NCBI RefSeq assembly: GCF_007829875.1 | Contig: NZ_VIWV01000001.1 | Span: 6,170,501 to 6,234,500 of the forward strand | Direction: 5' to 3' | Source of the DNA: Streptomyces capillispiralis | GTDB lineage: Bacteria > Actinomycetota > Actinomycetes > Streptomycetales > Streptomycetaceae | DNA: 64,000 nt | Part shown: positions 1 through 64,000 of the stretch, one piece after another | Layout: every line of letters begins with the position of its first letter | How positions within the stretch are numbered: position 1 is the first letter of the stretch | Translations under genes and position numbers: made by a program | Notes under the pieces: generated by a model | Told to the model about the DNA's origin: nothing | Seen by the model: only the letters and a program-made list of their open reading frames with translations | Database searches by the model: none

Positions 1-442
1 CCATCACGATCCAGAACTGCGTCCAGCCCAGCCGGGTCAGCCCGCGCCGGTACGGCTTCTGCGAACGCGCCGCGATGATCGCCCAGCCGACGGCGGCGCA
101 CAGCACGTAGGTCAGCAGGCGGTTGCCGAACTCGATGATGCCGTGCAGGCCCATCTCTCTGGTCGTGGTCAGTGAGTCGTCGGTGCACTTGGGCCAGGTC
201 GGGCAGCCGAGGCCGGAGCCGGTCAGCCGCACGGCACCTCCGGTGACCACGATGACCACCGCCATGACGAGGGCGGCGAGGGCGGCCCGCCGGACGGTCC
301 GGGGATCCGGCGTCCAGCGTGCGGCGATGAAGGCGAGCGGGTTGCGCACGGCGGCTGCGGCGTCCGAGCGGGTCACGTTTGGCACGCGTCCCATCGTAGG
401 CGTCCGCTTGTGCACGCTTTCACGAGGGTCCGTCCCGGCCAT
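1..442 (-). CDS. ctaA: Heme A synthase CtaA/COX15, N-terminal part (truncated by window edge)
   Basis: The visible 147 residues are the N-terminal part of a CtaA/COX15 protein, the membrane enzyme that oxidises heme O to heme A for aa3-type cytochrome oxidase. A first membrane segment (LAALVMAVVIVVTGG) is followed by the family pattern VRLTGSGLGCPTWPKC, with the Cys pair typical of actinobacterial CtaA, then HGIIEFGNRLLTYVL, which carries a conserved heme-binding His and the E-x-x-N-R motif. The reading frame is open to the window edge, so the C-terminal two thirds lie outside. ATG at 442 is six bases after the stop of the upstream ABC permease. An in-frame ATG at 394 is an alternative start. 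The close spacing suggests co-transcription with the ABC exporter. Confidence 0.85.
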   Translation of the reverse strand, partial: MAGTDPRESVHKRTPTMGRVPNVTRSDAAAAVRNPLAFIAARWTPDPRTVRRAALAALVMAVVIVVTGGAVRLTGSGLGCPTWPKCTDDSLTTTREMGLHGIIEFGNRLLTYVLCAAVGWAIIAARSQKPYRRGLTRLGWTQFWIVM

Positions 443-448
443 GACGCC

Positions 449-1219
449 CTACTCCCAGCGGAAGAACTTTCCGGCCGCCGCGAGCCCGGCGACCGCCCAG
501 ACGGCGAGGATCCCGAGGCAGCCCCACGGCATCCCGGCCCCGTCCTTCAGGACGTCCCGCAGCCCCTCCGACAGCGCGGAGATCGGCAGCAGGCCGAGCA
601 CGTCACGGGCCGCGTCCGGGAACTCCTCCAGCGGGACCACCACCCCGCCGCCCACGAGCAGCAGCAGGAACACCAGGTTGGCGGCGGCGAGCGTCGCCTC
701 GGCCTTCAGGGTGCCCGCCATCAGCAGACCGAGCCCGGAGAAGGCGGCGGTGCCGAGGAGCAGCAGCAGGAACACCGCGAAGGGGTTGCCCCGCGGGGAC
801 CAGCCGAGCGCGAGCGCGATCACCGTGACGAGGGCGACCTGGAGGACCTCGGTGACCAGCACCGACAGCGTCTTCGCGGTCATCAGTCCCCAGCGCGGCA
901 GCGGTGAGGCGGCCAGCCGCTTCAGCACGCCGTAGCGGCGCTCGAAGCCGGTCGCGATGGCCTGCCCGGTGAACGCCGTCGACATCACCGCGAGCGCGAG
1001 GACGCCGGGGGCGAGGAAGTCGACCGCCTCGCCGTCGCCGGTGTCCACGACGTCCACGGTGCTGAAGAGCACCAGCAGCAGCGTGGGGATGACCACGGTC
1101 AGCAGCAGCTGCTCGCCGTTGCGCAGCAGCATCTTCGTCTCGAGCGCCGCCTGCGCGCCGATCATGCGGGCCAGGGGAGCGGCCCCCGGCCGGGGGGAGT
1201 GGGTGCCGGTGGCCGTCAC
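449..1219 (-). CDS. ABC-2 type transporter permease
   Basis: A 256-residue integral membrane protein with about six hydrophobic segments and the ABC-2 membrane architecture (DrrB-like): a first segment after LLRNGEQLLLTVVIPTLLL, a cytoplasmic loop with FERRYGVLKRLAASPLPR, and late segments ending near AVAGLAAAGKFFRWE. It should form the channel of an exporter with the ATPase encoded immediately upstream; its GTG start overlaps the ATPase stop in a GTGA junction, so translation is probably coupled. The substrate cannot be read from sequence. The gene sits directly before ctaA, as in other streptomycetes, and this conserved linkage may hint at a role in cytochrome oxidase or heme biogenesis, but the same family also exports drugs and lipids. 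Confidence 0.85.
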   Translation of the reverse strand: MTATGTHSPRPGAAPLARMIGAQAALETKMLLRNGEQLLLTVVIPTLLLVLFSTVDVVDTGDGEAVDFLAPGVLALAVMSTAFTGQAIATGFERRYGVLKRLAASPLPRWGLMTAKTLSVLVTEVLQVALVTVIALALGWSPRGNPFAVFLLLLLGTAAFSGLGLLMAGTLKAEATLAAANLVFLLLLVGGGVVVPLEEFPDAARDVLGLLPISALSEGLRDVLKDGAGMPWGCLGILAVWAVAGLAAAGKFFRWE

Positions 1220-2139
1220 GCGCGCAGCTCCTTGCCGGTGAGCTCCAGGAAGACGTCTTCGAGGGTGTGCCGCTCGACCGAGATCCGGTCCGGCATCACC
1301 CCGTGCTGCGCGCACCAGGAGGTGACGGTGGCGAGCAGCTGGGGGTCGACCTTGCCGGTGACCCGGTACGAGCCCGGGGCCACCTCGGTGGCCGAGGAGT
1401 CGGCGGGCAGGGCCTTGAGCAGGGCGGCCACGTCCAGACCCGGCCGCCCCGAGAAGCGGAGCGTGTTCTCGGCGCCGCCCCGGCACAGCTCCTCGGGGGA
1501 GCCCTGGGCGATGACCCGGCCGGCGTCGATGATCGCCACGTCGTCGGCCAGTTGCTCGGCCTCGTCCATGTAGTGGGTGGTGAGGATGACGGAGACGCCG
1601 TCGGCGCGCAGGTCCCGCACCAGGTCCCAGGTGGCGCGGCGGGCCTGCGGGTCGAGGCCGGCGGTCGGCTCGTCCAGGAACACCAGCTCGGGACGTCCGA
1701 CCACGGCCATCGCCAGCGCGAGCCGCTGCTGCTGGCCGCCGGAGAGCCGCCGGTAGGCGGTGCGGCCGCAGGAGCCGAGTCCGAGCCGCTCGATCAGCGC
1801 GTCCACGTCCAGCGGGTGCGCGTGCAGCTTCGCCACGTGCCGCAGCATCTCGTCCGCGCGGGCGCCCGAGTAGACGCCGCCGGACTGGAGCATCACCCCG
1901 ACGCGGGGCCGCAGCGCCGCGGACTGGCGCACCGGGTCGAGGCCCAGGACGCGCACGGTGCCGGAGTCCGGCCGCCGGTACCCCTCGCAGGTCTCGACCG
2001 TGGTCGTCTTGCCCGCCCCGTTGGGGCCGAGCACGGCGGTCACGCCCTGCCGGGCCACCAGGTCGAGGCCGTCCACCGCGGTCTTCTTTCCGTACCGCTT
2101 CACCAGGGCCTGGACCTGGACCACGGGCTCGCTTCGCAT
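1216..2139 (-). CDS. ABC transporter ATP-binding protein (DrrA-type exporter subunit)
   Basis: A 307-residue nucleotide-binding subunit. Walker A is GPNGAGKT (residues 38-45), the ABC signature LSGGQ is at 132-136, Walker B LVFLDE is at 152-157, and the switch histidine is in LTTHYMDEAEQL near 189. The C-terminal extension after residue 220 ends in RHTLEDVFLELTGKELRA, typical of DrrA/CcmA-like exporters. It energises the permease encoded by the overlapping downstream gene. The ATG lies 31 bases from the end of the AAC(3)-like gene upstream on the same strand, so read-through transcription is possible. Confidence 0.92.
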   Translation of the reverse strand: MRSEPVVQVQALVKRYGKKTAVDGLDLVARQGVTAVLGPNGAGKTTTVETCEGYRRPDSGTVRVLGLDPVRQSAALRPRVGVMLQSGGVYSGARADEMLRHVAKLHAHPLDVDALIERLGLGSCGRTAYRRLSGGQQQRLALAMAVVGRPELVFLDEPTAGLDPQARRATWDLVRDLRADGVSVILTTHYMDEAEQLADDVAIIDAGRVIAQGSPEELCRGGAENTLRFSGRPGLDVAALLKALPADSSATEVAPGSYRVTGKVDPQLLATVTSWCAQHGVMPDRISVERHTLEDVFLELTGKELRA

Positions 2140-2170
2140 GGGTCACGAGTCTAGGGAGACGAGCCGGGGG

Positions 2171-2983
2171 TCAGATCCTGGGGTGCCGGAACTCCTCCTC
2201 GCGGGGCCGGTGCACCGCCAGCCACCGCTCGGCGTAGGCCACCGCCTCCGCCACCGGGAACAGCCGCGCCTCGGCCGCCCCGACCCTGCCGCGTACGACG
2301 GGACGGTCCCGTTCGAAGTCGTACCCCAGCTCGTCGAAGCGCTCCGAGGTGATCGACACCTCCGTCACCGTCTCCCAGCCGCCCGGACCGGGGCGGCCCA
2401 CCGCGACGCGCGGGGAGGGGACGCGGTACTCGGCGAGGTGGAAGCTGGTGCAGCTGTCGTACCCGGCGCCGAGCAGCAGCACCCGCGCGCCGGTGCGCTC
2501 CAGCTTCGCCAGCGGACTCCGCTCGCCGAGCCGGCAGTCGGCCGCGTGCCCGTCGACGATCTCCGCCGCGCGGGGGCCCACCGCGGCGAACGACGTCTGC
2601 GGGTGCGCGCTGCGCCGTGCGCCCGGCCAGGTCCGCACGGTCTCCGGGATCACGCCGACCCCGTGCGAGGGCGTGGTCAGCGGGTCGTAGGCGGGCATGG
2701 TGGCCCGGATGGTCTCCCACCACTCCTCGGGCACCGGCGGTGCCTGCCACACGGCCGGGTCGGAGAGGCCGCCGGTCTGGGTGGGGACCACCAGGGTGCC
2801 GTCCGGGCCCAGCGCGTCGAGCAGCGCCCGGACGACCGTGACCGGCCCGCCGTTGACCCAGCCCAAGGAGCTGAGCGAGGAATGCGCGAGAAGGGTCTCA
2901 CCCGGCCGGACGCCGCGGGCGCGCAGCTGCGCGGTGAGACTGCCGAGGGTGACAAGAGGGCCGGTCGGAGGGGGTGTGGGCAT
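2171..2983 (-). CDS. AAC(3)-family aminoglycoside N3-acetyltransferase-like protein
   Basis: A 270-residue member of the antibiotic NAT (AAC(3)) family, acetyl-CoA-dependent enzymes that acylate an amine. Visible family motifs are LLAHSSLSSLGWV (residues 31-43), the middle block RSAHPQTSFAAVGPRA (about 124-139), and GAGYDSCTSFHLAEYRV (about 172-188), the AAC(3) pattern of G-x-S-x-H-x-A-E. I chose the ATG at 2983 because translation there begins MPTPPPTGPLVTLGS just before the conserved fold; a longer frame to 3037 runs into the sufR control region. The gene is divergent from sufR and shares its upstream region. Many chromosomal family members do not confer aminoglycoside resistance, so the natural substrate is open. 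Confidence 0.8.
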   Translation of the reverse strand: MPTPPPTGPLVTLGSLTAQLRARGVRPGETLLAHSSLSSLGWVNGGPVTVVRALLDALGPDGTLVVPTQTGGLSDPAVWQAPPVPEEWWETIRATMPAYDPLTTPSHGVGVIPETVRTWPGARRSAHPQTSFAAVGPRAAEIVDGHAADCRLGERSPLAKLERTGARVLLLGAGYDSCTSFHLAEYRVPSPRVAVGRPGPGGWETVTEVSITSERFDELGYDFERDRPVVRGRVGAAEARLFPVAEAVAYAERWLAVHRPREEEFRHPRI

Positions 2984-3025
2984 GGTCCGGCAGTGTCCCG
3001 CACGCCGTCGTCCGACGCCACCGGA

Positions 3026-3037
3026 TTGATCGATCAA
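3026..3037. promoter_or_regulatory. Perfect 12-bp palindrome TTGATCGATCAA
   Basis: The sequence TTGATC-GATCAA reads identically on both strands and lies in the divergent promoter region between the AAC(3)-like gene and sufR, 43 bases upstream of the former's ATG. It could be an operator for either gene; no factor can be named. Confidence 0.35.
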
Positions 3038-3058
3038 AGATCGTTTCCGCAGGTCAGA

Positions 3059-3072
3059 TTAGGTCTACCTAA
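3059..3072. promoter_or_regulatory. Palindrome TTAGGT-CT-ACCTAA, iron-box-like half-sites
   Basis: Two 6-bp arms, TTAGGT and ACCTAA, are perfect inverted repeats around CT. The same half-sites flank the actinobacterial DmdR/IdeR iron box, but that box is 19 bp with a 7-bp spacer and here the spacer is 2 bp. The location, 73 bases upstream of the sufR start, would suit an iron-responsive input to the SUF operon. The link to DmdR is an inference and the short spacing argues against a canonical site. Confidence 0.4.
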
Positions 3073-3131
3073 GTGATGCAGCGCACCTTCGGGTCGATCG
3101 GGCGCGGCTTGCCCGGCTCGGATGAATTACG

Positions 3132-3145
3132 CAACAATGGCGTTG
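3132..3145. promoter_or_regulatory. Candidate SufR operator CAAC-N6-GTTG
   Basis: CAAC-AATGGC-GTTG matches the palindrome that I recall being reported for SufR of Streptomyces avermitilis (CAAC-N6-GTTG). It ends on the first base of the proposed sufR GTG start codon, so bound SufR would sit at the transcription or translation start and repress the whole operon autogenously. The match is direct; the factor assignment rests on memory of the literature and on the adjacent sufR gene. Confidence 0.65.
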
Positions 3146-3867
3146 TGAAAAACGGCGCACGATCAACGGAGCCTCCCAGCGAGGAGCTGGCGACCGGAGA
3201 GCGGTCCACCCGCAACCGGGTCGCCCGTTCCATCCTGGACCACGGCCCCTCGACCGTCGCCGAGCTGGCCGAGCGCCTCGGGCTCACCCAGGCGGCCGTC
3301 CGCCGGCACCTGGACGCGCTGGCCGCGGACAACGTGGTGGAGGCGCGCGAGCGGCGCGTCTACGGCGCGCGCACGCGCGGGCGCCCGGCCAAGGTGTTCG
3401 CCCTGACGGACTGCGGACGCGACGCCTTCGACCAGTCGTACGACCAGCTCGCCGTGGACGCCCTGCGCTGGATCGGTGAGCGGGAGGGCGGCAGCGACGC
3501 GATCGCCGCGTTCGCCCGCGCCAGGATCGCCGCCCACGCGGAGGCCTACCGCGAGGCGGTCGAGGCCGCCGCCCCCGACGAGCGGACGGAAGCCCTGGCC
3601 AAGGCCCTGAGCGCGGACGGGTACGCTGCAACCGCGCGCAGCGCACCGGTCGGCGAACAGCTCTGCCAGCACCACTGCCCGGTCGCCCACGCCGCCGAAC
3701 AGTTCCCGCAGCTGTGCGAGGCCGAGACGGAATTTTTCGCCGAGCTTCTCGGTACGCACGTACAGCGGCTGGCGACGATCGCGCACGGCGACGGCGTCTG
3801 CACGACGTTCATCCCCAAGATTTCCCACAACGCATCTGCAAGCACGTCCGGGAGGAACCCCGCATGA
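3145..3867 (+). CDS. sufR: SufR, [4Fe-4S] winged-helix regulator of the SUF operon
   Basis: A 240-residue regulator with an N-terminal winged helix (about residues 22-75, [24 protein letters not shown]) and a C-terminal cluster-binding site C174-x3-C178-x12-C191 (LCQHHCP then QLCE), the three-cysteine arrangement of actinobacterial SufR. Holo-SufR represses the suf genes; loss of the cluster under oxidative stress or iron limitation relieves repression. I chose GTG at 3145 because it directly precedes the conserved domain; the frame stays open back to 3073. Its stop overlaps the sufB start (ATGA), so it is the first gene of a translationally coupled operon. Confidence 0.9.
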
Positions 3868-5285
3868 CTCTCCCCACGGAGACTGCCCACCCCGAGCTGG
3901 AGGGTCTGGGCAAGTACGAATACGGCTGGGCCGACCGTGACGAGGCCGGTGCGGCGGCGCGCCGCGGCCTGAACGAGGACGTCGTCCGGGACATCTCCGC
4001 CAAGAAGGACGAGCCGGAGTGGATGACCAAGCTCCGCCTCAAGGGCCTGCGCCTGTTCGAGAAGAAGCCCATGCCGAACTGGGGCTCCGACCTCTCCGGC
4101 ATCGACTTCGACAACATCAAGTACTTCGTGCGCTCCACGGAGAAGCAGGCGGAGTCCTGGGAGGACCTGCCCGAGGACATCAAGAACACCTACGACAAGC
4201 TGGGCATCCCCGAGGCGGAGAAGCAGCGCCTCGTCGCCGGTGTCGCCGCCCAGTACGAGTCGGAGGTCGTCTACCACCAGATCCGCGAGGACCTGGAGGA
4301 GCAGGGCGTCATCTTCCTGGACACCGACACCGCGCTCAAGGAGCACCCGGAGCTCTTCAAGGAGTACTTCGGGACCGTCATCCCCGTCGGTGACAACAAG
4401 TTCGCTTCGCTGAACAGCGCCGTGTGGTCCGGCGGCTCCTTCATCTACGTCCCGCCGGGCGTGCACGTCGAGATCCCGCTCCAGGCCTACTTCCGGATCA
4501 ACACCGAGAACATGGGCCAGTTCGAGCGGACCCTGATCATCGTCGACGAGGGTGCCTACGTGCACTACGTCGAGGGCTGCACCGCCCCGATCTACAAGTC
4601 GGACTCGCTGCACTCCGCGGTCGTCGAGATCATCGTCAAGAAGAACGCCCGCTGCCGCTACACGACCATCCAGAACTGGTCGAACAACGTCTACAACCTG
4701 GTCACCAAGCGCGCCGTGGCCTACGAGGGCGCGACCATGGAGTGGGTCGACGGCAACATCGGCTCCAAGGTGACGATGAAGTACCCGGCCGTCTACCTGA
4801 TGGGCGAGCACGCCAAGGGCGAGACCCTGTCCATCGCCTTCGCCGGCGAGGGGCAGCACCAGGACGCGGGCGCCAAGATGGTCCACATGGCCCCGAACAC
4901 CTCGTCCAACATCGTCTCCAAGTCGGTGGCGCGCGGCGGCGGCCGTACCTCCTACCGCGGTCTGATCGAGATCGGAGAGGGCGCCCCGGGCTCCAAGTCC
5001 AACGTGCTCTGCGACGCCCTGCTCGTCGACACCATCTCCCGCTCGGACACCTACCCCTACGTGGACGTCCGTGAGGACGACGTGTCCATGGGCCACGAGG
5101 CGACCGTCTCCAAGGTCTCCGAGGACCAGCTCTTCTACCTGATGAGCCGCGGTCTGAGCGAGTTCGAGGCGATGGCGATGATCGTGCGCGGCTTCGTCGA
5201 GCCGATCGCCAAGGAACTGCCGATGGAGTACGCGCTCGAGCTCAACCGGCTGATCGAGCTCCAGATGGAAGGCGCGGTCGGCTAA
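3864..5285 (+). CDS. sufB: Fe-S cluster assembly scaffold protein SufB
   Basis: A 473-residue SufB, the scaffold subunit of the SufBCD complex on which Fe-S clusters form. The sequence is near full family length and shows the SufB/SufD beta-helix core, including [17 protein letters not shown], the block [20 protein letters not shown], and the C-terminal helices beginning [25 protein letters not shown]. The frame is uninterrupted, with no intein in this copy. The ATG is preceded by GGGAGG and overlaps the sufR stop. It partners SufD and SufC encoded downstream. Confidence 0.97.
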
Positions 5286-5343
5286 GCACCAGCGCCGTTC
5301 CGTCAAGCCCCTTACGCAAAGGAAAGCGAGCACTACGACAGCC

Positions 5344-6564
5344 ATGGCTGAGGCTCAGAACTCCCCCGCTCTCGGTTCCACTCGAGCGGGGGGACCCCCA
5401 CCGGTGGGCTCCACCACCGCCGGCTCGATCGCGGTGGCCGCCGAGTCGACCGTCGCCACCCGCATGAGCGCGCCCCCGTCCTTCGACGTGGCGGACTTCC
5501 CCGTCCCCCACGGCCGCGAGGAGGAGTGGCGGTTCACCCCGCTGGAGCGGCTGCGCGGTCTGCACGACGGCACCGCCACCGCCAACGGCGAGGGCGTCAA
5601 GGTCACCGTCGAGGCGCCCGAGGGTGTCGTCGTCGAGACCGTCGGCCGCGACGACGCGCGGCTCGGCCGCGCCGGTACGCCGGTGGACCGCGTCGCCGCC
5701 CAGGCGTACTCCGCCTTCGAGCGGGCCTCGGTCGTGACCGTGCCGAAGGAGACCGTCCTCACCGAGCCGGTCCGCATCGCGGTGCACGGCGAGGGCGGCA
5801 CCGCCTACGGCCACCAGGTGATCGAGCTCGGCGCCTTCGCCGAGGCCCTCGTGGTCATCGACCACACCGGTGACGCGGTGCTCGCCGCCAACGTCGAGTA
5901 CGTCCTCGGCGACGGCGCCAAGCTGACCGTCGTCTGCGTCCAGGACTGGGACGACAAGGCCGTGCACGTCGCCCAGCACGACGCGCTGGTCGGCCGGGAC
6001 GCCACCTTCAAGTCGGTCGTCGTCACCTTCGGCGGCGACGTCGTCCGGCTGCACCCGCGCGTGACGTACGCCGGTCCCGGCGGCGAGGCCGAGCTGTACG
6101 GCCTGTACTTCACCGACGCCGGCCAGCACCAGGAGCACCGCCTCCTGGTCGACCACAACGTGCCGCACTGCAAGTCCAACGTCGCCTACAAGGGCGCGCT
6201 CCAGGGCGACGCCGCGCACGCCGTGTGGATCGGTGACGTGCTCATCGAGGCCAAGGCCGAGGGCACCGACACCTACGAGATGAACCGCAACCTGGTCCTC
6301 ACCGACGGCGCCCGCGTCGACTCCGTGCCCAACCTGGAGATCGAGACCGGCGAGATCGTCGGCGCCGGACACGCCTCCGCGACCGGACGCTTCGACGACG
6401 AGCAGCTCTTCTACCTGATGGCCCGCGGCATCCCGGAGCAGGACGCCCGCCGCCTGGTGGTCCGCGGCTTCTTCGCCGAACTCGTCCAGCAGATCGGCGT
6501 CCCGGACATCGAGGAGCGCCTGCTGGCCAAGATCGAGGAGGAGCTGGAGGCGGCGGTCTCATGA
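5344..6564 (+). CDS. sufD: Fe-S cluster assembly protein SufD
   Basis: A 406-residue SufD, the SufB paralogue of the SufBCD scaffold complex. The body begins at FPVPHGREEEWRFTPLERL (about residue 50) and ends with the SufB/SufD helix block DEQLFYLMARGIPEQDARRLVVRGFFAEL. The first 40 residues are atypical: the part encoded by 5361-5416 (AGGPPPVGS and neighbours) derives from a dispersed hairpin repeat that has entered the coding sequence in frame. A second in-frame ATG at 5464 (MSAPPSFDVADF) could be the ancestral start. The gene follows sufB after 58 bases and overlaps the Rieske gene by ATGA. Confidence 0.95.
   Translation: MAEAQNSPALGSTRAGGPPPVGSTTAGSIAVAAESTVATRMSAPPSFDVADFPVPHGREEEWRFTPLERLRGLHDGTATANGEGVKVTVEAPEGVVVETVGRDDARLGRAGTPVDRVAAQAYSAFERASVVTVPKETVLTEPVRIAVHGEGGTAYGHQVIELGAFAEALVVIDHTGDAVLAANVEYVLGDGAKLTVVCVQDWDDKAVHVAQHDALVGRDATFKSVVVTFGGDVVRLHPRVTYAGPGGEAELYGLYFTDAGQHQEHRLLVDHNVPHCKSNVAYKGALQGDAAHAVWIGDVLIEAKAEGTDTYEMNRNLVLTDGARVDSVPNLEIETGEIVGAGHASATGRFDDEQLFYLMARGIPEQDARRLVVRGFFAELVQQIGVPDIEERLLAKIEEELEAAVS
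5361..5416 (+). repeat. Streptomyces-type dispersed hairpin repeat inside sufD
   Basis: CCCCCGCTC (5363-5371) pairs perfectly with GAGCGGGGG (5384-5392) around a 12-base loop, followed by GACCCCCACCGGTGGG. I recall very similar sequences (a C-run, GCTC, a loop, CGAGCGGGGGGACCCCCA) as common intergenic repeats in Streptomyces genomes. Here the element lies inside the 5' end of sufD and is translated in frame. Confidence 0.6.
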
Positions 6565-6878
6565 CCTTCCGACGCGCCTGCGGGCTGAGCGAGCTGGAGG
6601 AGGACACCCCGAAGCGGGTGGACCTCGACGGCACGCCGGTCTCCATCGTGCAGACCGAGGGCGAGGTGTTCGCGATCAACGACATCTGCTCGCACGCGAA
6701 CGTCTCCCTCTCGGAGGGCGAGGTGGACGACTGCCACATCGAGTGCTGGCTGCACGGCTCGCGTTTCGACCTCCGTTCCGGCAAGCCCGACGCCCTTCCG
6801 GCGACGCGCCCCGTCCCCGTATACCCCGTAAAGATCGAAGGGGACGACGTGCTCGTCTCCCTCACCCAGGAGTCCTGA
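6561..6878 (+). CDS. Rieske-type [2Fe-2S] ferredoxin in the SUF operon
   Basis: A 105-residue single-domain Rieske protein of the NirD/non-heme ferredoxin type. The [2Fe-2S] ligands are visible as C43-x-H45 (CSH) and C62-x2-H65 (CWLH) inside the block CHIECWLHGSRFD. It has no signal peptide and should be cytosolic. It overlaps sufD by ATGA and lies seven bases before sufC, so it is made with the SUF machinery and probably supplies electrons to, or accepts a cluster from, the assembly complex. That role is inferred from position. Confidence 0.9.
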   Translation: MTFRRACGLSELEEDTPKRVDLDGTPVSIVQTEGEVFAINDICSHANVSLSEGEVDDCHIECWLHGSRFDLRSGKPDALPATRPVPVYPVKIEGDDVLVSLTQES

Positions 6879-6885
6879 GGCACCC

Positions 6886-7650
6886 ATGGCAACGCTTGAA
6901 ATCCGAGACCTGCACGTCACCGTCGAGGCCGACAACGCCACGAAGGAGATCCTCAAGGGCGTCGACCTCACCGTGAAGCAGGGCGAGACGCACGCCATCA
7001 TGGGCCCGAACGGCTCCGGCAAGTCGACCCTCGCCTACTCGCTGGCCGGTCACCCCAAGTACACGATCACCGGCGGCACCGTCACCCTCGACGGCGAGGA
7101 CGTCCTGGAGATGTCCGTCGACGAGCGCGCCCGCGCCGGCCTGTTCCTCGCCATGCAGTACCCGGTCGAGGTCCCCGGTGTCTCCGTCTCCAACTTCCTG
7201 CGCACCTCCGCCACCGCCATCCGCGGCGAGGCCCCCAAGCTGCGCACCTGGGTGAAGGAGGTCCGCGAGGCCATGGAGCGCCTCAACATGGACCCCGCCT
7301 TCGCCGAGCGCAACGTGAACGAGGGCTTCTCCGGCGGTGAGAAGAAGCGCCACGAGATCCTCCAGCTCGAACTGCTCAAGCCGAAGGTCGCGATCCTCGA
7401 CGAGACCGACTCCGGCCTGGACGTCGACGCCCTGCGCGTCGTCTCCGAGGGCGTCAACCGCGTCCGCGAGTCCGGTGAGGTCGGCACCCTGCTGATCACG
7501 CACTACACGCGCATCCTCCGCTACATCAAGCCCGACCACGTCCACGTCTTCGCGGCCGGACGGATCGCCGAGTCCGGCGGCCCCGAGCTCGCCGACAAGC
7601 TGGAGGCCGAGGGCTACGAGGCCTACACGAAGGGTGGCGCATCCGCGTGA
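6886..7650 (+). CDS. sufC: Fe-S cluster assembly ATPase SufC
   Basis: A 254-residue cytosolic ABC-type ATPase that drives SufBCD scaffold remodelling. Walker A is GPNGSGKST (40-48), the signature FSGGEKKR (148-155) is the SufC-specific variant, and Walker B is VAILDE (168-173), followed by TDSGLDVDAL. The switch histidine is in LITHYTRIL. It has a good upstream purine run (GTCCTGAGG) and ends in a GTGA overlap with sufS. Confidence 0.97.
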   Translation: MATLEIRDLHVTVEADNATKEILKGVDLTVKQGETHAIMGPNGSGKSTLAYSLAGHPKYTITGGTVTLDGEDVLEMSVDERARAGLFLAMQYPVEVPGVSVSNFLRTSATAIRGEAPKLRTWVKEVREAMERLNMDPAFAERNVNEGFSGGEKKRHEILQLELLKPKVAILDETDSGLDVDALRVVSEGVNRVRESGEVGTLLITHYTRILRYIKPDHVHVFAAGRIAESGGPELADKLEAEGYEAYTKGGASA

Positions 7651-8903
7651 CACAGCTGCCGGGCCTCCTCGACACCGAGGCGATCCGCAAGGACTTCCCG
7701 ATCCTCGACCGCCAGGTCCACGACGGGCACAAGCTCGTGTACCTGGACAACGCGGCGACCTCCCAGAAGCCGCGCCAGGTGCTGGACGCGCTGAGCGAGT
7801 ACTACGAGCGCTACAACGCCAACGTCCACCGTGGCGTGCACGTCCTCGCCGAGGAGGCCACGGCACTGTACGAGGGCGCGCGCGACAAGGTCGCGGAGTT
7901 CGTCAACGCGCCCAGCCGCAACGAGGTGATCTTCACCAAGAACGCCTCCGAGTCGCTCAACCTCGTGGCCAACATGCTCGGCTGGGCCGACGAGCCCTAC
8001 CGGGTGGACCACGAGACCGAGATCGTCATCACGGAGATGGAGCACCACTCCAACATCGTGCCGTGGCAGCTGCTCGCGCAGCGCACGGGCGCGAAGCTGA
8101 AGTGGTTCGGCCTGACGGACGACGGCCGTCTCGACCTCTCCAACATCGACGAGATCATCACCGAGAAGACGAAGATCGTCTCCTTCGTGCTGGTGTCCAA
8201 CATCCTGGGCACGGTCAACCCGGTCGAGGCGATAGTGCGCCGCGCCCAGGAGGTCGGTGCGCTCGTCTGCATCGACGCCTCCCAGGCCGCCCCGCACATG
8301 CCGCTGGACGTCCAGGCCCTCCAGGCCGACTTCGTGGCCTTCACCGGCCACAAGATGTGCGGCCCGACCGGCATCGGCGTCCTGTGGGGCCGCCAGGAAC
8401 TCCTGGAGGACCTTCCTCCGTTCCTCGGCGGCGGCGAGATGATCGAGACCGTGTCGATGAGCTCGTCGACGTACGCGCCGGCCCCGCACAAGTTCGAGGC
8501 GGGCACCCCGCCGGTCGCCCAGGCGGTCGGTCTCGGCGCGGCGATCGACTACCTGTCGGCCATCGGCATGGACAAGATCCTCGCCCATGAGCACGCCATC
8601 ACCGAGTACGCGGTCAAGCGCCTGACCGAGGTCCCGGACCTGCGCATCATCGGCCCGGCCACGGCCGAGGAGCGCGGCGCCGCGATCTCGTTCACCCTGG
8701 GTGACATCCACCCGCACGACGTGGGCCAGGTCCTGGACGAACAGGGCATCGCCGTCCGGGTCGGCCACCACTGCGCGCGGCCGGTCTGCCTCAGGTACGG
8801 AATTCCTGCGACCACGCGAGCGTCGTTCTATCTGTACTCCACGCCGGCCGAGATCGACGCACTGGTCGACGGCCTGGAGCACGTACGGAACTTCTTCGGA
8901 TGA
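7647..8903 (+). CDS. sufS: Cysteine desulfurase SufS
   Basis: A 418-residue group II cysteine desulfurase that takes sulfur from L-cysteine for cluster assembly. The PLP lysine is K236 in FTGHKMCGPTG, and the catalytic cysteine is C376 in RVGHHCARPVC, on the short loop typical of group II enzymes. PLP-phosphate contacts are seen in EMEHHSNIVPW and the aspartate in VCIDASQ. The GTG start is set by overlap with the sufC stop. Its sulfur acceptor is expected to be SufU, encoded next; no SufE gene is present. Confidence 0.96.
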   Translation: MTQLPGLLDTEAIRKDFPILDRQVHDGHKLVYLDNAATSQKPRQVLDALSEYYERYNANVHRGVHVLAEEATALYEGARDKVAEFVNAPSRNEVIFTKNASESLNLVANMLGWADEPYRVDHETEIVITEMEHHSNIVPWQLLAQRTGAKLKWFGLTDDGRLDLSNIDEIITEKTKIVSFVLVSNILGTVNPVEAIVRRAQEVGALVCIDASQAAPHMPLDVQALQADFVAFTGHKMCGPTGIGVLWGRQELLEDLPPFLGGGEMIETVSMSSSTYAPAPHKFEAGTPPVAQAVGLGAAIDYLSAIGMDKILAHEHAITEYAVKRLTEVPDLRIIGPATAEERGAAISFTLGDIHPHDVGQVLDEQGIAVRVGHHCARPVCLRYGIPATTRASFYLYSTPAEIDALVDGLEHVRNFFG

Positions 8904-8914
8904 GGGGCTGAGGC

Positions 8915-9379
8915 GTGAAGCTGGACTCCATGTACCAGGACGTCATCCTGGACCACTACAAGAACCCGCACGGGCGGGGTCTCAGGGATGGCGACGCCGA
9001 GGTGCACCACGTCAACCCGACGTGCGGTGACGAGATCACGCTGCGCGTGAAGTACGACGGCACGACCATCCGCGACGTCAGCTACGAGGGCCAGGGCTGC
9101 TCCATCAGCCAGGCTTCCGCCTCCGTGCTGAACGAACTGCTGGTGGGCAAGGACGTCGCCGAGGCGCAGAGGATCCAGGCGACGTTCCTGGAGCTGATGC
9201 AGTCCAAGGGGAAGATCGAGCCCGACGACGCGATGGAGGAGGTGCTGGAGGACGCGGTCGCGTTCGCCGGCGTCTCCAAGTACCCGGCCCGGGTCAAGTG
9301 CGCCCTCCTCAGCTGGATGGCGTGGAAGGACGCGACGGCCCAGGCGCTGGGCGCCGACGCCGAAAGGACAACGGCATGA
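8915..9379 (+). CDS. sufU: SufU, zinc-dependent sulfurtransferase partner of SufS
   Basis: A 154-residue SufU-family protein. The zinc and sulfur-transfer ligands C37, D39 (NPTCGDE), C62 (GQGCSIS) and C129 (KCALLSW) are all present. The spacing between the first and second cysteine includes the insertion that separates SufU from IscU. It accepts persulfide sulfur from SufS C376 and passes it to SufB. The start codon is GTG, 11 bases after sufS. The 3' end overlaps sufT by ATGA. Confidence 0.95.
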   Translation: MKLDSMYQDVILDHYKNPHGRGLRDGDAEVHHVNPTCGDEITLRVKYDGTTIRDVSYEGQGCSISQASASVLNELLVGKDVAEAQRIQATFLELMQSKGKIEPDDAMEEVLEDAVAFAGVSKYPARVKCALLSWMAWKDATAQALGADAERTTA

Positions 9380-9708
9380 GCGAGACCCTGGAGATGAAGC
9401 CGGCCTCGGAGGAGGAGCTCCGCGAGGCCCTGATGGACGTCGTCGACCCCGAACTGGGCATCGATGTCGTCAACCTCGGCCTCATCTACGGCATCCACAT
9501 CGACGACTCCAATGTGGCGACGATCGACATGACCCTGACGTCGGCGGCCTGTCCGCTGACCGACGTCATCGAGGACCAGGCCAAGTCCGCCACGGACGGT
9601 CTGGTCAGCGAGTTGCGGATCAACTGGGTCTGGATGCCGCCGTGGGGCCCCGACAAGATCACCGACGACGGCCGGGAACAGCTCCGGGCGCTGGGCTTCA
9701 ACGTCTGA
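9376..9708 (+). CDS. sufT: SufT, DUF59/MIP18-family Fe-S maturation protein
   Basis: A 110-residue DUF59 (PaaD/MIP18) protein. The family core is visible as REALMDVVDPELGIDVVNLGLIY, followed by the reactive-cysteine motif SAACPLTD. It helps deliver or mature Fe-S clusters on target proteins. It overlaps sufU and ends the operon; a strong hairpin follows within 25 bases. Confidence 0.92.
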   Translation: MSETLEMKPASEEELREALMDVVDPELGIDVVNLGLIYGIHIDDSNVATIDMTLTSAACPLTDVIEDQAKSATDGLVSELRINWVWMPPWGPDKITDDGREQLRALGFNV

Positions 9709-9730
9709 GCGTCCCCGTTCACGGACCTCG

Positions 9731-9763
9731 AAGCGGCCCCCGGCGCTCCGCCGGGGGCCGCTT
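9731..9763 (+). terminator. Terminator of the SUF operon
   Basis: A perfect 15-bp stem, AAGCGGCCCCCGGCG against CGCCGGGGGCCGCTT, closes on the three-base loop CTC just after sufT. There is no clear U-tract, which is usual for Streptomyces terminators. Confidence 0.8.
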
Positions 9764-9796
9764 CGCGTCCCGGGGGCCCTCGTTACGATCACCGGC

Positions 9797-10117
9797 ATGG
9801 GGTACGCACTGCTCGCCGGAGCCATCGCAGCCGAAGTCGTCGGGACCACCGCCATGAAGTACAGCGAGGGCTTCACCCGCCTGTGGCCCTCGCTGGTCAC
9901 CGTCGTCGGGTACCTCGTCGCCTTCGCGCTCCTCGCGCAGACCCTGAAGTCCCTGTCGGTCGGCACGGCGTACGCCATCTGGTCCGGGGCGGGGACGGCC
10001 GTCATCGCGGCGATCGGGACGATGTTCCTCGGCGAGGGGCTCACCCTCGCCAAGGCCGCCGGCATCGGGCTGATCATCGTCGGCGTGGTGGTGCTGAACC
10101 TGGGCGGGGCGCACTGA
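9797..10117 (+). CDS. SMR-family multidrug/cation efflux protein
   Basis: A 106-residue protein made of four transmembrane helices, the size and layout of small multidrug resistance (EmrE/QacC) transporters. The membrane-embedded glutamate is in the first helix (AIAAEVVGTTAMKYSEGF), and the second half carries the conserved GTAYAIWSGAGTA. It would function as a dimer exchanging protons for cationic compounds such as quaternary ammonium. It stands alone between two operons. Confidence 0.92.
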   Translation: MGYALLAGAIAAEVVGTTAMKYSEGFTRLWPSLVTVVGYLVAFALLAQTLKSLSVGTAYAIWSGAGTAVIAAIGTMFLGEGLTLAKAAGIGLIIVGVVVLNLGGAH

Positions 10118-10209
10118 ACGGCGGGGGCGCGGCGCGCCGGCGGACCGCCCCCTGAGACGCCGCCCCGACCGGTTCGCGTCCGTGGCCACCGGGCGGTTAG
10201 GTTGCCCTT

Positions 10210-11199
10210 ATGACCGACACGACTGCTCACAGCACCACCGGCGCAGTGGCCGCCGGCCTCGCCACCATCGCCGCCGACGGCACCGTCCTCGACACCTGGT
10301 TCCCCGCCCCCGCGCTGGCCGCGGACCCCGGCCCGTCCGGCACCGAGCGGCTCTCCGCCGAGCGGGCCGCGGAACTGCTGGGCGGCGGCGCCACCGCCGC
10401 GGTCGGTCCGGACGCCCGCCGGGGTGTCGAGGTCGTCGCGGTCCGCACGGTCATCTCCTCGCTGGACGAGAAGCCGATCGACGCGCACGACGTCTACCTG
10501 CGCCTGCACCTGCTCTCGCACCGCCTGGTCCGGCCGCACGGCCAGAACCTCGACGGCATCTTCGCCTTCCTCGCCAACGTCGCCTGGACCTCGCTCGGCC
10601 CGGTCGCCGTGGACGACCTCGAGAAGGTGCGGCTCAACGCCCGCGCCGAGGGCCTGCACCTGTCCGTGACCTCCGTGGACAAGTTCCCCCGCATGACGGA
10701 CTACGTCGCCCCGAAGGGCGTGCGTATCGCCGACGCCGACCGGGTGCGGCTCGGCGCGCACCTCGCCGAGGGCACCACCGTCATGCACGAGGGCTTCGTC
10801 AACTTCAACGCCGGCACGCTCGGCACCTCGATGGTCGAGGGCCGCATCTCCGCCGGTGTGGTCATCGGCGACGGCTCGGACATCGGCGGCGGCGCCTCCA
10901 CCATGGGCACCCTGTCCGGCGGCGGCGACGTGCGCATCAGCGTCGGCGAGCGCTGCCTGATCGGCGCCGAGGCGGGCGTCGGCATCGCCCTGGGCGACGA
11001 GTGCGTGGTCGAGGCGGGTCTGTACGTCACCGCGGGGACGCGCGTCACGATGCCCGACGGCCAGATCGTCAAGGCCCGTGAGCTGTCCGGCGCCTCCCAC
11101 ATCCTCTTCCGCCGCAACTCCGTCACCGGCACGGTCGAGGCCCGGCCGAACAACGCGGTCTGGGGCGGCCTGAACGAGGTCCTGCACAGCCACAACTGA
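10210..11199 (+). CDS. dapD: DapD, tetrahydrodipicolinate N-succinyltransferase
   Basis: A 329-residue cytosolic acyltransferase of the lysine and meso-diaminopimelate pathway, using succinyl-CoA to acylate tetrahydrodipicolinate. The C-terminal left-handed beta-helix is evident from hexapeptide repeats running from [27 protein letters not shown] to [19 protein letters not shown]. It is of the long actinobacterial DapD type, with an N-terminal domain ([23 protein letters not shown]) absent from proteobacterial enzymes. A DapA-like enzyme of the same pathway is encoded 0.5 kb downstream on the other strand. Confidence 0.95.
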
Positions 11200-11211
11200 C
11201 CTGATTGTCAC

Positions 11212-11231
11212 ACCCGTATGCACGTACGGGT
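11212..11231. promoter_or_regulatory. Inverted repeat ACCCGTA-N6-TACGGGT after dapD
   Basis: A perfect 7-bp inverted repeat with six-base spacer begins 13 bases after the dapD stop, 100 bases before the next ATG. It could be a weak dapD terminator or an operator for the small secreted protein gene; the short stem and AT-containing arms favour an operator. Confidence 0.3.
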
Positions 11232-11330
11232 TACTCCCCGTGACCCCGGGGTCGTTTTGGCAGATGAACGGGTGGACACAGAGTCCGATCAGACGCCGGG
11301 ACGACTGACATAAAGGAATGGGGACGGGCG

Positions 11331-11570
11331 ATGACGAACGAGTGGGTGTGGGGCGTGCTGCGCTACGCGGTCGGAGTGATGGGGGTGGTGGCCGTGGTGA
11401 TGCTGTGCGGGACGCTGGCGGGTTCCGCCCACGCGGACGAGACCAACACCAACTCCCACAACGGCCACCGGTTCGGACTGCTCAACGCCAACACGGGGCA
11501 GATCGACGACCCCGCGGAGGACGTGCTGGAGCACTTCCTGCTCCTCGGGGACGGATACGTCTGGGACTGA
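11331..11570 (+). CDS. Small secreted hypothetical protein
   Basis: A 79-residue protein that I do not recognise. Residues 12-34 are a Sec signal peptide (hydrophobic VGVMGVVAVVMLCGTLAG, then SAHADE, with cleavage likely after AHA), so the mature form is only about 43 residues, acidic and without cysteines (HRFGLLNANTGQIDDPAEDVLEHFLLLGDG). The GGGACGGGCG upstream can serve as ribosome binding site. A strong hairpin follows. The mature size resembles secreted developmental peptides of streptomycetes, but it lacks chaplin or rodlin motifs. Confidence 0.7.
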   Translation: MTNEWVWGVLRYAVGVMGVVAVVMLCGTLAGSAHADETNTNSHNGHRFGLLNANTGQIDDPAEDVLEHFLLLGDGYVWD

Positions 11571-11584
11571 AGGGTCTCGCTCCG

Positions 11585-11632
11585 GCGGGCCGGACCGCAC
11601 GCGTCGTCACGCGTGATGCGGTTCCGGCCCGC
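11585..11632. terminator. Bidirectional hairpin terminator
   Basis: GCGGGCCGGA-CCGCA pairs with TGCGG-TTCCGGCCCGC with a single bulged base; the loop itself contains the smaller repeat CACGCG-TCGT-CACGCGTG. It is followed by TTCTTT on the plus strand and lies between the convergent small secreted protein and DapA-like genes. Confidence 0.75.
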
Positions 11633-11707
11633 TTCTTTGCGTGGTGCGCGCCGTGTCTCCCCCCCGGCGCGCGCCGTACGTCTTCGCGGCGCGTGCCGTG
11701 CGCCGGG

Positions 11708-12592
11708 TCAGGTGGCCACCAGCGCGTCGTGGACCGACCTGAGCCCGTCCGTCGTCGCGCGGTCGGCGGGCGCCAGGGGCGGGCGGACCGGGCCCGCGGG
11801 GAGGGACAGGGTGGCGAGGAGGGCCTTGGCCGTGACGGTGCCGGGCAGGCCGTTCGCCATCATCGCCTCGATGAGGGGCGTGAGCCGCTGCTGGAGGTGC
11901 GCCGCGCGGGCCGTCAGGCCCGCGTCGAAGGCGTCCAGGACCGCGCGGACGTGGTCGGGGGCGACATTGGCGACCGTGCTGACGCATCCGGCGCCGCCGA
12001 CGGCGTAGAGGGCGAGGTTGTGCTCGTCGCAGCCCGCGTAGTAGGCGAGGCCGGTGCGGGCGAGGACCTTCTGGGCGGCCAGGAAGTCGTAGGAGCAGTC
12101 CTTCACCGCCACGATCCGGGGGTGCTCGGCGAGGCGGAGCAGGGTGTCGGCCTCGATACGGACGCCGGTGCGGGCCGGGATGTCGTAGAGGACCAGCGGG
12201 AGGCCCGTGGCGTCCGCGATCCGGCGGAAGTGCGCCTCGACCGCGTCCTGCGGGGGACGGCTGTAGTACGGGGCGACCACCAGCAGGCCGTCGGCGCCGG
12301 CCCGCTCGGCCTCGCGGGCCAGTCGGGTGGTGTGCAGGGTGTCGGGGGTGCCGATGCCGGCGACGATCGTGGCGCGGGTGCCGACCGCCTGGCGCACCGC
12401 CGCGATGAGGGCGGCCTTCTCCGCGTCCGTGGTGGTGGGGGACTCGCCCGTGGTGCCGGAGAGGACCAGGCCGTCGCAGCCGCGCCCGACCAGGTGGGCG
12501 GCCAGTTCCTGGGCACCGTCGAGGTCGAGGGCGCCGGCGGGGGTGAACGGGGTGATCATCGCGCACAGGGTGCGGCCGAAGGGTGGCGTCAT
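11708..12592 (-). CDS. dapA: 4-Hydroxy-tetrahydrodipicolinate synthase (DapA family)
   Basis: A 294-residue class I aldolase-fold enzyme. The active-site set is complete: T47-T48 in SGTTGESPTT, Y136 in LVLYDIPARTG, R141, and the Schiff-base lysine K164 in IVAVKDCS. These are the DapA residues, and R141 (substrate carboxylate contact) favours true dihydrodipicolinate synthase over sugar-acid relatives. I chose ATG at 12592 (MTPPFGRTL); a start at 12628 would add 12 residues. As streptomycetes usually carry more than one dapA-like gene, it may be a paralogue, though proximity to dapD fits lysine/DAP synthesis. Confidence 0.8.
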   Translation of the reverse strand: MTPPFGRTLCAMITPFTPAGALDLDGAQELAAHLVGRGCDGLVLSGTTGESPTTTDAEKAALIAAVRQAVGTRATIVAGIGTPDTLHTTRLAREAERAGADGLLVVAPYYSRPPQDAVEAHFRRIADATGLPLVLYDIPARTGVRIEADTLLRLAEHPRIVAVKDCSYDFLAAQKVLARTGLAYYAGCDEHNLALYAVGGAGCVSTVANVAPDHVRAVLDAFDAGLTARAAHLQQRLTPLIEAMMANGLPGTVTAKALLATLSLPAGPVRPPLAPADRATTDGLRSVHDALVAT

Positions 12593-12723
12593 GGGGGTAG
12601 TCTCGGCCGCTCGGTAGTGAAGTTCCACTTAAATGTTCTGTCCGGTACGGGTAAGCGTTGCTTCATGGATAGGGGGGATGGGTGGGGGGTACCCGGAGAG
12701 CCCGACCGAGAGGAGGCAACGTC

Positions 12724-13140
12724 GTGACCGGAACCATCGATCATCGGCGGGTTCGCGACGAGCACAGCGTGGGCGAGCTCGTCGGGCAGGCCACCGAACA
12801 GATCTCACGGCTCGCCCGGCAGGAAGTCGCCCTCGCCAAGGAGGAACTGGCGGAGAAGGGCCGCCGGGCCGGCCGCGGCGGAGGGATGCTGGGCGCGGCG
12901 GGTGCGTTCGCCTACGCGGGACTGCTCGCGCTGGCCGCGACGGGTGTCGTCGCGCTCGATCTGGTGCTGCCCCTGTGGGCGGCGGCGCTGATCATCACCG
13001 GGGTGCTGTTCGCCCTCGCGGGCCTGCTGGCCCTCGCCGGTCGCGGGCAGTTGCGCCGGGCCACACCGCCCAAGCCCGAACGGACGCTGGGCAGCGTGAA
13101 GGCCGATGTGGAGGAGATCAAGGGAAGGGCGCACCGATGA
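12724..13140 (+). CDS. Holin-X/DUF1469 family membrane protein
   Basis: A 138-residue protein of the actinobacterial Holin-X (phage holin superfamily III) family. It has an amphipathic N-terminal region (HSVGELVGQATEQISRLARQEVALAKEELAEKG) and two transmembrane segments with GAAGAFAYAGLLALAATGV and LIITGVLFALAGLLALAG. GTG at 12724 has an excellent GAGGAGG ribosome site. Despite the family name these chromosomal proteins are not phage lysis genes, and their role is unknown. It overlaps the DUF3618 gene by ATGA, a recurrent pairing in actinobacteria. Confidence 0.85.
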   Translation: MTGTIDHRRVRDEHSVGELVGQATEQISRLARQEVALAKEELAEKGRRAGRGGGMLGAAGAFAYAGLLALAATGVVALDLVLPLWAAALIITGVLFALAGLLALAGRGQLRRATPPKPERTLGSVKADVEEIKGRAHR

Positions 13141-13493
13141 CGCACGATATGAGGCGCGCGGGGTCCCATGTCGACGCGAGCGCGGAGAGCGCGGCGGCGG
13201 CGCGGGGGGCCAAGGGGCCGGACGAGCTGCGGCGGCAGATCGAGCGGACGCGGCACGAACTCGGCGACACCGTCGAGGAACTGGCGGGCAAGATGGACGT
13301 CAAGGGGCGGGCGCGGGCCCGGGCCGACGACCTGCGGGACCGGGCCGGGGCGATGACCGTGCAGCTGCGGAGCAGCGCCGCGCACGCCGGTGAGGTCGGG
13401 GCCCGGCAGCGCAAGCCGATCCTCCTGGCCGCCGCGGCGGTGGCGGTGATCGTCGCCATGGGCGTGATGACGCGGCGGCGGCACCGCGGCTGA
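13137..13493 (+). CDS. DUF3618 membrane-anchored protein
   Basis: A 118-residue protein. The DUF3618 core is GPDELRRQIERTRHELGDTVEELAGKMDVKGRA (about residues 27-59), a probable coiled coil, followed by one C-terminal transmembrane helix (ILLAAAAVAVIVAMGVM) and the basic tail TRRRHRG. It is translationally coupled to the Holin-X protein, which suggests that both act together at the membrane. No enzymatic motif is visible. Confidence 0.85.
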   Translation: MTHDMRRAGSHVDASAESAAAARGAKGPDELRRQIERTRHELGDTVEELAGKMDVKGRARARADDLRDRAGAMTVQLRSSAAHAGEVGARQRKPILLAAAAVAVIVAMGVMTRRRHRG

Positions 13494-13532
13494 GCGGATC
13501 CGGGTGCCCACAGCCGGTGGGCGGGGCGCGGT

Positions 13533-13568
13533 GGGGCCGGTCGGGCGGAGGTGCGCCCGGCCGGCCCC
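13533..13568 (+). terminator. Terminator after the Holin-X/DUF3618 pair
   Basis: GGGGCCGGTCGGGC pairs with GCCCGGCCGGCCCC over 14 positions including one G-U pair, with an eight-base loop, 40 bases after the DUF3618 stop. Confidence 0.7.
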
Positions 13569-13591
13569 TTCGCTTCCCGTGCGGTCGGCGC

Positions 13592-13622
13592 TTGACCTCA
13601 AGTCCGGTTGAGGTCGGAGGGT
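13592..13622 (+). promoter_or_regulatory. SoxR box within a 19-bp-spacer promoter
   Basis: CCTCAAG-TCCG-GTTGAGG (13596-13613) is a near-perfect match to the 18-bp SoxR operator, whose outer arms GACCTCAA and TTGAGGTC form an exact inverted repeat. It sits between a -35 element TTGACC (13592-13597) and a -10 element GAGGGT (13617-13622) separated by 19 bp, the over-long spacing used by MerR-family activators such as SoxR. The promoter faces the monooxygenase gene that starts 30 bases downstream. Confidence 0.8.
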
Positions 13623-13651
13623 GGGGTCGTCACCCACCGACGGAGGAAGCC

Positions 13652-14419
13652 ATGCGTACGACCCGGCAGCCCGACCTCGCCGACCCGCGGATCGGGGCGT
13701 CCCTGTTCAGCACCTGGCGGGTGGGCACGCCCGAACGGCAGCGGCAGGCCGTCGAGGCCATCGGACGGACCTGGGAGCGGCGGCCCTGGCCGGCCCGTGA
13801 TCTGCTCGGCTACCACGTCTACGCGGGCGAGGACGGGGACACGCTGCTGCACTACTCGCAGTGGGCGAGTGAGGGGGCGTACGAGTCGTTCGTGAAGACG
13901 CACCGGCAGGAGCGGGTGGACGAGATCGACACCGCCGTGCCGGGGATCGAGCGGGTGGCGCTGCACCGGTACCGGCACTACCGCAGCGGGGTGCGGGACG
14001 GCAGCCCGGTGCCCGGGTGCGTGGTGATCGTCGACGTCGAGTTCGAGGGCTCCGACGCCGGACGGCTGCGGAGCTGGACCGACGCCGTCTTCGAGGCGCT
14101 GGAGGGTGAGGCCGAGCCGCCCGCGGGCGGCATCTCCGCCCACTTCCACCTCGGGACCGACGGGGACCGGGTGCTCAACTACGCGGAGTGGGAGAGCGCC
14201 CGGGCGCACCGGGACGCCCTGGCCGCGCCCGGACCGGGAATCGGGTCGGGGAGCGCCGCGTGGCGCCGGGTGCAGGAGTGGCCCGGGCTGCGGAGCAGCA
14301 CCGTCCGGCGGTACGTGCACGCGCTCGGGCTCGTGCCCGGCGGGGCCGGCCGAAGGGTTCGGCCGGCCCCGGGCGGGACTACGGACGGAACCGCAGGACC
14401 TGCGGGTCGTGGTCGCTGA
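13652..14419 (+). CDS. ecaB: EcaB-like antibiotic biosynthesis monooxygenase, SoxR target
   Basis: A 255-residue protein with two tandem ABM-like ferredoxin folds: residues about 15-110 (FSTWRVGTPERQRQAVEAI to HYSQWASEGAYESFV) and about 125-225 (CVVIVDVEFEGSDAGRL to LNYAEWESARAHRDA). Such monooxygenases oxidise quinone-like or redox-active compounds without metal or flavin. The SoxR box in its promoter and its position relative to dapD match what I recall for S. coelicolor ecaB (SCO1909), induced by redox-active antibiotics. The ATG follows GGAGGA. The last 41 bases overlap the convergent nuclease gene, and a terminator hairpin is encoded inside its C-terminal tail. Confidence 0.82.
   Translation: MRTTRQPDLADPRIGASLFSTWRVGTPERQRQAVEAIGRTWERRPWPARDLLGYHVYAGEDGDTLLHYSQWASEGAYESFVKTHRQERVDEIDTAVPGIERVALHRYRHYRSGVRDGSPVPGCVVIVDVEFEGSDAGRLRSWTDAVFEALEGEAEPPAGGISAHFHLGTDGDRVLNYAEWESARAHRDALAAPGPGIGSGSAAWRRVQEWPGLRSSTVRRYVHALGLVPGGAGRRVRPAPGGTTDGTAGPAGRGR
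14342..14370. terminator. Hairpin terminator inside the 3' end of ecaB
   Basis: GGGGCCGGCCGAA (14342-14354) and TTCGGCCGGCCCC (14358-14370) form a perfect 13-bp stem with loop GGG. It lies before both convergent stop codons on the plus strand and directly after the nuclease stop on the minus strand, so it is best placed to terminate the nuclease transcript. Confidence 0.65.
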
Positions 14420-16196
14420 TCTGGTCGTGGAACTCGGCGTTGAGGTGCACGCTGTCGTAGCTGAACGCGTGCGAGCGGCGGATTGACGGGCTGATCAGGA
14501 TCTGGTCCAGGGCCTGGCTGTTGCCCTGGTAGACGTACGAGTAACGCTCGGACTTCGGAAGGGACTTGATGGCCGACCAGAGGGTGCCGTCGCCCTCGAG
14601 GAGGTCGGTCGTGGTGGAGAACTCGAAGTCGTTGATGTCGCCGAGGACCACGACGTCCGCGTTCTTCTGCGCCTTGAGGATCTTCGCGGTGAAGTCGTGG
14701 ACGGCCCGCGCCTGGAGGTGGCGCTGCTCCTCCGAGCCGCGGGACGGCGGCTGGTACTGCGAGGTCAGGCCCTGGTCGCCGCCCTTGGACGCGAAGTGGT
14801 TGGCGATCACGATCACCGTGCGCCCGCGGAAGACGAACTCCCCGGCCAGCGGCTTGCGGCTGTTGTCGAAGGCCGCGGACGCCGGGTCGACGCGGCCCGG
14901 CGAGAGCGTCAGGGCCGCCTTGCCGCGGACCTTGGTGACGTCGACCGGGGTGGTGGCGTCACCGCCGGCCCGGTCGGTGAAGGAGACGCGGTCCGGGTTG
15001 AAGAGGAAGACCTGGCGGATGTTGCCGCCGGGCTGGCCGCCGTCGGCCTTGTCGGCCGGGTCGACCGAGCGCCAGTCGTAGCGCGGGCCGCCCGCCGTCT
15101 CGATGGCGTCGATGAGCGCGGCCATCGTCCGGTCGGCCGCCACCGTGCCGTCGTCGGTGGCGCCGTTGTTGTCCTGGATCTCCTCCAGGGACACGATGTC
15201 GGGCGACTGCAGGTTGTTCACGATCGCGGCGGCGTGCGCGGCGAAGGTGTCGTCGGAGGGGTCGAGGTTCTCGACGTTGTAGGTGGCGACCGCCAGTTCG
15301 CCGGCGCGCTGCTCGCGGGTGGTCTCCCGCCGCAGGCCGCCGTCCTGGAGCGTGCCGAGTTCGGCGGCCACGAGGGTGTAGCCGCCGTACTGGTTGTAGT
15401 CCAGCGGGCCCGAGGTGGTGCCGGCGAGGGTGTCGCCGACGTTCGCGTCCGGGAAGTCGGCCGCCCTGCCCAGCGACTGGATCTGGAGCCGGCCGGTGTT
15501 CTGGGCGTCGTAGGAGCCGTAGACCGTGCCGCCGCGGTGGTTGCGGTGCTCGTCGGGCTTCACCGTGACCCAGAGTTCCGTGTACGGGTCGGTGGCGCCC
15601 ACCACCCGGGTGTCGGAGACCCGGACGTTCATGCCCTCCAGGGACTCGTAGTGGTCCAGGGCGTACTCGGCGGGGCGCAGCGGGAGCGCGTTGACCGAGC
15701 CGTTCGGCGACGCCGTGTAGGCGTCCGGGACGGACCGCTCGTCGATCGTGACCGCGGCCGGGACCTCGTTGCCGCCGGAGACGACCGTGAAGGTCGGACG
15801 CGTGATCTCCGTCAGGGACTGGTTGCCGGAGGACGTGCCGCCGGGGACGTACTCCGAGACCGTGCCGGACACCGTGACGGCGTCGCCGACCGCCACCCCC
15901 TTCGGCGTGGAGCCGGTGAAGACGAAGACGCCCTCGCTGGTGGCGGGGTCGGCGTCCGGGGCGGGGTCCTGGATCCAGAAGCCGCGGGACGAGCCGTAGG
16001 TGCGGATGCCGGTGACGATCCCGGTCACGTCGGTGACCTGCTCGCCGGCGTACGGCGAGATGCGGGTGTCGCCCTGGAGGTCATGGATGCGCACGGTCTC
16101 CGCGTGCGCGGGCGACGTGAGGACGACGGTGGACGCCGCGGAGCACACGGCGGCGACGGTGAGCGCGGCGAGACGCGCGGACGACTTGCTCGGCAA
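14379..16196 (-). CDS. Secreted endonuclease/exonuclease/phosphatase-family nuclease
   Basis: A 605-residue extracellular nuclease of the ExeM/NucH type. A Sec signal peptide ends near SPAHAETV (residue 32). An OB-fold lamin-tail-like region (DVTGIVTGIRTYGSSRGFWIQDP) precedes the EEP catalytic domain, where NVENLDPSD, the metal-binding glutamate in SLEEIQDNNG, NHFASKGG, the LGDINDFEFS aspartate/asparagine pair and the final SDHDPQVL histidine are all visible. It should degrade extracellular DNA or RNA for phosphate and nucleosides. A candidate PHO box and a -35 TTGACA lie upstream, and a PhoX phosphatase is encoded nearby. Confidence 0.88.
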   Translation of the reverse strand: MPSKSSARLAALTVAAVCSAASTVVLTSPAHAETVRIHDLQGDTRISPYAGEQVTDVTGIVTGIRTYGSSRGFWIQDPAPDADPATSEGVFVFTGSTPKGVAVGDAVTVSGTVSEYVPGGTSSGNQSLTEITRPTFTVVSGGNEVPAAVTIDERSVPDAYTASPNGSVNALPLRPAEYALDHYESLEGMNVRVSDTRVVGATDPYTELWVTVKPDEHRNHRGGTVYGSYDAQNTGRLQIQSLGRAADFPDANVGDTLAGTTSGPLDYNQYGGYTLVAAELGTLQDGGLRRETTREQRAGELAVATYNVENLDPSDDTFAAHAAAIVNNLQSPDIVSLEEIQDNNGATDDGTVAADRTMAALIDAIETAGGPRYDWRSVDPADKADGGQPGGNIRQVFLFNPDRVSFTDRAGGDATTPVDVTKVRGKAALTLSPGRVDPASAAFDNSRKPLAGEFVFRGRTVIVIANHFASKGGDQGLTSQYQPPSRGSEEQRHLQARAVHDFTAKILKAQKNADVVVLGDINDFEFSTTTDLLEGDGTLWSAIKSLPKSERYSYVYQGNSQALDQILISPSIRRSHAFSYDSVHLNAEFHDQISDHDPQVLRFRP

Positions 16197-16294
16197 CGGA
16201 TTTCCCTCCGGGGACGTGATCTGCGCCGGGAGGAGGGTGGAGCGTGCGTCACTCCCGGTCTACGCGCGTCAATCTCCAGCCTGGTCACGCCACT

Positions 16295-16338
16295 TGTCAA
16301 GGTTTCGGCCATGTACGGCCGCTGAAGGGGAGATGAAG
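16295..16338 (-). promoter_or_regulatory. Candidate promoter and PHO box of the nuclease gene
   Basis: Read on the minus strand, CTTCATCTCCC and CTTCAGCGGCC are adjacent 11-base units (16338-16317) resembling the tandem PHO-box repeat (consensus near GTTCACC). Sixteen bases further is TTGACA (16300-16295), a consensus -35. The -10 is weak. The second unit deviates from consensus, so PhoP control is a suggestion. Confidence 0.35.
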
Positions 16339-16410
16339 CGGGCGGCATGGGTGGAAATCCGTCTAGGCTGAGCGGCTGAGTCGTAAGAGGCGCCCTAGGA
16401 GAAACAGCCG

Positions 16411-17853
16411 ATGTCAGACAGCTCCATCATGCCCCCGGCGCGGCTGCACCCCGAAGCGGAGCTGGCGCGCGACGCCCTGTCCACCCCGCTGCTGTCCCGG
16501 GCCGCCCGGCTCGCCCGCTGGGCCGGCCCCGGCACCCGGGTGGACGCCGGCGGCAGCCTCGTCGAGGAGCAGATTCCGGCCGCCGCCGCGGAGCTCGGGC
16601 TGACCGGCGAGGACGCCGCGGCCGACGCCTCCGAGGCCTGGCGGGTCGCCGTGGACACCGGGCTCGTCGAGGTGGTCGACGAGGAGGAGGGGACGGTCGC
16701 CGCGGGCGCCGGCCCGGCACTGCTCACCGGGGGCTCGCCGCAGGACGTGCTCGGGGTGTGGCTCACCGCCCTGGAGACGGTGCTCGCCGACGCGAGCGTC
16801 CCCGACCTCGGCGGGCTGGTCGACGCCATCGCCGAGGGGGACGGCTCCGGCGAACTCGACCTCGGCGCGCTGGACTGGCAGCCGGAGGCCGAGGCGGAGT
16901 TCCTCGACGCGGTGCTGGGCAACCTGTACCTGCTGACCGTCGGCGAGGAGGGGCCCGGCGCCGCCATGGTGCCGCTGCCCGCCCTGGCCGCCTCCGTGAT
17001 CGTGCCCGGTGACATGGCGGAGCCCACCGACGACGTCCTCGAGCAGGTGTCCGACGCGATGATGCGGCTGGACGACCGGTTCCGGATGCTGGAGCCGATC
17101 GGGCTCGTGGAGTACCGGCCGGTCGACGAGGCGCTGATGGCCGACGGCGACGAGGAGCCCGCGGCGCCGCTGGACGACACCGACGTCGCCCGGTACGGCA
17201 TGGTGCGGCTGACCCCGCTCGGACTGTACGGACTGCGCGCCCGGCTGCTGGAGGCCGGCTTCCAGGCCCCGGTCGTCGGCGACCTCGCGGACAAGGGCGC
17301 GGACGCGCTGCTCGACGGCACGGCCGTCTTCCCGTCGGCGGCGGCCCACGCGGAGACCGAGCACTGGCTGTCCCGGCGCGAACCGCTCGCCGCTGCGCGG
17401 GAGTTGCTGGCCGCGGCCCGGGGCGCCGACGAGGGCGCGCCGCTGCGCAGGCTGCGCTGCCAGCAGGCGCTGTCGCTGGTCGGCGCCTCGGCGGAGCCCG
17501 CGCTGCGCGAGGTGCTCGACGACGCCGAACTCGGCGGCCTGGCCCGGGTGTGGCTGGCCGAGCACGGGGCGGCGGACGTGCCGCCGCCGTCCCAGGCGAT
17601 GATCTTCTGGCTGACCATCGACACGGTGGCCGCCCAGCTCGCGGCCGAGGGCAACTCCGAGGAACTGCGCTCCCTGGTGGAGGGACTGGCCGGCCGGCAC
17701 AGCGGCTTCTTCGCCGCCGCCTGGCGGGTGGACCACCCGGCCACGGCGGACGTGCTGGAGGCCATGGGACGCCTCCACCCGGACAAGAAGATCGCCAAGG
17801 AGGCGCGGAAGGCGGCGTTCAAGGCGCGGTCGCAGTCCCCGCACGGCAGCTGA
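16411..17853 (+). CDS. Conserved hypothetical protein, acidic, cytosolic
   Basis: A 480-residue protein without signal peptide or membrane segment that I cannot assign to an enzyme family. It is rich in Ala, Glu, Asp and Leu, and helical throughout. The central part (GLVEYRPVDEALMADGDEEPAAPLDD then YGMVRLTPLGLYGLRARLLEAGF) looks like a winged-helix-like element, and the C-terminal third (LRRLRCQQALSLVGASAEPALREVLDDAELGGLARVWLAEHG) resembles HEAT-like helical repeats. The ATG is preceded by CCTAGGAGAAAC. It is monocistronic, between the divergent nuclease and PhoX. Confidence 0.8.
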   Translation: MSDSSIMPPARLHPEAELARDALSTPLLSRAARLARWAGPGTRVDAGGSLVEEQIPAAAAELGLTGEDAAADASEAWRVAVDTGLVEVVDEEEGTVAAGAGPALLTGGSPQDVLGVWLTALETVLADASVPDLGGLVDAIAEGDGSGELDLGALDWQPEAEAEFLDAVLGNLYLLTVGEEGPGAAMVPLPALAASVIVPGDMAEPTDDVLEQVSDAMMRLDDRFRMLEPIGLVEYRPVDEALMADGDEEPAAPLDDTDVARYGMVRLTPLGLYGLRARLLEAGFQAPVVGDLADKGADALLDGTAVFPSAAAHAETEHWLSRREPLAAARELLAAARGADEGAPLRRLRCQQALSLVGASAEPALREVLDDAELGGLARVWLAEHGAADVPPPSQAMIFWLTIDTVAAQLAAEGNSEELRSLVEGLAGRHSGFFAAAWRVDHPATADVLEAMGRLHPDKKIAKEARKAAFKARSQSPHGS

Positions 17854-17922
17854 CCCGACCTCGCGCGGCGGCCGCGGGGAAGCGCGCGGTTCACGGAAGC
17901 GAGAACCGGTGGGCCCCTCGGC

Positions 17923-17944
17923 GTTCAACCGGTGTTCAGGGACG
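17923..17944 (+). promoter_or_regulatory. Candidate PHO box upstream of phoX-like gene
   Basis: GTTCAACCGGT and GTTCAGGGACG are directly abutting 11-base units, each beginning GTTCA, the arrangement of a PhoP-binding PHO box in Streptomyces. It lies 68 bases upstream of the PhoX ATG. A third single unit, GTTCACGGAAG, is at 17889-17899. Confidence 0.6.
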
Positions 17945-18012
17945 GGCGGGAGCGTGGCGGGCGAACGGGGTCCGCCACCCTCCACGGCCTATCCACCGTC
18001 ACAGGAGACAGC

Positions 18013-19470
18013 ATGTCGCTCACCCGCAGGGACTTCGCCAGAACGTCCGCGATCGCCGGTGCCGGCGTCGCGCTGGCGGGCAGTGTCGGCGCCCTCGCCT
18101 CCGCGCCCAACGCCCTCGCGTCCGCCGACACCGAGACCGCGGACGAGCACGCCGAGGACACGGCGGACCGGCACGGGGGCGTCGGCTACGGGCCGCTCGT
18201 CCCGGACCCGGCCGGGCTCCTCGCCCTGCCCGCGGGATTCACCTACCGCGTCCTCACCCACACCGGCAGGACCCGCCTGGAGTCGGGCGAGTTCACGCCC
18301 GCCGAGCACGACGGCACGGCCGCCTTCCCCGGCCCGCGCGGCACCACCCTCCTGGTCAACAACCACGAGATGGACGGCCCCCGCGACGAGGTCGAGTTCC
18401 CGGTGCCGCTCGTCGAGGGCCTCGTCTACGACCCGGCCGCACCCGGCGGCTGCACCGTCGTCGAAGTCCGCCCCGACGGCGGCGTCGCCGAGTGGGTCGG
18501 CATCGCCGGCACCGCCAACAACTGCGCCGGCGGCAGCACCCCCTGGGGCACCTGGCTCACCTGCGAGGAGAACTCCGACCGGGCCGGCGAGAACGGCATG
18601 ACCAAGGACCACGGCTACGTCTTCGAGGTCGACCCCGCCGACCGGCGCGCCAACCGCGACCCCAAGCCGTTGAAGTTCTTCGGCCGCTACGACCACGAGG
18701 CCGTCGTCATCGACACCAAGCGCGGCCACGCCTACCTCACCGAGGACGCCGACGAGCCCAACGGCCTCTTCTACCGCTGGACCCCGCCGGAGGGCTTCCG
18801 CTACGGCCCCGGCACGCTGCGCAACCTCGCCGACGACGCCGGCGTCCTCCAGGCGCCCAAGTGCTACGACTCCGGCGGCCGGTACGTCGACGACCTGTCC
18901 CGCGCCACGAGGACCGGCACCGTGTACGGCGTCGACTGGGTCGACGTGCCCGACCGGGACGCCCGCGAGGTCGCGGTCCGCGAGCAGTTCGGCGAGGGCG
19001 AGGTCACCCGCGCCCGCAAGCTGGAGGGCATGTGGTGGGGCGACGGCGGGGCGTACATCGTCGCCTCGTACGCCCGTGACGAGAGCCCCGTCCAGCACGA
19101 CGGACAGGTCTGGTTCTACGACCCCAAGCGCCGCACCCTCACCCTGAAGGTGCTGCTCGGCGTCAACCGGAACCCGGCCGAGGACGGCGCCTTCGACGGC
19201 CCCGACAACATCACCGTCTCCCCGTACGGCGGGCTGATCATCGCCGAGGACGGCGAGGGCGTGCAGCACCTGTTCGGCGCCACCGACAGCGGACGCACCT
19301 ACCCGATCGCCCGCAACGAACTGAACATCGGCACCGAGGAGGAGCCCGAGTTCAGCGAGTTCACCGGCGTCACCTTCTCGCCCGACGGCAGGACCCTCTA
19401 CGCCAACATCCAGGAACCGGGCATCATGCTCGCCATCACCGGGCCCTGGAAGCGGCAGAAGCGCGGCTGA
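18013..19470 (+). CDS. PhoX-type alkaline phosphatase (DUF839), Tat-exported
   Basis: A 485-residue secreted protein of the PhoX/DUF839 family of calcium- and iron-dependent phosphatases. The N-terminus MSLTRRDFARTSAIAGAG carries a twin-arginine motif and is followed by a hydrophobic stretch and ASA cleavage site near residue 36, so it is exported folded. Family blocks include TTLLVNNHEMDGP, TPWGTWLTCEEN (with the catalytic CEE), RYDHEAVVIDTKRGHAYLTED and GPDNITVSPYGGLIIAEDG. It would release phosphate from organic esters outside the cell. The ATG is preceded by CAGGAGA. The PHO box suggests induction by phosphate limitation. Confidence 0.88.
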   Translation: MSLTRRDFARTSAIAGAGVALAGSVGALASAPNALASADTETADEHAEDTADRHGGVGYGPLVPDPAGLLALPAGFTYRVLTHTGRTRLESGEFTPAEHDGTAAFPGPRGTTLLVNNHEMDGPRDEVEFPVPLVEGLVYDPAAPGGCTVVEVRPDGGVAEWVGIAGTANNCAGGSTPWGTWLTCEENSDRAGENGMTKDHGYVFEVDPADRRANRDPKPLKFFGRYDHEAVVIDTKRGHAYLTEDADEPNGLFYRWTPPEGFRYGPGTLRNLADDAGVLQAPKCYDSGGRYVDDLSRATRTGTVYGVDWVDVPDRDAREVAVREQFGEGEVTRARKLEGMWWGDGGAYIVASYARDESPVQHDGQVWFYDPKRRTLTLKVLLGVNRNPAEDGAFDGPDNITVSPYGGLIIAEDGEGVQHLFGATDSGRTYPIARNELNIGTEEEPEFSEFTGVTFSPDGRTLYANIQEPGIMLAITGPWKRQKRG

Positions 19471-19544
19471 CCTCCCGGCCCGGGAACCTCCCCGCCCGCC
19501 CTCGATAGGCTACGGGGAGGGTCCCCGGGGGCGAGGAGTGACTG

Positions 19545-20114
19545 ATGGCCCAGGTCAGGCCCATGCGCGCGGACGCTCGGCGCAATCACGAGCGGTTGCT
19601 GAAGGTGGCGGTGGAGGCCTTCGCCACGTACGGCGAGGGCGCCTCGCTCGACGACATCGCCAAGCGGGCCGGTGTCGGCTCCGGCACGCTCTACCGGCAC
19701 TTCCCGACCCGCCGGGCGCTGCTGGAGGCCGCCTACGTCGACCGGATCGAGTCGATCGCGGCGCGCGCCGCCGAGCTGGGCGAGCGGCTGCCGCCCGGTG
19801 AGGCGCTGGTGGAGTGGCTGAACGAGCTGGGCGCCGGGATGATCCAGCTCCGCGGGCTGCGGGTGCTGCTCGGCACGGCGGTCGGGGGCGGCACGCCCGC
19901 GGGCGACGCCACCGACTGCTGCGATCCGCTGCTGCGGGCCGTGGCCCGGCTGGTCGGGGCGGCCGTGGAGGCGGGCGCGGTGCGGGCGGACGTCGAGCCG
20001 GTCGACGTGCTGCGGCTGGCCCACGGCGTGGCGACGGCCTCGGAGCTGGCGGGCGGGGAGGGCGCGCACGTCCGCCGCTACCTGGAGCTGCTGATGACGG
20101 GGCTGCGGGCGTAG
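19545..20114 (+). CDS. TetR-family transcriptional regulator
   Basis: A 189-residue regulator. The N-terminal TetR DNA-binding domain spans about residues 10-55, with the recognition helix in ASLDDIAKRAGVGSGTLYRHFPTRRALLEA. The C-terminal half (LRGLRVLLGTAVGGGTPAGDATDC to YLELLMTGLRA) is the SbtR-like ligand pocket. No obvious target operon is adjacent: upstream is PhoX on the same strand, downstream is the convergent TerD-like gene, so the regulon is unknown. Confidence 0.9.
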   Translation: MAQVRPMRADARRNHERLLKVAVEAFATYGEGASLDDIAKRAGVGSGTLYRHFPTRRALLEAAYVDRIESIAARAAELGERLPPGEALVEWLNELGAGMIQLRGLRVLLGTAVGGGTPAGDATDCCDPLLRAVARLVGAAVEAGAVRADVEPVDVLRLAHGVATASELAGGEGAHVRRYLELLMTGLRA

Positions 20115-20117
20115 GCC

Positions 20118-20145
20118 GGGCGCCCCCTCGGTCGTGGGGGCGCCC
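20118..20145. terminator. Bidirectional terminator between tetR-like and terD-like genes
   Basis: GGGCGCCCCC and GGGGGCGCCC form a perfect 10-bp stem with the eight-base loop TCGGTCGT, between two convergent stop codons. Confidence 0.8.
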
Positions 20146-20164
20146 TTCGGTCCCGCGGGGGTGC

Positions 20165-21346
20165 TCAGAGGGCCTGGGCGGCCGGCTTCACCATCCCGCG
20201 GACGGTGCGGGACTTCACGAAGTCGCCCATCGCGGTCATCTCCCACTCGCCGGAGTACTGGCGGATCAGCTTCGCCATCATCACGCCCGTCTGCGGCTCG
20301 GCGCTCGTGAGGTCGAAGCGGACCAGTTCCTCGCCGGTGGTGGCGTCCAGCAGGCGGCAGTACGCCTTGGCCACCTCGGTGAACTTCTGCCCGGTGAAGG
20401 AGTTGACCGTGAAGACCAGGCCGCTGACCTCCTGGGGGAGACGGCCGAGGTCCACGGTGATCACCTCGTCGTCGCCGCCGCCCTCGCCGGTGAGGTTGTC
20501 GCCGGAGTGGCGGATCGCGCCGTTCACGATCTGGAGCTTGCCGAAGTAGCAGCTGTCGATGTGGTTGCGCTGCGGGCCGTAGGCGATGACGGAGGCGTCG
20601 AGGTCGATGTCCTTGCCGCGGTAGGCGGGCTCCCAGCCGAGGCCCATCTTGACCTGGGAGAGCAGCGGGCGGCCGCCCTTCATCAGGGAGACGGTCTGGT
20701 TCTTCTGGAGGCTGACCCGGCCCTTGTCGAGGTTGATCTTCCCGGTGCCGGGGGCGGCGGCGGGCGGGGCGGCCGGGGGCGCGGCGGGGGCGGTGGCGGG
20801 CATGGGGGGTGCCTGCGGGGCGGCCGGCTGGGCCGGGGCGGCGGGCTCCTCGACCGTGACACCGAAGTCGGTGGCGATGCCGGCCAGGCCGTTGGCGTAT
20901 CCCTGGCCGACGGCGCGGGCCTTCCAGGCGCCGTTGCGCAGGTAGATCTCGATGATCACCAGCGCGGTCTCGCTGCCGAGCCGCGGGGGTGTGAAGGTGG
21001 CGAGGACGGCGTTGTCGTCCGCGCTGCGGAGGGTGGCGGTCGGTTCGATGCCCTGGAAGGTCTGGCCCGCGGCGTCCGGGCTGGCGGTGACGACGATCTT
21101 CTCGATGCCGGGCGGCAGGGCCGCGGTGTCGACCGTGATGGCGTCCGGGGCGGTGCCGCCGCCGGAGCGGTGGGTCACGCCGGGGCCGGCGGGCTGGTTG
21201 TAGAAGATGAAGTCGTCGTCGGAGCGCACCTTGCCGTCGGCGGTGAGCAGCAGGCCCGAAACGTCGAGCCGCACCGGGGCGGCGACGTCCACCGTCACGC
21301 GGGCGGTGGGGAGGGGGATGTTCGAGCCGGGGGTCATAGCTGTCAT
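20165..21346 (-). CDS. Tandem TerD-domain protein (tellurite resistance/stress family)
   Basis: A 393-residue cytosolic protein with two TerD domains. Domain 1 (about 8-170) has VRSDDDFIFYNQP and VVTASPDAAGQTFQGIEPT; domain 2 (about 205-385) has MGLGWEPAYRGKDIDLDASVIAYG, IRHSGDNLTGEGGGDDEVITVDLGRLP and VFTVNSFTGQKFTEV. Acidic clusters (DDD, GGGDDE) match the TerD calcium-binding sites. The domains are joined by an Ala/Pro-rich linker (about 172-203). TerD proteins are linked to tellurite and oxidative stress resistance and development in Streptomyces. An ATG at 21337 is an alternative start. Confidence 0.9.
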   Translation of the reverse strand: MTAMTPGSNIPLPTARVTVDVAAPVRLDVSGLLLTADGKVRSDDDFIFYNQPAGPGVTHRSGGGTAPDAITVDTAALPPGIEKIVVTASPDAAGQTFQGIEPTATLRSADDNAVLATFTPPRLGSETALVIIEIYLRNGAWKARAVGQGYANGLAGIATDFGVTVEEPAAPAQPAAPQAPPMPATAPAAPPAAPPAAAPGTGKINLDKGRVSLQKNQTVSLMKGGRPLLSQVKMGLGWEPAYRGKDIDLDASVIAYGPQRNHIDSCYFGKLQIVNGAIRHSGDNLTGEGGGDDEVITVDLGRLPQEVSGLVFTVNSFTGQKFTEVAKAYCRLLDATTGEELVRFDLTSAEPQTGVMMAKLIRQYSGEWEMTAMGDFVKSRTVRGMVKPAAQAL

Positions 21347-21481
21347 GCCGGGTGAACGAGCGGGGGCGTTTTACCGTTCCCTTACCTGGTCCGATCGGGC
21401 CGGGACGTCGCCCCGGCCGCCCCTTCCCGTCCCGTCCCGGGGGCGGTGCCCCGGACCGCGGTCGGCCCGCGGCCTCGTACG

Positions 21482-21526
21482 CGGACGCCGGACGGGCTGG
21501 CGGGGGACCAGTCCGTCCGGCGTCCG
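21482..21526. terminator. Hairpin between terD-like and dehydrogenase genes
   Basis: CGGACGCCGGACGG (21482-21495) and CCGTCCGGCGTCCG (21513-21526) are perfect inverted repeats with a 17-base loop. It is the second hairpin downstream of the dehydrogenase operon and may be a back-up terminator. Confidence 0.55.
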
Positions 21527-21535
21527 ACGGGGCGG

Positions 21536-21565
21536 GCGCCGCCCTCCGGGAGGGAAGGGCGGCGC
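21536..21565 (-). terminator. Terminator of the polyol ABC/dehydrogenase operon
   Basis: GCGCCGCCCT (21536-21545) pairs perfectly with AGGGCGGCGC (21556-21565) around a ten-base loop, immediately after the dehydrogenase stop. Confidence 0.7.
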
Positions 21566-21577
21566 GGGCGGGGAACC

Positions 21578-22567
21578 CTACGGCACCACCACGATCTTCC
21601 TGCCCACGCCCGCGGCGAACTGCTCCAGCGCCTGCGGGTAGCGGTCCAGCGGGATGCGGTCGCTGATGAAGACGTCCGGGTCGAGCACGCCGTTCGCGAA
21701 CAGCTCCGCCGCCCGCTCGAAGCTGTGCAGCACGGCCATCGAACCCGTGATGGTGATCTCCTGGTTGTAGATCCGGTACGGGTCGATCGTCACGCGCGTC
21801 GCGTAGTCGGCGACACCGAACTGGAGGAAGGTGCCCGCCTTGGCCACCCGGTCCAGACCGTCCTGGATCGCCGCCGCGTTGCCGGTCGCGTCGATGACGA
21901 GGTCCCAGCCCTGGGGGCGGTCCAGCTCGTCCGGGGTGGCGGCCGACGCCGAGACGCCCAGCTTTCGGGCGGTCTCCAGACGCGTCGGGTTGAGGTCCAC
22001 CATGTCCACGCTGGCCGCGCCGGTGCGCTTGGCCAGCTCCAGCATCATCAGCCCCATGGTTCCGGAGCCGTAGATCAGCACATGGGCGCCGAGGCGGGAC
22101 TGGAGCACGTCGTAGCCGCGCACCGCGCAGGAGAGGGGCTCGATCAGCGCCGCGTCCTGGGTGCGGACGTGCTCGGGGAGCTTGACGCAGTTCGCCACCG
22201 GGGCCATCGCGTACTGGGCCGCGCCGCCGGCCGTGGTGACACCGATCGCCGCCCAGCGTTCGCAGAGGTTGTTGTGGCCGTTGCGGCAGTAGCGGCACTC
22301 GTAGCAGTAGAGGGAGGGGTCCACCGCGACCTGGTCGCCGACCGCGACCTCCGTGACCTGGGCACCGACGGCGACCACCTCGCCGGCGAACTCGTGCCCC
22401 GGCACGATCGGGAGCTTCGGGGCGAACTCGCCCTGGAGGATGTGCAGATCGGTGCCGCACAGACCGCAGGCCGCGACCTCGACGACGACGTCACGCGGCC
22501 CGGGCGTCGGGTCGGGGACCTCGGTGACGACGGCCTTCCCCACGGACTCGATGACGGCGGCCTTCAT
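21578..22567 (-). CDS. Zinc-dependent polyol/alcohol dehydrogenase (MDR family)
   Basis: A 329-residue medium-chain dehydrogenase. Catalytic zinc ligands C37 (CGLCGTD), H58 and E59 (GHEF) and the four structural-zinc cysteines C88, C91, C94 and C102 are present. The cofactor fold shows LIYGSGTMGLMMLELAK followed by VDMVDLNPTRLE, where the Asp indicates NAD preference. The similarity class is sorbitol/xylitol/threonine dehydrogenase. It is the last gene of a DeoR-controlled ABC sugar importer operon, overlapping the second permease by ATGA, and probably oxidises the imported sugar alcohol to a ketose. The exact polyol cannot be deduced. Confidence 0.9.
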   Translation of the reverse strand: MKAAVIESVGKAVVTEVPDPTPGPRDVVVEVAACGLCGTDLHILQGEFAPKLPIVPGHEFAGEVVAVGAQVTEVAVGDQVAVDPSLYCYECRYCRNGHNNLCERWAAIGVTTAGGAAQYAMAPVANCVKLPEHVRTQDAALIEPLSCAVRGYDVLQSRLGAHVLIYGSGTMGLMMLELAKRTGAASVDMVDLNPTRLETARKLGVSASAATPDELDRPQGWDLVIDATGNAAAIQDGLDRVAKAGTFLQFGVADYATRVTIDPYRIYNQEITITGSMAVLHSFERAAELFANGVLDPDVFISDRIPLDRYPQALEQFAAGVGRKIVVVP

Positions 22568-23415
22568 TTCACGGCTCCCAACGACAGGCCCTGGACGAGT
22601 TTGTCCTGGGCGGCGAACCCCGCGGCGAGCACCGGCAGGGAGATGACGAGCGACGCGGCGCACACCTTGGCCAGGAACAGGCCCTGGCTGGTGATGAAGC
22701 CGGTCAGGAAGACGGGGGCGGTCTCGGCCACCACGCCCGTCAGGACCCTGGCGAACAGCAGTTCGTTCCAGCTGAAGATGAAGCAGATGAGGGAGGTCGC
22801 CGCGATGCCGGGGAGCGCGATGGGCGCGACCACCCGGGCCAGGATCGTCGGCAGCTTCGCGCCGTCCACCCGCGCGGCCTCGATGATCGCGACCGGGACC
22901 TCGGCGAGGAAGGACTGCATCATCCACACCGCGATCGGCAGGTTCATGGAGGTGTAGAGGAGGACCAGCAGCCAGATGTTGTCGAGCATGTCCGTGTTCT
23001 TGGCGAACAGGTAGATCGGCAGCAGACCGGCCACGACGGGCAGCATCTTGGTGGAGAGGAAGAAGAAGAGGACGTCCGTCCACTTCTTCACCGGGCGGAT
23101 GGACAGCGCGTAGGCCGCCGGGAGGGCCAGCAGCAGGACCAGCAGCGTCGAGGCGACGGACGCCACGGCGGAGTTGATCAGGGCCGGCCAGGGGCTCGCA
23201 CCGCCGCCCGCGCCGAAGAACTCGCGGTAGCCGTCGAGGGTGAGGGCGGCGGTGAAGGACGGCGGGTTGGTGGCCGCGTCCGCCTCGGAGTGGAAGGACG
23301 TCAGGGCCATCCAGGCGATGGGCAGGAAGAACACGATTCCGGCCAGCCAGGCGACCAGACCAAGACCCGCTCCGTTGCGGAACCGGCCGCGGGTGCGTAC
23401 GGCGATGCTGCTCAT
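22564..23415 (-). CDS. ABC sugar transporter permease (MalG type)
   Basis: A 283-residue permease with six predicted transmembrane helices, MalG-like in length. The EAA loop is IIEAARVDGAKLPTILARVVAPIALPG. It heterodimerises with the permease encoded just upstream and overlaps both neighbours by four bases. As with most Streptomyces CUT1 importers, no dedicated ATPase is encoded; the shared MsiK ATPase elsewhere on the chromosome is the likely energiser (established for the family, not seen here). Confidence 0.93.
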   Translation of the reverse strand: MSSIAVRTRGRFRNGAGLGLVAWLAGIVFFLPIAWMALTSFHSEADAATNPPSFTAALTLDGYREFFGAGGGASPWPALINSAVASVASTLLVLLLALPAAYALSIRPVKKWTDVLFFFLSTKMLPVVAGLLPIYLFAKNTDMLDNIWLLVLLYTSMNLPIAVWMMQSFLAEVPVAIIEAARVDGAKLPTILARVVAPIALPGIAATSLICFIFSWNELLFARVLTGVVAETAPVFLTGFITSQGLFLAKVCAASLVISLPVLAAGFAAQDKLVQGLSLGAVK

Positions 23416-24353
23416 GCGCGGGACACCTCCTCGCGGAACAGGGACGACACCACGCGCAGGGCGAAGGTCGCGATGATGATCGAGCCGATGACGACCAGGA
23501 CGCCGGCCGCCGAGGCGAGGCCGTTCTCGTGGGCCTGGTAGAAGGTCTGGTAGACGGTGTAGGGCAGGTTGGCGGTGCCCAGACCGCCGGACGTGATCGT
23601 GAAGACCGCGTCGAAGTTCTGCACGATGTAGATCGAGCCGAGCAGGGCGCCCAGTTCGAGGTAGCGGCGCAGGTGGGGCAGGGTCAGGTGGACGAAGATC
23701 TGCCAGTCGCTCGCGCCGTCGACCCGGGCCGCCTCCAGCTGCTGCTGGTCCCGGCTCTGCAGTCCGGCGAGCAGGATCAGCATCATGAACGGGGTCCACT
23801 GCCACACCAGCGAGGCCTCGACGGCGAGCAGCGGGGTGTTGCTGATCCAGTCGGGCTGGGGGCCGCCGACGTAGTGCAGCAGGCCGTTGAGGAGGCCGTA
23901 CTCCGGGTTGTAGAGGACGTGCTTCCACAGCAGGGCCGCCGCCACCGGGACCACCAGGAAGGGGGCGATGAGCAGGGTGCGGACGATGCCACGGCCGCGG
24001 AACCTGCGGTCCAGCAGCAGGGCGAGGAGCAGTCCGAGGACGAGGCTGGCGAGCACCACCGCGACGGTCAGCAGGATCGTCGTCCAGACGGACTTGCGCA
24101 GCGCCGCGTCGGTGAGGACCTCCTGGTAGTTCTCGAAGCCGGCGAAGTGCCGGGCGTCGGGATACAGGGAGTTCCAGTCGAAGAAGGAGATCACCAGGGT
24201 CGCCACGAAGGGCAGCTGGGTGACCGCGATCATGAAGATCAGGGCGGGCAGCAGGGGCGCCCGGGTGGCCCAGGCGCGCAGCCGGGCGGAGGGCGGGCGG
24301 GGGGTGGAGCGGGTCTCCGGTGCGGCCACGGGGGCCGTTGTCGTGGCGGTCAT
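23412..24353 (-). CDS. ABC sugar transporter permease (MalF type)
   Basis: A 313-residue inner-membrane permease with six helices after a 30-residue cytoplasmic N-terminus. Its EAA loop, LEAARVDGASDWQIFVHLTLPHLRRYLE, contacts the ATPase. It is joined by ATGA overlaps to the binding protein gene before it and the second permease gene after it. Confidence 0.93.
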   Translation of the reverse strand: MTATTTAPVAAPETRSTPRPPSARLRAWATRAPLLPALIFMIAVTQLPFVATLVISFFDWNSLYPDARHFAGFENYQEVLTDAALRKSVWTTILLTVAVVLASLVLGLLLALLLDRRFRGRGIVRTLLIAPFLVVPVAAALLWKHVLYNPEYGLLNGLLHYVGGPQPDWISNTPLLAVEASLVWQWTPFMMLILLAGLQSRDQQQLEAARVDGASDWQIFVHLTLPHLRRYLELGALLGSIYIVQNFDAVFTITSGGLGTANLPYTVYQTFYQAHENGLASAAGVLVVIGSIIIATFALRVVSSLFREEVSRA

Positions 24354-25723
24354 CGTCCCTCGTACTCCTCGGAGATCTCTTCTGCGAGCTGCTGGGACTT
24401 CTTCAGGGCCGATTCGACGGACTGGCGTCCGGCGATGGCCGCGCTGATCTCCTGGGAGACCTTGGTGCCGAGGTCGGTGAACTCGGGGATGCCGACGAAC
24501 TGGATGCCGGGCGCCGGGCGGGGCTGGACGCCGGGGTCGTCGGGCCGGGCCTTCTCGATGGCCTCCTTGGTCATCTCCTGGAAGGCGGCGGCCTCCGCGC
24601 GGTAATCGGGGTTGGAGTAGGTGGAGGCGCGCTTGCCGGCCGGGATGTTGGACCAGCCGAACTCCTCGCCGACCAGCTGCTCGTACTCCTTGCTGGACGC
24701 CCAGGAGACGAACTTCCAGGCGTTGTCGGGGTTGCGGGAGGCGTTCTGGATGCCCCAGGCCCAGGTGTAGAGCCAGCCGGACGACTCGGTCTTCTCCACG
24801 GGCGCGGGGGCGTAGCCGACCTTGCCCTGGACGGGGGACTTGGCGGCCTCCAGGGAACCGGCCGCGGAGGTGGCGTCGTACCACATGGCGACCTTGCCCT
24901 GGGTCATGTTGTTCAGGCACTCGGCGAAGCCGGCCTGGGCGGCGCCGGACTCACCGTGCTCACGGACCAGGTCGACATAGAACTTCGTCGCCTTCTCGAA
25001 CTCGGGGGAGTCGAGGCGGGCCTTCCAGTCCTTGTCGAACCAGGTGCCGCCGAAGGTATTGACCACGGTGGTGAGCGGGGCCATCACCTCGCCCCAGCCG
25101 GGCAGGCCGCGCAGGCAGATGCCCTTCATGCCCGGTTCGGCGCCGTCGAGTTCGGCGGCGAGGCCGGCCACCTGCTGCCAGGTGGGCTTCTCGGGCATGG
25201 TCAGGCCCTCCTTCTCGAAGATGTCCTTGCGGTACATCAGGAAGGAGGACTCGCCGTAGAAGGGCTGGCCGTAGAGCTTGCCGTCGTCGCCGGTGAGGGA
25301 CTGGCGCATCGGCTTGAGGACGTCCTGCTCGTCGTACGCCTTGTCCTTGGCGACGTAGGGGTCCATCTCCTTGAGCCAGCCGTTGCGGGCGTAGATGGGG
25401 ATCTCGTAGTTGGACAGCGTGGCCACGTCGTACTGGCCGGCCTGGTTGGCGAAGTCCTGGCTGATCTTGTCGCGGACGTCGTTCTCCGGCAGCACGGTGA
25501 AGTTCACCTTGATACCGGTGTCCTTGGTGAAGTGCTCGGCGGTCAGCTTCTGCAGTTCGACCATCTGCGGGTTGTTGACCATCAGGACGTTGACGGAGTC
25601 ACCGCCGGATCCTGCCCCGCCCGCTCCGACCCAGCAGCCGGAGAGCAGCGGGGCGAGCAGCGTCCCTGCGGCGACCGCGGCGAGTGTGGCTCGCGGCGGC
25701 CTCCGTCGGCTCTGGGTTCGCAT
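24350..25723 (-). CDS. Extracellular sugar/polyol-binding lipoprotein
   Basis: A 457-residue family 1 solute-binding protein. The signal peptide has an RR-containing N-terminus and the lipobox LLSGC with C30 as the lipidated residue, so it is anchored on the outer face of the membrane. The mature part starts with a short GAGGAGSGGDS linker, then the binding fold (VNVLMVNNPQMVELQKLTAEHF). ATG at 25723 is preceded by CCAGGAGCGATCC, a clear ribosome site; a longer frame from 25798 lacks one. It delivers substrate to the two permeases downstream. Confidence 0.93.
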   Translation of the reverse strand: MRTQSRRRPPRATLAAVAAGTLLAPLLSGCWVGAGGAGSGGDSVNVLMVNNPQMVELQKLTAEHFTKDTGIKVNFTVLPENDVRDKISQDFANQAGQYDVATLSNYEIPIYARNGWLKEMDPYVAKDKAYDEQDVLKPMRQSLTGDDGKLYGQPFYGESSFLMYRKDIFEKEGLTMPEKPTWQQVAGLAAELDGAEPGMKGICLRGLPGWGEVMAPLTTVVNTFGGTWFDKDWKARLDSPEFEKATKFYVDLVREHGESGAAQAGFAECLNNMTQGKVAMWYDATSAAGSLEAAKSPVQGKVGYAPAPVEKTESSGWLYTWAWGIQNASRNPDNAWKFVSWASSKEYEQLVGEEFGWSNIPAGKRASTYSNPDYRAEAAAFQEMTKEAIEKARPDDPGVQPRPAPGIQFVGIPEFTDLGTKVSQEISAAIAGRQSVESALKKSQQLAEEISEEYEGR

Positions 25724-25828
25724 GGATCGCTCCTGGACGTATAGGGGGATTGCGGGGCGTAACCGGGCATGGCTCCGCCCCGGAGGGATGTGAATCATGT
25801 GGTGATGTACCGACCTGCTGAATGCGGC

Positions 25829-26599
25829 TCAGACCCGGATGACCTGGGGTCCGAGCAGGGAGTAGCGGTGGGCCTCGGCGGCCGGCAGCAGGGTGCTCGT
25901 GACGATCGCCTCCAGCGCGCCGACCTCGGCGAACCGGCAGAAGCTGACCGCCCCGAACTTGGTGTGGACGCCGGCGAACACCACCCGGCGGGCGGCCCGG
26001 ACCGCCTGTGCCTTGACCTCGCTGACCGCCGGGTCGGGCGTGGTCAGACCGTGTTCGCGGGAGATGCCGTTGGCGCCGATGAACGCCAGGTCGATGACGA
26101 AACCGGAGAGCATCTTCGTCGTCCAGTGGTCGACGGTGGCGAGGGTCCCGGAACGGACCCGGCCGCCGAGCAGCAGGACGGACGCGGTGCCGCTCTCCGC
26201 GAGCGCGCCCGCGACCGGGAGGGACGCGGTGACCACGGTGAGCGGCCGGTCGGTGGGCAGGGCCTCGGCGATGAGCTGGGGGGTGAAGCCCTCGTCGACG
26301 AAGACCGTCTCCGCGTCCCCGAGCAGCTCGGCCGCGGCGGTGGCGACCCTGCGCTTCTCGGGCACGTGGCTGGTGGCACGGAAGGCGAGGGTCGTCTCGA
26401 AGCCGGCGCTCTCCACGGGGTAGGCGCCGCCGTGGGTGCGGCGCACCAGACCGTGGTCCTCCAGTGCGCGCAGATCCCGTCGTACGGTCTCCTTGGCCAC
26501 GCCCAGTTCGACGGCGAGCGCCGTGACGTCGACCGAACCGGTGGCGCGCGCCACCCGCACGATCTCCCGCTGGCGCTCTTCGGCCGTCCTGTTGCTCAT
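25829..26599 (-). CDS. DeoR-family sugar regulator
   Basis: A 256-residue regulator. The N-terminal DeoR helix-turn-helix has the signature VDVTALAVELGVAKETVRRDLRALEDHGLVRRTHGGAY (about 22-59). The C-terminal DeoR sensor domain, related to sugar-phosphate isomerases, shows VFVDEGFTPQLIAEAL and FIGANGISREHGLTTPDPAVSEVK. It precedes the polyol ABC operon on the same strand, separated by 105 bases, and is its most likely controller, responding to a phosphorylated intermediate. Repeated TGCCCGTTCG motifs lie directly upstream. Confidence 0.92.
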   Translation of the reverse strand: MSNRTAEERQREIVRVARATGSVDVTALAVELGVAKETVRRDLRALEDHGLVRRTHGGAYPVESAGFETTLAFRATSHVPEKRRVATAAAELLGDAETVFVDEGFTPQLIAEALPTDRPLTVVTASLPVAGALAESGTASVLLLGGRVRSGTLATVDHWTTKMLSGFVIDLAFIGANGISREHGLTTPDPAVSEVKAQAVRAARRVVFAGVHTKFGAVSFCRFAEVGALEAIVTSTLLPAAEAHRYSLLGPQVIRV

Positions 26600-26945
26600 G
26601 GACGGACACCTGCTTCCTGATCTCACTGCCCGTTCGGGCCCGGTGGGGCCCATGCAGGAAGTTCTACAGCGGGTGCTCGGTGCTGACCAGGCCTGTTGGG
26701 AACCCGGTCCTGCCCGGTTGTGCCCGTTCGACCCGGGCCGTGCCTGGCCCGGACCAGGAAAAGGGCGGGTGGGCGCGGCGAAGCGGGCAGTGGGTCTGCC
26801 CGTTTGGGGTGTCGAACGGGTCCGTTCGATGCCCGCACGCCGGTGCGACCGTCCATTTCACGCCGACCGGGCGCGCGGAGGCGTGGGGAAGTCGTGTGCG
26901 GTGGGGGCGCGTGAGGTGGACGCCGTGGGGGCGTCCGGTGGGTGC
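26600..26945. other. 346-bp intergenic region with repeated GCCCGTTCG motifs
   Basis: No credible gene is present. TGCCCGTTCG occurs exactly at 26627-26636 and 26721-26730, and with one mismatch at 26797-26806; the reverse complement core CGAACGGG is at 26813-26820. TCGAACGG-GT-CCGTTCGA (26812-26829) is an inverted repeat with 8-bp arms, and CGGGCAG/CTGCCCG forms a small hairpin at 26784-26802. The cluster lies in front of the DeoR gene and behind the uronate dehydrogenase gene. It is best read as a multi-site DeoR control region. Confidence 0.5.
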
Positions 26946-27755
26946 TCAGTACGGCCAGATGGGCGGGTCGGTGACGAAGTGGCCGCCCAGGCGGGCGTGC
27001 GCCGGGTTGTCCGGGTCCAGTTCGCCCTGCTCGGCGATCAGCTTCTCGGCGAACACCTCGGAGTCGTCCTGCGGTGCGTAGCCGAGCGCCCGCGCGGAGG
27101 TGAGGTCCCACCACAGGCGGGTGTTGGCGGAGGAGCCGTGGACCACGGTGTGGCCGACGTCCTCGGCGGTCAGGGCCGCGTGGAAGAGGCGGGCGCCGTC
27201 GGCGGGGCTCATCCACACCGAGAGCATGCGCACGCTCGTCGGTTCGGGGAAGCAGGAGCCGATGCGCACGGAGACGGTCTCGATGCCGTGCTTGTCCCAG
27301 TAGAGCTGGGCCAGGTCCTCGCCGAAGCACTTGGACAGGCCGTAGAAGGTGTCCGGGCGGCGCGGGGTGTCGACCGGGATCAGCGGGTCGTCGCCCCGCG
27401 GGCGCGGGGTGTAGCCGACGGCGTGGTTGGAGGAGGCGAAGACGATGCGCCGGACGCCCTCCTCGCGGGCGGCCTCGTACAGGTTGTACGTGCCCTCGAT
27501 GTTGGCCTTGAGGATCTTGTCGAAGGAGGCTTCCAGGGAGATGCCCGCGAGGTGGATGATCGCGTCGACGCCGCGGACCGCCTCGCGCACGGCCTCGCGG
27601 TCGGCGAGGTCGGCGACGACCGCGTCCGGCTCGCCGTCGATCGGGCGCAGGTCGAGCAGGCGCAGCGCGTAGCCGTGGTCCGGGAGCAGGCCCCGCATCA
27701 GGGTGCCGAGTCCTCCGGCGGCGCCGGTGAGCAGAACGGTGCGGGGAGCGGGCAT
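26946..27755 (-). CDS. udh: Uronate dehydrogenase-like NAD-dependent SDR
   Basis: A 269-residue extended SDR with the glycine motif TGAAGGLG (10-17), a serine pair in FASSNHAVGYTPR and Y138-x3-K142 in TFYGLSKCFGEDL. SNHAVGY and YGLSKCFGE closely match uronate dehydrogenases, which oxidise galacturonate or glucuronate to the aldaro-lactone. ATG at 27755 has AAGGAGA upstream; earlier in-frame starts extend into the divergent promoter. The opposite gene encodes ketodeoxyglucarate dehydratase, a later step of the same oxidative route, which supports the call. The C-terminus PPIWPY is intact. Confidence 0.8.
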   Translation of the reverse strand: MPAPRTVLLTGAAGGLGTLMRGLLPDHGYALRLLDLRPIDGEPDAVVADLADREAVREAVRGVDAIIHLAGISLEASFDKILKANIEGTYNLYEAAREEGVRRIVFASSNHAVGYTPRPRGDDPLIPVDTPRRPDTFYGLSKCFGEDLAQLYWDKHGIETVSVRIGSCFPEPTSVRMLSVWMSPADGARLFHAALTAEDVGHTVVHGSSANTRLWWDLTSARALGYAPQDDSEVFAEKLIAEQGELDPDNPAHARLGGHFVTDPPIWPY

Positions 27756-27790
27756 CCTCGGGTCTCCTTGCATCGCCGGCCGGGCGGCCG

Positions 27791-28000
27791 TACATATGGG
27801 CGTGCGTGTACATGGGCGCACGGCATTCATATTCGTGGACACGCTAAGGAGGTGGGGTGTGACCCGTCAAGTGTGCCGCGACTTCCCGCGGAACGCGAGA
27901 ATCCGCTGGTGTGTGGTGGGTTGCGGTGCTTGACCGTGGTCCCCGGGGCGTCTTAGCGTGTACATGTTCAGGAATATGGACGTGAATCATGAATATGGAC
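27791..28000. promoter_or_regulatory. Divergent udh/kdgD control region with paired repeats
   Basis: GCGTGTACATG occurs twice, at 27804-27814 and 27956-27966, each containing the palindromic core TGTACA. GAATATGGAC occurs twice at 27972-27981 and 27991-28000, and the related ATTCATATTC is at 27825-27834 near the udh side. The paired placement at both ends of the divergent region suggests shared operators for one regulator, perhaps of the GntR family. Confidence 0.5.
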
Positions 28001-28012
28001 CTGGGAGAGCTT

Positions 28013-28954
28013 GTGACGCCAGCCCCTCTCGCCGCCCGACTCGGTGTCCCCAGCGGGCCGTTGTTCTTCCCGGTCACCGCCTACGGGCCCGACGGCGCCG
28101 TCGACCCCGACACCTACCGGCTGCACGTGCGGCGCGGGGTGGAGGCCGGAGCCGCCGCCGTCTTCGCCTGCTGCGGCACCGGTGAGTTCCACGCGCTGAC
28201 GCCCGAGGAGTTCGAGACCTGCGTACGGGCCGCCGTGGAGGCCGCCGAGGGACGCGTCCCGGTCGTCGCCGGCGCCGGCTACGGCACGGCGCTCGCCGTG
28301 CGCTACGCCCGGCTGGCCGAGCGCGCCGGGGCCGACGGACTGCTCGCCATGCCGCCGTACCTGGTCCGGGCGGCGCAGGAGGGACTGCTGCGGCACTACC
28401 GGGAACTCGCCGCCGCCACCTCCCTGCCGGTGATCGTCTACCAGCGGGACAACGCCGTCCTCACCCCGCGGACCGTCGTCGAACTGGCCCGCACCGACGG
28501 CATCATCGGCTTCAAGGACGGCCACGGCGACCTCGACCTGATGCAGCGGACCGTCAGCGCCGTGCGCACCGAGGTACCCGGGGACTTCCTCTACTTCAAC
28601 GGACTGCCCACCGCCGAGCTGACCCAGCTCGCCTACCGCGGCATCGGCGTCCCCCTCTACTCCTCCGCGGCGTTCTGCTTCGCCCCCGAGATCGCCCTCG
28701 CCTGCCACACCGCCTTCCGCACCGGCGACGACGCCACCGCGAACCGGCTGATCGACGGCTTCTACCGGCCGTTCGCCAACCTGCGCGCCCAGGGCCCCGG
28801 CTACGCCGTCTCCCTGGTCAAGGCCGCCGTACGGATGCGCGGCCTCGACGTGGGGGAGGTGCGGCCGCCGCTGCACGAACCGTCCGGGGATCATGTCGAG
28901 CAACTCGCCCGGCTGATCGAGCGGGGACAGGCACTGCTGGAGGAGGACCGGTGA
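28013..28954 (+). CDS. kdgD: 5-Dehydro-4-deoxyglucarate dehydratase (KdgD)
   Basis: A 313-residue DHDPS-superfamily enzyme converting 5-keto-4-deoxyglucarate to alpha-ketoglutarate semialdehyde with loss of water and CO2. Family blocks: SGPLFFPVTAYGPDG (14-28), ACCGTGEFHALTPEEF (52-67), Y143 in VIVYQRDNAVL, and Schiff-base K168 in IIGFKDGHGDLDLM. I chose GTG at 28013 because GGGAGAG lies six bases upstream; ATGs at 27989 and 27995 lack a good site and would make the GAATATGGAC repeat coding. It overlaps the next gene by GTGA. Confidence 0.88.
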   Translation: MTPAPLAARLGVPSGPLFFPVTAYGPDGAVDPDTYRLHVRRGVEAGAAAVFACCGTGEFHALTPEEFETCVRAAVEAAEGRVPVVAGAGYGTALAVRYARLAERAGADGLLAMPPYLVRAAQEGLLRHYRELAAATSLPVIVYQRDNAVLTPRTVVELARTDGIIGFKDGHGDLDLMQRTVSAVRTEVPGDFLYFNGLPTAELTQLAYRGIGVPLYSSAAFCFAPEIALACHTAFRTGDDATANRLIDGFYRPFANLRAQGPGYAVSLVKAAVRMRGLDVGEVRPPLHEPSGDHVEQLARLIERGQALLEEDR

Positions 28955-30114
28955 AGGCGTCGGCATTCGTCTACCCCTGGGACGTCAACGGGGACCCGGA
29001 GGCGCCCGCGCGGATCGCCGCGCTCGGCACGGCGCAGGTCACGCTCGCCTCCGCCTACCACTCCACGCGCGCCCTGACCCCCCGCCATCCGCGCCACCGC
29101 GTCGTCACCGCCGAACACGCGGCCGTGCTCTACCCGGTGGACGACCGCTGGTCCGGGCGCACCCTGCGCCCGTACGCGGCCGGCGACTGGGCGCCGGGCG
29201 ACGCCTTCGGCGAGGCCGCCGCCGCGCTCGCGGACGCCGGTCTCGACGTGCACACCTGGGTGGTGCTCGCGCACAACTCCCGCCTGGGCGCCGAGCATCC
29301 GGACACCTCGGTGGTCAACGCCTACGGCGACCGCTACCCGTGGGCGCCGTGCATCGCGCAGCCCGCCACCCGCGCCTACCTGACCTCGCTGGCCGCCGAG
29401 GCGGCGGTGCGTCCCGGGGCGAGCGGCACCGAACTGGAGTCCCTCGGCTGGTACGGGCTGGCCCATCTGCACGCCCACGACAAGACCGCCGGGGTCGGGC
29501 TCGGGGACGCCGGGCAGTACCTGATGTCCCTGTGCTTCTGCCCGGCCTGCCGCGACGGCTACGCCGCCCAGGGCCTGGACGCCGGTGAACTGGCCGCCGC
29601 CGTACGGGCCGCGCTGGAACCGGTGTGGCGCGGCGCCCCCTCCGACGGCGGCTGGGCGGGGGTCGAGAAGCTGCTCGGCGAGGCGCCGGCGCACGCCACG
29701 CGCGCCTGGCGCGACCTGACCGCCCGCACGCTGCAGGAGGCGGCGGTCACCGCCGTACGACGGGCCGCGCCCGAGGGGTTCCAGGTGCTGCTGCACGCCG
29801 ATCCGGTCTCCCACCACTGCGGCGCCAACGCGGGTGTCGACCCCGCGCACATCCTCTCCGTCGCCGACGGCGTGGTCGTGCCCTGCACCGGAGGGGCCGG
29901 CCTGCTGACGCCGTTCGCCGCGCAGCACCGCGAGGGCGCCGTCCTCGCCGCCAACTTCACCGTGGTCTCCGGCATGGGCGGCAGCCCCGCCACCCTCGCG
30001 GCCGACGCGTCCGAGGCCCTCCGCCTGGGCGCCACCGAACTGCGCCTCTACCACGCCGGGCTGGCGTCGGACGAGGACCTGGAGGCGGTGCGGGGGGCCC
30101 TCGCCGGGCTGTGA
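28951..30114 (+). CDS. Unassigned barrel-like protein coupled to kdgD
   Basis: A 387-residue cytosolic protein with no family I can name. Alternating strands and helices and motifs such as KASAFVYPWDVNG, HTWVVLAHNSRLG and FQVLLHADPVSHHCGANAG suggest a TIM barrel like those of glycoside-hydrolase-related proteins. A cysteine cluster C195-x-C197-x2-C200 (LCFCPACRDGY) may bind a metal. Conserved-looking acidic and histidine residues (LESLGWYGLAHLHAHD) could be catalytic. Its GTG start overlaps kdgD, so it probably takes part in uronate or oligogalacturonide metabolism. Annotated relatives, as I recall, are called only alanine-rich proteins. Confidence 0.7.
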   Translation: MKASAFVYPWDVNGDPEAPARIAALGTAQVTLASAYHSTRALTPRHPRHRVVTAEHAAVLYPVDDRWSGRTLRPYAAGDWAPGDAFGEAAAALADAGLDVHTWVVLAHNSRLGAEHPDTSVVNAYGDRYPWAPCIAQPATRAYLTSLAAEAAVRPGASGTELESLGWYGLAHLHAHDKTAGVGLGDAGQYLMSLCFCPACRDGYAAQGLDAGELAAAVRAALEPVWRGAPSDGGWAGVEKLLGEAPAHATRAWRDLTARTLQEAAVTAVRRAAPEGFQVLLHADPVSHHCGANAGVDPAHILSVADGVVVPCTGGAGLLTPFAAQHREGAVLAANFTVVSGMGGSPATLAADASEALRLGATELRLYHAGLASDEDLEAVRGALAGL

Positions 30115-30227
30115 GGTGAGGGGGCGCGTGCCGGGGCGGGCGGCTCCGGGGGCGCCTGGGGCCCGGTGGGCTCCGGCCGGGGCGGGCGCCGGGGCATGGC
30201 GGCTCCAGGGGCGTGCCGGGGGCCGTG

Positions 30228-31490
30228 TCACGTCGGGCTGCCGTCGGACGGGGTGCCGGACGCGGCGGGCTCGGGGTGTGCCGGGTCGGCGTGCCGCAGG
30301 GTTGCCGCCGTCGCGGCCAGGGCGCATCCGAGGGCGGCCAGCGGCAGCCGGTGGCCGACGAGTTCGACCAGGGCCGCGCCCGCCGCCAGGCCCAGCACGT
30401 TCGGGGCGAACACCAGGGTGTTGGCGGTGGCGGTGACCCGGCCCAGCAGCGGACCCGGGGTCGCCCGCTGCACGGCGGTCAGCGTGGCGATCAGCACCGC
30501 CGGCAGGCCCGCCCCGATGGCCGCGCTGCACGCCCACGCCAGCGGGTCCGACGGCACCGCGCGCAGCGCCACCGCGGCGGCCAGGAGGGCGATGCCGTAC
30601 GCCGCGAAGCGCCGTGCGCCGACACGGCGCAGGGCCGGGCCGGCGAGCACCCCGACGGTCACCGACCCGGCGCCCTGCACGGCGTAGAGCACACCGGCGT
30701 ACGCGGGGGAGTGGCCGAGGTCGTCGACCACCGCGTGGACGAGCGCGCCGCTCAGCCCCGCGCACAGCATCGTGGCGCCGCCCGCCCGCACCAGCGGGCG
30801 CAGCCCCGGATGCGACCACAGGAAGCGGGCGCCCTCGACCGTCCGCGCCCGGCGGCTGCCCGCCGGCGGCACGGGACGGTCCGCCGGGACGCGCAGGAAC
30901 GCGTAGACGACGGCGGCGAGCAGGAAGGTGAGCGCGTCCAGGAGGGCCACGCCGGGCCCGCCGTACGCGGCGTACAGGCCCGCTCCCGCCAGCGGGGCCA
31001 GCAGCTTCACGCCCTCGTTGGCGGTCATCCGCAGCCCGTTGAAGTCGCCGAGCAGCGAGCGGTCCACGGCGGTCGCGATCAGCGCGGACTCGGCCGCGTC
31101 GTGGACGACGCCCGCCGCGCCGTACACGCACAGCACCGCGTACAGCAGCCACAGCACGTGCGGCGGGTCCACGGCGCACAGCGTCAGCAGGAGCGCCGCC
31201 ATGAGCAGGCTCGCGCCGATCAGCAGCGGCTTGCGGCGGGTCCGGTCGGCGAGCGTGCCCAGCAGCGGGCCGGCCAGGGTGGGCGCCCACATCGCCAGCA
31301 TGCACAGGGCCGCCAGGCCGTCCGAGCCGGTGAGGTCCTTCACCCACACTCCGGAGGCGAGCCACAGCGCGGAGGTGCCGAAGCCCGAGATCACCACCCC
31401 GGCGAGACAGAGTGCGGCGTCGCGGTCCCGCACCACGCGTGCCACCGGCCGGCCGGCCCTGTCGGTCTTCTTGGTCTGCTCGGTCGTCAT
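30228..31490 (-). CDS. MFS transporter, probable exporter
   Basis: A 420-residue major facilitator with 12 hydrophobic segments. The loop between helices 2 and 3 shows GTLADRTRRKPLLIGASL, the MFS motif A (G-x-x-x-D-R-x-x-R). The layout resembles the enterobactin-exporter-like MFS_3 group. ATG at 31490 (MTTEQTKKTD) is preferred to a start at 31622, which would add a non-membrane Pro/Gly-rich leader. It converges on the unknown kdgD-linked gene and diverges from the TIGR03086 gene. The substrate is unknown. Confidence 0.88.
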   Translation of the reverse strand: MTTEQTKKTDRAGRPVARVVRDRDAALCLAGVVISGFGTSALWLASGVWVKDLTGSDGLAALCMLAMWAPTLAGPLLGTLADRTRRKPLLIGASLLMAALLLTLCAVDPPHVLWLLYAVLCVYGAAGVVHDAAESALIATAVDRSLLGDFNGLRMTANEGVKLLAPLAGAGLYAAYGGPGVALLDALTFLLAAVVYAFLRVPADRPVPPAGSRRARTVEGARFLWSHPGLRPLVRAGGATMLCAGLSGALVHAVVDDLGHSPAYAGVLYAVQGAGSVTVGVLAGPALRRVGARRFAAYGIALLAAAVALRAVPSDPLAWACSAAIGAGLPAVLIATLTAVQRATPGPLLGRVTATANTLVFAPNVLGLAAGAALVELVGHRLPLAALGCALAATAATLRHADPAHPEPAASGTPSDGSPT

Positions 31491-31648
31491 GCCTGGCCAT
31501 CGTGGGTCTAAGGACCGCCCGCGCGGATCGGGAAAGTGCCCAGGACCGGGGACGGGCGAGCGATGAGTTCCGCGGCCCGCATCGGTCTCACTTCCCGTGG
31601 GACAGCCCGGTGCGCACCTCACCGGGACACGACGACGGAAGGCACCCG

Positions 31649-32239
31649 ATGACCGACACCCCCCTCGACCTCGGACCGCAGGCGCGGATCGTGGCCCGCC
31701 TCGCGGAAGGCGTCACGGACGAGCAGCTGGCCGACGGCACGCCCTGCCCGGACTACGCGGTGCACCACCTGCTGGGTCACCTCATCGGGCTGGCCGTCGC
31801 CTTCCGCGACGCGGGGCGCAAGGACCTCGGCGTCACCACCGACACCCGCCCGGACGCCGCCGTGCCGGACATCGGCCCCGGCTGGCGCGAGGACCTGCCC
31901 AAGGCGCTCGACGAACTGGCCGAGGTGTGGCGGGACCCGGCCGCCTGGACCGGTATGACCAGGGCCGGGGGCGTGGACCTCCCGGGCGAGGTCGCCGGTG
32001 CCGTCGTCATCGACGAACTGGTGACCCACGGCTGGGACCTGGCCCGCGCGACCGGCCAGGACTACACCCCCGACCCCGCCGCCCTGCGCGCGACGCACGA
32101 CTTCCTCGCCGCGGCGGCCGAGGAGGCCGACCGGGGCGACATCTTCGGCCCCGTCGTCCCCGTCCCGTCCGACGCCCCGCTCCTGGACCGCACGGTCGGG
32201 CTGAGCGGCCGCGACCCCCACTGGACGCGCCCCGTCTGA
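31649..32239 (+). CDS. TIGR03086-family (DinB/MDMPI-like) metal-binding protein
   Basis: A 196-residue member of the TIGR03086 family within the DinB_2/mycothiol-dependent maleylpyruvate isomerase N-terminal superfamily. The metal-binding histidines are in YAVHHLLGHLIGL and ELVTHGWDLARATGQ, in the usual positions of the four-helix bundle. Relatives are thought to be mycothiol-dependent enzymes; the reaction of this subgroup is not established. Nearby genes give no functional clue. Confidence 0.88.
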   Translation: MTDTPLDLGPQARIVARLAEGVTDEQLADGTPCPDYAVHHLLGHLIGLAVAFRDAGRKDLGVTTDTRPDAAVPDIGPGWREDLPKALDELAEVWRDPAAWTGMTRAGGVDLPGEVAGAVVIDELVTHGWDLARATGQDYTPDPAALRATHDFLAAAAEEADRGDIFGPVVPVPSDAPLLDRTVGLSGRDPHWTRPV

Positions 32240-32648
32240 CGCACCCCGTCCGACCCGCCCCGGGGCGGTGCCCTCCATCACCCCCCGAGCGCCCACCGCC
32301 CCCACCCCGCACCCCGCACACCCACCGCTCCCCGCCCGCCCGCGCCCGACGCGGACGGGCGGGGCGCGGTCTTTCGGGGGCGGACCGGGCACCGACCGCG
32401 CAGGACCGCCAGGACCCACCGCGTTCACCACGTCGCGAAGGCACACCATCGCGGGGGCGCGCACCGCCACGCCAACCACCGCTGCCACCGCGCCCCTTCA
32501 CGTCCACCCCTCCCGGACGGCACCGACCGGCATCGCATCCGCGAACGCGGACGTCCGGCGCACGGAAGCGTGCCCTCCGTGCCGTCGCGGTCGCGCAGGG
32601 TCGCTTCCGCCCCGTGGGAAGCAACGACAACTTCTCCTGTCGGAAGCA

Positions 32649-32677
32649 TTGACGAAACCCCGGGCCACTCCTACGGT
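32649..32677 (+). promoter_or_regulatory. Housekeeping-type promoter of the GntR-led operon
   Basis: TTGACG (32649-32654) and TACGGT (32672-32677) are separated by 17 bp, a good match to the HrdB consensus TTGACN-N17-TANNNT. The expected transcript start falls at about 32684, in the middle of the palindromic region before the gntR-like gene. Confidence 0.65.
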
Positions 32678-32684
32678 CATCGCG

Positions 32685-32708
32685 TCGTACTTCGTACGTC
32701 ATATATGA
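32685..32708 (+). promoter_or_regulatory. Palindromes GTAC-TTC-GTAC and TCATATATGA, likely autoregulatory operator
   Basis: Immediately after the -10 element come GTAC-TTC-GTAC and then the perfect 10-bp palindrome TCATATATGA (32699-32708), an AT-rich island in GC-rich DNA. The position, overlapping the transcription start, fits repression by the GntR-family protein encoded 45 bases downstream. Confidence 0.5.
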
Positions 32709-32752
32709 GACGCGATACGCGAGATCAGCTCCGCGACATCCGAGAGGCGCGC

Positions 32753-33448
32753 ATGACCTCTGTGCCCACGCCGATCCCCTCCCGCACGCAGTACGTGCTG
32801 GAGGAGATCAAACGCCGCATACTCACCGGCCGGTTCACACCGGGCCAGGCCCTGGTCGAGACCGACCTCGCCGCACAGTTCGGGGTCTCCAAGACCCCGG
32901 TGCGCGAGGCGCTCAAGACCCTGGCCGGCACCGGTCTGGTCGTGATGAGCCAGTACAAGGGCGTCACGGTGCGCATGGTCGACGCGGACATGGCGCGCGA
33001 GGTCTACGACGTGCGGCTGCTCCTCGAACCCGAGGCGCTCAAGCGCGCCGTCCGCCGCGGCGCCTCCCTGGACGCCGCGCGCGACGCGCTGACCCGTGCC
33101 GACGGGGCCACCGACACCGCCGAACGCTCCCTGGCCAACCGCGCGTTCCACCGCGCCCTGTACGTGCCGTGCGGCAACCCGCTGCTCGGCCGGATGCTCG
33201 ACGAGGTCCGCGACCAGGCCGCCCTCGTCTCGGCCGTCGCCTGGGCCGCCGACCCCTCCTGGGAGCGGGAGGCGAGCGAGCACCGGGAGATCCTGCGGCT
33301 CGCCCTCGACGGCGACGCGGACGGCGCGGCGCGCGCCCTGCACTCGCACATCGCGTCGTTCGTGCGGCGGGCGTTCCCCGAAGCGGGGTTCGACACCCCG
33401 GAGGCCGGGGACGCCCCGGAAGCCCAGAAAGAGGACGGTCAGGCATGA
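32753..33448 (+). CDS. GntR-family (FadR/FCD) regulator of the catabolic operon
   Basis: A 231-residue regulator. The GntR winged helix occupies about residues 8-70 (QYVLEEIKRRILTGRFTPGQALVETDLAAQFGVSKTPVREALKTL), and the FCD all-helical sensor domain follows, with metal-type ligands in VYDVRLLLEPEALKRAV, FHRALYVPCGNPLL and SEHREILRLALDGD. FCD regulators commonly bind sugar acids or other carboxylates. I chose ATG 32753 with GAGAGG upstream; ATG 32705 would put the palindrome inside the gene. It overlaps the DHDPS-like gene by ATGA and probably responds to the substrate of that enzyme or of the dehydratase. Confidence 0.9.
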   Translation: MTSVPTPIPSRTQYVLEEIKRRILTGRFTPGQALVETDLAAQFGVSKTPVREALKTLAGTGLVVMSQYKGVTVRMVDADMAREVYDVRLLLEPEALKRAVRRGASLDAARDALTRADGATDTAERSLANRAFHRALYVPCGNPLLGRMLDEVRDQAALVSAVAWAADPSWEREASEHREILRLALDGDADGAARALHSHIASFVRRAFPEAGFDTPEAGDAPEAQKEDGQA

Positions 33449-34353
33449 CAACGACGTTCGAGACCCAGCGGGCGGCCCTGGCCGACGTGGTGGCGATCCC
33501 GGTGACCCCGTTCGCCGAGGACGGCACGGTCGACCCCGGCACCTACCGGGCCCTGCTGCGTCGTCTCCTCGACGGTGGCATCACGACCCTCACGCCGAAC
33601 GGCAACACCGGTGAGTTCTACGCCCTGACGCCCGACGAGCGCCGTCTGGTCACCGAGCTGACCGTCGAGGAGGCCGGCGGACGCTCGGCGATCCTGGTGG
33701 GTGTGGGCCACGACGTGCCCACCGCCGTCGCCTCCGCGCGCCACGCCCGTGAACTCGGCGCCCAGATGGTGATGGTGCACCAGCCCGTCCACCCCTACGT
33801 CTCGCAGAGCGGCTGGGTCGACTACCACCGCGCGATCGCCGAGGCGGTGCCCGAGCTGGGCGTCGTCCCCTACATCCGCAACGCGCAGCTGACCGGCGCC
33901 CGCCTCGCCGAACTCGCCGACGCGTGCCCCAACGTGATCGGCGTGAAGTACGCCGTGCCGGACGCGTCGAAGTTCGCCGCGTTCGCCCGGGACGCGGGAC
34001 TCGAACGGTTCGTGTGGGTCGCGGGACTCGCCGAGCCGTACGCCCCCTCCTACTTCTCGGCCGGCGCCACCGGCTTCACCTCCGGACTGGTCAACGTCGC
34101 CCCGTCGGTCTCGCTGAACATGATCGAGGCGCTGCGCTCCGGCGACTACCCGACCGCCATGAAGGTGTGGGAGCAGATCCGCCGCTTCGAGGAACTGCGC
34201 GCCGCCAACGGCTCCGCCAACAACGTCACCGTCGTCAAGGAGGCCCTCGCCTCCCTCGGCCTGTGCCGCCGCGAGGTCCGCCCGCCGAGCAGACCGCTGC
34301 CCGAGAGCGAGCGCGCCGAGGTCGCCGCCATCGCCGCGGGGTGGTCGATATGA
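33445..34353 (+). CDS. DHDPS/NAL-family 2-keto-3-deoxy sugar acid lyase or dehydratase
   Basis: A 302-residue class I aldolase-fold enzyme. The Schiff-base lysine is K168 (NVIGVKYAVPDAS), the catalytic tyrosine Y143 (GVVPYIRNAQ), and the substrate-carboxylate loop is NGNTGEFYALTPDE (52-65). GNTGEFYAL differs from true DapA (GTTGES) and is close to KdgD-like and 2-keto-3-deoxyaldonate enzymes. The next gene encodes a sugar-acid dehydratase, so this protein probably processes its 2-keto-3-deoxy product, either by aldol cleavage to pyruvate or, as in the L-arabinose pathway, by dehydration to alpha-ketoglutarate semialdehyde. The two cannot be told apart by eye. Confidence 0.85.
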   Translation: MTTTFETQRAALADVVAIPVTPFAEDGTVDPGTYRALLRRLLDGGITTLTPNGNTGEFYALTPDERRLVTELTVEEAGGRSAILVGVGHDVPTAVASARHARELGAQMVMVHQPVHPYVSQSGWVDYHRAIAEAVPELGVVPYIRNAQLTGARLAELADACPNVIGVKYAVPDASKFAAFARDAGLERFVWVAGLAEPYAPSYFSAGATGFTSGLVNVAPSVSLNMIEALRSGDYPTAMKVWEQIRRFEELRAANGSANNVTVVKEALASLGLCRREVRPPSRPLPESERAEVAAIAAGWSI

Positions 34354-36071
34354 AGTCCCCCGAGCAGCTCCGCAGCCACCAGTGGTACGGCACCGACGGC
34401 CTGCGCTCCTTCAGCCACCGCGCCCGCACCCGCCAGCTCGGCTACCTGCCCGAGGAGCACCTGGGCAAGCCCGTCGTCGCGATCCTCAACACCTGGTCCG
34501 ACATCAACCCCTGCCACGTCCACCTGCGCGACCGCGCGCAGGCCGTCAAGCGGGGCGTCTGGCAGGCGGGCGGCTTCCCCCTGGAGTTCCCGGTCTCCAC
34601 CCTCAGCGAGACCTTCCAGAAGCCGACCCCCATGCTCTACCGCAACCTCCTCGCCATGGAGACCGAGGAACTGCTGCGCTCCTACCCGGTCGACGGCGCC
34701 GTCCTGATGGGCGGCTGCGACAAGTCCACGCCCGCGCTGCTGATGGGCGCGGCCAGCGCCGACCTGCCGGCCGTGTTCGTGCCCGCCGGGCCGATGCTCC
34801 CCGGGCACTGGCGCAACGAGGTCCTCGGTTCCGGCACCGACATGTGGAAGTACTGGGACGACAAGCGGGCCGGCCTCATCGGCGACTGCGAGATGCAGGA
34901 GCTGGAGAACGGCCTGGCCCGTTCGCCCGGCCACTGCATGACCATGGGCACGGCCTCCACGCTGACCGCGGCCGCCGAGGCGCTCGGCGTCACGGTGCCG
35001 GGCGCGTCCAGCATCCCGGCCGTCGACTCCGGGCACGACCGGATGGCCGCGCGGGCGGGCATGACGATCGTCGACCTGGTCCACAAGGACCGGAAGCTGA
35101 GCGACATCCTCACCGCGGACGCGTTCGAGGACGCGGTGACGACCGTCCTCGGACTCGGCGGCTCCACCAACGCCGTGATCCACCTGATCGCCATGGCCGG
35201 ACGCGCCGGCGTCCGGCTCACCCTCGACGACTTCGACCGCATCGCCCGCACCGTCCCGGTGCTGGCCAACGTCCGGCCCGGCGGACAGAAGTACCTGATG
35301 GAGGACTTCCACTTCGCCGGCGGTCTGCCCGGGTTCCTCTCCCGGATCCCCGACCTGCTCCACCTGGACCGGCCCACCGTCTGCCACGACACGCTGCGCG
35401 AGCAGCTCGCCGGCGCCCAGGTGCACGACGACGACGTCATCCGGCCCCGCGACAACCCGGTCGCGGACGAGGGCGGGGTGGCCGTGCTGCGCGGCAACCT
35501 CTGCCCGGACGGCGCCGTCATCAAGCACATCGCCGCCGAACCCCACCTGCTCAAGCACACCGGTCCCGCCGTGGTCTTCGACGACTACCGGCAGATGCAG
35601 CGGACCATCAACGACCCGGCGCTGAACATCACCGCCGACAGCGTGCTCGTGCTGCGCAACGCCGGCCCCAAGGGCGGCCCGGGCATGCCCGAGTACGGGA
35701 TGCTGCCGCTGCCCGACCACCTGCTCAAGCAGGGGGTGCGGGACATGGTGCGGATCTCCGACGCCCGGATGAGCGGCACCAGTTACGGCGCCTGCGTCCT
35801 GCACGTCGCCCCCGAGTCGTACGTCGGCGGGCCGCTGGCGCTGGTGCGCACCGGGGACACCATCACCCTCGACGTCGAGAACCGCACCCTGCGGCTCGAC
35901 GTGGACGACGAGGAGCTGGAGCGCCGCAGGGCGCGCTGGACACCGCCGCCGGTCCGCTACGAACGCGGCTACGGCGCGCTCTACAACGAGCAGATCACCC
36001 AGGCCGACACCGGCTGCGACTTCGAGTTCCTCGCCCGCCCGGGCACCGTCCAGGACCCGTACGCCGGCTGA
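34350..36071 (+). CDS. IlvD/Edd-family sugar-acid (aldonate) dehydratase
   Basis: A 573-residue Fe-S dehydratase. Cluster cysteines C55 (INPCHVHL), C123 (MGGCDKSTPAL) and C196 (GHCMTMGTAST) are in the positions seen in L-arabinonate/xylonate dehydratases, which bind [2Fe-2S]. D124 and K125 supply Mg2+ contacts. The C-terminal catalytic region shows GPKGGPGMPEYGMLPLP and SDARMSGTSYGACVLH. Length and residues fit the pentonate/hexonate branch and not IlvD itself (which has a Ser-Gly swivel of different context). The product would be a 2-keto-3-deoxyaldonate, handled by the enzyme encoded just upstream (ATGA overlap). The Fe-S cofactor ties it to the SUF system. Confidence 0.9.
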   Translation: MKSPEQLRSHQWYGTDGLRSFSHRARTRQLGYLPEEHLGKPVVAILNTWSDINPCHVHLRDRAQAVKRGVWQAGGFPLEFPVSTLSETFQKPTPMLYRNLLAMETEELLRSYPVDGAVLMGGCDKSTPALLMGAASADLPAVFVPAGPMLPGHWRNEVLGSGTDMWKYWDDKRAGLIGDCEMQELENGLARSPGHCMTMGTASTLTAAAEALGVTVPGASSIPAVDSGHDRMAARAGMTIVDLVHKDRKLSDILTADAFEDAVTTVLGLGGSTNAVIHLIAMAGRAGVRLTLDDFDRIARTVPVLANVRPGGQKYLMEDFHFAGGLPGFLSRIPDLLHLDRPTVCHDTLREQLAGAQVHDDDVIRPRDNPVADEGGVAVLRGNLCPDGAVIKHIAAEPHLLKHTGPAVVFDDYRQMQRTINDPALNITADSVLVLRNAGPKGGPGMPEYGMLPLPDHLLKQGVRDMVRISDARMSGTSYGACVLHVAPESYVGGPLALVRTGDTITLDVENRTLRLDVDDEELERRRARWTPPPVRYERGYGALYNEQITQADTGCDFEFLARPGTVQDPYAG

Positions 36072-36107
36072 CCGGCCGTCGGGTCCCGGCTTCCGCACAC
36101 CCACGCA

Positions 36108-36119
36108 GAAAGCGCTTCC
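36108..36119. promoter_or_regulatory. LacI-type operator-like sequence GAAAGCGCTTCC
   Basis: GAAAGCGCTTCC is a 12-mer palindrome with one mismatch around the perfect core AAGCGCTT. It resembles LacI-family/CRE-type boxes (GAAAGCGCTTTC) and lies 50 bases before the first importer permease gene, in the only long gap (98 bases) in the first half of the operon. No LacI-family gene is present in the window. Confidence 0.5.
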
Positions 36120-36169
36120 CCCCGCTCACGCACCACACAGCACGACGTACCGAGAAACGGAGAACAGTC

Positions 36170-37105
36170 ATGGCCCATGCCGCAGCCGTGGCGAAACCGC
36201 CCAGGCCACCCCGGCGGCGCCGTGCCTCCGCCACGCCCCGCAGGCTCCCCTACCTGCTGATCGCGCCGGCCGCCCTGCTCATGCTGGGTTTCATCGCGTA
36301 CCCGGTCATCAGCGTCTTCTACTACAGCCTGCAGAACTACAACCCCACCAAGCCGTGGCGGAACGGCTACGCGGGCTTCGACAACTTCACCCGCATCTTC
36401 ACCGACGACCCGCTGTTCTGGGACACACTGGTCTTCAGCGCCAAGTGGGTGTTCGTCGAGGTCGGCCTGCAACTGCTGTTCGGCCTGGCGCTCGCCCTCA
36501 TCGTCAACCAGACCTTCGCCGGGCGGGCCCTGGGCCGCGCCCTGGTCTTCTCACCGTGGGCCGTCTCCGGCGTCCTGACCTCCGCGATCTGGGTGCTGCT
36601 CTACAACTCCCAGACCGGCATCACCCGTTACCTCGCGGACATGGGCATCGGCGACTACGGCGTCAGCTGGCTGTCGGACACCTCCACGGTCTTCCCGGCG
36701 GTGGTCGTCGCCGACCTGTGGCGCGGCGTGCCCTTCTTCGCGATCCTCATCCTCGCCGACCTCCAGTCCGTCTCGAAGGACCTCTACGAGGCCGCCGAGG
36801 TCGACGGGGCCAGCCGCATCAAGCAGTTCTGGCACATCACGCTGCCGCACCTGAAGGACGCCATCATCCTGTCCACGCTGCTGCGCGCGGTGTGGGAGTT
36901 CAACAACGTCGACCTGCTCTACACGCTGACCGGCGGCGGACCCGCGGGCGAGACCACGACGCTGCCGCTCTACATCGCCAACACCTCGGTCGACGCCCAC
37001 AACTTCGGCTACGCGTCGGCCCTGACCACGGTCGCGTTCGTGATCCTGCTCTTCTGCTCGATGGTCTACCTGCGGCTGAGCAAGTTCGGAGGCGAAAGCA
37101 AGTGA
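36170..37105 (+). CDS. ABC sugar transporter permease (MalF type)
   Basis: A 311-residue permease with six transmembrane helices after a basic, Pro/Arg-rich cytoplasmic start. The EAA loop is LYEAAEVDGASRIKQFWHITLPHLKD, and the typical YTLTGGGPAGETTTLPLYIAN follows. ATG is preceded by ACGGAGAAC. It pairs with the overlapping downstream permease and with the binding protein encoded 4.5 kb downstream, an unusual separation. Confidence 0.94.
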   Translation: MAHAAAVAKPPRPPRRRRASATPRRLPYLLIAPAALLMLGFIAYPVISVFYYSLQNYNPTKPWRNGYAGFDNFTRIFTDDPLFWDTLVFSAKWVFVEVGLQLLFGLALALIVNQTFAGRALGRALVFSPWAVSGVLTSAIWVLLYNSQTGITRYLADMGIGDYGVSWLSDTSTVFPAVVVADLWRGVPFFAILILADLQSVSKDLYEAAEVDGASRIKQFWHITLPHLKDAIILSTLLRAVWEFNNVDLLYTLTGGGPAGETTTLPLYIANTSVDAHNFGYASALTTVAFVILLFCSMVYLRLSKFGGESK

Positions 37106-37998
37106 TCACCAAAGAGGCCGCACAGGCCGCCCCCGCCCCCGCGCCCACCGCCCCCGAACCGCCCCGCCCGGCCAAGCGCCGCCGGGCCTGGGACGAGGCG
37201 CCCCGCTGGCAGATCTACCTGCCCCTCGGCATCTACCTGGTCTTCACCCTCATCCCCTTCTACTGGATCCTGCTCTTCGCGCTGCGCCCGGCCGGCTCGA
37301 CCTCGCTGGTGCCCTGGCCGATGACCTTCGTCCACTTCGAGAAGGTGTGGACGGACCGCAGCTTCGGCACCTTCTTCTACAACAGCGTCCTGGTCGGCGT
37401 CGCCACGCTGATCACGACCACCCTGGTCGCGCTGGCCGGCGGCTACGCCCTCGCCCGGTTCGACTTCAAGATCAAGCGGGCGTTCATGCTGGGCCTGCTC
37501 TGCTCCCAGTTCGTGCCCGGCGCGCTGCTGCTGGTCCCGCTGTTCGAGATCTTCGCCGAACTGCAGATGATCAACTCCCTCGGCAGCGTCATCATCGCCG
37601 AGACGGTGTTCCAGCTGCCGCTGTCGATGATCCTGATCAGCAACTTCATCAAGAACGTGCCGTACTCCCTGGAGGAGGCCGCCTGGGTCGACGGCTGCAA
37701 CCGGATGACGTCCTTCAGGATCGTCGTCCTGCCGCTGCTGCGGCCCGGTCTGATCGCCGTCGGCTCCTTCGCCTTCGTCCACTCCTGGAACCACTTCCTG
37801 TTCGCCCTGATGTTCCTCAACAACCAGGAGAAGCAGACCATCCCGGTCGGCCTCAACACCCTGATGAGCGCGGACAGCGTCGACCTCGGCGCGCTCGCGG
37901 CGGGCGGCATCATCGCGGCCGTCCCCGTCGTGATCGTCTTCGCCTTCATCCAGAAGTGGCTGATCACCGGCTTCAGCGCGGGGGCGGTGAAGGGATGA
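37102..37998 (+). CDS. ABC sugar transporter permease (MalG type)
   Basis: A 298-residue permease with a Pro/Ala-rich cytoplasmic N-terminus (first 28 residues) and six helices. The EAA loop is LEEAAWVDGCNRMTSFRIVVLPLLRPG. GTG start overlaps the preceding stop, and the stop overlaps the oxidoreductase ATG. No ATPase gene accompanies the importer. Confidence 0.93.
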   Translation: MITKEAAQAAPAPAPTAPEPPRPAKRRRAWDEAPRWQIYLPLGIYLVFTLIPFYWILLFALRPAGSTSLVPWPMTFVHFEKVWTDRSFGTFFYNSVLVGVATLITTTLVALAGGYALARFDFKIKRAFMLGLLCSQFVPGALLLVPLFEIFAELQMINSLGSVIIAETVFQLPLSMILISNFIKNVPYSLEEAAWVDGCNRMTSFRIVVLPLLRPGLIAVGSFAFVHSWNHFLFALMFLNNQEKQTIPVGLNTLMSADSVDLGALAAGGIIAAVPVVIVFAFIQKWLITGFSAGAVKG

Positions 37999-39176
37999 CG
38001 GAACCCCGGACCGCGCCCGGCGCCCCCGTCCCCGTCGTCCTCGCCGGCGCCCGCGGCCACGGCCGCTGGCACGTGGCGAACATCCGCAGACTCCAGGACC
38101 TCGGCGTCGTACGGCTGGTGGGGATCTGCGAACTCACCCCGCTCACCGAGGACGAGTTCGGCGGGGAACTCCCCGAGCAGTCCTCCGACTTCGGCGCGCT
38201 GCTGGACTCCACCGGCGCCCGGATCGCGGTGGTCTGCACCCCCATCCCCACCCACACCGACCTGGCCCTCACGGCCGCCGGGCGGGGCGTGCACCTGCTG
38301 CTGGAGAAGCCGCCCGCGCCCTCGTACGCCGAGTTCCGCCGGATGGCCGACGGGGTGGCCGCCGCCGGTGTCGCCTGCCAGATCGGCTTCCAGTCGCTGG
38401 GCTCGCACGCCGTGCCCGCGATCCGGGACCTGATCGCCGAGGGCGCCGTCGGCGAGGTGCGGGGGATCGGCGGGGCCGGCGCCTGGGTGCGGCCCGAGAC
38501 GTACTTCCGGCGGGCGCCCTGGGCGGGCCGGCGGCGCCTGAACGGCGTCGACGTGATCGACGGGGTGCTGACCAACCCGCTCGCCCACGCCGTCGCCACC
38601 GCCCTCGCGCTCGCCGGCAGCACCCGCGCCGAGGACGTCACCCGCATCGAGACCGAACTGCTGCGCGCCAACGACATCGAGTCCGACGACACCTCCTGCG
38701 TACGGGTCACCACCGCGCGGGGCGGGCCGGTGACCGTCGCCGTGACGCTGTGCGCCGAGCGGGCCGACGAGCCGTACGTCGTGGTGCACGGCACCCGGGG
38801 CCGGATCACCTTCTGGTACAAGCAGGACCGCGTGCTGCTCCAGCGCACCGAGCACGGCCCCGAGGAGACGCGGTTCGAGCGCACCGACCTGCTGGCGAAC
38901 CTCGTCGCCCACCTCACCGACGGCACCCCCCTCCTGGTCACGCCGGACGGGACCGGCGCCTTCATGAAGGTGGTCGAGGCGATCCGGCAGGCCCCCGACC
39001 CGGCCCCGCTGCCGGACGGCGCCTGGCACCGCGTCCCCGGTGAGAACCGCCGGGTCGTGCCCGGCATCGACGGCCTCGTCGCGGCCGCCGCCGACACCCT
39101 GTCCCTCTACTCCGAGCTGGGCGCCCCCTGGGCGCCGCCCGCGCACCACCTGCCGAAAGAGGTGAGCACCCGATGA
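37995..39176 (+). CDS. Gfo/Idh/MocA-family oxidoreductase
   Basis: A 393-residue NAD(P)-dependent sugar oxidoreductase. The Rossmann start is VPVVLAGARGHGRWHVANI, a variant of the family GxGxxG, and the cofactor/catalytic motif EKP is at 104-106 (LLLEKPPAPS). The C-terminal alpha/beta domain holds the likely catalytic histidine in LTNPLAHAVATALALAG. Family members oxidise sugars, cyclitols or their phosphates; some are aldose 1-dehydrogenases, which would supply the aldonate for the dehydratase upstream. The pairing with the DUF6807 gene (ATGA overlap) is frequent in actinobacteria. Confidence 0.88.
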   Translation: MTEPRTAPGAPVPVVLAGARGHGRWHVANIRRLQDLGVVRLVGICELTPLTEDEFGGELPEQSSDFGALLDSTGARIAVVCTPIPTHTDLALTAAGRGVHLLLEKPPAPSYAEFRRMADGVAAAGVACQIGFQSLGSHAVPAIRDLIAEGAVGEVRGIGGAGAWVRPETYFRRAPWAGRRRLNGVDVIDGVLTNPLAHAVATALALAGSTRAEDVTRIETELLRANDIESDDTSCVRVTTARGGPVTVAVTLCAERADEPYVVVHGTRGRITFWYKQDRVLLQRTEHGPEETRFERTDLLANLVAHLTDGTPLLVTPDGTGAFMKVVEAIRQAPDPAPLPDGAWHRVPGENRRVVPGIDGLVAAAADTLSLYSELGAPWAPPAHHLPKEVSTR

Positions 39177-40018
39177 CCGGCAACGACTCCGTGGTCCTGC
39201 GCGTCGCGGGCCGGCCCGTCGGCCGGTACGTCACCCGGCCCGAACTGCCGGCCCGGCTCTCCCCGCGGCCGTACCTGCACCCCGTCACCACCCTGGCCGG
39301 CACGGCGGTCACCGAGCTGAGCCCCGCCGACCACGCACACCACCTCGGCGTCGGTGTCGCCGTTCCCGACGTCGAGGGGTTCAACTTCTGGGGCGGACGC
39401 ACCTACGTCCGCGACCGGGGCCCCACCGAGCTGGACAACCACGGCTCCCAGCGGCACACCGCCTACCAACTGCGCGACCCCGACGGGTTCGTGGAGGAGC
39501 TGCGCTGGGTGGCCGCGCCCGGCGAACTGCTGCGCGAGCGCCGCACGGTGGCGGCCACCGAACTCACCGGCACCGCCTGGGCGCTGGACCTCACCTTCTC
39601 CCTTACCAACATCACCTCCGCCCCGCTCTCCCTGGGCAGCCCGGCCACCAACGGCCGCCCCGGCGCGGCCTACGGCGGCTTCTTCTGGCGGGCCCGCAAG
39701 GAGGACACGGCCCCGGACGTCTTCACCGCCGACGCCGAGGGGGAGGGCGCGGTCCACGGCCGCCCCGCCGACTGGCTGGCGCTCGCCGGATCCACCTGGA
39801 CCCTGGTCTTCGCCGGGGTCACCGCACCGACCCGGCGCGACCCCTGGTTCGTGCGCACCGCCGAGTACCCGGGCGTCGGCTCCTCCCTGGCCCACGGGGC
39901 GCGGCTGCCGGTGCCGCCGGGCGAGACCGTGGTCCGCCGCGTCGTCACCGTCGTCGCCGACGGCCGCCTCGGCCGGGACGAGGCCGCCGCCCTGGTCCGC
40001 AAGGCGGTGAGCGCGTGA
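39173..40018 (+). CDS. DUF6807 (PmoA-like) protein
   Basis: A 281-residue protein of the DUF6807 family, often annotated as methane oxygenase PmoA although it is soluble and has no membrane segment. Histidine-rich blocks (LHPVTTLAGTAVTELSPADHAHHLGV, TELDNHGSQRHTAYQL) suggest a metal-binding cupin- or galactose-mutarotase-like beta fold. It is always, in my recollection, near Gfo/Idh/MocA oxidoreductases and carbohydrate genes, as here. I infer a role in sugar oxidation or epimerisation; particulate methane oxidation is not credible. Confidence 0.8.
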   Translation: MTGNDSVVLRVAGRPVGRYVTRPELPARLSPRPYLHPVTTLAGTAVTELSPADHAHHLGVGVAVPDVEGFNFWGGRTYVRDRGPTELDNHGSQRHTAYQLRDPDGFVEELRWVAAPGELLRERRTVAATELTGTAWALDLTFSLTNITSAPLSLGSPATNGRPGAAYGGFFWRARKEDTAPDVFTADAEGEGAVHGRPADWLALAGSTWTLVFAGVTAPTRRDPWFVRTAEYPGVGSSLAHGARLPVPPGETVVRRVVTVVADGRLGRDEAAALVRKAVSA

Positions 40019-41580
40019 CCGCCGGGCGGACGGAGTCCACCTACCGCAATCCGGTCCTGAACGCCGACTGGTCCGACCCCGACGTCATCCGTGTGGGCGA
40101 CGACTTCTACCTGACCGCCTCCAGCTTCGGCCGGGTCCCCGGACTGCCCCTGCTGCACTCCCGCGACCTCGTCAACTGGACCCTCGTCGGGCACGCCCTG
40201 GACCGCCTCGAACCCGAGGCCGAGTTCGCCGTGCCCCGCCACGACTGCGGCGTCTGGGCCCCGTCCCTGCGCCACCACGACGACCGGTTCTGGATCTTCT
40301 GGGGCGACCCCGACCAGGGCATCTTCCAGGTCAACGCCCCCGAGATCCGCGGGCCCTGGACACGGCCGCTGCTGGTGAAGGCCGGCAAGGGCCTGATCGA
40401 CCCGTGCCCGCTGTGGGACGAGGAGACCGGCGAGGCGTATCTCGTGCACGCCTGGGCCAAGTCCCGCAGCGGCGTCAAGAACCGCCTCACCGGCCACCGG
40501 ATGCACCCGCACGGCACCGAACTCCTCGACGAGGGCAAGGTGATCGTCGACGCCGACCGCATCCCGGGCTGGTTCACCCTGGAGGGCCCCAAGCTCTACC
40601 GGCACGACGGCTGGTTCTGGATCCTCGCCCCCGCCGGGGGCGTGGAGACCGGCTGGCAGGGCGCCTTCCGCTCCCGCGCGTTCTTCGGACCGTACGAGGA
40701 GAGGGTCGTCCTCGAACAGAAGGACACCGACGTCAACGGCCCCCACCAGGGCGCCTGGGTGCGCACCCCGTCCGGTGAGGACTGGTTCCTGCACTTCCAG
40801 CAGCGCGGGGCGTACGGCAGGGTGGTCCACCTCCAGCCGATGGGCTGGAGCGGTGGGGGCACCTCCCGGCCGAGCGAAGCCGGGGACGGGGGAGGCTGGC
40901 CGGTGCTCGGGGCCGACGGCGCCCCCGTGACCGTCCACCGCCGCCCCGACCTGCCCGCGCAGCCGCCCGCCGCGCCCGCCACCGACGACGACTTCCCCGG
41001 CGGACGCCACGGCCGGCAGTGGCAGTGGACGGCCAACCCGCGGGAGGGCTGGGCCACCCAGCACTCCGCCGACGGGCTGCGGCTGACCTGTGTGCGCTCC
41101 GCCGACGCGGACGACCTGCGCCGGCTGCCGAACGTGCTCACCCAGCGGCTGCCCGGCACGCCCTGCACCGTCGAGGTGGAACTGCGGCTCGACAGCGAGG
41201 AACCCGGGGCGCGCGCCGGGCTCGCGGTGCTCGGGGACGCGTACCGCTGGATCGGGCTCCAGCGGGGCGCGGACGGCGCGGTGCACCTGGTGCACCGGTT
41301 CGCCGAGACCGTCGCCGAGGGGGAACGGGACGCCGATCACGCGCGGCCCGCCCCCGAGGGCCGGGCCCGGCTGCGCATCGACATCGGCGCCGGTGCGCGC
41401 TGCCGCTTCTCCTACGACACCGGCGACGGCTTCCGCCCCACCGGTCAGGTCTTCGCCGCCACGCCGTGGCGCTGGGTCGGGGCGCTGCTCGGCCTGGTCG
41501 CCCTGGCGCCCACCGGTCAGGGACACGCCGGTGCCGCCACGTTCACCCAGTTCAGGATCAGCGCCCCGGCGCACGGCTGA
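40015..41580 (+). CDS. Glycoside hydrolase family 43, intracellular arabinosidase/xylosidase
   Basis: A 521-residue cytosolic enzyme without signal peptide. The five-bladed GH43 propeller covers about residues 10-320 with catalytic base D21 (NADWSDPDVIRVGDDFY), pKa modulator D129 (GLIDPCPLWDEE) and acid E190 (FTLEGPKLYRH). A C-terminal beta-sandwich (about 325-520) is of the type found in GH43 xylosidases/arabinofuranosidases. Residues 279-293 (GGGTSRPSEAGDGGG), in the loop after LQPMGWS, come from an inserted dispersed repeat. It should trim imported arabino- or xylo-oligosaccharides. The GTG start overlaps the DUF6807 gene. Confidence 0.9.
   Translation: MTAGRTESTYRNPVLNADWSDPDVIRVGDDFYLTASSFGRVPGLPLLHSRDLVNWTLVGHALDRLEPEAEFAVPRHDCGVWAPSLRHHDDRFWIFWGDPDQGIFQVNAPEIRGPWTRPLLVKAGKGLIDPCPLWDEETGEAYLVHAWAKSRSGVKNRLTGHRMHPHGTELLDEGKVIVDADRIPGWFTLEGPKLYRHDGWFWILAPAGGVETGWQGAFRSRAFFGPYEERVVLEQKDTDVNGPHQGAWVRTPSGEDWFLHFQQRGAYGRVVHLQPMGWSGGGTSRPSEAGDGGGWPVLGADGAPVTVHRRPDLPAQPPAAPATDDDFPGGRHGRQWQWTANPREGWATQHSADGLRLTCVRSADADDLRRLPNVLTQRLPGTPCTVEVELRLDSEEPGARAGLAVLGDAYRWIGLQRGADGAVHLVHRFAETVAEGERDADHARPAPEGRARLRIDIGAGARCRFSYDTGDGFRPTGQVFAATPWRWVGALLGLVALAPTGQGHAGAATFTQFRISAPAHG
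40852..40894 (+). repeat. Streptomyces-type dispersed repeat inside the GH43 gene
   Basis: GGTGGGGGCACCTCCCGGCC, then GAGCGAA and GCCGGGGACGGGGGAG, form an imperfect hairpin. I recall GGTGGGGGCACCTCCC...GGGGGAG as one of the most abundant intergenic repeats in Streptomyces. In this gene it is in frame and adds about 14 Gly/Ser/Pro-rich residues. Confidence 0.65.
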
Positions 41581-41652
41581 CCGTCGCCGGACGGCCGTGA
41601 CAGAGCCCCACAACCGCACAGTCCGTTGCATCCGGAAGAAGAGAGCCGACCA

Positions 41653-43014
41653 ATGAAGATCAGCATTCGCAGAAGCAGCACAGGCAGGCGCCGGACGTCG
41701 GCCGCCGTCGCCCTGGGGGCCGTGCTCGCCCTGACCGCCACCGCCTGCGGCGACGACGGCAGCGGCGCGGGCGGCGACGACGGCGCCGAGGGCAGCGGCA
41801 CCGGCAAGATCATCTTCTGGGACAACAACGGCGGTGTCCGTACCGACATCTGGAAGGAGGTCATCGCCGACTTCGAGAAGGCGAACCCCGACATCGACGT
41901 CCAGTACGTCGGCATCGCCTCCACCGAGTACCAGTCCAAGGTCGACACCGCCATCCAGGGCGGCGGACTGCCGGACGTCGGCGGCATCAGCGCGTCCATG
42001 CTCGCGGGCTTCGCCGCCCAGGGCGCGCTGGAATCGCTGGACTTCCGCCTGGCCAAGTCCTCCCTGAACGGCAAGCTCAACAAGGACATGATCGAGTCGC
42101 TGCGGGCCGCCGGCGGCGGCGACGACAAGCTGTACTCGATCCCGACCTCGGCCAACAACGGCGTCCTCTACTACCGCACCGACCTGTTCGAGAAGGCGGG
42201 CCTCGAGGAGCCGACCACCTGGGACCGCTTCTACGAGGCCGCGGAGAAGCTGACGGACAAGGGCAAGAACGAGTTCGGCTACACCATCCGCGGTGGCGCC
42301 GGCTCCATCGCCCAGGCCCTGGACGCGATGTACGGCCAGTCGGGCATCACCTCGTTCTGGGACTCGACCGGCAAGAAGACCACGGTCAACGACCCCAAGA
42401 ACGTCGAGGCGCTGGAGAAGTACGCGGCCCTGTTCAAGAAGGCCACGCCCGCCGCCGACCTGAACAACGACTTCACCAAGATGGTCGCGCAGTGGGACTC
42501 CGGCCAGATCGGCATGCTCAACCACAACCTGGGCTCCTACCAGGACCACGTGAAGGCGCTCGGCGGCGACAAGTTCCGGGGCATCCCGCAGCCCACCGGG
42601 CCCGGCGGGAAGCGCGTCCAGGTCTCCAACCCGGTCGACGGCGTCGGCCTGTTCAAGAGCTCGAAGAACAAGGAGGCCGCCTGGAAGTTCATCGAGTTCG
42701 CCACGTCGGCCGCGTCCAGCTCGAAGTTCAACGAGTCGGCCGGACAAGTGCCCGCGCACCTGGACGCCGCGAAGGCCGACTGGATCGCCGAGGCCGAGCC
42801 GACGAAGCTGGCGGCCGAGGCGCTGAGCGACGGCTCCACCAGCATCGTGCAGCTGCCGTACTACCTGCCGGACTGGAACACGATCTCCAAGGCGGACAAC
42901 GAGCCGAACTTCCAGAAGGTGCTGCTGGGCGACATGAGCGCCAAGGAGTTCCTGGACACGATGGCCGAGCAGCTGAACGAGGCCCAGACGGAGTGGCAGG
43001 AGCAGCTGGGCTGA
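41653..43014 (+). CDS. Extracellular sugar-binding lipoprotein of the GntR operon
   Basis: A 453-residue family 1 solute-binding protein. The signal peptide ends in the lipobox TATAC with C32, followed by an acidic/glycine linker (GDDGSGAGGDDGAEGSG) and the binding domain starting KIIFWDNNGGVRTDIWKEVI. A conserved pocket segment is YSIPTSANNGVLYYRTDLFEKAG. It follows the GH43 gene after 72 bases and is the only binding protein for the two permeases of this operon. The ligand is probably an oligosaccharide from pectin side chains or xylan, inferred from neighbours. Confidence 0.93.
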   Translation: MKISIRRSSTGRRRTSAAVALGAVLALTATACGDDGSGAGGDDGAEGSGTGKIIFWDNNGGVRTDIWKEVIADFEKANPDIDVQYVGIASTEYQSKVDTAIQGGGLPDVGGISASMLAGFAAQGALESLDFRLAKSSLNGKLNKDMIESLRAAGGGDDKLYSIPTSANNGVLYYRTDLFEKAGLEEPTTWDRFYEAAEKLTDKGKNEFGYTIRGGAGSIAQALDAMYGQSGITSFWDSTGKKTTVNDPKNVEALEKYAALFKKATPAADLNNDFTKMVAQWDSGQIGMLNHNLGSYQDHVKALGGDKFRGIPQPTGPGGKRVQVSNPVDGVGLFKSSKNKEAAWKFIEFATSAASSSKFNESAGQVPAHLDAAKADWIAEAEPTKLAAEALSDGSTSIVQLPYYLPDWNTISKADNEPNFQKVLLGDMSAKEFLDTMAEQLNEAQTEWQEQLG

Positions 43015-43127
43015 CCGGTACGGCTCCGCCGTGGGGCGGCCCGTGGTTCCCGGGCCGCGGGCCGTCCCCGGCACAGCACCGAACCCCCGGGCATCCGTCC
43101 GTTCCCCCAGGAGAAAGGGCCACCGGC

Positions 43128-43925
43128 GTGTCGCTCAGCCGAAGACAGGTCACCGCCGCCGCTGTCGCTTCCCTTCCCGCGGCGCTCGCCGCGACCGGTA
43201 CCGCCCATGCCGGCGGCCACCGTCACCGCACCCTCTACATCGCCGGTGATTCCACCGCCGCGCAGAAGTACGCCGACGCCGCGCCCGAGACCGGGTGGGG
43301 CATGGCGCTGCCCTTCCTGCTGCACCGGCATCTCACGGTCGCCAACCACGCCGTCAACGGGCGCAGTTCCAAGAGCTTCGCCGACGAGGGGCGGCTGGAG
43401 GCGATCCTCTCCGTCGTCCGGCCCGGTGACCTCCTCCTCGTGCAGTTCGCGCACAACGACGAGAAGACCGCCGACCCCACCCGCCACACCGAGCCCTGGT
43501 CGACGTACCAGGAGTACCTGCGCCGGTACGTCGACGGCGCCCGGGCCCGTGGGGCGCGGCCCGTGCTGGCCACGGCCGTGGAGCGGCGGAGGTTCGACGC
43601 GGAGGGCCGTGCCGTGCCGAGCCACGGCGAGTATCCGGCCGCGATGCGGGCGCTGGCGCAGGAGGAGCAGGTCGCGCTGCTCGACGTCCAGGCCCTGTCG
43701 CTGGCGCTGTGGCAGCGGCTCGGGGCCGAGGGGACCAAGACGTACTTCAACTGGACGGCGACCGAGCAGGACAACACGCACTTCAACCCGCCGGGCGCGA
43801 TCGCCGTGGCGCGGCTGGTCGCCCGGGAGCTGCTGCGCACCCGGGTGCTCGCCCCGCGCGACGTGCGGCGGCTGGAGGAGGAGATCCCCGAGTCGTGGAT
43901 CACCTGGCCGGAGGCCGCCGCGTAA
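43128..43925 (+). CDS. Secreted SGNH esterase, rhamnogalacturonan acetylesterase type
   Basis: A 265-residue GDSL/SGNH hydrolase. A signal peptide with RR (SLSRRQVTAAAVASLPAALAATGTAHAG) ends near residue 29. The four SGNH blocks are visible: block I IAGDSTAA with S42, block II NHAVNGRSSKSF (Gly), block III FAHNDEK (Asn), block V DNTHFNPPGA (Asp and His). The arrangement matches rhamnogalacturonan acetylesterase (CE12), which removes acetyl groups from pectin. GTG 43128 has CAGGAGAAAG upstream. A pectate lyase gene follows 29 bases later. Confidence 0.88.
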   Translation: MSLSRRQVTAAAVASLPAALAATGTAHAGGHRHRTLYIAGDSTAAQKYADAAPETGWGMALPFLLHRHLTVANHAVNGRSSKSFADEGRLEAILSVVRPGDLLLVQFAHNDEKTADPTRHTEPWSTYQEYLRRYVDGARARGARPVLATAVERRRFDAEGRAVPSHGEYPAAMRALAQEEQVALLDVQALSLALWQRLGAEGTKTYFNWTATEQDNTHFNPPGAIAVARLVARELLRTRVLAPRDVRRLEEEIPESWITWPEAAA

Positions 43926-43954
43926 CACCCCCGACCACGAAGGAGAGCCGCACC

Positions 43955-45289
43955 ATGAACCGATCGAAATGGCATGGGCATGCCAGGGCGAGAGCCGCCT
44001 CGCTGGCCGGCTGCACCGCCCTCGTGCTGGCCCTGACCGGCACCGGCGCCCAGGCGCACTCCCCGTCGCACCACCACCACGATCCCGCCCGGCAGACGCT
44101 GACCGCCGGTGACGGCTGGGCCTCCCACGGCACCGGCACCACGGGCGGCGCGCACGCCGGCGCCGAGCACGTGTACACCGTGACCACCTGGGCCGGGTTC
44201 AAGGCCGCGCTGGCCCGCGGAGGCAGCGCACCGAAGATCATCAAGGTGAAGGGGACCATCGACGCGGTCTCCGAGGGCTGCGAGGCCTTCGCCGCGCCCG
44301 GCTACGACTTCGACGCCTACCTGGAGAAGTACGCGCCGCAGACCTGGGGCCTGGAGCGGGACCTGAGCGCCGAGCCCGACGACAGCCCGGAGGGCCTGCG
44401 CAGGGCCTCCGCCGCCCGGCAGGACACCGCCATCAAGGCGGACGTCCCCGCCAACACCACCATCATCGGCGTGGGACGCGACGCCGGCCTCAAGGGCGCC
44501 AGCCTCCAGATCCGCGGCGTGGACAACGTCATCGTCCGCAACCTCACCCTGCAGAGCCCGGTCGACTGCTTCCCGCAGTGGGACCCGACCGACGGCAGCA
44601 AGGGCAACTGGAACTCCGAGTACGACACCGCCGTGGTGTACGGCTCCACGCACGTCTGGCTGGACCACAACACCTTCACCGACGGCGAGCACCCCGACAG
44701 CGAGGCCCCCACCCACTTCGGCATGCTGTACCAGCAGCACGACGGCGAACTGGACATCGTCCGCGGCGCGAACTACGTCACCGCCTCCTGGAACGTCTTC
44801 ACCGAGCACGACAAGACGATCCTGATCGGCAACAGCGACGGCGAGTCCACCGCCGTCGGCGACCGGGGCAAGCTCAAGGCGACCTTCCACCACAACCTGT
44901 TCTCGCACCTGGTCGAGCGCGCGCCGCGCGTCCGCTTCGGACAGGTCGACGTCTACAACAACCACTTCGTGGCGGACGCCGGCTACTCCTACAGCTTCGG
45001 CATCGGCAAGGAGTCCCAGCTCGTCGCCGAGCACAACGCCTTCACCCTCCCCGAGGGAGTCAGCCCCGCGAAGGTCCTCAAGCGGTGGAACGACTCGCCG
45101 CTCACCGCCGCGCACAACCGGGTCAACGGCCGCTCCGTCGACCTCATCGCCGTGCACAACGCGGAGATCCCGGCCGAGACCCTCCGCTCCGGCGCCGGCT
45201 GGACCCCCACCCTGCGCACCGCGGTCCACCCGGCCCGGGCGGTCCCGGCCCTGGTCGCGCACGGCGCGGGCGCCGGCCGCGTCCGCTGA
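43955..45289 (+). CDS. Secreted pectate lyase, family PL1
   Basis: A 444-residue exported parallel beta-helix enzyme. A Sec signal peptide ends near GTGAQAHS (residue 35), followed by a histidine-rich stretch. Calcium and catalytic features of PL1 are visible: NSEYDTAVVYGSTHVWLDHNTFTDGEHPD with calcium-binding aspartates, TVSWNVF-like TASWNVFTEHDKTILIGNSD, and the catalytic arginine in ERAPRVRFGQVDVYNNHF. It cleaves de-esterified homogalacturonan by beta-elimination. AAGGAGAG precedes the ATG. A strong terminator separates it from the pectinesterase gene. Confidence 0.93.
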   Translation: MNRSKWHGHARARAASLAGCTALVLALTGTGAQAHSPSHHHHDPARQTLTAGDGWASHGTGTTGGAHAGAEHVYTVTTWAGFKAALARGGSAPKIIKVKGTIDAVSEGCEAFAAPGYDFDAYLEKYAPQTWGLERDLSAEPDDSPEGLRRASAARQDTAIKADVPANTTIIGVGRDAGLKGASLQIRGVDNVIVRNLTLQSPVDCFPQWDPTDGSKGNWNSEYDTAVVYGSTHVWLDHNTFTDGEHPDSEAPTHFGMLYQQHDGELDIVRGANYVTASWNVFTEHDKTILIGNSDGESTAVGDRGKLKATFHHNLFSHLVERAPRVRFGQVDVYNNHFVADAGYSYSFGIGKESQLVAEHNAFTLPEGVSPAKVLKRWNDSPLTAAHNRVNGRSVDLIAVHNAEIPAETLRSGAGWTPTLRTAVHPARAVPALVAHGAGAGRVR

Positions 45290-45335
45290 CGCCGCCGAGC
45301 GGCGTCCGCGTCCGCCGGCACTCCCCGAACACCGG

Positions 45336-45383
45336 CCGGGGCGGTCCGCACCCACCCCCACCCCGGGGTGCGGACCGCCCCGG
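45336..45383 (+). terminator. Terminator after the PL1 gene
   Basis: CCGGGGCGGTCCGCACC (45336-45352) pairs with GGTGCGGACCGCCCCGG (45367-45383), a perfect 17-bp stem with a C-rich 14-base loop, 46 bases after the pectate lyase stop. Confidence 0.8.
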
Positions 45384-45411
45384 GCCGTATCCGTCGTCAA
45401 GGAGCACCCGT

Positions 45412-46524
45412 ATGGCACCGTCCCCGTCCAGAAGGACCTTCCTGCTCGCCGGCGCCACGGCCGGCACCGCGCTCGCCCTGTCCGCCGCCCCCGCCCGGGC
45501 GGGCCACCGGCCCCGCGGCCCGTTCGGCCGGTACGGCTCACCGTCCGCCCGCCTCACCCCCCGCACCGTCTACGTCCACCCCGGCGGCGCCGGTGACTTC
45601 CCCTCCGTCCAGGCCGCCGTGACCGCCGCCACCGGCACCGGACGCACCCTCGTCATCGCCCCGGGCACCTACCGCGAGACCGTCTCGGTCGACGCCGACC
45701 GCACCGGCATGACCTGGATCGGCGCCTCCGAGGACCCCCGCGACGTGGTGATCGTCTACGACAACGCGGCCGGCACCCCCAAGCCCGACGGCTCCGGCAC
45801 CCACGGCACCTCCGGCTCGGCCACCACCACCCTGCGCCCCGACGGCTTCACCGCCCGCTGGATCACCTTCGCCAACGACTGGCTGCGCACCGACCTCCCC
45901 GGCACCAGCGGCACCCAGGCCGTCGCCCTCAAGGTGCAGGGCGACCGCAGCGCCTTCACCCACTGCCGGTTCCTCGGCCACCAGGACACCCTGTACGCCG
46001 ACTCGCTCTCCCTGGACGCCTTCGCCCGCCAGTACTTCTCCCACTGCTACGTCGAGGGCGACGTCGACTTCGTCTTCGGCCGGGCCACCGCCGTCTTCAC
46101 GCACTGCCACTTCCGCACCCTGGTCCGCCCCGACCTCACGGCCGCGCCGTACGGCTTCGTCTTCGCGCCGTCCACCGCCGGGGCCAACCCGCGCGGCTAC
46201 CTGGTCACCCGGAGCAGGATCTCCAGCGAGGCCCCCGACGGCTACTACAAGCTGGCCCGCCCCTGGGTGCCCAGCTCCGACACCACCGCCCGCCCCATGC
46301 TCACCGTGCGCGAGACCCACCTCGGCGCGGGCATCGACGCGGTCGCGCCCTACGCGAACATGCGGGACGCCCACCCCTGGCAGGACCAGCGCTTCGCCGA
46401 GTACCGCAACACCGGCCCAGGCGCCGTGATCACCGTCCCCGGGAACCGGCCCCAGCTCACCCGCGCCGAGGCCGCCTCCCACACCCCGCGGGCCTACCTC
46501 GGCGACTGGCGGCCCGGTGCGTAG
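45412..46524 (+). CDS. Secreted pectinesterase, family CE8
   Basis: A 370-residue pectin methylesterase. The N-terminus PSRRTFLLAGATAGTALAL carries a twin-arginine motif and ends near ARAGH (residue 32). All CE8 signature segments are visible: GTYRETV, GTQAVALKVQGD, GHQDTLYADS (Gln transition-state site), GDVDFVFGRATAVF (catalytic Asp) and KLARPWVP (Arg). It removes methyl groups from pectin so that the pectate lyases can act. AAGGAGC precedes the ATG. The final eight bases overlap the downstream esterase gene. Confidence 0.93.
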   Translation: MAPSPSRRTFLLAGATAGTALALSAAPARAGHRPRGPFGRYGSPSARLTPRTVYVHPGGAGDFPSVQAAVTAATGTGRTLVIAPGTYRETVSVDADRTGMTWIGASEDPRDVVIVYDNAAGTPKPDGSGTHGTSGSATTTLRPDGFTARWITFANDWLRTDLPGTSGTQAVALKVQGDRSAFTHCRFLGHQDTLYADSLSLDAFARQYFSHCYVEGDVDFVFGRATAVFTHCHFRTLVRPDLTAAPYGFVFAPSTAGANPRGYLVTRSRISSEAPDGYYKLARPWVPSSDTTARPMLTVRETHLGAGIDAVAPYANMRDAHPWQDQRFAEYRNTGPGAVITVPGNRPQLTRAEAASHTPRAYLGDWRPGA

Positions 46525-47677
46525 CGGCGCGGCGCGCCCCGGACGGCGGGCGTTCGTGACCGGGGCCACCGCCGCTGCCCTCGCCGCGGGCGGCGGGAGC
46601 GCGCGGGCGGCCGAACCCGTCGGCGGCAACCTGCCGGGCTTCCACCCCGCCCTCAAGGACGACCTGCGGTTCCCGCTCGCCTGGGGCACCTCACCCGTGC
46701 GGGACTTCCGCGCATGGCGGCGGGCGGCCCGCGCCAAGGTCGAGGAACTACTGCTGACCGACCGGCAGGAGGACACCCCGTACGCGCCCGAGTTCACGGC
46801 GGGCGGCCGGGGCGACGGCTACACGCGGGAGTCGGTGACCGTCTCCCTCACCCGGTACGAGAGGGTGCGCGGCTCCCTGCTCACCCCGGACGGCCCGGGG
46901 CCCTTCCCCGCGGTGCTCCTGCTGCACGACCACGGATCCAGGTTCGACATCGGCAAGGAGAAACTGGTCCGGCCCTGGGACGACGACACCCGGCTCGCCT
47001 CCGCGCGGGGCTGGGCGGACCGGTACTTCGACGGACGGTTCGTCGGCGACGAACTCGCCCGGCGCGGCCATGTGGTGCTGTGCCTGGACGCGCTCGGCTG
47101 GGGCGACCGCGGCCCCCTCGTCTACGAGCAGCAGCAGGCGCTGGCGAGCAACCTCTACCACCTGGGGTCCTCGCCCGCCGGGCTGATGGCGCGCGAGGAC
47201 CAGCGGGCCGCGGCCTTCCTGGCCGGCCTGGACCGGGTGGACGCACGCCGCGTCGCCGCCGTCGGGTTCTCCATGGGCGGCTACCGCGCCTGGCAGGCCG
47301 CCGCCCTCAGCGACGACATCGCGGCGGCGGCGAGCGTGTGCTGGATGACGGGCCTGAAGGAGATGATGGTCCCCGGCAACAACACGCTGCGCGGGCAGTC
47401 GGCGTTCCACATGCTCCACCCGGGGCTCTCCCGGCACCTCGACATCCCCGACGTGGCGAGCATCGCCGCGCCCCGGCCGATGCTGTTCCTCCACGGCGGG
47501 CAGGACACCCTGTTCACCGCCGACGGGGTGCGGGTGGCCCACGAGAAGCTGCGCGCCGTCTGGCGCTCGCGCGGCGCCGGGGAGCGGCTGCGGCTGAGGA
47601 CGTGGCCGGAGTACGGCCACGTCTTCAACGCCGTGATGCAGGACGAGGTGTACGGCTGGCTCGACGCCGTGCTGTGA
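46517..47677 (+). CDS. Secreted alpha/beta-hydrolase esterase, dienelactone-hydrolase-like
   Basis: A 386-residue exported serine esterase. A signal region (RPGRRAFVTGATAAALAAGGGSARAAE) has an RR pair. The nucleophile elbow is GFSMGGYRAW, the acid is in LHGGQDTLFTADG and the histidine in EYGHVFNAVM. It belongs to the Abhydrolase_7/DLH group, some members of which deacetylate xylan or pectin. The eight-base overlap with the pectinesterase gene and export route suggest an accessory esterase for plant polysaccharide. The substrate is not evident from sequence. Confidence 0.82.
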   Translation: MRSGAARPGRRAFVTGATAAALAAGGGSARAAEPVGGNLPGFHPALKDDLRFPLAWGTSPVRDFRAWRRAARAKVEELLLTDRQEDTPYAPEFTAGGRGDGYTRESVTVSLTRYERVRGSLLTPDGPGPFPAVLLLHDHGSRFDIGKEKLVRPWDDDTRLASARGWADRYFDGRFVGDELARRGHVVLCLDALGWGDRGPLVYEQQQALASNLYHLGSSPAGLMAREDQRAAAFLAGLDRVDARRVAAVGFSMGGYRAWQAAALSDDIAAAASVCWMTGLKEMMVPGNNTLRGQSAFHMLHPGLSRHLDIPDVASIAAPRPMLFLHGGQDTLFTADGVRVAHEKLRAVWRSRGAGERLRLRTWPEYGHVFNAVMQDEVYGWLDAVL

Positions 47678-47689
47678 GCCGGGCGCGGT

Positions 47690-49897
47690 TCAGCGCCGCA
47701 CCGGCCGGACCGACTCCAGGGTCGGCACCACCGGCTCGATGCCGCCGTCGGCCGCGAACTCCAGGCGGTCGACGGTGGTCTCCCGGTGCGTGCCGTCCCC
47801 GCCGGACCTCCCGGGGCCGTTCAGCGCGAACCGGTGGTAGACGATGTACCAGTCGTCGGTGCCGGGGGTGTTGACCACGGAGTGGTGGCCGGTGCCGAGG
47901 ATGCCGTACTCGGGGCGCTTGGACAGGATCGTGCCCCGCTCGGTCCAGGGGCCGAGCGGGGACGGCCCGGTCGCGTAGGCGACGTGGTAGTCCTCGCTGC
48001 GGGTGTCGTCCTCGGACCACATGAAGTAGTAGGTGCCGTCGCGCTTCACCACGAAGGAGCCCTCGCGGAAGTCGCCCGGGGTGATGTCCTTCACCCGGGA
48101 GGCGTCGAAGGACACCATGTCGTCGTTCAGCGGGACCACATAGCCGTGCCCGTTGCCCCAGTACAGGTACGACTGCCCGTCGTCGTCGGTGAACACGGCC
48201 GGGTCGATCATCTGGCCGCTGAACTGCGTCTTCCCGATCAGCGGCTTGCCGAGCGCGTCCGTGAACGGGCCGGCCGGGGAGTCGGCCACCGCGACGCCGA
48301 TCTGCTGCTCGGCGCAGAAGTAGAAGTAGTACGTCCCGTCGCGTTCCGCGATCGCGGGCGCCCAGGCGTTCCTGTCGGCCCAGGACACGTCCGGCCCGAG
48401 GTCCAGGATCACCCCGTGATCCGTCCAGTGGACCAGGTCCTTCGACGAGAACGCCTTGAACCGGGTGCCGCCCCAGCCGGGGAAGCCGTCCGTGGTCGGG
48501 TAGATCCAGTACCGGCCGTCCAGGTACCGCACGTCGGGGTCCGCGTACAGGCCGGGCAGGACGGGGCTGCGGGTGGGCACCGCCTCGACGGTCCAGGTGC
48601 GCCGGGTGCCGTCGGCGGCCGTCACCGTGTACGTCCGCGGCGCGCGGAAGTCGCGGCGGACACCGGGCCGCGGGCTGACCGTCGCGCCCTCGCCCACCCA
48701 CAGCCTGGGCGCGAGGTGCCGCAGGTCGGCGTCCGGCTCCATCGGCAGGACGACCTTGCCGGTCTCCTCGCTGACGACGGCGTACCCCTTCTGGCCGGGG
48801 GCCGTGGCGTCCACGACCGACGCGGGGCTCTCCGGGTACGCGGCCAGCAGCCGGTCGTACTCCGCCCGCGTCACCGGGATGACGGTGCCGTGCCGCGGGC
48901 TCGCCGGCAGCTGGTAGCCGGTGGACGGGGTCCACCGGCCCGAGGCGAGGTCGGTGGTCTCGAAGGGGAGGTAGCCCCGGCCGCCGTACTCGTCGATGAA
49001 CAGGTACCACTTCTCCTCGGTGTTCGACTTGAACACCGTCGGCCCCTCGCCCCGGCTCATCGCGCCGCTGCCGATGCAGTCGGAGACGAAGTCGTACGAG
49101 GTGTCGGTCAGCGACGTGGACTTCTCGCCGGTGATGAACTTCGAGCACGGGGAGCCGGAGGACGGGTCGCGTTCGTCCTTGGTGTAGCGGTAGTACGTGC
49201 CCTCGTGCTCGACGACGGTCGAGTCGATGACGGAGTAGCCCGGGTCGTTCCAGACCTTCGGCTCGCTGAAGGTGCGGAAGTCCTTCGTGGTCGCGTACAG
49301 CATCCGGTTGTACGTCGAGCCGGTGTGGTCCGGGTCGTCGTCGGCGTACAGCTTGGACGCCCAGAAGACGACGTAGGCGTCGAGCTCGTCGTCCCAGTAG
49401 GCCTCCGGCGCCCAGGTGTTGCCCGCGTTGCCGGGGGAGACCTGCACCAGCCGCTGGTCGGTCCAGTGGACCAGGTCGGTGGACTCCCACACCATGATCG
49501 ACCTGCTGCCGTGCCGCTGGACCTCGTCCCAGCTGCCGCTGCTGTTGCGGTACATCCGCAGATCGGTGGCGATCATGTAGAACCGGTCGCCGCCGGGCGA
49601 GCGGATCACGAACGGGTCGCGCAGCCCCTTCTCACCGGTGGTCGAGGTCAGCACCGGCTTGCCGCCGTTCAGTTCGCGCCAGTGCAGGGCGTCGTTGCCG
49701 CGGCTGAGGGCGTAGCGGATCTGCTCGCCGTCGGCGGTGCCCTCGCCGGTGAAGTAGGCGAAGAGGTAACCGGCGTACGGGGGCTGCTTCACGGGTGGTG
49801 CTCCGGAGTGTGCGGTGCCCGGCGGGGCGGCGAGCAGGGCGAGGAGGAGGGCGAGGAGGGGGACGAGAAGCGCGCGGCGTGCGGTGTGGCGGCGCAT
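47690..49897 (-). CDS. Secreted tandem GH43 protein, probable arabinan-active
   Basis: A 735-residue exported protein with two GH43 propellers. Signal peptide 1-30 (LLVPLLALLLALLAAPPGTAHS). Propeller 1 (about 38-335) shows GLRDPFVIRSPGGDRFYMIATDL (base Asp), YSVIDSTVVEHEGTYYRY and SRGEGPTVFKSN (Glu). A middle segment (about 345-425) is beta-rich (TYTVTAADGTRRTWTVEAVP, an Ig-like linker). Propeller 2 (about 430-720) shows YADPDVRYLDGRYWIY, QMIDPAVFTDDDGQSY and REGSFVVKRDGTYYFMWS (Glu). Both appear to keep their catalytic acids. It would attack arabinan or arabinoxylan side chains outside the cell. It converges on the esterase gene with 12 bases between stops. Confidence 0.88.
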   Translation of the reverse strand: MRRHTARRALLVPLLALLLALLAAPPGTAHSGAPPVKQPPYAGYLFAYFTGEGTADGEQIRYALSRGNDALHWRELNGGKPVLTSTTGEKGLRDPFVIRSPGGDRFYMIATDLRMYRNSSGSWDEVQRHGSRSIMVWESTDLVHWTDQRLVQVSPGNAGNTWAPEAYWDDELDAYVVFWASKLYADDDPDHTGSTYNRMLYATTKDFRTFSEPKVWNDPGYSVIDSTVVEHEGTYYRYTKDERDPSSGSPCSKFITGEKSTSLTDTSYDFVSDCIGSGAMSRGEGPTVFKSNTEEKWYLFIDEYGGRGYLPFETTDLASGRWTPSTGYQLPASPRHGTVIPVTRAEYDRLLAAYPESPASVVDATAPGQKGYAVVSEETGKVVLPMEPDADLRHLAPRLWVGEGATVSPRPGVRRDFRAPRTYTVTAADGTRRTWTVEAVPTRSPVLPGLYADPDVRYLDGRYWIYPTTDGFPGWGGTRFKAFSSKDLVHWTDHGVILDLGPDVSWADRNAWAPAIAERDGTYYFYFCAEQQIGVAVADSPAGPFTDALGKPLIGKTQFSGQMIDPAVFTDDDGQSYLYWGNGHGYVVPLNDDMVSFDASRVKDITPGDFREGSFVVKRDGTYYFMWSEDDTRSEDYHVAYATGPSPLGPWTERGTILSKRPEYGILGTGHHSVVNTPGTDDWYIVYHRFALNGPGRSGGDGTHRETTVDRLEFAADGGIEPVVPTLESVRPVRR

Positions 49898-50048
49898 GAC
49901 ACTTCCTGTCGCAGTCTGAGGGATTCTGTTGGTTGACGGGTTCTCGGAGTGTCACCAGTGCGGTGCGGGGCGTCAACCGATGCCGGCGGGACCCGGGGCA
50001 CCGAAAGTTTTCGGGTGTTTTCGCTGTTCGGAGACTCGGACAACGAGG

Positions 50049-50082
50049 GACGCCCCCGCCGGGCGTGGCCGGCGGGGGCGTC
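50049..50082. terminator. Perfect 14-bp hairpin downstream of PL3
   Basis: GACGCCCCCGCCGG (50049-50062) pairs with CCGGCGGGGGCGTC (50069-50082) around the six-base loop GCGTGG. It is the second hairpin after the PL3 stop. Confidence 0.7.
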
Positions 50083-50155
50083 CTGGCGGCCGTCCGGATG
50101 GGGGTCCGGAGAGCCGGGGTCCGGCCGCCCGAGGGGGGCTCGGGCGGTACCGGGA

Positions 50156-50188
50156 CCGGGCCGCCGGACGTCGAAGGCGGCGGCCCGG
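50156..50188 (-). terminator. Terminator of the PL3 gene
   Basis: CCGGGCCGCCG (50156-50166) pairs with CGGCGGCCCGG (50178-50188) around an 11-base loop, 24 bases after the PL3 stop on the minus strand. Confidence 0.7.
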
Positions 50189-50211
50189 GGTCGGTCACGG
50201 GCTCGGCGGGA

Positions 50212-51042
50212 TCACTTGTAGGTGATGTCCGAGGCCGAGAACTTGCAGTACGTGCCGTCGGGACCGGAGCCGAGGTCCTTCGGCTCCTTGCCCGTGTTGT
50301 TGCCCTGGTAGCGGGTGCACGTCTTGATCTTCTTCTTGCTGTCGCCCTGGATGCGGATGCCCGACAGCGTGGCGGTGTCGCCGTAGTTGGTGTTGATGCC
50401 GACCAGCGACTTGCCGGGCGCGACGACGTCGATGTCCTTCAGCACGATCGTGCGCTTGTACTGCGTCTTGCAGTTGCCGCAGGAGCGCACCAGCTTGCCG
50501 AAGTCCTCGACCCGGAAGCCGCTGACGGTCAGCGTGCCGGCGCCGTTGAACTGCAGCACCTTGTCGTCGGCCTTCTTCGCGCCGCCGCCGATCACCTTGT
50601 ACTGGGCCGACGAGGACTTGCCCTTGAAACTGGCGGCGTCCTCGCCGACGTCCAGCCACCACACGTTCTCCAGCGTGCAGCTGCCCTTGCAGTGCACGCC
50701 GTCCGCGGCCGGGGTGCCGATGATCACGTTCTTCAGCGTGGCGCCGTCGGCCAGCTCGAAGACCGGGTCCTGGCCCTCGTCCTGGCCGTCGCCGCCCAGG
50801 GCGCCGGTGCCGTAGAACTTCTTCATGCCGCCGTCGTAGACGCCGGAGACCGGGACGGTCTTCGAGACCGGCTTGCTGCCGGTGTCCGAGGGCCACGTCG
50901 AGGCGGCGCCCGCGGGAGACAGCATCGTCGTGGTGACGATCGCCGCCCCCGTGATGCCGAGCGCGGAGAACCCGGCGATCACGGCCCGCCGCCTGGTGGT
51001 CCGGCGGCGGTGGGAGACGGGCTGTTCGGGTCGTGCAGTCAT
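50212..51042 (-). CDS. Secreted pectate lyase, family PL3
   Basis: A 276-residue small parallel beta-helix pectate lyase. The signal region has TTRRRAVIAGFSALGITGAAIV and a cleavage site near AGAAS (residue 47), with twin arginines. PL3 marks include GGDGQDEGQDPVFELADGATLKNVIIG, ADGVHCKGSCTLENVWWLDVGEDAASFKG (calcium-binding acidic residues) and the paired cysteines in RSCGNCKTQYKR. It cleaves polygalacturonate by beta-elimination and complements the PL1 enzyme 5 kb away. It is a single gene with its own terminators. Confidence 0.93.
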   Translation of the reverse strand: MTARPEQPVSHRRRTTRRRAVIAGFSALGITGAAIVTTTMLSPAGAASTWPSDTGSKPVSKTVPVSGVYDGGMKKFYGTGALGGDGQDEGQDPVFELADGATLKNVIIGTPAADGVHCKGSCTLENVWWLDVGEDAASFKGKSSSAQYKVIGGGAKKADDKVLQFNGAGTLTVSGFRVEDFGKLVRSCGNCKTQYKRTIVLKDIDVVAPGKSLVGINTNYGDTATLSGIRIQGDSKKKIKTCTRYQGNNTGKEPKDLGSGPDGTYCKFSASDITYK

Positions 51043-51126
51043 GCGCGATGTCCTTGCGTGGAGGGGGTCTGTGCGTCTTCTGGTCGCCGCCGCCGCGAGA
51101 AGGGTTGCCGCGTCGGCGATCTTTTT

Positions 51127-51987
51127 TCACGACTCCCCGTCGTCCGCCGCGTCCTTGTCGCCCTGTGCCGCGAAATCCCCGCCCACCGCGAGCCGTCCGG
51201 ACCCGGTGCCGGCCGTCGCCGCGTAGGTGTCGTCCCCCGCGTCCCGGCCGCCGCGCTCGTGGTCGTACTGCCCCGCGAACATCCACTCGCCCGCCGGGAC
51301 CGTACGGCCCTCCACGAGCGTCCAGGTGTAGACGAGGAAGCCGTCCCGCTCCTCGACCGTGAGCGCGAAGTCCCCCTCGGGCAGCGAACGCCAGGCGCCC
51401 GCGGAGCGCACCCCGCCGGTCTGCGCGACCCGCAGTTCCACGGTGAGCGACGTCAGGGGGACGTCCGTCTTCAGCGTGACGTTGCTCTGCGCCCAGAACT
51501 CGTTGCTGTGCGGGTCCACCGAGCCGTCCGACCACAGCGGCCCGTCCGCCACACCGGCCGGTGGCCGGGAGGCTCCGCCGGACGGACCCGGCGTCCCGGC
51601 GGGCGGCGTGGCGCTGTCCCGGGGCTCGTCCGGGGCGTCGGGCGAGGGGTTCGCCGGCGGCTCGGGCGCGCGGCTCGTCGCCGCCGGGGACGGCGTGGGG
51701 GCCGGTGAGACGACCACCTGCCGCTGCGGGGGAGGCGCGTCGTCCTTCACCGCGGACGCCACCGCGTAACCGCCCACCGCCAGCACCCCGGCCACCGCCG
51801 CCGTCGCGCTCGCCACCCGCACCCAGCCGAACACCGGCGGGCGGGTGGCCCGGTGATCCGGACGGGAGGGGCCGGCCATGCCGCGCTCCACCCGGGCCAG
51901 GATGCGCTCCCGGTCGGGCTCGTGCGCCCCGGCCGCGTCGTGCAGCCGGGCGCGCAACTCCTCGTGCACGTCCCGCCGCATCGTCAT
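51127..51987 (-). CDS. Membrane protein coupled to SigE-type sigma factor (putative anti-sigma or sensor)
   Basis: A 286-residue single-pass membrane protein. A cytoplasmic N-terminus (about 1-45, MTMRRDVHEELRARLHDAAGAH) precedes one transmembrane helix (about 48-68), a Pro/Ala-rich stalk (about 75-140) and a beta-rich outer domain (about 150-275, DPHSNEFWAQSNVTLKTDVPL to AGEWMFAGQYDHERGGRDAGD). There is no zinc anti-sigma HxxxCxxC motif. The ATGA overlap with the sigma factor gene strongly implies functional pairing, as an anti-sigma factor or signal sensor. I do not recognise the outer domain. Confidence 0.8.
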   Translation of the reverse strand: MTMRRDVHEELRARLHDAAGAHEPDRERILARVERGMAGPSRPDHRATRPPVFGWVRVASATAAVAGVLAVGGYAVASAVKDDAPPPQRQVVVSPAPTPSPAATSRAPEPPANPSPDAPDEPRDSATPPAGTPGPSGGASRPPAGVADGPLWSDGSVDPHSNEFWAQSNVTLKTDVPLTSLTVELRVAQTGGVRSAGAWRSLPEGDFALTVEERDGFLVYTWTLVEGRTVPAGEWMFAGQYDHERGGRDAGDDTYAATAGTGSGRLAVGGDFAAQGDKDAADDGES

Positions 51988-52589
51988 CGGTCCCTTCCCG
52001 TGGCCTCGTCGGCGCGTGCGCGCACGCCGGCGCCCTCGTCCCCGCGGGCGGTGGCCGCCACCGCGGCGTGCACCCGGCGCGGCACCTCCCGCGTGCCCAG
52101 CAGCCGCTGCAGTTCGGTCATCCCCTTCGAGGTCTGGCTCTTCACCGTACCCACCGAGATGCCGAGGGCCAGCGCGGTGTCCTTCTCCGACAGGTCGAAG
52201 GCGTGCCGCAGCACCACGCACGCCCGTTTGCGGAACGGCAGCCGGCGCAGCGCCTCCTGCACGTCCACCACGCCCGGCACGTCGGGGTTCTCGGTCCGCT
52301 CCTCGCGCGGCGACCAGAACAGCGCGATCCGCCGCCGCTCGCGCACCGCGCTGCGGATCCGGGTGCGGGCCAGGTTGGCCACCACTCCCCGGGCGTACGC
52401 CGCCGGATGGTCGGCGGCGCGCACCCGGTCCCAGCGGTGCCACAGGGCCAGCAGCGCGTCCGCCGCCAGATCGTCGGCGGTGTCCGGCTCACCCGTCAGC
52501 AGGTGGGCCAGCCGGGCCAGTTCGGCGTAGTGGCGCTCGAAGAACGCCTGGAACTCCACGGAGGCGGCATCGTCGACGACGGTGCCCAC
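51984..52589 (-). CDS. SigE-family ECF RNA polymerase sigma factor
   Basis: A 201-residue group IV sigma factor of the SigE_fam group. Region 2 is FQAFFERHYAELARLAHLLTGEPDTADDLAADALLALWHRW, and region 4 is LRRLPFRKRACVVLRHAFDLSEKDTALALGISVGTVKSQTSKGM. I chose GTG 52589, preceded by GGGGAGG with good spacing; the frame remains open to 52907 but the upstream part is not sigma-like. A basic, Arg-rich tail of 30 residues follows region 4. Translation of the membrane partner is coupled to its stop. Confidence 0.88.
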   Translation of the reverse strand: MGTVVDDAASVEFQAFFERHYAELARLAHLLTGEPDTADDLAADALLALWHRWDRVRAADHPAAYARGVVANLARTRIRSAVRERRRIALFWSPREERTENPDVPGVVDVQEALRRLPFRKRACVVLRHAFDLSEKDTALALGISVGTVKSQTSKGMTELQRLLGTREVPRRVHAAVAATARGDEGAGVRARADEATGRDR

Positions 52590-52646
52590 GGGCGACCTCC
52601 CCTCGCAGCGGCGTCGGGCGCCCGACGGGGCACCGATGACGGTGTG

Positions 52647-52662
52647 TGTCATGTAGATGACA
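52647..52662. promoter_or_regulatory. Inverted repeat TGTCAT-N4-ATGACA upstream of sigma factor
   Basis: TGTCAT-GTAG-ATGACA is a perfect 6-bp inverted repeat, 58 bases upstream of the sigma factor start, in an AT-rich patch. It may be an operator or part of an autoregulated promoter. Confidence 0.4.
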
Positions 52663-53066
52663 TGTGAATGTCCGGAGTCGACCGGCGCGAGTTCCGGAGC
52701 GTAGCAGTGATCATTCACGGGTTCGTACGGAGGGTCGAACGGTGTCTGGCCGGTCGGCATGGGAATGCGTAACACGGACCCCGCCCGATGGAGGTTCACC
52801 ACGGGCACGATCCGGCCTGGGACCCGCGCACTGTCCGGCCGGGCGCCTAGGGGCAGTTGCCCGGTCCGGGGCGCGGAGGACGGACGGCCGGCCCGTGACC
52901 CGGCCACCCGCGGTGAACAGCCCCGACCGGTTCCTCCACGTCCTCGAAGGCGCGGCGGCGCTCGGCCGCGCTCGGCCGGGAGGCACGCGGCGGCCTCACC
53001 GCGTGCCTCCCGGCGGCCCCCATCCTTGGCCTGAATTCCTCACCCCGGGACGGCGGTCACCGCGCG

Positions 53067-53107
53067 CGGACGGGCCCGCCCCCGGGGGGAGGGAGCGGGC
53101 CCGTCCG
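53067..53107 (-). terminator. Terminator of the penicillin-binding protein gene
   Basis: CGGACGGGCCCGC (53067-53079) pairs with GCGGGCCCGTCCG (53095-53107), a perfect 13-bp stem with a 15-base G/C-rich loop, just after the stop on the minus strand. Confidence 0.75.
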
Positions 53108-53134
53108 TACAGACGGCGCTGCGGCCGGGGAGGT

Positions 53135-54592
53135 TCACTCCTCGAGCGCCGCCTCCATCACCGCCTTGGCGACCGGGGCCGCCAGACCGTTGCCGCTGAC
53201 CTCCGAGCGGGCCGCGTCGGACTGCTCCACCAGGACCGCCACGGCGACCTGCTCACCGCTGGAGCCGGACGTGCCGTAGGAGGTGAACCAGGCGTACGGC
53301 GTCCTGCTGTTGTTCTCGCCGTGCTGCGCGGTGCCCGTCTTGCCGCCCACGGTGACACCGTCGATCCGCGCGTTCGACCCCGTGCCCTCCTCGACGACCG
53401 TCTCCATCGCCGACCGCAGCTGCGCGGCGGTCGAGGAACTGACGATCCGCTCCGTCCCGGCCTCCTCGTCGTAGTCCTCCAGCACATCGCCGCCGCTGTC
53501 GGTGACGCGGCTGACCATGTGCGGTGACACCATCTCGCCGTCGTTCGCCAGGGCCGCCGACACCATGGCGATCTGCAACGGCGTCGCCGTCACGTCGAAC
53601 TGGCCGATCCCGGTCAGCGCGGTCTGCGAGGGCTCCATGTCCGACGGGTACACGCTGGTGTAGGCGCGCACCGGCACGTCCTGCGTCTCGTCGTTGAAGC
53701 CGAACCTCTCGGCCATCGCCCGCACCTTGTCCTGCCCCAGCTGAACGGCCAGCTTCGCGAAGACGTTGTTGCAGGAGTACTGAAGCCCGACACGGATCGA
53801 GGCGTTCTCACAGGGCGCGCCGGGGTTCTCGTTGGTCAGCTCCGTGACGGTGCCCGGCAGCGTGTACGGGTCGGGGCTGTCGGTCGGCTCGTCCACCGAC
53901 GCGTACAGCCCGTCCTCCAGCGCGGCCGCCGCGACCACCAGCTTGAACGTCGAGCCCGGCGGCAGCGGCTGACGCAGCGCCCGGTTGACGAGCGGCTTGT
54001 CCGGGTCCTCGGTGAGCCGCTCCCATGCCTCGCCCGCGGTGTTGGCGTCGGTCAGCGACGCCGGGTCGTACGACGGCGTCGACACCGCCGCCAGGATCCG
54101 GCCCGTCCCCGGGTCGATCGCGACGGCCGCGCCCTTCTTGTCGCCGAGCGCCTCGTACGCCGCCTTCTGCACCGCCGGGTCGATGGTGGTCACCACGTCG
54201 CCCGGGTCCGCCCGCCCGTCGGTCACGGTGTCCATGACCGTCCGCAGCCGCGGGTCCGTGCCGTTGAGCAGGTCCGCGTAGATGCCCTCCAGCTGCGTCG
54301 GCGCGTACGCCTGCGAGGCGTAGCCCGTCACCGCCGCGTACAGCGGGCCGTTCTCGTACGTGCGCTTGTACGCGAGGTCGCCCCCCTTCGTCCGCGCCGA
54401 GCCGGTGATCGACTCACCCGCCACGACGATGTCGCCCAGCGGCTCCGCGTACGTCCTGATCGCGTTGCGCCGGTTGTGCTGGTCGTCCGCCAGTGCCCGG
54501 CCCTCGTGGAACTGCACCCAGGTCGCCCTGACCAGCAGGGCGAACACCAGCAGCAGCGTGAAGACCGAGGCACGCCTGATCGTCTTGTTCAT
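53135..54592 (-). CDS. Class B penicillin-binding protein (PbpA-like transpeptidase)
   Basis: A 485-residue peptidoglycan DD-transpeptidase anchored by one N-terminal helix (VFTLLLVFALLVRATWV). The penicillin-binding domain has the three active-site motifs: STFK in PLPPGSTFKLVVAAAAL, SCN in QYSCNNVFAKLAVQLG, and KTG in VGGKTGTAQHGENN. The N-terminal part lacks a long dimerisation module, as in actinobacterial PbpA (about 490 residues). It is monocistronic and not next to rodA, so it is probably one of the accessory PbpA paralogues involved in growth or sporulation. An inverted repeat lies directly before the start. Confidence 0.93.
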   Translation of the reverse strand: MNKTIRRASVFTLLLVFALLVRATWVQFHEGRALADDQHNRRNAIRTYAEPLGDIVVAGESITGSARTKGGDLAYKRTYENGPLYAAVTGYASQAYAPTQLEGIYADLLNGTDPRLRTVMDTVTDGRADPGDVVTTIDPAVQKAAYEALGDKKGAAVAIDPGTGRILAAVSTPSYDPASLTDANTAGEAWERLTEDPDKPLVNRALRQPLPPGSTFKLVVAAAALEDGLYASVDEPTDSPDPYTLPGTVTELTNENPGAPCENASIRVGLQYSCNNVFAKLAVQLGQDKVRAMAERFGFNDETQDVPVRAYTSVYPSDMEPSQTALTGIGQFDVTATPLQIAMVSAALANDGEMVSPHMVSRVTDSGGDVLEDYDEEAGTERIVSSSTAAQLRSAMETVVEEGTGSNARIDGVTVGGKTGTAQHGENNSRTPYAWFTSYGTSGSSGEQVAVAVLVEQSDAARSEVSGNGLAAPVAKAVMEAALEE

Positions 54593-54594
54593 CG

Positions 54595-54612
54595 CGTTCG
54601 GACAGACGAACG
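54595..54612. promoter_or_regulatory. Inverted repeat CGTTCG-N6-CGAACG at the PBP start
   Basis: CGTTCG-GACAGA-CGAACG lies two bases upstream of the PBP start codon. It could block translation or transcription of the gene. No factor is suggested. Confidence 0.35.
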
Positions 54613-54696
54613 GGACGGGGTGAATGTTCCCTTCCGACCCGGTTTCTCATCGGGCGTTCATGAAGCGGACCCAGGGGGTGGCGGGCGGGGCGCCGC

Positions 54697-55359
54697 TCAC
54701 GCGCCGCGCAGGAAGCCCGACTCGTAGGCCGCGATGACGGCCTGCGTGCGGTCCCGGGCGCCCGTCTTGGCCAGCACCGAGGCCACGTGCGTCTTCACCG
54801 TCGCGGCGCCGACCTCCATCCGCCGGGCGATCTCCGCGTTGGTCAGCCCGGCCGCCATCAGCCGCAGCACCTCGCTCTCGCGCCCGGTCAGCCGCGCCAC
54901 CCACGCCGCGGGCGCGGCGCACGCGCGCGCGTGCTCGGCGGCGAGCGCGCGGACCGCCGCCGGGAACAGCAGGGTGTCGCTGCGCGCCACCATCCGCACC
55001 GCCCCGACGAGCGCGTCGGCGTCCGACCGCTTCAGCAGGAACCCGGCGGCCCCCACCCGCAGGGCGTCGTACACGTAGGAGTCGTTCTCGAAGGTGGTGA
55101 CGACCACGATCCGGGGCGGCGCGTCCAGCCCGGCGAGGATCTGCTCGGTCGCGCGGATGCCGTCGATCTGCGGCATCCGGACGTCCATCAGTACGACGTC
55201 GGGCCGCAGCTTCCGCACCACGGCGACCGCCTCCGCGCCCGTGGCCGCCTCGCCGACCACCTCCAGATCCGCCTCCGCGGACAGGATGGCCCGCAGGGCG
55301 GTGCGCACCATGCGCTCGTCGTCGGCGAGCACGACACGGATCGGGGCGGGGCCGGTCAT
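54697..55359 (-). CDS. NarL/LuxR-family response regulator
   Basis: A 220-residue two-component response regulator. The receiver has the acidic pair in VLADDERM, the phospho-acceptor Asp in PDVVLMDVRMPQ (about 55), the threonine in IVVVTTFEND and lysine in FLLKRSDADAL. The C-terminal LuxR helix-turn-helix is LTGRESEVLRLMAAGLTNAEIARRMEVGAATVKTHVASVLAKTGARDRTQAV. It follows the sensor kinase gene after 31 bases and is its cognate partner. Confidence 0.95.
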   Translation of the reverse strand: MTGPAPIRVVLADDERMVRTALRAILSAEADLEVVGEAATGAEAVAVVRKLRPDVVLMDVRMPQIDGIRATEQILAGLDAPPRIVVVTTFENDSYVYDALRVGAAGFLLKRSDADALVGAVRMVARSDTLLFPAAVRALAAEHARACAAPAAWVARLTGRESEVLRLMAAGLTNAEIARRMEVGAATVKTHVASVLAKTGARDRTQAVIAAYESGFLRGA

Positions 55360-55390
55360 GAAACGTCCTTCAGGTGGGGGGCGGGCCGGA

Positions 55391-56641
55391 TCAGGGCGTC
55401 GCGCGGGTCGGGAGGCGTACGTGCAGGCGCCAGGTGTCCCCGGCCGGGCCCGCGGAGGCCGTGCCGCCCAGGACGCGGGCGCGGGACTCGATGCCGGGCA
55501 GCCCGTGGCCGCCGCCGGGACGCGTGGCGGGAGCGGGCGGAAGGGGGTTCTCCACGGTGAGGTCCAGGCCGTCGTCGTCCAGCGCGACGCGCACGCTCAC
55601 CCCGGCCCCCTCACCGGCGTGCTTGAGCGCGTTGCTCAGTCCCTCCTGCACGATGCGGTAGGCCTCGCGGGAGAGCACCGGCGGCAGTGCCTCCAGCGGT
55701 GCCCCGACCGCGGCCGTCACCGTCATCCCGGCCGTCCGGGTGCGGTGCAGCAGACCGTCGAGGTCGGTGGCGAGCGTGGGCGCCGGCGCCGTACCGGGCG
55801 CGTCGCCGTCCCGCAGCAGACCGAGGACGGCGTCGAGTTCGCCCACCGTGCGCCGGGTGGTCTCCTCGATCGCGGCGAGGGCCTCGCGGACGAACCCCGG
55901 GTCGGCGTCCAGGACCCGGCGGGCCGCGCCCGCCTGAAGGGTCACCGCGCTCAGCGCGTGCCCGACGCAGTCGTGCAGCTCCCGCGCCAGGCGGTTGCGC
56001 ACGGCGAGATCGGCGGCGCGCGCCTCGGCGGCGGCGAGCCGGTCCTCGGGGGTGGGACCGAGCAGCGCGGGCGCCCAGCGGGCCAGCAGCGCCCCGGCCG
56101 CCGCCGCGCAGCAGGCCAGCGCCAGCAGTGACGCCACGCCCGCGAGGGGCGCGAGCGCCATCGCCCACGGCTGGTCGAACACCTCGGGGAATCCGAGCCG
56201 TTCGTGGAACACCCCGCCGGCGAGCGGCATCACGAGCAGCACGACCGCGAACGGCGGCACCGCCAGCGACATCCCCGCGAGGATCCCGCCGAACGCCAGG
56301 TGCAGCGTGAACCACAGCGCCGTACGGCCCTTGGCGGCCCGGCCGCGGGCGGGCCCGTCGGCGAGCCGGTCCGCCGGCACCCCGCACAGCCAGCGCACGG
56401 CGGCGCTCTCCAGCGGCCGGGTCAGCGGGAACAGCGAGGTGACGGCGGCCAGCGGCAACCCCACGGCGAACGACGACAGTTGCAGCGGGAACGACGAGAA
56501 GACGTCGGAGGAGCCGGCCACCGGACCGACGACGACCGCGCCGACCAGGACGTACGGCATGGCGAGCGCGCCGCCCAGGATCAGGTGGATCCAGCGCAGC
56601 CGCGCCCGCCGGCCGAACAGCGGCCGGGCGAAGGCCCTCAC
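55391..56641 (-). CDS. Two-component sensor histidine kinase (HisKA_3 type)
   Basis: A 416-residue membrane kinase. About four or five transmembrane segments occupy the first 215 residues. The HisKA_3 dimerisation/phospho-acceptor box is RNRLARELHDCVGHALSAVTLQAG, with the phosphorylated His in ELHD. The ATPase domain has the N-box REAYRIVQEGLSNALKHAGEGA and G-box GGGHGLPGIESRA. The GTG start overlaps the stop of the upstream membrane protein, and the response regulator follows. The signal is not evident; no extracellular sensor domain is present. Confidence 0.92.
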   Translation of the reverse strand: MRAFARPLFGRRARLRWIHLILGGALAMPYVLVGAVVVGPVAGSSDVFSSFPLQLSSFAVGLPLAAVTSLFPLTRPLESAAVRWLCGVPADRLADGPARGRAAKGRTALWFTLHLAFGGILAGMSLAVPPFAVVLLVMPLAGGVFHERLGFPEVFDQPWAMALAPLAGVASLLALACCAAAAGALLARWAPALLGPTPEDRLAAAEARAADLAVRNRLARELHDCVGHALSAVTLQAGAARRVLDADPGFVREALAAIEETTRRTVGELDAVLGLLRDGDAPGTAPAPTLATDLDGLLHRTRTAGMTVTAAVGAPLEALPPVLSREAYRIVQEGLSNALKHAGEGAGVSVRVALDDDGLDLTVENPLPPAPATRPGGGHGLPGIESRARVLGGTASAGPAGDTWRLHVRLPTRATP

Positions 56642-57651
56642 GGCGCCGGGTGCCGCACGGCCCCGGCGGACCGTGCCGCGAGGAAACGGGCGGCGACGAG
56701 GGCGACGAGCAGGCCGACGGTCATCTGGCCAGCGTAGGCCAGGAGCATCAGCCCCGTCGGGCGGTGTGCGGCATCCCCCTGCGTGACCACGGCGGCGGCC
56801 GCCATCCAGCCGCCCCAGCAGGCCACCGCCCCCGAGCCGATCCCGGCCAGGACGAGCGGCACCCGCACCGGCAGCGCCGGGACCCGGCGGAAGGCCAGCA
56901 GGAGCCCGCCGGTGACCGCGGCCAGGAGGTAGACGACGTACAGGGACTCCAGGACGTGGAAGTCGCTGCCCCGCTCCGCGACGACGCCCGCGCTCAGCCC
57001 GGTCGTGCCACCCCCGGCCCACAGGGCCCGCAGGGTCAGCGGGAACAGCACCAGCACCGCGGCCGCCACCGCCGCCGCCCGCTGCGCCCGCTCCGCCGGA
57101 CCGGCGGGCAGGTCCGCCAGGCGGCCGCGCCACAGATGACCCCAGCGGTCCCGGGCGTACAGACAGAACAGCGCGCCCAGCGCCAGGCCCTGGAGGATGA
57201 AGCCGCCGTAGACGACGGCGAACACCCAGTCGTGCAGGAAGGGTTCGCCCCCGCCGCCGGAGGTGCCCGCGGCGCTCCCGCCGAACGCGCGCACCAGCAG
57301 CTGGAGCGGATAGCCGGCCATGACCGGGGCCAGCAGCCCGGCCGCGATCCACATCGGCGCCACGAGCAGCCACGCGGGCACCGCGCGCCCCCACGGCCGG
57401 GTCAGCAGCAGCGCCAGCACGATCACGGCGCCGTCCATCGCGACCGTGACGACGTTCGCGACGACCAGCGCGGTGCCGTGGTCCAGCAGCGGGCTGCCCT
57501 CCGGCATGCCGACCCGGCTGCCGGCCACCCAGAGGGTCTTGAGCGTGAGGTACGGCAGGCAGGCCACGACGGCGGCGGCGCGCAGCAGCCTGCGGGAACG
57601 GGGAAGGGCGGGGCCGGCGGTGGCGACGGCCGGGGCGAGTGTCTGCGACAT
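56638..57651 (-). CDS. Polytopic membrane protein co-transcribed with the two-component system
   Basis: A 337-residue protein with about eight hydrophobic segments and no motif I recognise. A glycine-rich loop (GGSAAGTSGGGGEPFLHDW) separates two halves. The GTGA overlap with the kinase gene suggests that it is an input or accessory component of the signalling system, perhaps sensing a membrane-associated ligand. Confidence 0.85.
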   Translation of the reverse strand: MSQTLAPAVATAGPALPRSRRLLRAAAVVACLPYLTLKTLWVAGSRVGMPEGSPLLDHGTALVVANVVTVAMDGAVIVLALLLTRPWGRAVPAWLLVAPMWIAAGLLAPVMAGYPLQLLVRAFGGSAAGTSGGGGEPFLHDWVFAVVYGGFILQGLALGALFCLYARDRWGHLWRGRLADLPAGPAERAQRAAAVAAAVLVLFPLTLRALWAGGGTTGLSAGVVAERGSDFHVLESLYVVYLLAAVTGGLLLAFRRVPALPVRVPLVLAGIGSGAVACWGGWMAAAAVVTQGDAAHRPTGLMLLAYAGQMTVGLLVALVAARFLAARSAGAVRHPAP

Positions 57652-57732
57652 GCCCCCAGCCTTCCGCGCGGGCGCCCGCCGGCACCTCCTGCGCGGCGAC
57701 GATCCGCCTCCGCCGCGCGGGGGAGGAGCGGG

Positions 57733-58206
57733 TCAGCCTTCCAGGACGAGCACGAACTCCTCGATCTCCGCGCCCCGCGCGGGCGCGTACCCCGTGGCCC
57801 GCGCCCGGACCTCGAAACCGCACCGCCGCAGCACCCGCAGCGACCCGGCGTTGTCCGCCGCCGCGCGCGCGTACAGCGGGCGCTCGGTCACCTCCGCCAG
57901 CAGTCCGCTCAGCGCTGCCGTGGCGACGCCCTTGCCCCAGTGGGCGCGGTCGATCCAGTACGTCACCTCGCGCTCGCCCGGCTCCCCGTACACCGAGGCG
58001 TGGCCCACCACGTCGCCGTCGCCCAGGACCGTGCGCACCACGACCCCCGGCGAGGTGCGGATGCGCGCCCAGTGGGCGTCGAAGGCGTCCCGGTCGGCCG
58101 GGTCCTCGGGGGTGAAGGCCGCCATGCGCAGCGCGTCCGGGTCGTTGAGCTGCCGGTAGAAGACCGGGAGGTCGCTGTCGTGCACGGGCCGCAGGGAGAC
58201 GTCCAT
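57733..58206 (-). CDS. GNAT-family N-acetyltransferase
   Basis: A 157-residue acetyl-CoA-dependent acyltransferase of the RimJ/RimL-like subgroup. The core strand-helix is YWIDRAHWGKGVATAALSGLL, where the pantetheine-binding GKGVA occurs, and the terminal motif is ARAAADNAGSLRVLRRCGFEV. It may modify proteins or small amines. It lies three bases after the IclR gene on the same strand and is likely co-transcribed. Confidence 0.9.
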   Translation of the reverse strand: MDVSLRPVHDSDLPVFYRQLNDPDALRMAAFTPEDPADRDAFDAHWARIRTSPGVVVRTVLGDGDVVGHASVYGEPGEREVTYWIDRAHWGKGVATAALSGLLAEVTERPLYARAAADNAGSLRVLRRCGFEVRARATGYAPARGAEIEEFVLVLEG

Positions 58207-58209
58207 GGC

Positions 58210-58983
58210 TCAGAGCCTACGGGTGGCCAGGGTCAGCCGGTCGCGCGCGTCGAACAGGGCGTCCTTGACCAGCTGCTCGTGCGCGGGCGTGAGCCGCGCC
58301 ACCGGAACCGAGCAGCTGATCGCGTCCCGCGCGGGGGTGCGGTACGGGATCGCCACGCCGAAGCAGCGCAGGCCCAGCGTGTTCTCCTCGCGGTCCACGG
58401 CGAAGCCCTGCTCGCGCACCAGGTGCAGCTCCTCGATGAGCTTCTCCCGGTCGGTGATGGTGTTCTCGGTCAGCGCGGGCAGCGTCTCCGGGAGCATCTT
58501 GCGCACCTGCTCGTCGGAGTAGGTGCTCAGCAGCGCCTTGCCGAGCGACGTCGAGTGCGCGGGCAGCCGCCGGCCGACCCGGGTGAACGGGCGCAGGTAG
58601 TGCTGCGACTGGCGGGTGGCCAGGTAGACCACGTTGGTGCCGTCGAGGCGGGCGAGGTGGATGGTCTCCGTCGTGTCGTCGGAGAGCCGGTCCAGGGTCG
58701 GGCGGGCCGCCGCGACCACCTCGTCGCCGTCGATGTAGGAGGTGCCGACCAGCAGCGCCCGGACGCCGATGCCGTACCGCGTGCCCGTCGCGTCCGTCTC
58801 CACCCAGCCGAGGTCCACCAGGGTGCGCAGCAGCATGTAGAGGCTCGACTTGGGGTAGCCGACGGCCTCCTGGACCGCCGCCAGGGAGTGCATGCCGGGG
58901 CGCCCGGCGAAGTATTCGAGCAGTTCAACGGTCCGTACCGCGGACTTGACCTGTGCCCCGCCGCCCGTCTCGCCAGCCGACAT
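58210..58983 (-). CDS. IclR-family regulator of the semialdehyde dehydrogenase gene
   Basis: A 257-residue IclR-type regulator. The N-terminal winged helix (about 10-75) has HSLAAVQEAVGYPKSSLYMLLRTLVDLGWVE, and the effector domain shows the C-terminal IclR pattern YLATRQSQHYLRPFTRVGRRLPAHSTSLGKALLS and LGLRCFGVAIPYRTPARDAISCSVPVARLT. ATG at 58983 is preferred; the frame is open to 59106 through the divergent promoter. The divergent neighbour encodes the dehydrogenase, its presumed target, and IclR proteins frequently respond to aromatic or sugar-acid intermediates. Confidence 0.9.
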   Translation of the reverse strand: MSAGETGGGAQVKSAVRTVELLEYFAGRPGMHSLAAVQEAVGYPKSSLYMLLRTLVDLGWVETDATGTRYGIGVRALLVGTSYIDGDEVVAAARPTLDRLSDDTTETIHLARLDGTNVVYLATRQSQHYLRPFTRVGRRLPAHSTSLGKALLSTYSDEQVRKMLPETLPALTENTITDREKLIEELHLVREQGFAVDREENTLGLRCFGVAIPYRTPARDAISCSVPVARLTPAHEQLVKDALFDARDRLTLATRRL

Positions 58984-59045
58984 CGCCCTTGACCCCTTCG
59001 TTCGCCGGGAAATAGTCTCCGTAGCACATTCATCCACAGAGACGG

Positions 59046-59105
59046 CGTTCAGTATATCGAACGCCCCTGGTGGGTGACGCACATACTGCGGCATTCGTTG
59101 CGGCA
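59046..59105. promoter_or_regulatory. IclR/dehydrogenase divergent operator candidates
   Basis: CGTTC-N8-GAACG (59046-59063) is an inverted repeat around the AT-rich AGTATATC, of IclR-operator-like size. TGCGGCA is repeated at 59087-59093 and 59099-59105, exactly 12 bases apart, close to the dehydrogenase start. Confidence 0.45.
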
Positions 59106-59125
59106 ATCAAGTGGAGGGACCCGCG

Positions 59126-60655
59126 GTGGCAGCAGCACCAGTCTGGAGTGTCGACCCCCGAACCGGGAAGCAGCGTGAACAGGTTGCGGTGGAGGCCACA
59201 GCCCAGGAGGTGGACGCCGCCGTACGCGCCGCGCACGACGCGCGCGGCGCGCTGGTGGACCGCACCGTCCGTGCCGCCTTCCTGCGCACGGCCGCCGACG
59301 AGCTCGAGGCGGCCAGGGACCAGCTCGTCGAGGCCGCCGACGCGGAGACCGCGCTCGGCCCGGTCCGGCTGACCGGCGAGCTCGCCCGCACCTGCTACCA
59401 GCTTCGGGCCTTCGCCGGCATCGTCGACGAGGGCGCCTTCCTCGACGTCGTCATCAACCACCCCGACGACACCGCGACGCCGCCCGTCCCCGACCTGCGC
59501 CGCTACAAGGTGCCGCTGGGCGTCGTCGCCGTCTACTCGGCGTCCAACTTCCCCTTCGCCTTCTCCGTGCCCGGCGGCGACACCGCGAGCGCGCTCGCGG
59601 CCGGCTGCCCGGTCGTCGTCAAGTCCCACCCGGACCACCCCGGCCTGTCCGAGCTGGTCGCCAAGGTGCTGCGCCGGGCCGCCGCCCGGCACGACATCCC
59701 CGACGGCGTGCTCGGTCTGGTGCACGGCTTCGAGGCCGGCGTCGAACTCATCAAGCACCCGCTGGTCGCGGCGGCCGGCTTCACCGGATCGGTCCGCGGG
59801 GGCCGCGCCCTCTTCGACGCGGCCGCCGCCCGGCCCGTCCCGATCCCCTTCCACGGTGAGCTGGGTTCCCTGAACCCGGTCGTCGTCACCGAGGCCGCCG
59901 CCGCCGAGCGCGGCGAGGCGATCGGCGCCGGGCTCGCCGGTTCCATGACCCTGGGCGTCGGCCAGTTCTGCGTGAAGCCCGGCCTGGTCCTGGCTCCGGC
60001 CGGCGAGGCCGGCGACCGGCTGCTGAAGTCCCTGACCGAGGCCGTCAGCGACACCGACGCGGGCGTCCTGCTCGACCACCGCATGCGCGACAACTTCGTC
60101 GCCGGGGTCGCCGAGCGCGCCCAGCTGCCCGACGTGGAGTCCCCGGTCACCCCGGGCTCGGGCGGCGAGCACACCGTCAGCGCGGGCTTCCTCACCGTCC
60201 CGGCGAGCCGGCTGGCCCAGGAGGGCGAGCACGACCTGCTCCTCGAGGAGTGCTTCGGGCCGGTCACCGTGGTGGCCCGTTACGAGGACGACGACGAGGT
60301 GCGGGCGGTGCTGTCGCGGCTGCCCGGCAACCTCACCGCGACGGTGCAGCTGTCCGCCGGGGAGGCGGCCGGTGAGGGGCGCGGCGCGGAGATCGTGCGG
60401 GAGCTGACGCCGCTGGCCGGGCGGGTGCTGGTGAACGGCTGGCCGACGGGCGTCGCGGTCGCCCCCGCGCAGCACCACGGCGGGCCCTACCCGGCGACCA
60501 CCTCGACCTCCACGTCGGTGGGCGGCACGGCCATCGAGCGCTGGCTGCGGCCGGTCGCCTACCAGGGGACCCCCGAGGCGCTGTTGCCCGAGGAGCTGCG
60601 CGACGACAACCCGCTGGGGCTGCCGCGACGCTTCAACGGCGTGCTGGAGCGCTAG
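59126..60655 (+). CDS. Alpha-ketoglutarate semialdehyde dehydrogenase (2,5-dioxovalerate dehydrogenase family)
   Basis: A 509-residue NAD(P)-dependent aldehyde dehydrogenase of the KGSADH subfamily, which oxidises 2,5-dioxopentanoate to 2-oxoglutarate. Marks: GVVAVYSASNFPFAFSVPGGD, the cofactor/lysine block GCPVVVKSHPDHPG, AAGFTGSVRGGRALFDAAAARPVPIPF, the general-base Glu in HGELGSLNPVVV and the catalytic Cys in GQFCVKPGLVL. FGELGSxNP-type replacement of the usual ELGGKxP is characteristic of this subfamily. I chose GTG 59126, with GTGGAGGG as ribosome site; GTG 59111 is the alternative. It is the final step for oxidative uronate and pentose pathways. Confidence 0.88.
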   Translation: MAAAPVWSVDPRTGKQREQVAVEATAQEVDAAVRAAHDARGALVDRTVRAAFLRTAADELEAARDQLVEAADAETALGPVRLTGELARTCYQLRAFAGIVDEGAFLDVVINHPDDTATPPVPDLRRYKVPLGVVAVYSASNFPFAFSVPGGDTASALAAGCPVVVKSHPDHPGLSELVAKVLRRAAARHDIPDGVLGLVHGFEAGVELIKHPLVAAAGFTGSVRGGRALFDAAAARPVPIPFHGELGSLNPVVVTEAAAAERGEAIGAGLAGSMTLGVGQFCVKPGLVLAPAGEAGDRLLKSLTEAVSDTDAGVLLDHRMRDNFVAGVAERAQLPDVESPVTPGSGGEHTVSAGFLTVPASRLAQEGEHDLLLEECFGPVTVVARYEDDDEVRAVLSRLPGNLTATVQLSAGEAAGEGRGAEIVRELTPLAGRVLVNGWPTGVAVAPAQHHGGPYPATTSTSTSVGGTAIERWLRPVAYQGTPEALLPEELRDDNPLGLPRRFNGVLER

Positions 60656-60670
60656 GGACGTCGTGCGGAG

Positions 60671-60724
60671 GCGGGTGCGCCCGCCCTGGGAGTGCACCAG
60701 CACCCTCAGGGCGGGCGCACCCGC
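60671..60724 (+). terminator. Terminator between the dehydrogenase and DUF1349 genes
   Basis: GCGGGTGCGCCCGCCCTG (60671-60688) and CAGGGCGGGCGCACCCGC (60707-60724) are a perfect 18-bp stem. The 18-base loop contains the mini-hairpin GTGC-ACCA-GCAC. Confidence 0.8.
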
Positions 60725-60741
60725 CCTGGGATACTCGGGCG

Positions 60742-61350
60742 ATGGACATGGAGCTTCCCGAACTGCCCTTCGCCCTGCGCACCTACGGCCCCGACGGGCA
60801 CTGGTCCTACGAGGACGGGGTGCTGACCGGCTGGGCGGGCGCCCGGCAGGACCGTTTCGTGCCGCCCACCGGTGAGGCCCTGGACCCCGCCTCCGACGCG
60901 CCCCGCCTGCTGGGCGCCCCCGAGGGCGACTTCCAGCTGATCGCCCGGGTCACCGTCGGGTTCGCCGCGTCCTTCGACGCCGGGGTGCTCTACGTCCACG
61001 CCGGCGAGCGGGCCTGGGCCAAGCTCTGCCTGGAGTACTCCCCGGACGTGCCCACCGTCTGCACGGTGGTCACCCGGGGCCACTCCGACGACGCCAACTC
61101 CTTCACCGTCGACGGCACCTCCGTCTGGCTCCGGGTCAGCCGCACCGGGCGTGCCTTCGCCTTCCACGCCTCCCGCGACGGCGAGCGCTGGACCTTCGTC
61201 CGCCTCTTCACCCTCGGCGACGAGAAGGAGACCGGGGCCGCCCTGATCGGCTTCATGACCCAGTCGCCGATGGGGGAGGGCTGCGTGGTGACGTACGACC
61301 ACCTCGCCTACCGGCCGCAGTGGCCGCGCGACCTGCGGGACGGCAGCTGA
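60742..61350 (+). CDS. DUF1349 (concanavalin-like) protein
   Basis: A 202-residue soluble protein of the DUF1349 family, a jelly-roll fold related to concanavalin-like lectins and glucanases. Family blocks are FQLIARVTVGFAASFDAGVLYVHAGERAWAKLCLEYSP and VVTRGHSDDANSF. No catalytic residues are established for the family; sugar binding is a common guess. The first ATG is used; the upstream 18 bases are short after the hairpin, so it may have a leaderless or short-leader transcript. Confidence 0.85.
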   Translation: MDMELPELPFALRTYGPDGHWSYEDGVLTGWAGARQDRFVPPTGEALDPASDAPRLLGAPEGDFQLIARVTVGFAASFDAGVLYVHAGERAWAKLCLEYSPDVPTVCTVVTRGHSDDANSFTVDGTSVWLRVSRTGRAFAFHASRDGERWTFVRLFTLGDEKETGAALIGFMTQSPMGEGCVVTYDHLAYRPQWPRDLRDGS

Positions 61351-61438
61351 GGGCGAGGAATGAAAGCGGCTGCTTGAACGTTCACGCAGTCGCCGGAGGG
61401 AGTCTCCGCACCCGTACGACCCTGGAGAGAGCCGACTC

Positions 61439-62149
61439 ATGCGCGTCGAGATCTGGAGCGACATCGCCTGCCCCTGGTGCTATGTCGGAAAGGCCCGGTT
61501 CGACAAGGCGCTGGCCGCCTTCCCGCACCGCGAGCAGGTCGAGGTGGTGCACCGCTCCTTCGAGCTGGACCCCGGCCGCGCCAAGGACGACATCCAGCCC
61601 GTGATCACGATGCTCACCAAGAAGTACGGCATGAGCGAGGCCCAGGCCGAGGCCGGTGAGGACAACCTGGGCGCCCAGGCCGCCGCCGAGGGCCTGCCCT
61701 ACCGCACCCGGGGCCGCGACCACGGCAGCACCTTCGACATGCACCGCCTGCTGCACCACGCCCGCGAGCAGGGCCGCGAGGCGGAGCTGCTCGACCTGCT
61801 GTACCGGGCGAACTTCGCCGAGGAGCGGTCCGTCTTCGGCGACGACGAACGGCTCGTCGGACTCGCCACCGCCGCCGGTCTCGACGAGGACGCCGTGCGC
61901 GCGGTCCTCGCCGACCCGGAGGCGTACGCCGACGGGGTCCGCGCCGACGAGCGCGAGGCCGCCCGGCTCGGCGCGAGCGGAGTGCCGTTCTTCGTGCTGG
62001 ACCGCAAGTACGGCGTCTCCGGCGCCCAGCCCGCCGAGGTCTTCGCACAGGCACTCACCCAGGCCTGGGGCGAGCGCCCGGCGCTCCAGCTGATCGACGA
62101 CGGTGCCGAGGCCTGCGGCCCGGACGGCTGCGCGGTGCCCCAGCGGTAG
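61439..62149 (+). CDS. DsbA-family (FrnE-like) thiol oxidoreductase
   Basis: A 236-residue cytosolic DsbA-fold protein. The redox motif C11-P-W-C14 is in SDIACPWCYVGKARF, the helical insertion spans about 45-160, and the cis-Pro loop is GASGVPFFVLDRKYGVSGAQP. FrnE-type proteins act as disulfide isomerases or oxidoreductases, and the family also includes HCCA isomerase-like enzymes. Two further cysteines near the C-terminus (EACGPDGCAVP) form a CxxxxC pair that may also be redox active. Confidence 0.9.
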   Translation: MRVEIWSDIACPWCYVGKARFDKALAAFPHREQVEVVHRSFELDPGRAKDDIQPVITMLTKKYGMSEAQAEAGEDNLGAQAAAEGLPYRTRGRDHGSTFDMHRLLHHAREQGREAELLDLLYRANFAEERSVFGDDERLVGLATAAGLDEDAVRAVLADPEAYADGVRADEREAARLGASGVPFFVLDRKYGVSGAQPAEVFAQALTQAWGERPALQLIDDGAEACGPDGCAVPQR

Positions 62150-62244
62150 ACGCCCAGGTCAGGACGTATGCATAAGCGTTCCTTGGCGATACCGCGCAGA
62201 ACGCGGCAATGGACGGGGGGATCCCGGGCCTCCAGAGTGGTCCC

Positions 62245-63297
62245 ATGGAGAACTTCGAGAACCTCGTCCGTGCCGAGTTCGCCCCGGAGAACACCTTCCT
62301 GAACACCGCCAGCAATGCCCTGCTGCCGGCCCGGACCGTGGCCGCGCTCCAGGACGCCGCACGGCTGCGCGCCGAGGGCCGCTCGCTCGACCCGCTCTTC
62401 GCCGACGTCGAGGCCTGCCGCGCCGCCTACGCCCGGCTGGCCGGTGTCCCGGCCGAGCGGGTCGCGGCCGGCGCGACCGTCGCCCTGTTCACCTCACTGG
62501 TCGCGGCCTCGCTGCCGCCCGGAGCCGAAGTCCTCACCGCGGAGGACGACTTCACCTCCGTACTCCAGCCCTTCCACGCCCGCGGCGACCTCAAGGTGCG
62601 GGCGGTGCCGCTGGAACGCCTCGCCGACTCCGTCCGCCCCGGCACCGCGCTGGTCGCGGTCAGCGCCGCGCAGTCCGCCGACGGACGGATCGCCGACCTC
62701 GCCGCGCTGCGCGAGGCGGCCCGGGCCCACGGCGCGCGCACCTACGTCGACTTCTCCCAGGCGGCCGGCTGGCTGCCGGTCACGGCCGGCGACCACGACT
62801 ACAGCGTCACCATCACCTTCAAGTGGCTGCTCGGCCCGCACGGCGCGGCCTTCCTCGTCGTGCCGGAGGACTTCGGCGACCTGACGCCGGTGCAGGCGGG
62901 CTGGGTCGCGGGGGAGAACCCGTGGGACAGCTGCTACGGCCCCGTCGCCGAACTCGCCCACTCCGCCCGGCGGTTCGACTCCAGCCCGGCGCTGTTCAGC
63001 TACGCGGGGCTGCGCGCCTCGCTCGGACTCGTCGAGGAGATCGGCGTGGACGCCGTCCGCGCCCACGACCTGGCCCTCGCCGACCGCTTCCGCGCGGGGC
63101 TCGCGGAGCTGGGCCGCACGCCCCTGCCCGCGCCCGGCTCACCGATCGTGTCCGTGCCCGGACTGGGCCGCCTCCAGCCGGAGCTGGCCGAGGCGGGCAT
63201 CCAGGTGTCGAACCGCGCGGGCAGTCTGCGGGCGTCCTTTCACCTCTACAACACGGCCGCCGACGTGGACCGGCTGCTCGACGCCCTGTCCGGCTGA
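62245..63297 (+). CDS. Class V (NifS-like) PLP-dependent aminotransferase
   Basis: A 350-residue fold-type I PLP enzyme. The PLP lysine is in VTITFKWLLGPHGAAFLVV, the cofactor aspartate in TYVDFSQAAGWLPV, and the N-terminal FLNTASNALLP matches class V enzymes. It lacks the catalytic Cys loop of cysteine desulfurases, so an aminotransferase, lyase or kynureninase-like role is more likely. I chose ATG 62245 (MENFENLVRAEF); ATG 62209 would add 12 residues and has no better ribosome site. It is convergent with the ectoine hydroxylase gene; a role in ectoine supply is not supported by sequence. Confidence 0.85.
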   Translation: MENFENLVRAEFAPENTFLNTASNALLPARTVAALQDAARLRAEGRSLDPLFADVEACRAAYARLAGVPAERVAAGATVALFTSLVAASLPPGAEVLTAEDDFTSVLQPFHARGDLKVRAVPLERLADSVRPGTALVAVSAAQSADGRIADLAALREAARAHGARTYVDFSQAAGWLPVTAGDHDYSVTITFKWLLGPHGAAFLVVPEDFGDLTPVQAGWVAGENPWDSCYGPVAELAHSARRFDSSPALFSYAGLRASLGLVEEIGVDAVRAHDLALADRFRAGLAELGRTPLPAPGSPIVSVPGLGRLQPELAEAGIQVSNRAGSLRASFHLYNTAADVDRLLDALSG

Positions 63298-63307
63298 CGG
63301 CACGGCA

Positions 63308-63351
63308 GCGGGCCGGTGCCTCCCTGTCCCACACGAGGAGGCCCGGCCCGC
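63308..63351. terminator. Bidirectional terminator between aminotransferase and ectD
   Basis: GCGGGCCGG-T-GCCTCC (63308-63323) pairs with GGAGGC-CCGGCCCGC (63337-63351), a 15-bp stem interrupted by one bulged T, between two convergent stop codons. Confidence 0.75.
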
Positions 63352-63367
63352 GGTCCGTGTCACGCGG

Positions 63368-64000
63368 CTACTTCACCGGGGTGAAGTCCCGCGCGCCGAT
63401 GAACTCCGGCCGCCGGATCGGCGCCGCGAAGGGCTCGACCGCCGTGTTCTCGACGCTGTTGAACACGATGAACACGTTGCTGCGCGGGAACGGCGTGATG
63501 TTGTCGCCGGAGCCGTGCATGGCGTTGCAGTCGAACCAGGTCGCCGAGCCGGCCCTGCCGGTGAACAGCTTGATGCCGTACTCCGACGCCATCTTCGTCA
63601 GCGCCTCGTCGGACGGGGTCCCCGCGTCCTGCATCTGCAGGGACTTCTTGTAGTTGTCCTTCGGCGTGGCCCCCGCGCACCCGAGGAACGTCTTGTGCGA
63701 CCCCGGCATGATCATCAGACCGCCGTTGGTGTCGTAGTTCTCGGTGAGCGCGATCGAGACCGAGATGGTGCGCATGTTCGGCAGGCCGTCCTCGGCGTGC
63801 CAGGTCTCGAAGTCCGAGTGCCAGTAGAAGCCGCTGGCGCCGAAGCCCGGCTTGACGTTGATCCGCGACTGGTGGACGTAGACGTCCGAGCCGAGGATCT
63901 GCCGGGCGCGCCCGACCACCCGCTCGTCGCGCACCAGGTTCGCGAAGACCTCGCTGATCCGGTGCACCTCGAAGACGGACCGGATCTCCTTGGACTGCGG
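63368..64000 (-). CDS. ectD: Ectoine hydroxylase EctD, C-terminal part (truncated by window edge)
   Basis: The visible 210 residues are the C-terminal two thirds of EctD, the iron(II)/2-oxoglutarate dioxygenase that converts ectoine to 5-hydroxyectoine. The EctD signature lies at HQSRINVKPGFGASGFYWHSDFETWHAEDG, containing the iron ligands H and D (WHSDFE). The distal iron His is in DCNAMHGSGDN and the 2-oxoglutarate-binding arginine in TPFPRSNVFIVFN. The frame runs past the window edge (the last residues read PQSKEIRSVFEVHRIS), so the ectABC genes probably lie upstream outside. Confidence 0.93.
   Translation of the reverse strand, partial: PQSKEIRSVFEVHRISEVFANLVRDERVVGRARQILGSDVYVHQSRINVKPGFGASGFYWHSDFETWHAEDGLPNMRTISVSIALTENYDTNGGLMIMPGSHKTFLGCAGATPKDNYKKSLQMQDAGTPSDEALTKMASEYGIKLFTGRAGSATWFDCNAMHGSGDNITPFPRSNVFIVFNSVENTAVEPFAAPIRRPEFIGARDFTPVK

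Follow-up and report, generated by a model that had tools for sequence, protein, structure and literature searches.

Known SoxR-activated promoters

The closest described counterpart of the promoter analysed here is that of SCO1909 (ecaB) in Streptomyces coelicolor, where a soxbox likewise lies before a gene for an ActVA-Orf6-like monooxygenase; as given in the accessible text of Naseer et al. 2014 (PMC4146615), SCO1909 expression was lower by 18-fold (RNA-Seq) and 30-fold (qRT-PCR) without SoxR and by 30-fold in an act mutant. The same text describes a SoxR regulon of six genes in S. coelicolor, tabulates boxed SCO1909 homologs in five of six other Streptomyces and mentions a transketolase of S. 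avermitilis, SAV_1623, that has a soxbox (PMC4146615). A second point of comparison is the mfsA promoter of Stenotrophomonas maltophilia, which has in common with ours a TTGACC −35 element, a 19-bp spacer and a SoxR box between the −35 and −10 elements, the layout described in that source as typical of SoxR activation (PMC4411124, accessible text). SoxR binding and SoxR-dependent expression were demonstrated for mfsA, which differs from the present promoter in its target (an efflux pump), its −10 element (CATGCT) and its divergent arrangement with soxR (PMC4411124). Redox-active compounds are described as oxidising the [2Fe-2S] cluster of SoxR directly, changing its binding and promoting open-complex formation (PMC5288332, accessible text).

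The window considered here (the whole stretch of DNA analysed, 64,000 nt) had been suggested, from its letters, to contain a SoxR box within the promoter of an ecaB-like monooxygenase gene. We consider it highly probable that this promoter is a SoxR-activated promoter of an ecaB ortholog in a Streptomyces. The SoxR–ecaB system is already known from related Streptomyces, and the case in the window is real but ordinary; it extends the connection described in S. coelicolor to the present genome, with the activator site conserved at the level of single bases.

Promoter architecture and conservation

The sequence-only reading placed CCTCAAG-N4-GTTGAGG between TTGACC and GAGGGT with 19 bp between the two hexamers, an arrangement that proved exact to the base (Table 1). 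The 18-bp box, CCTCAAGTCCGGTTGAGG, starts within the −35 element, sharing its final two bases, and the arms of the box pair at six of their seven positions, leaving the innermost G–G unpaired; 38 bp separate the end of the box from the start codon. The box thus lies between the −35 and −10 elements of a promoter with a 19-bp spacer, as expected of SoxR activation. The −10 element does not begin with the T of the canonical hexamer, which we count against reading the site as a SoxR promoter, and a sigma-70 consensus scan, limited to spacers of 16–18 bp, called no promoter.

Table 1. Features of the ecaB-like locus, in window coordinates.
Feature	Position	Strand	Remarks
−35 element TTGACC	13592..13597	+	present in 80/80 aligned rows (window + 79 loci)
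SoxR box CCTCAAGTCCGGTTGAGG	13596..13613	+	found in 79/80 relatives
19-bp spacer, −35 to −10	13598..13616	+	same spacing in aligned relatives
−10 element GAGGGT	13617..13622	+	A2 and T6 in 79/80 rows, T1 in 0/80
Likely ribosome-binding site GGAGGAA	13642..13648	+	assignment read from the sequence
ecaB-like gene	13652..14419	+	255 aa, two ABM (PF03992) domains
14-bp stem, 3-base loop	14341..14371	+	possible terminator between convergent genes
CGA codon	14351..14353	+	TGA stop in L017, the nearest relative among the best 80 of 239

Loose matches to the box alone mean nothing, and conservation is the evidence that counts. Within the window, CCTCAAGN4GTTGAGG has a single exact match, and the three matches obtained when up to three mismatches were allowed are not above the number in shuffled sequence (mean 4.05). 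Across the 8.43-Mb genome, CCTCAASN4STTGAGG was found exactly in two places (the window site and one other) and with up to two mismatches in 29 places, fewer than the 50 obtained with the reversed control. Because the box-only scan with two mismatches was non-discriminating, the −35 element was added to the pattern. The extended form, TTGACCTSRAN5STYGAGG, which was written after seeing the relatives and with the window site in view, matched exactly in four places (the window site and three others) and with up to three mismatches in 83 forward and 89 reverse places, versus 53 and 35 for the control.

Relatives were taken as the best 80 of 239 matches to the downstream protein in the genome collection; their records comprise 78 from Streptomyces, one from Kitasatospora aureofaciens and one labelled 'Actinobacteria bacterium'. 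In 79 of these 80, a box with 0–3 mismatches stands directly behind TTGA; relative to CCTCAASN4STTGAGG, there were no mismatches in 10 relatives, one in 41, two in 25 and three in 3. The remaining relative (L046) had six mismatches, and its record holds just 72 bp of upstream DNA. For comparison, 1,600 random 306-bp control windows were taken further downstream in these loci and searched on one strand; a box with three or fewer mismatches was present in 11 of them, in no case with TTGA in front. Mean information per alignment column was 1.63 bits in the promoter versus 0.17 bits in the flanks, with the −35 hexamer invariant throughout. The promoter geometry that had been proposed as that of SoxR activation is therefore conserved in close relatives. 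The aligned set of 80 promoters (window and 79 relatives) could also serve as a resource for testing SoxR recognition of asymmetric boxes.

One row alone departs from the conserved −10 positions; it comes from S. beigongshangae (L060, positions 2878–2951), where the ecaB promoter, including its SoxR box, is tandemly duplicated with the copies 43 bp apart. This row is the upstream copy, and the −10 element (GAGGGT) is retained by the downstream copy only.

The ecaB-like gene and its product

The downstream gene had been assigned to the ABM-type monooxygenases, an assignment upheld by profile, repeat and fold evidence, which further identified a tandem ABM protein. The 255-aa product matched the ABM profile PF03992 at 35.6 bits (cut-off 23.1) when scored as a whole protein, a modest match in two stretches; a six-frame genome search with PF03992 listed six other places, the ecaB-like gene not among them. 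The two halves of the protein show homology to one another at 26% identity (E 5e-5), and phmmer matched the protein to ActVA-Orf6 (1LQ9; E 8.2e-6). An AlphaFold2 model, computed from an alignment of the window protein with 33 of the 80 relatives (mean pLDDT 84.3), had as its best fold matches PenE (9kdp, chain 9kdp_B, TM 0.68/0.73), a named anthrone monooxygenase, and the anthrone oxidase-like 5f9p. The ABM fold is common to the window protein and all three of these structures; however, ActVA-Orf6 is a chain of 112 aa, whereas the window protein carries two domains in a single chain, and its identity to 9kdp and 5f9p is merely 14–17%. As expected of ecaB, the gene behind the promoter encodes an ActVA-Orf6-like ABM monooxygenase.

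The surroundings of the gene also recur among its relatives. Upstream, for the 69 loci with 3 kb of sequence, the neighbours include a DUF3618 gene (58 of 69), a holin-like gene (53 of 69) and a DHDPS gene (52 of 69); downstream, a convergent nuclease gene is present in 74 of the 79 loci with 1.5 kb of sequence. Because the protein family, the box and the neighbourhood conserved among other Streptomyces agree, the window gene is very probably an ortholog of SCO1909 (ecaB).

SoxR and other SoxR-type promoters

Absence of SoxR from the genome had been named as an observation that would speak against the proposal, and a search for the regulator found one clear soxR gene (TIGR01950, 242.6 bits versus a cut-off of 116.9), about 246 kb away from the window site. 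Its product matched Pfam MerR domains and carries CIGCGCLSLEAC, which we take to be the C-x2-C-x-C-x5-C spacing of the SoxR [2Fe-2S] site, so that a soxR gene with the [2Fe-2S] cysteine motif is encoded in the same genome as the box. The 3.4 kb surrounding soxR yielded no soxbox (best candidate, four mismatches), which fits S. coelicolor, where soxR has no soxbox and is reported not to be autoregulated (PMC4146615, accessible text).

Apart from the window site, the exact matches to the extended pattern lie before a zinc-type quinone oxidoreductase gene (ATG 61 bp past the box), an ABC transporter that has membrane and ATPase domains (start 16 bp past the box) and the N-terminal half of a transketolase (start 15 bp past the box). 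The proposed match to the S. coelicolor regulon is strengthened by these sites, all of which precede homologs of published or proposed SoxR targets (PMC4146615, accessible text). The ecaB-like, quinone oxidoreductase and ABC transporter genes represent classes of the published regulon, and the latter two are boxed in both species; the transketolase half, in contrast, falls outside the six-gene regulon, and, unlike in S. coelicolor, none of the four exact sites precedes an SCO2478-, ecaC- or ecaD-like gene (PMC4146615). A search of the genome for an SCO2478-like reductase, with one query and no positive control, gave no match.

To extend the comparison beyond exact patterns, a promoter profile (R1) was built from 17 hand-picked sequences (the window promoter, those of 8 boxed relatives out of 79, and 8 promoters taken from two genomes). 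At E values up to 10 and with 150 of 1,819 first-look candidates scored, R1 returned from the genome of the window the four sites and the reverse strands of two of them, a result that is not independent, as all four sites were in the training set. With stricter filters, 60 of 61 genomes from the genus, this one included, had a match at E ≤ 0.001. Among the matches listed were 29 new loci, 27 of which precede homologs of six reference proteins (12 quinone oxidoreductase, 7 ecaB-like, 5 transketolase, 2 ABC transporter and 1 reductase), R1 having been trained partly on the same target classes as those it recovered; two of the seven ecaB-like loci among the matches listed showed just 32–34% identity.

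The two remaining new loci carry SoxR-type promoters before a 143-aa protein (L190) and a 428-aa protein (L193), and a further SoxR-type promoter lies before a methyltransferase gene (L131); these three genes are possible additional SoxR targets. In the genome of S. violaceoruber NRRL S-981 (L093), the extended pattern had four exact and two one-mismatch sites, which precede ecaB, an ABC transporter, a quinone oxidoreductase, a transketolase-like start, a methyltransferase and a flavin-reductase-like gene. At locus L129, a SoxR-type promoter is followed by a transketolase-like start with no transketolase reading frame seen after it; this may be a target gene that has decayed while its promoter stayed intact.

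Promoters of different target classes differed at particular bases. A G at box position 12 (13607 in the window), which breaks the dyad, was present in 76 of the 80 ecaB rows and in all seven ecaB-like loci among the survey matches listed, whereas all 14 quinone oxidoreductase promoters had a C at this position. The two reductase promoters had G, and the position was mixed before transketolase genes (four C, three G) and ABC transporters (two C, two G). A T at the first −10 position occurred in all four ABC transporter promoters versus none of the 80 ecaB rows. Such fingerprints could conceivably set the order or strength of induction, with EcaB kept tightly silent and responding late and the exporter responding early, a suggestion drawn from the bases at these positions that we regard as doubtful. 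The mixed position 12 before transketolase and ABC transporter genes and the G of the reductase promoters speak against it, as do the small size of the classes, their common descent and their selection by score; the fingerprints might equally reflect shared ancestry.

Alternative explanations

The palindrome could be a chance sequence without a role, a view in keeping with the genome-wide count, in which matches with up to two mismatches were no commoner than those of the reversed control. It is set against a box that keeps the same promoter position in nearly all of the closest relatives while the flanking sequence varies; we reject a chance origin on the grounds of this positional conservation, and, short of an artefact common to all records, consider it exceedingly improbable. 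That the site is functional would leave room for a different MerR-family regulator acting there in place of SoxR, given that MerR-type promoters share the 19-bp spacer, with spacers of 19 or 20 bp also reported for other MerR-family systems (PMC11049809 and PMC1526738, accessible text), and that 12 of the 13 genomic hits of the SoxR profile score under the SoxR cut-off and probably represent other relatives of MerR. However, the one SoxR in the genome scores far above the cut-off, the window box agrees with the E. coli SoxR box quoted in PMC4411124 at 14 of 18 positions, and the company of the three other exact sites, with their homologs of published or proposed SoxR targets (PMC4146615), also points to SoxR; we judge the involvement of another MerR-family protein to be very unlikely.

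A further alternative concerns the inducer alone and is compatible with SoxR activation of ecaB as the best explanation of the promoter: SoxR may answer mainly to redox-active compounds of neighbouring organisms and not to an endogenous pigment, with EcaB acting as a general detoxifier. The sole PF04673 match in the genome lies in a cluster that looks like one for spore pigment (whiE-like), and S. coelicolor SoxR responds to foreign compounds too, among them pyocyanin, toxoflavin and plumbagin (PMC5288332, accessible text), both of which favour a foreign signal, whereas the dependence of the S. coelicolor regulon on actinorhodin production (PMC4146615, accessible text) argues for an endogenous one. 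On balance, we see a mainly foreign inducer as a genuine possibility, if somewhat less probable than the alternative. A search for phenazine markers gave no match in this genome, but none in the controls either.

The polyketide region itself, a type II cluster at contig positions 7383001–7403000 (L170), holds two ketosynthase-like genes, a cyclase gene and an ABM gene, together with a divergent gene for an aromatic FAD hydroxylase. We take its gene order to resemble that of whiE. An NCBIfam scan of the region matched 3 of 10 proteins (two ketosynthase-like and one aromatic FAD hydroxylase-like), and the other seven had no match. The presence of a whiE-like cluster is no evidence for a redox-active product.

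Proposed mechanism

Taking SoxR as the activator of this promoter, a SoxR dimer would, by analogy with published SoxR work, sit on the box between the −35 and −10 elements, the 19-bp separation of which would be too long for efficient use by RNA polymerase. A redox-active compound (the type of inducer expected from published SoxR studies) would oxidise the [2Fe-2S] clusters, and oxidised SoxR would then distort the DNA, as proposed for SoxR elsewhere, such that polymerase could open the promoter. EcaB, a tandem-ABM, anthrone-oxidase-like monooxygenase, would be made as a result and would probably act on quinone- or anthrone-type aromatic metabolites, with the exporter and the quinone oxidoreductase predicted to be under the same control. 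The sequence-only reading is supported in those parts that sequence can test.

The 3′ end of the ecaB-like gene

At its 3′ end, the gene departs from its relatives. All 80 relatives (best 80 of 239) end at 226–241 aa, counted from the start of the match, whereas the window frame continues past the CGA codon (Table 1) to a TGA at 14417–14419. The 23 extra C-terminal residues are of low confidence in the model (pLDDT about 50–55), and the loss of the stop is either a real extension or a sequencing error. The nearby stem is predicted to be stable (−51 kcal/mol for 71 nt, z −3.68); it is without a T tract, and a consensus scan did not call a terminator there. The extended frame crosses this stem and overlaps the convergent nuclease gene by 41 bp at that gene's 3′ end.
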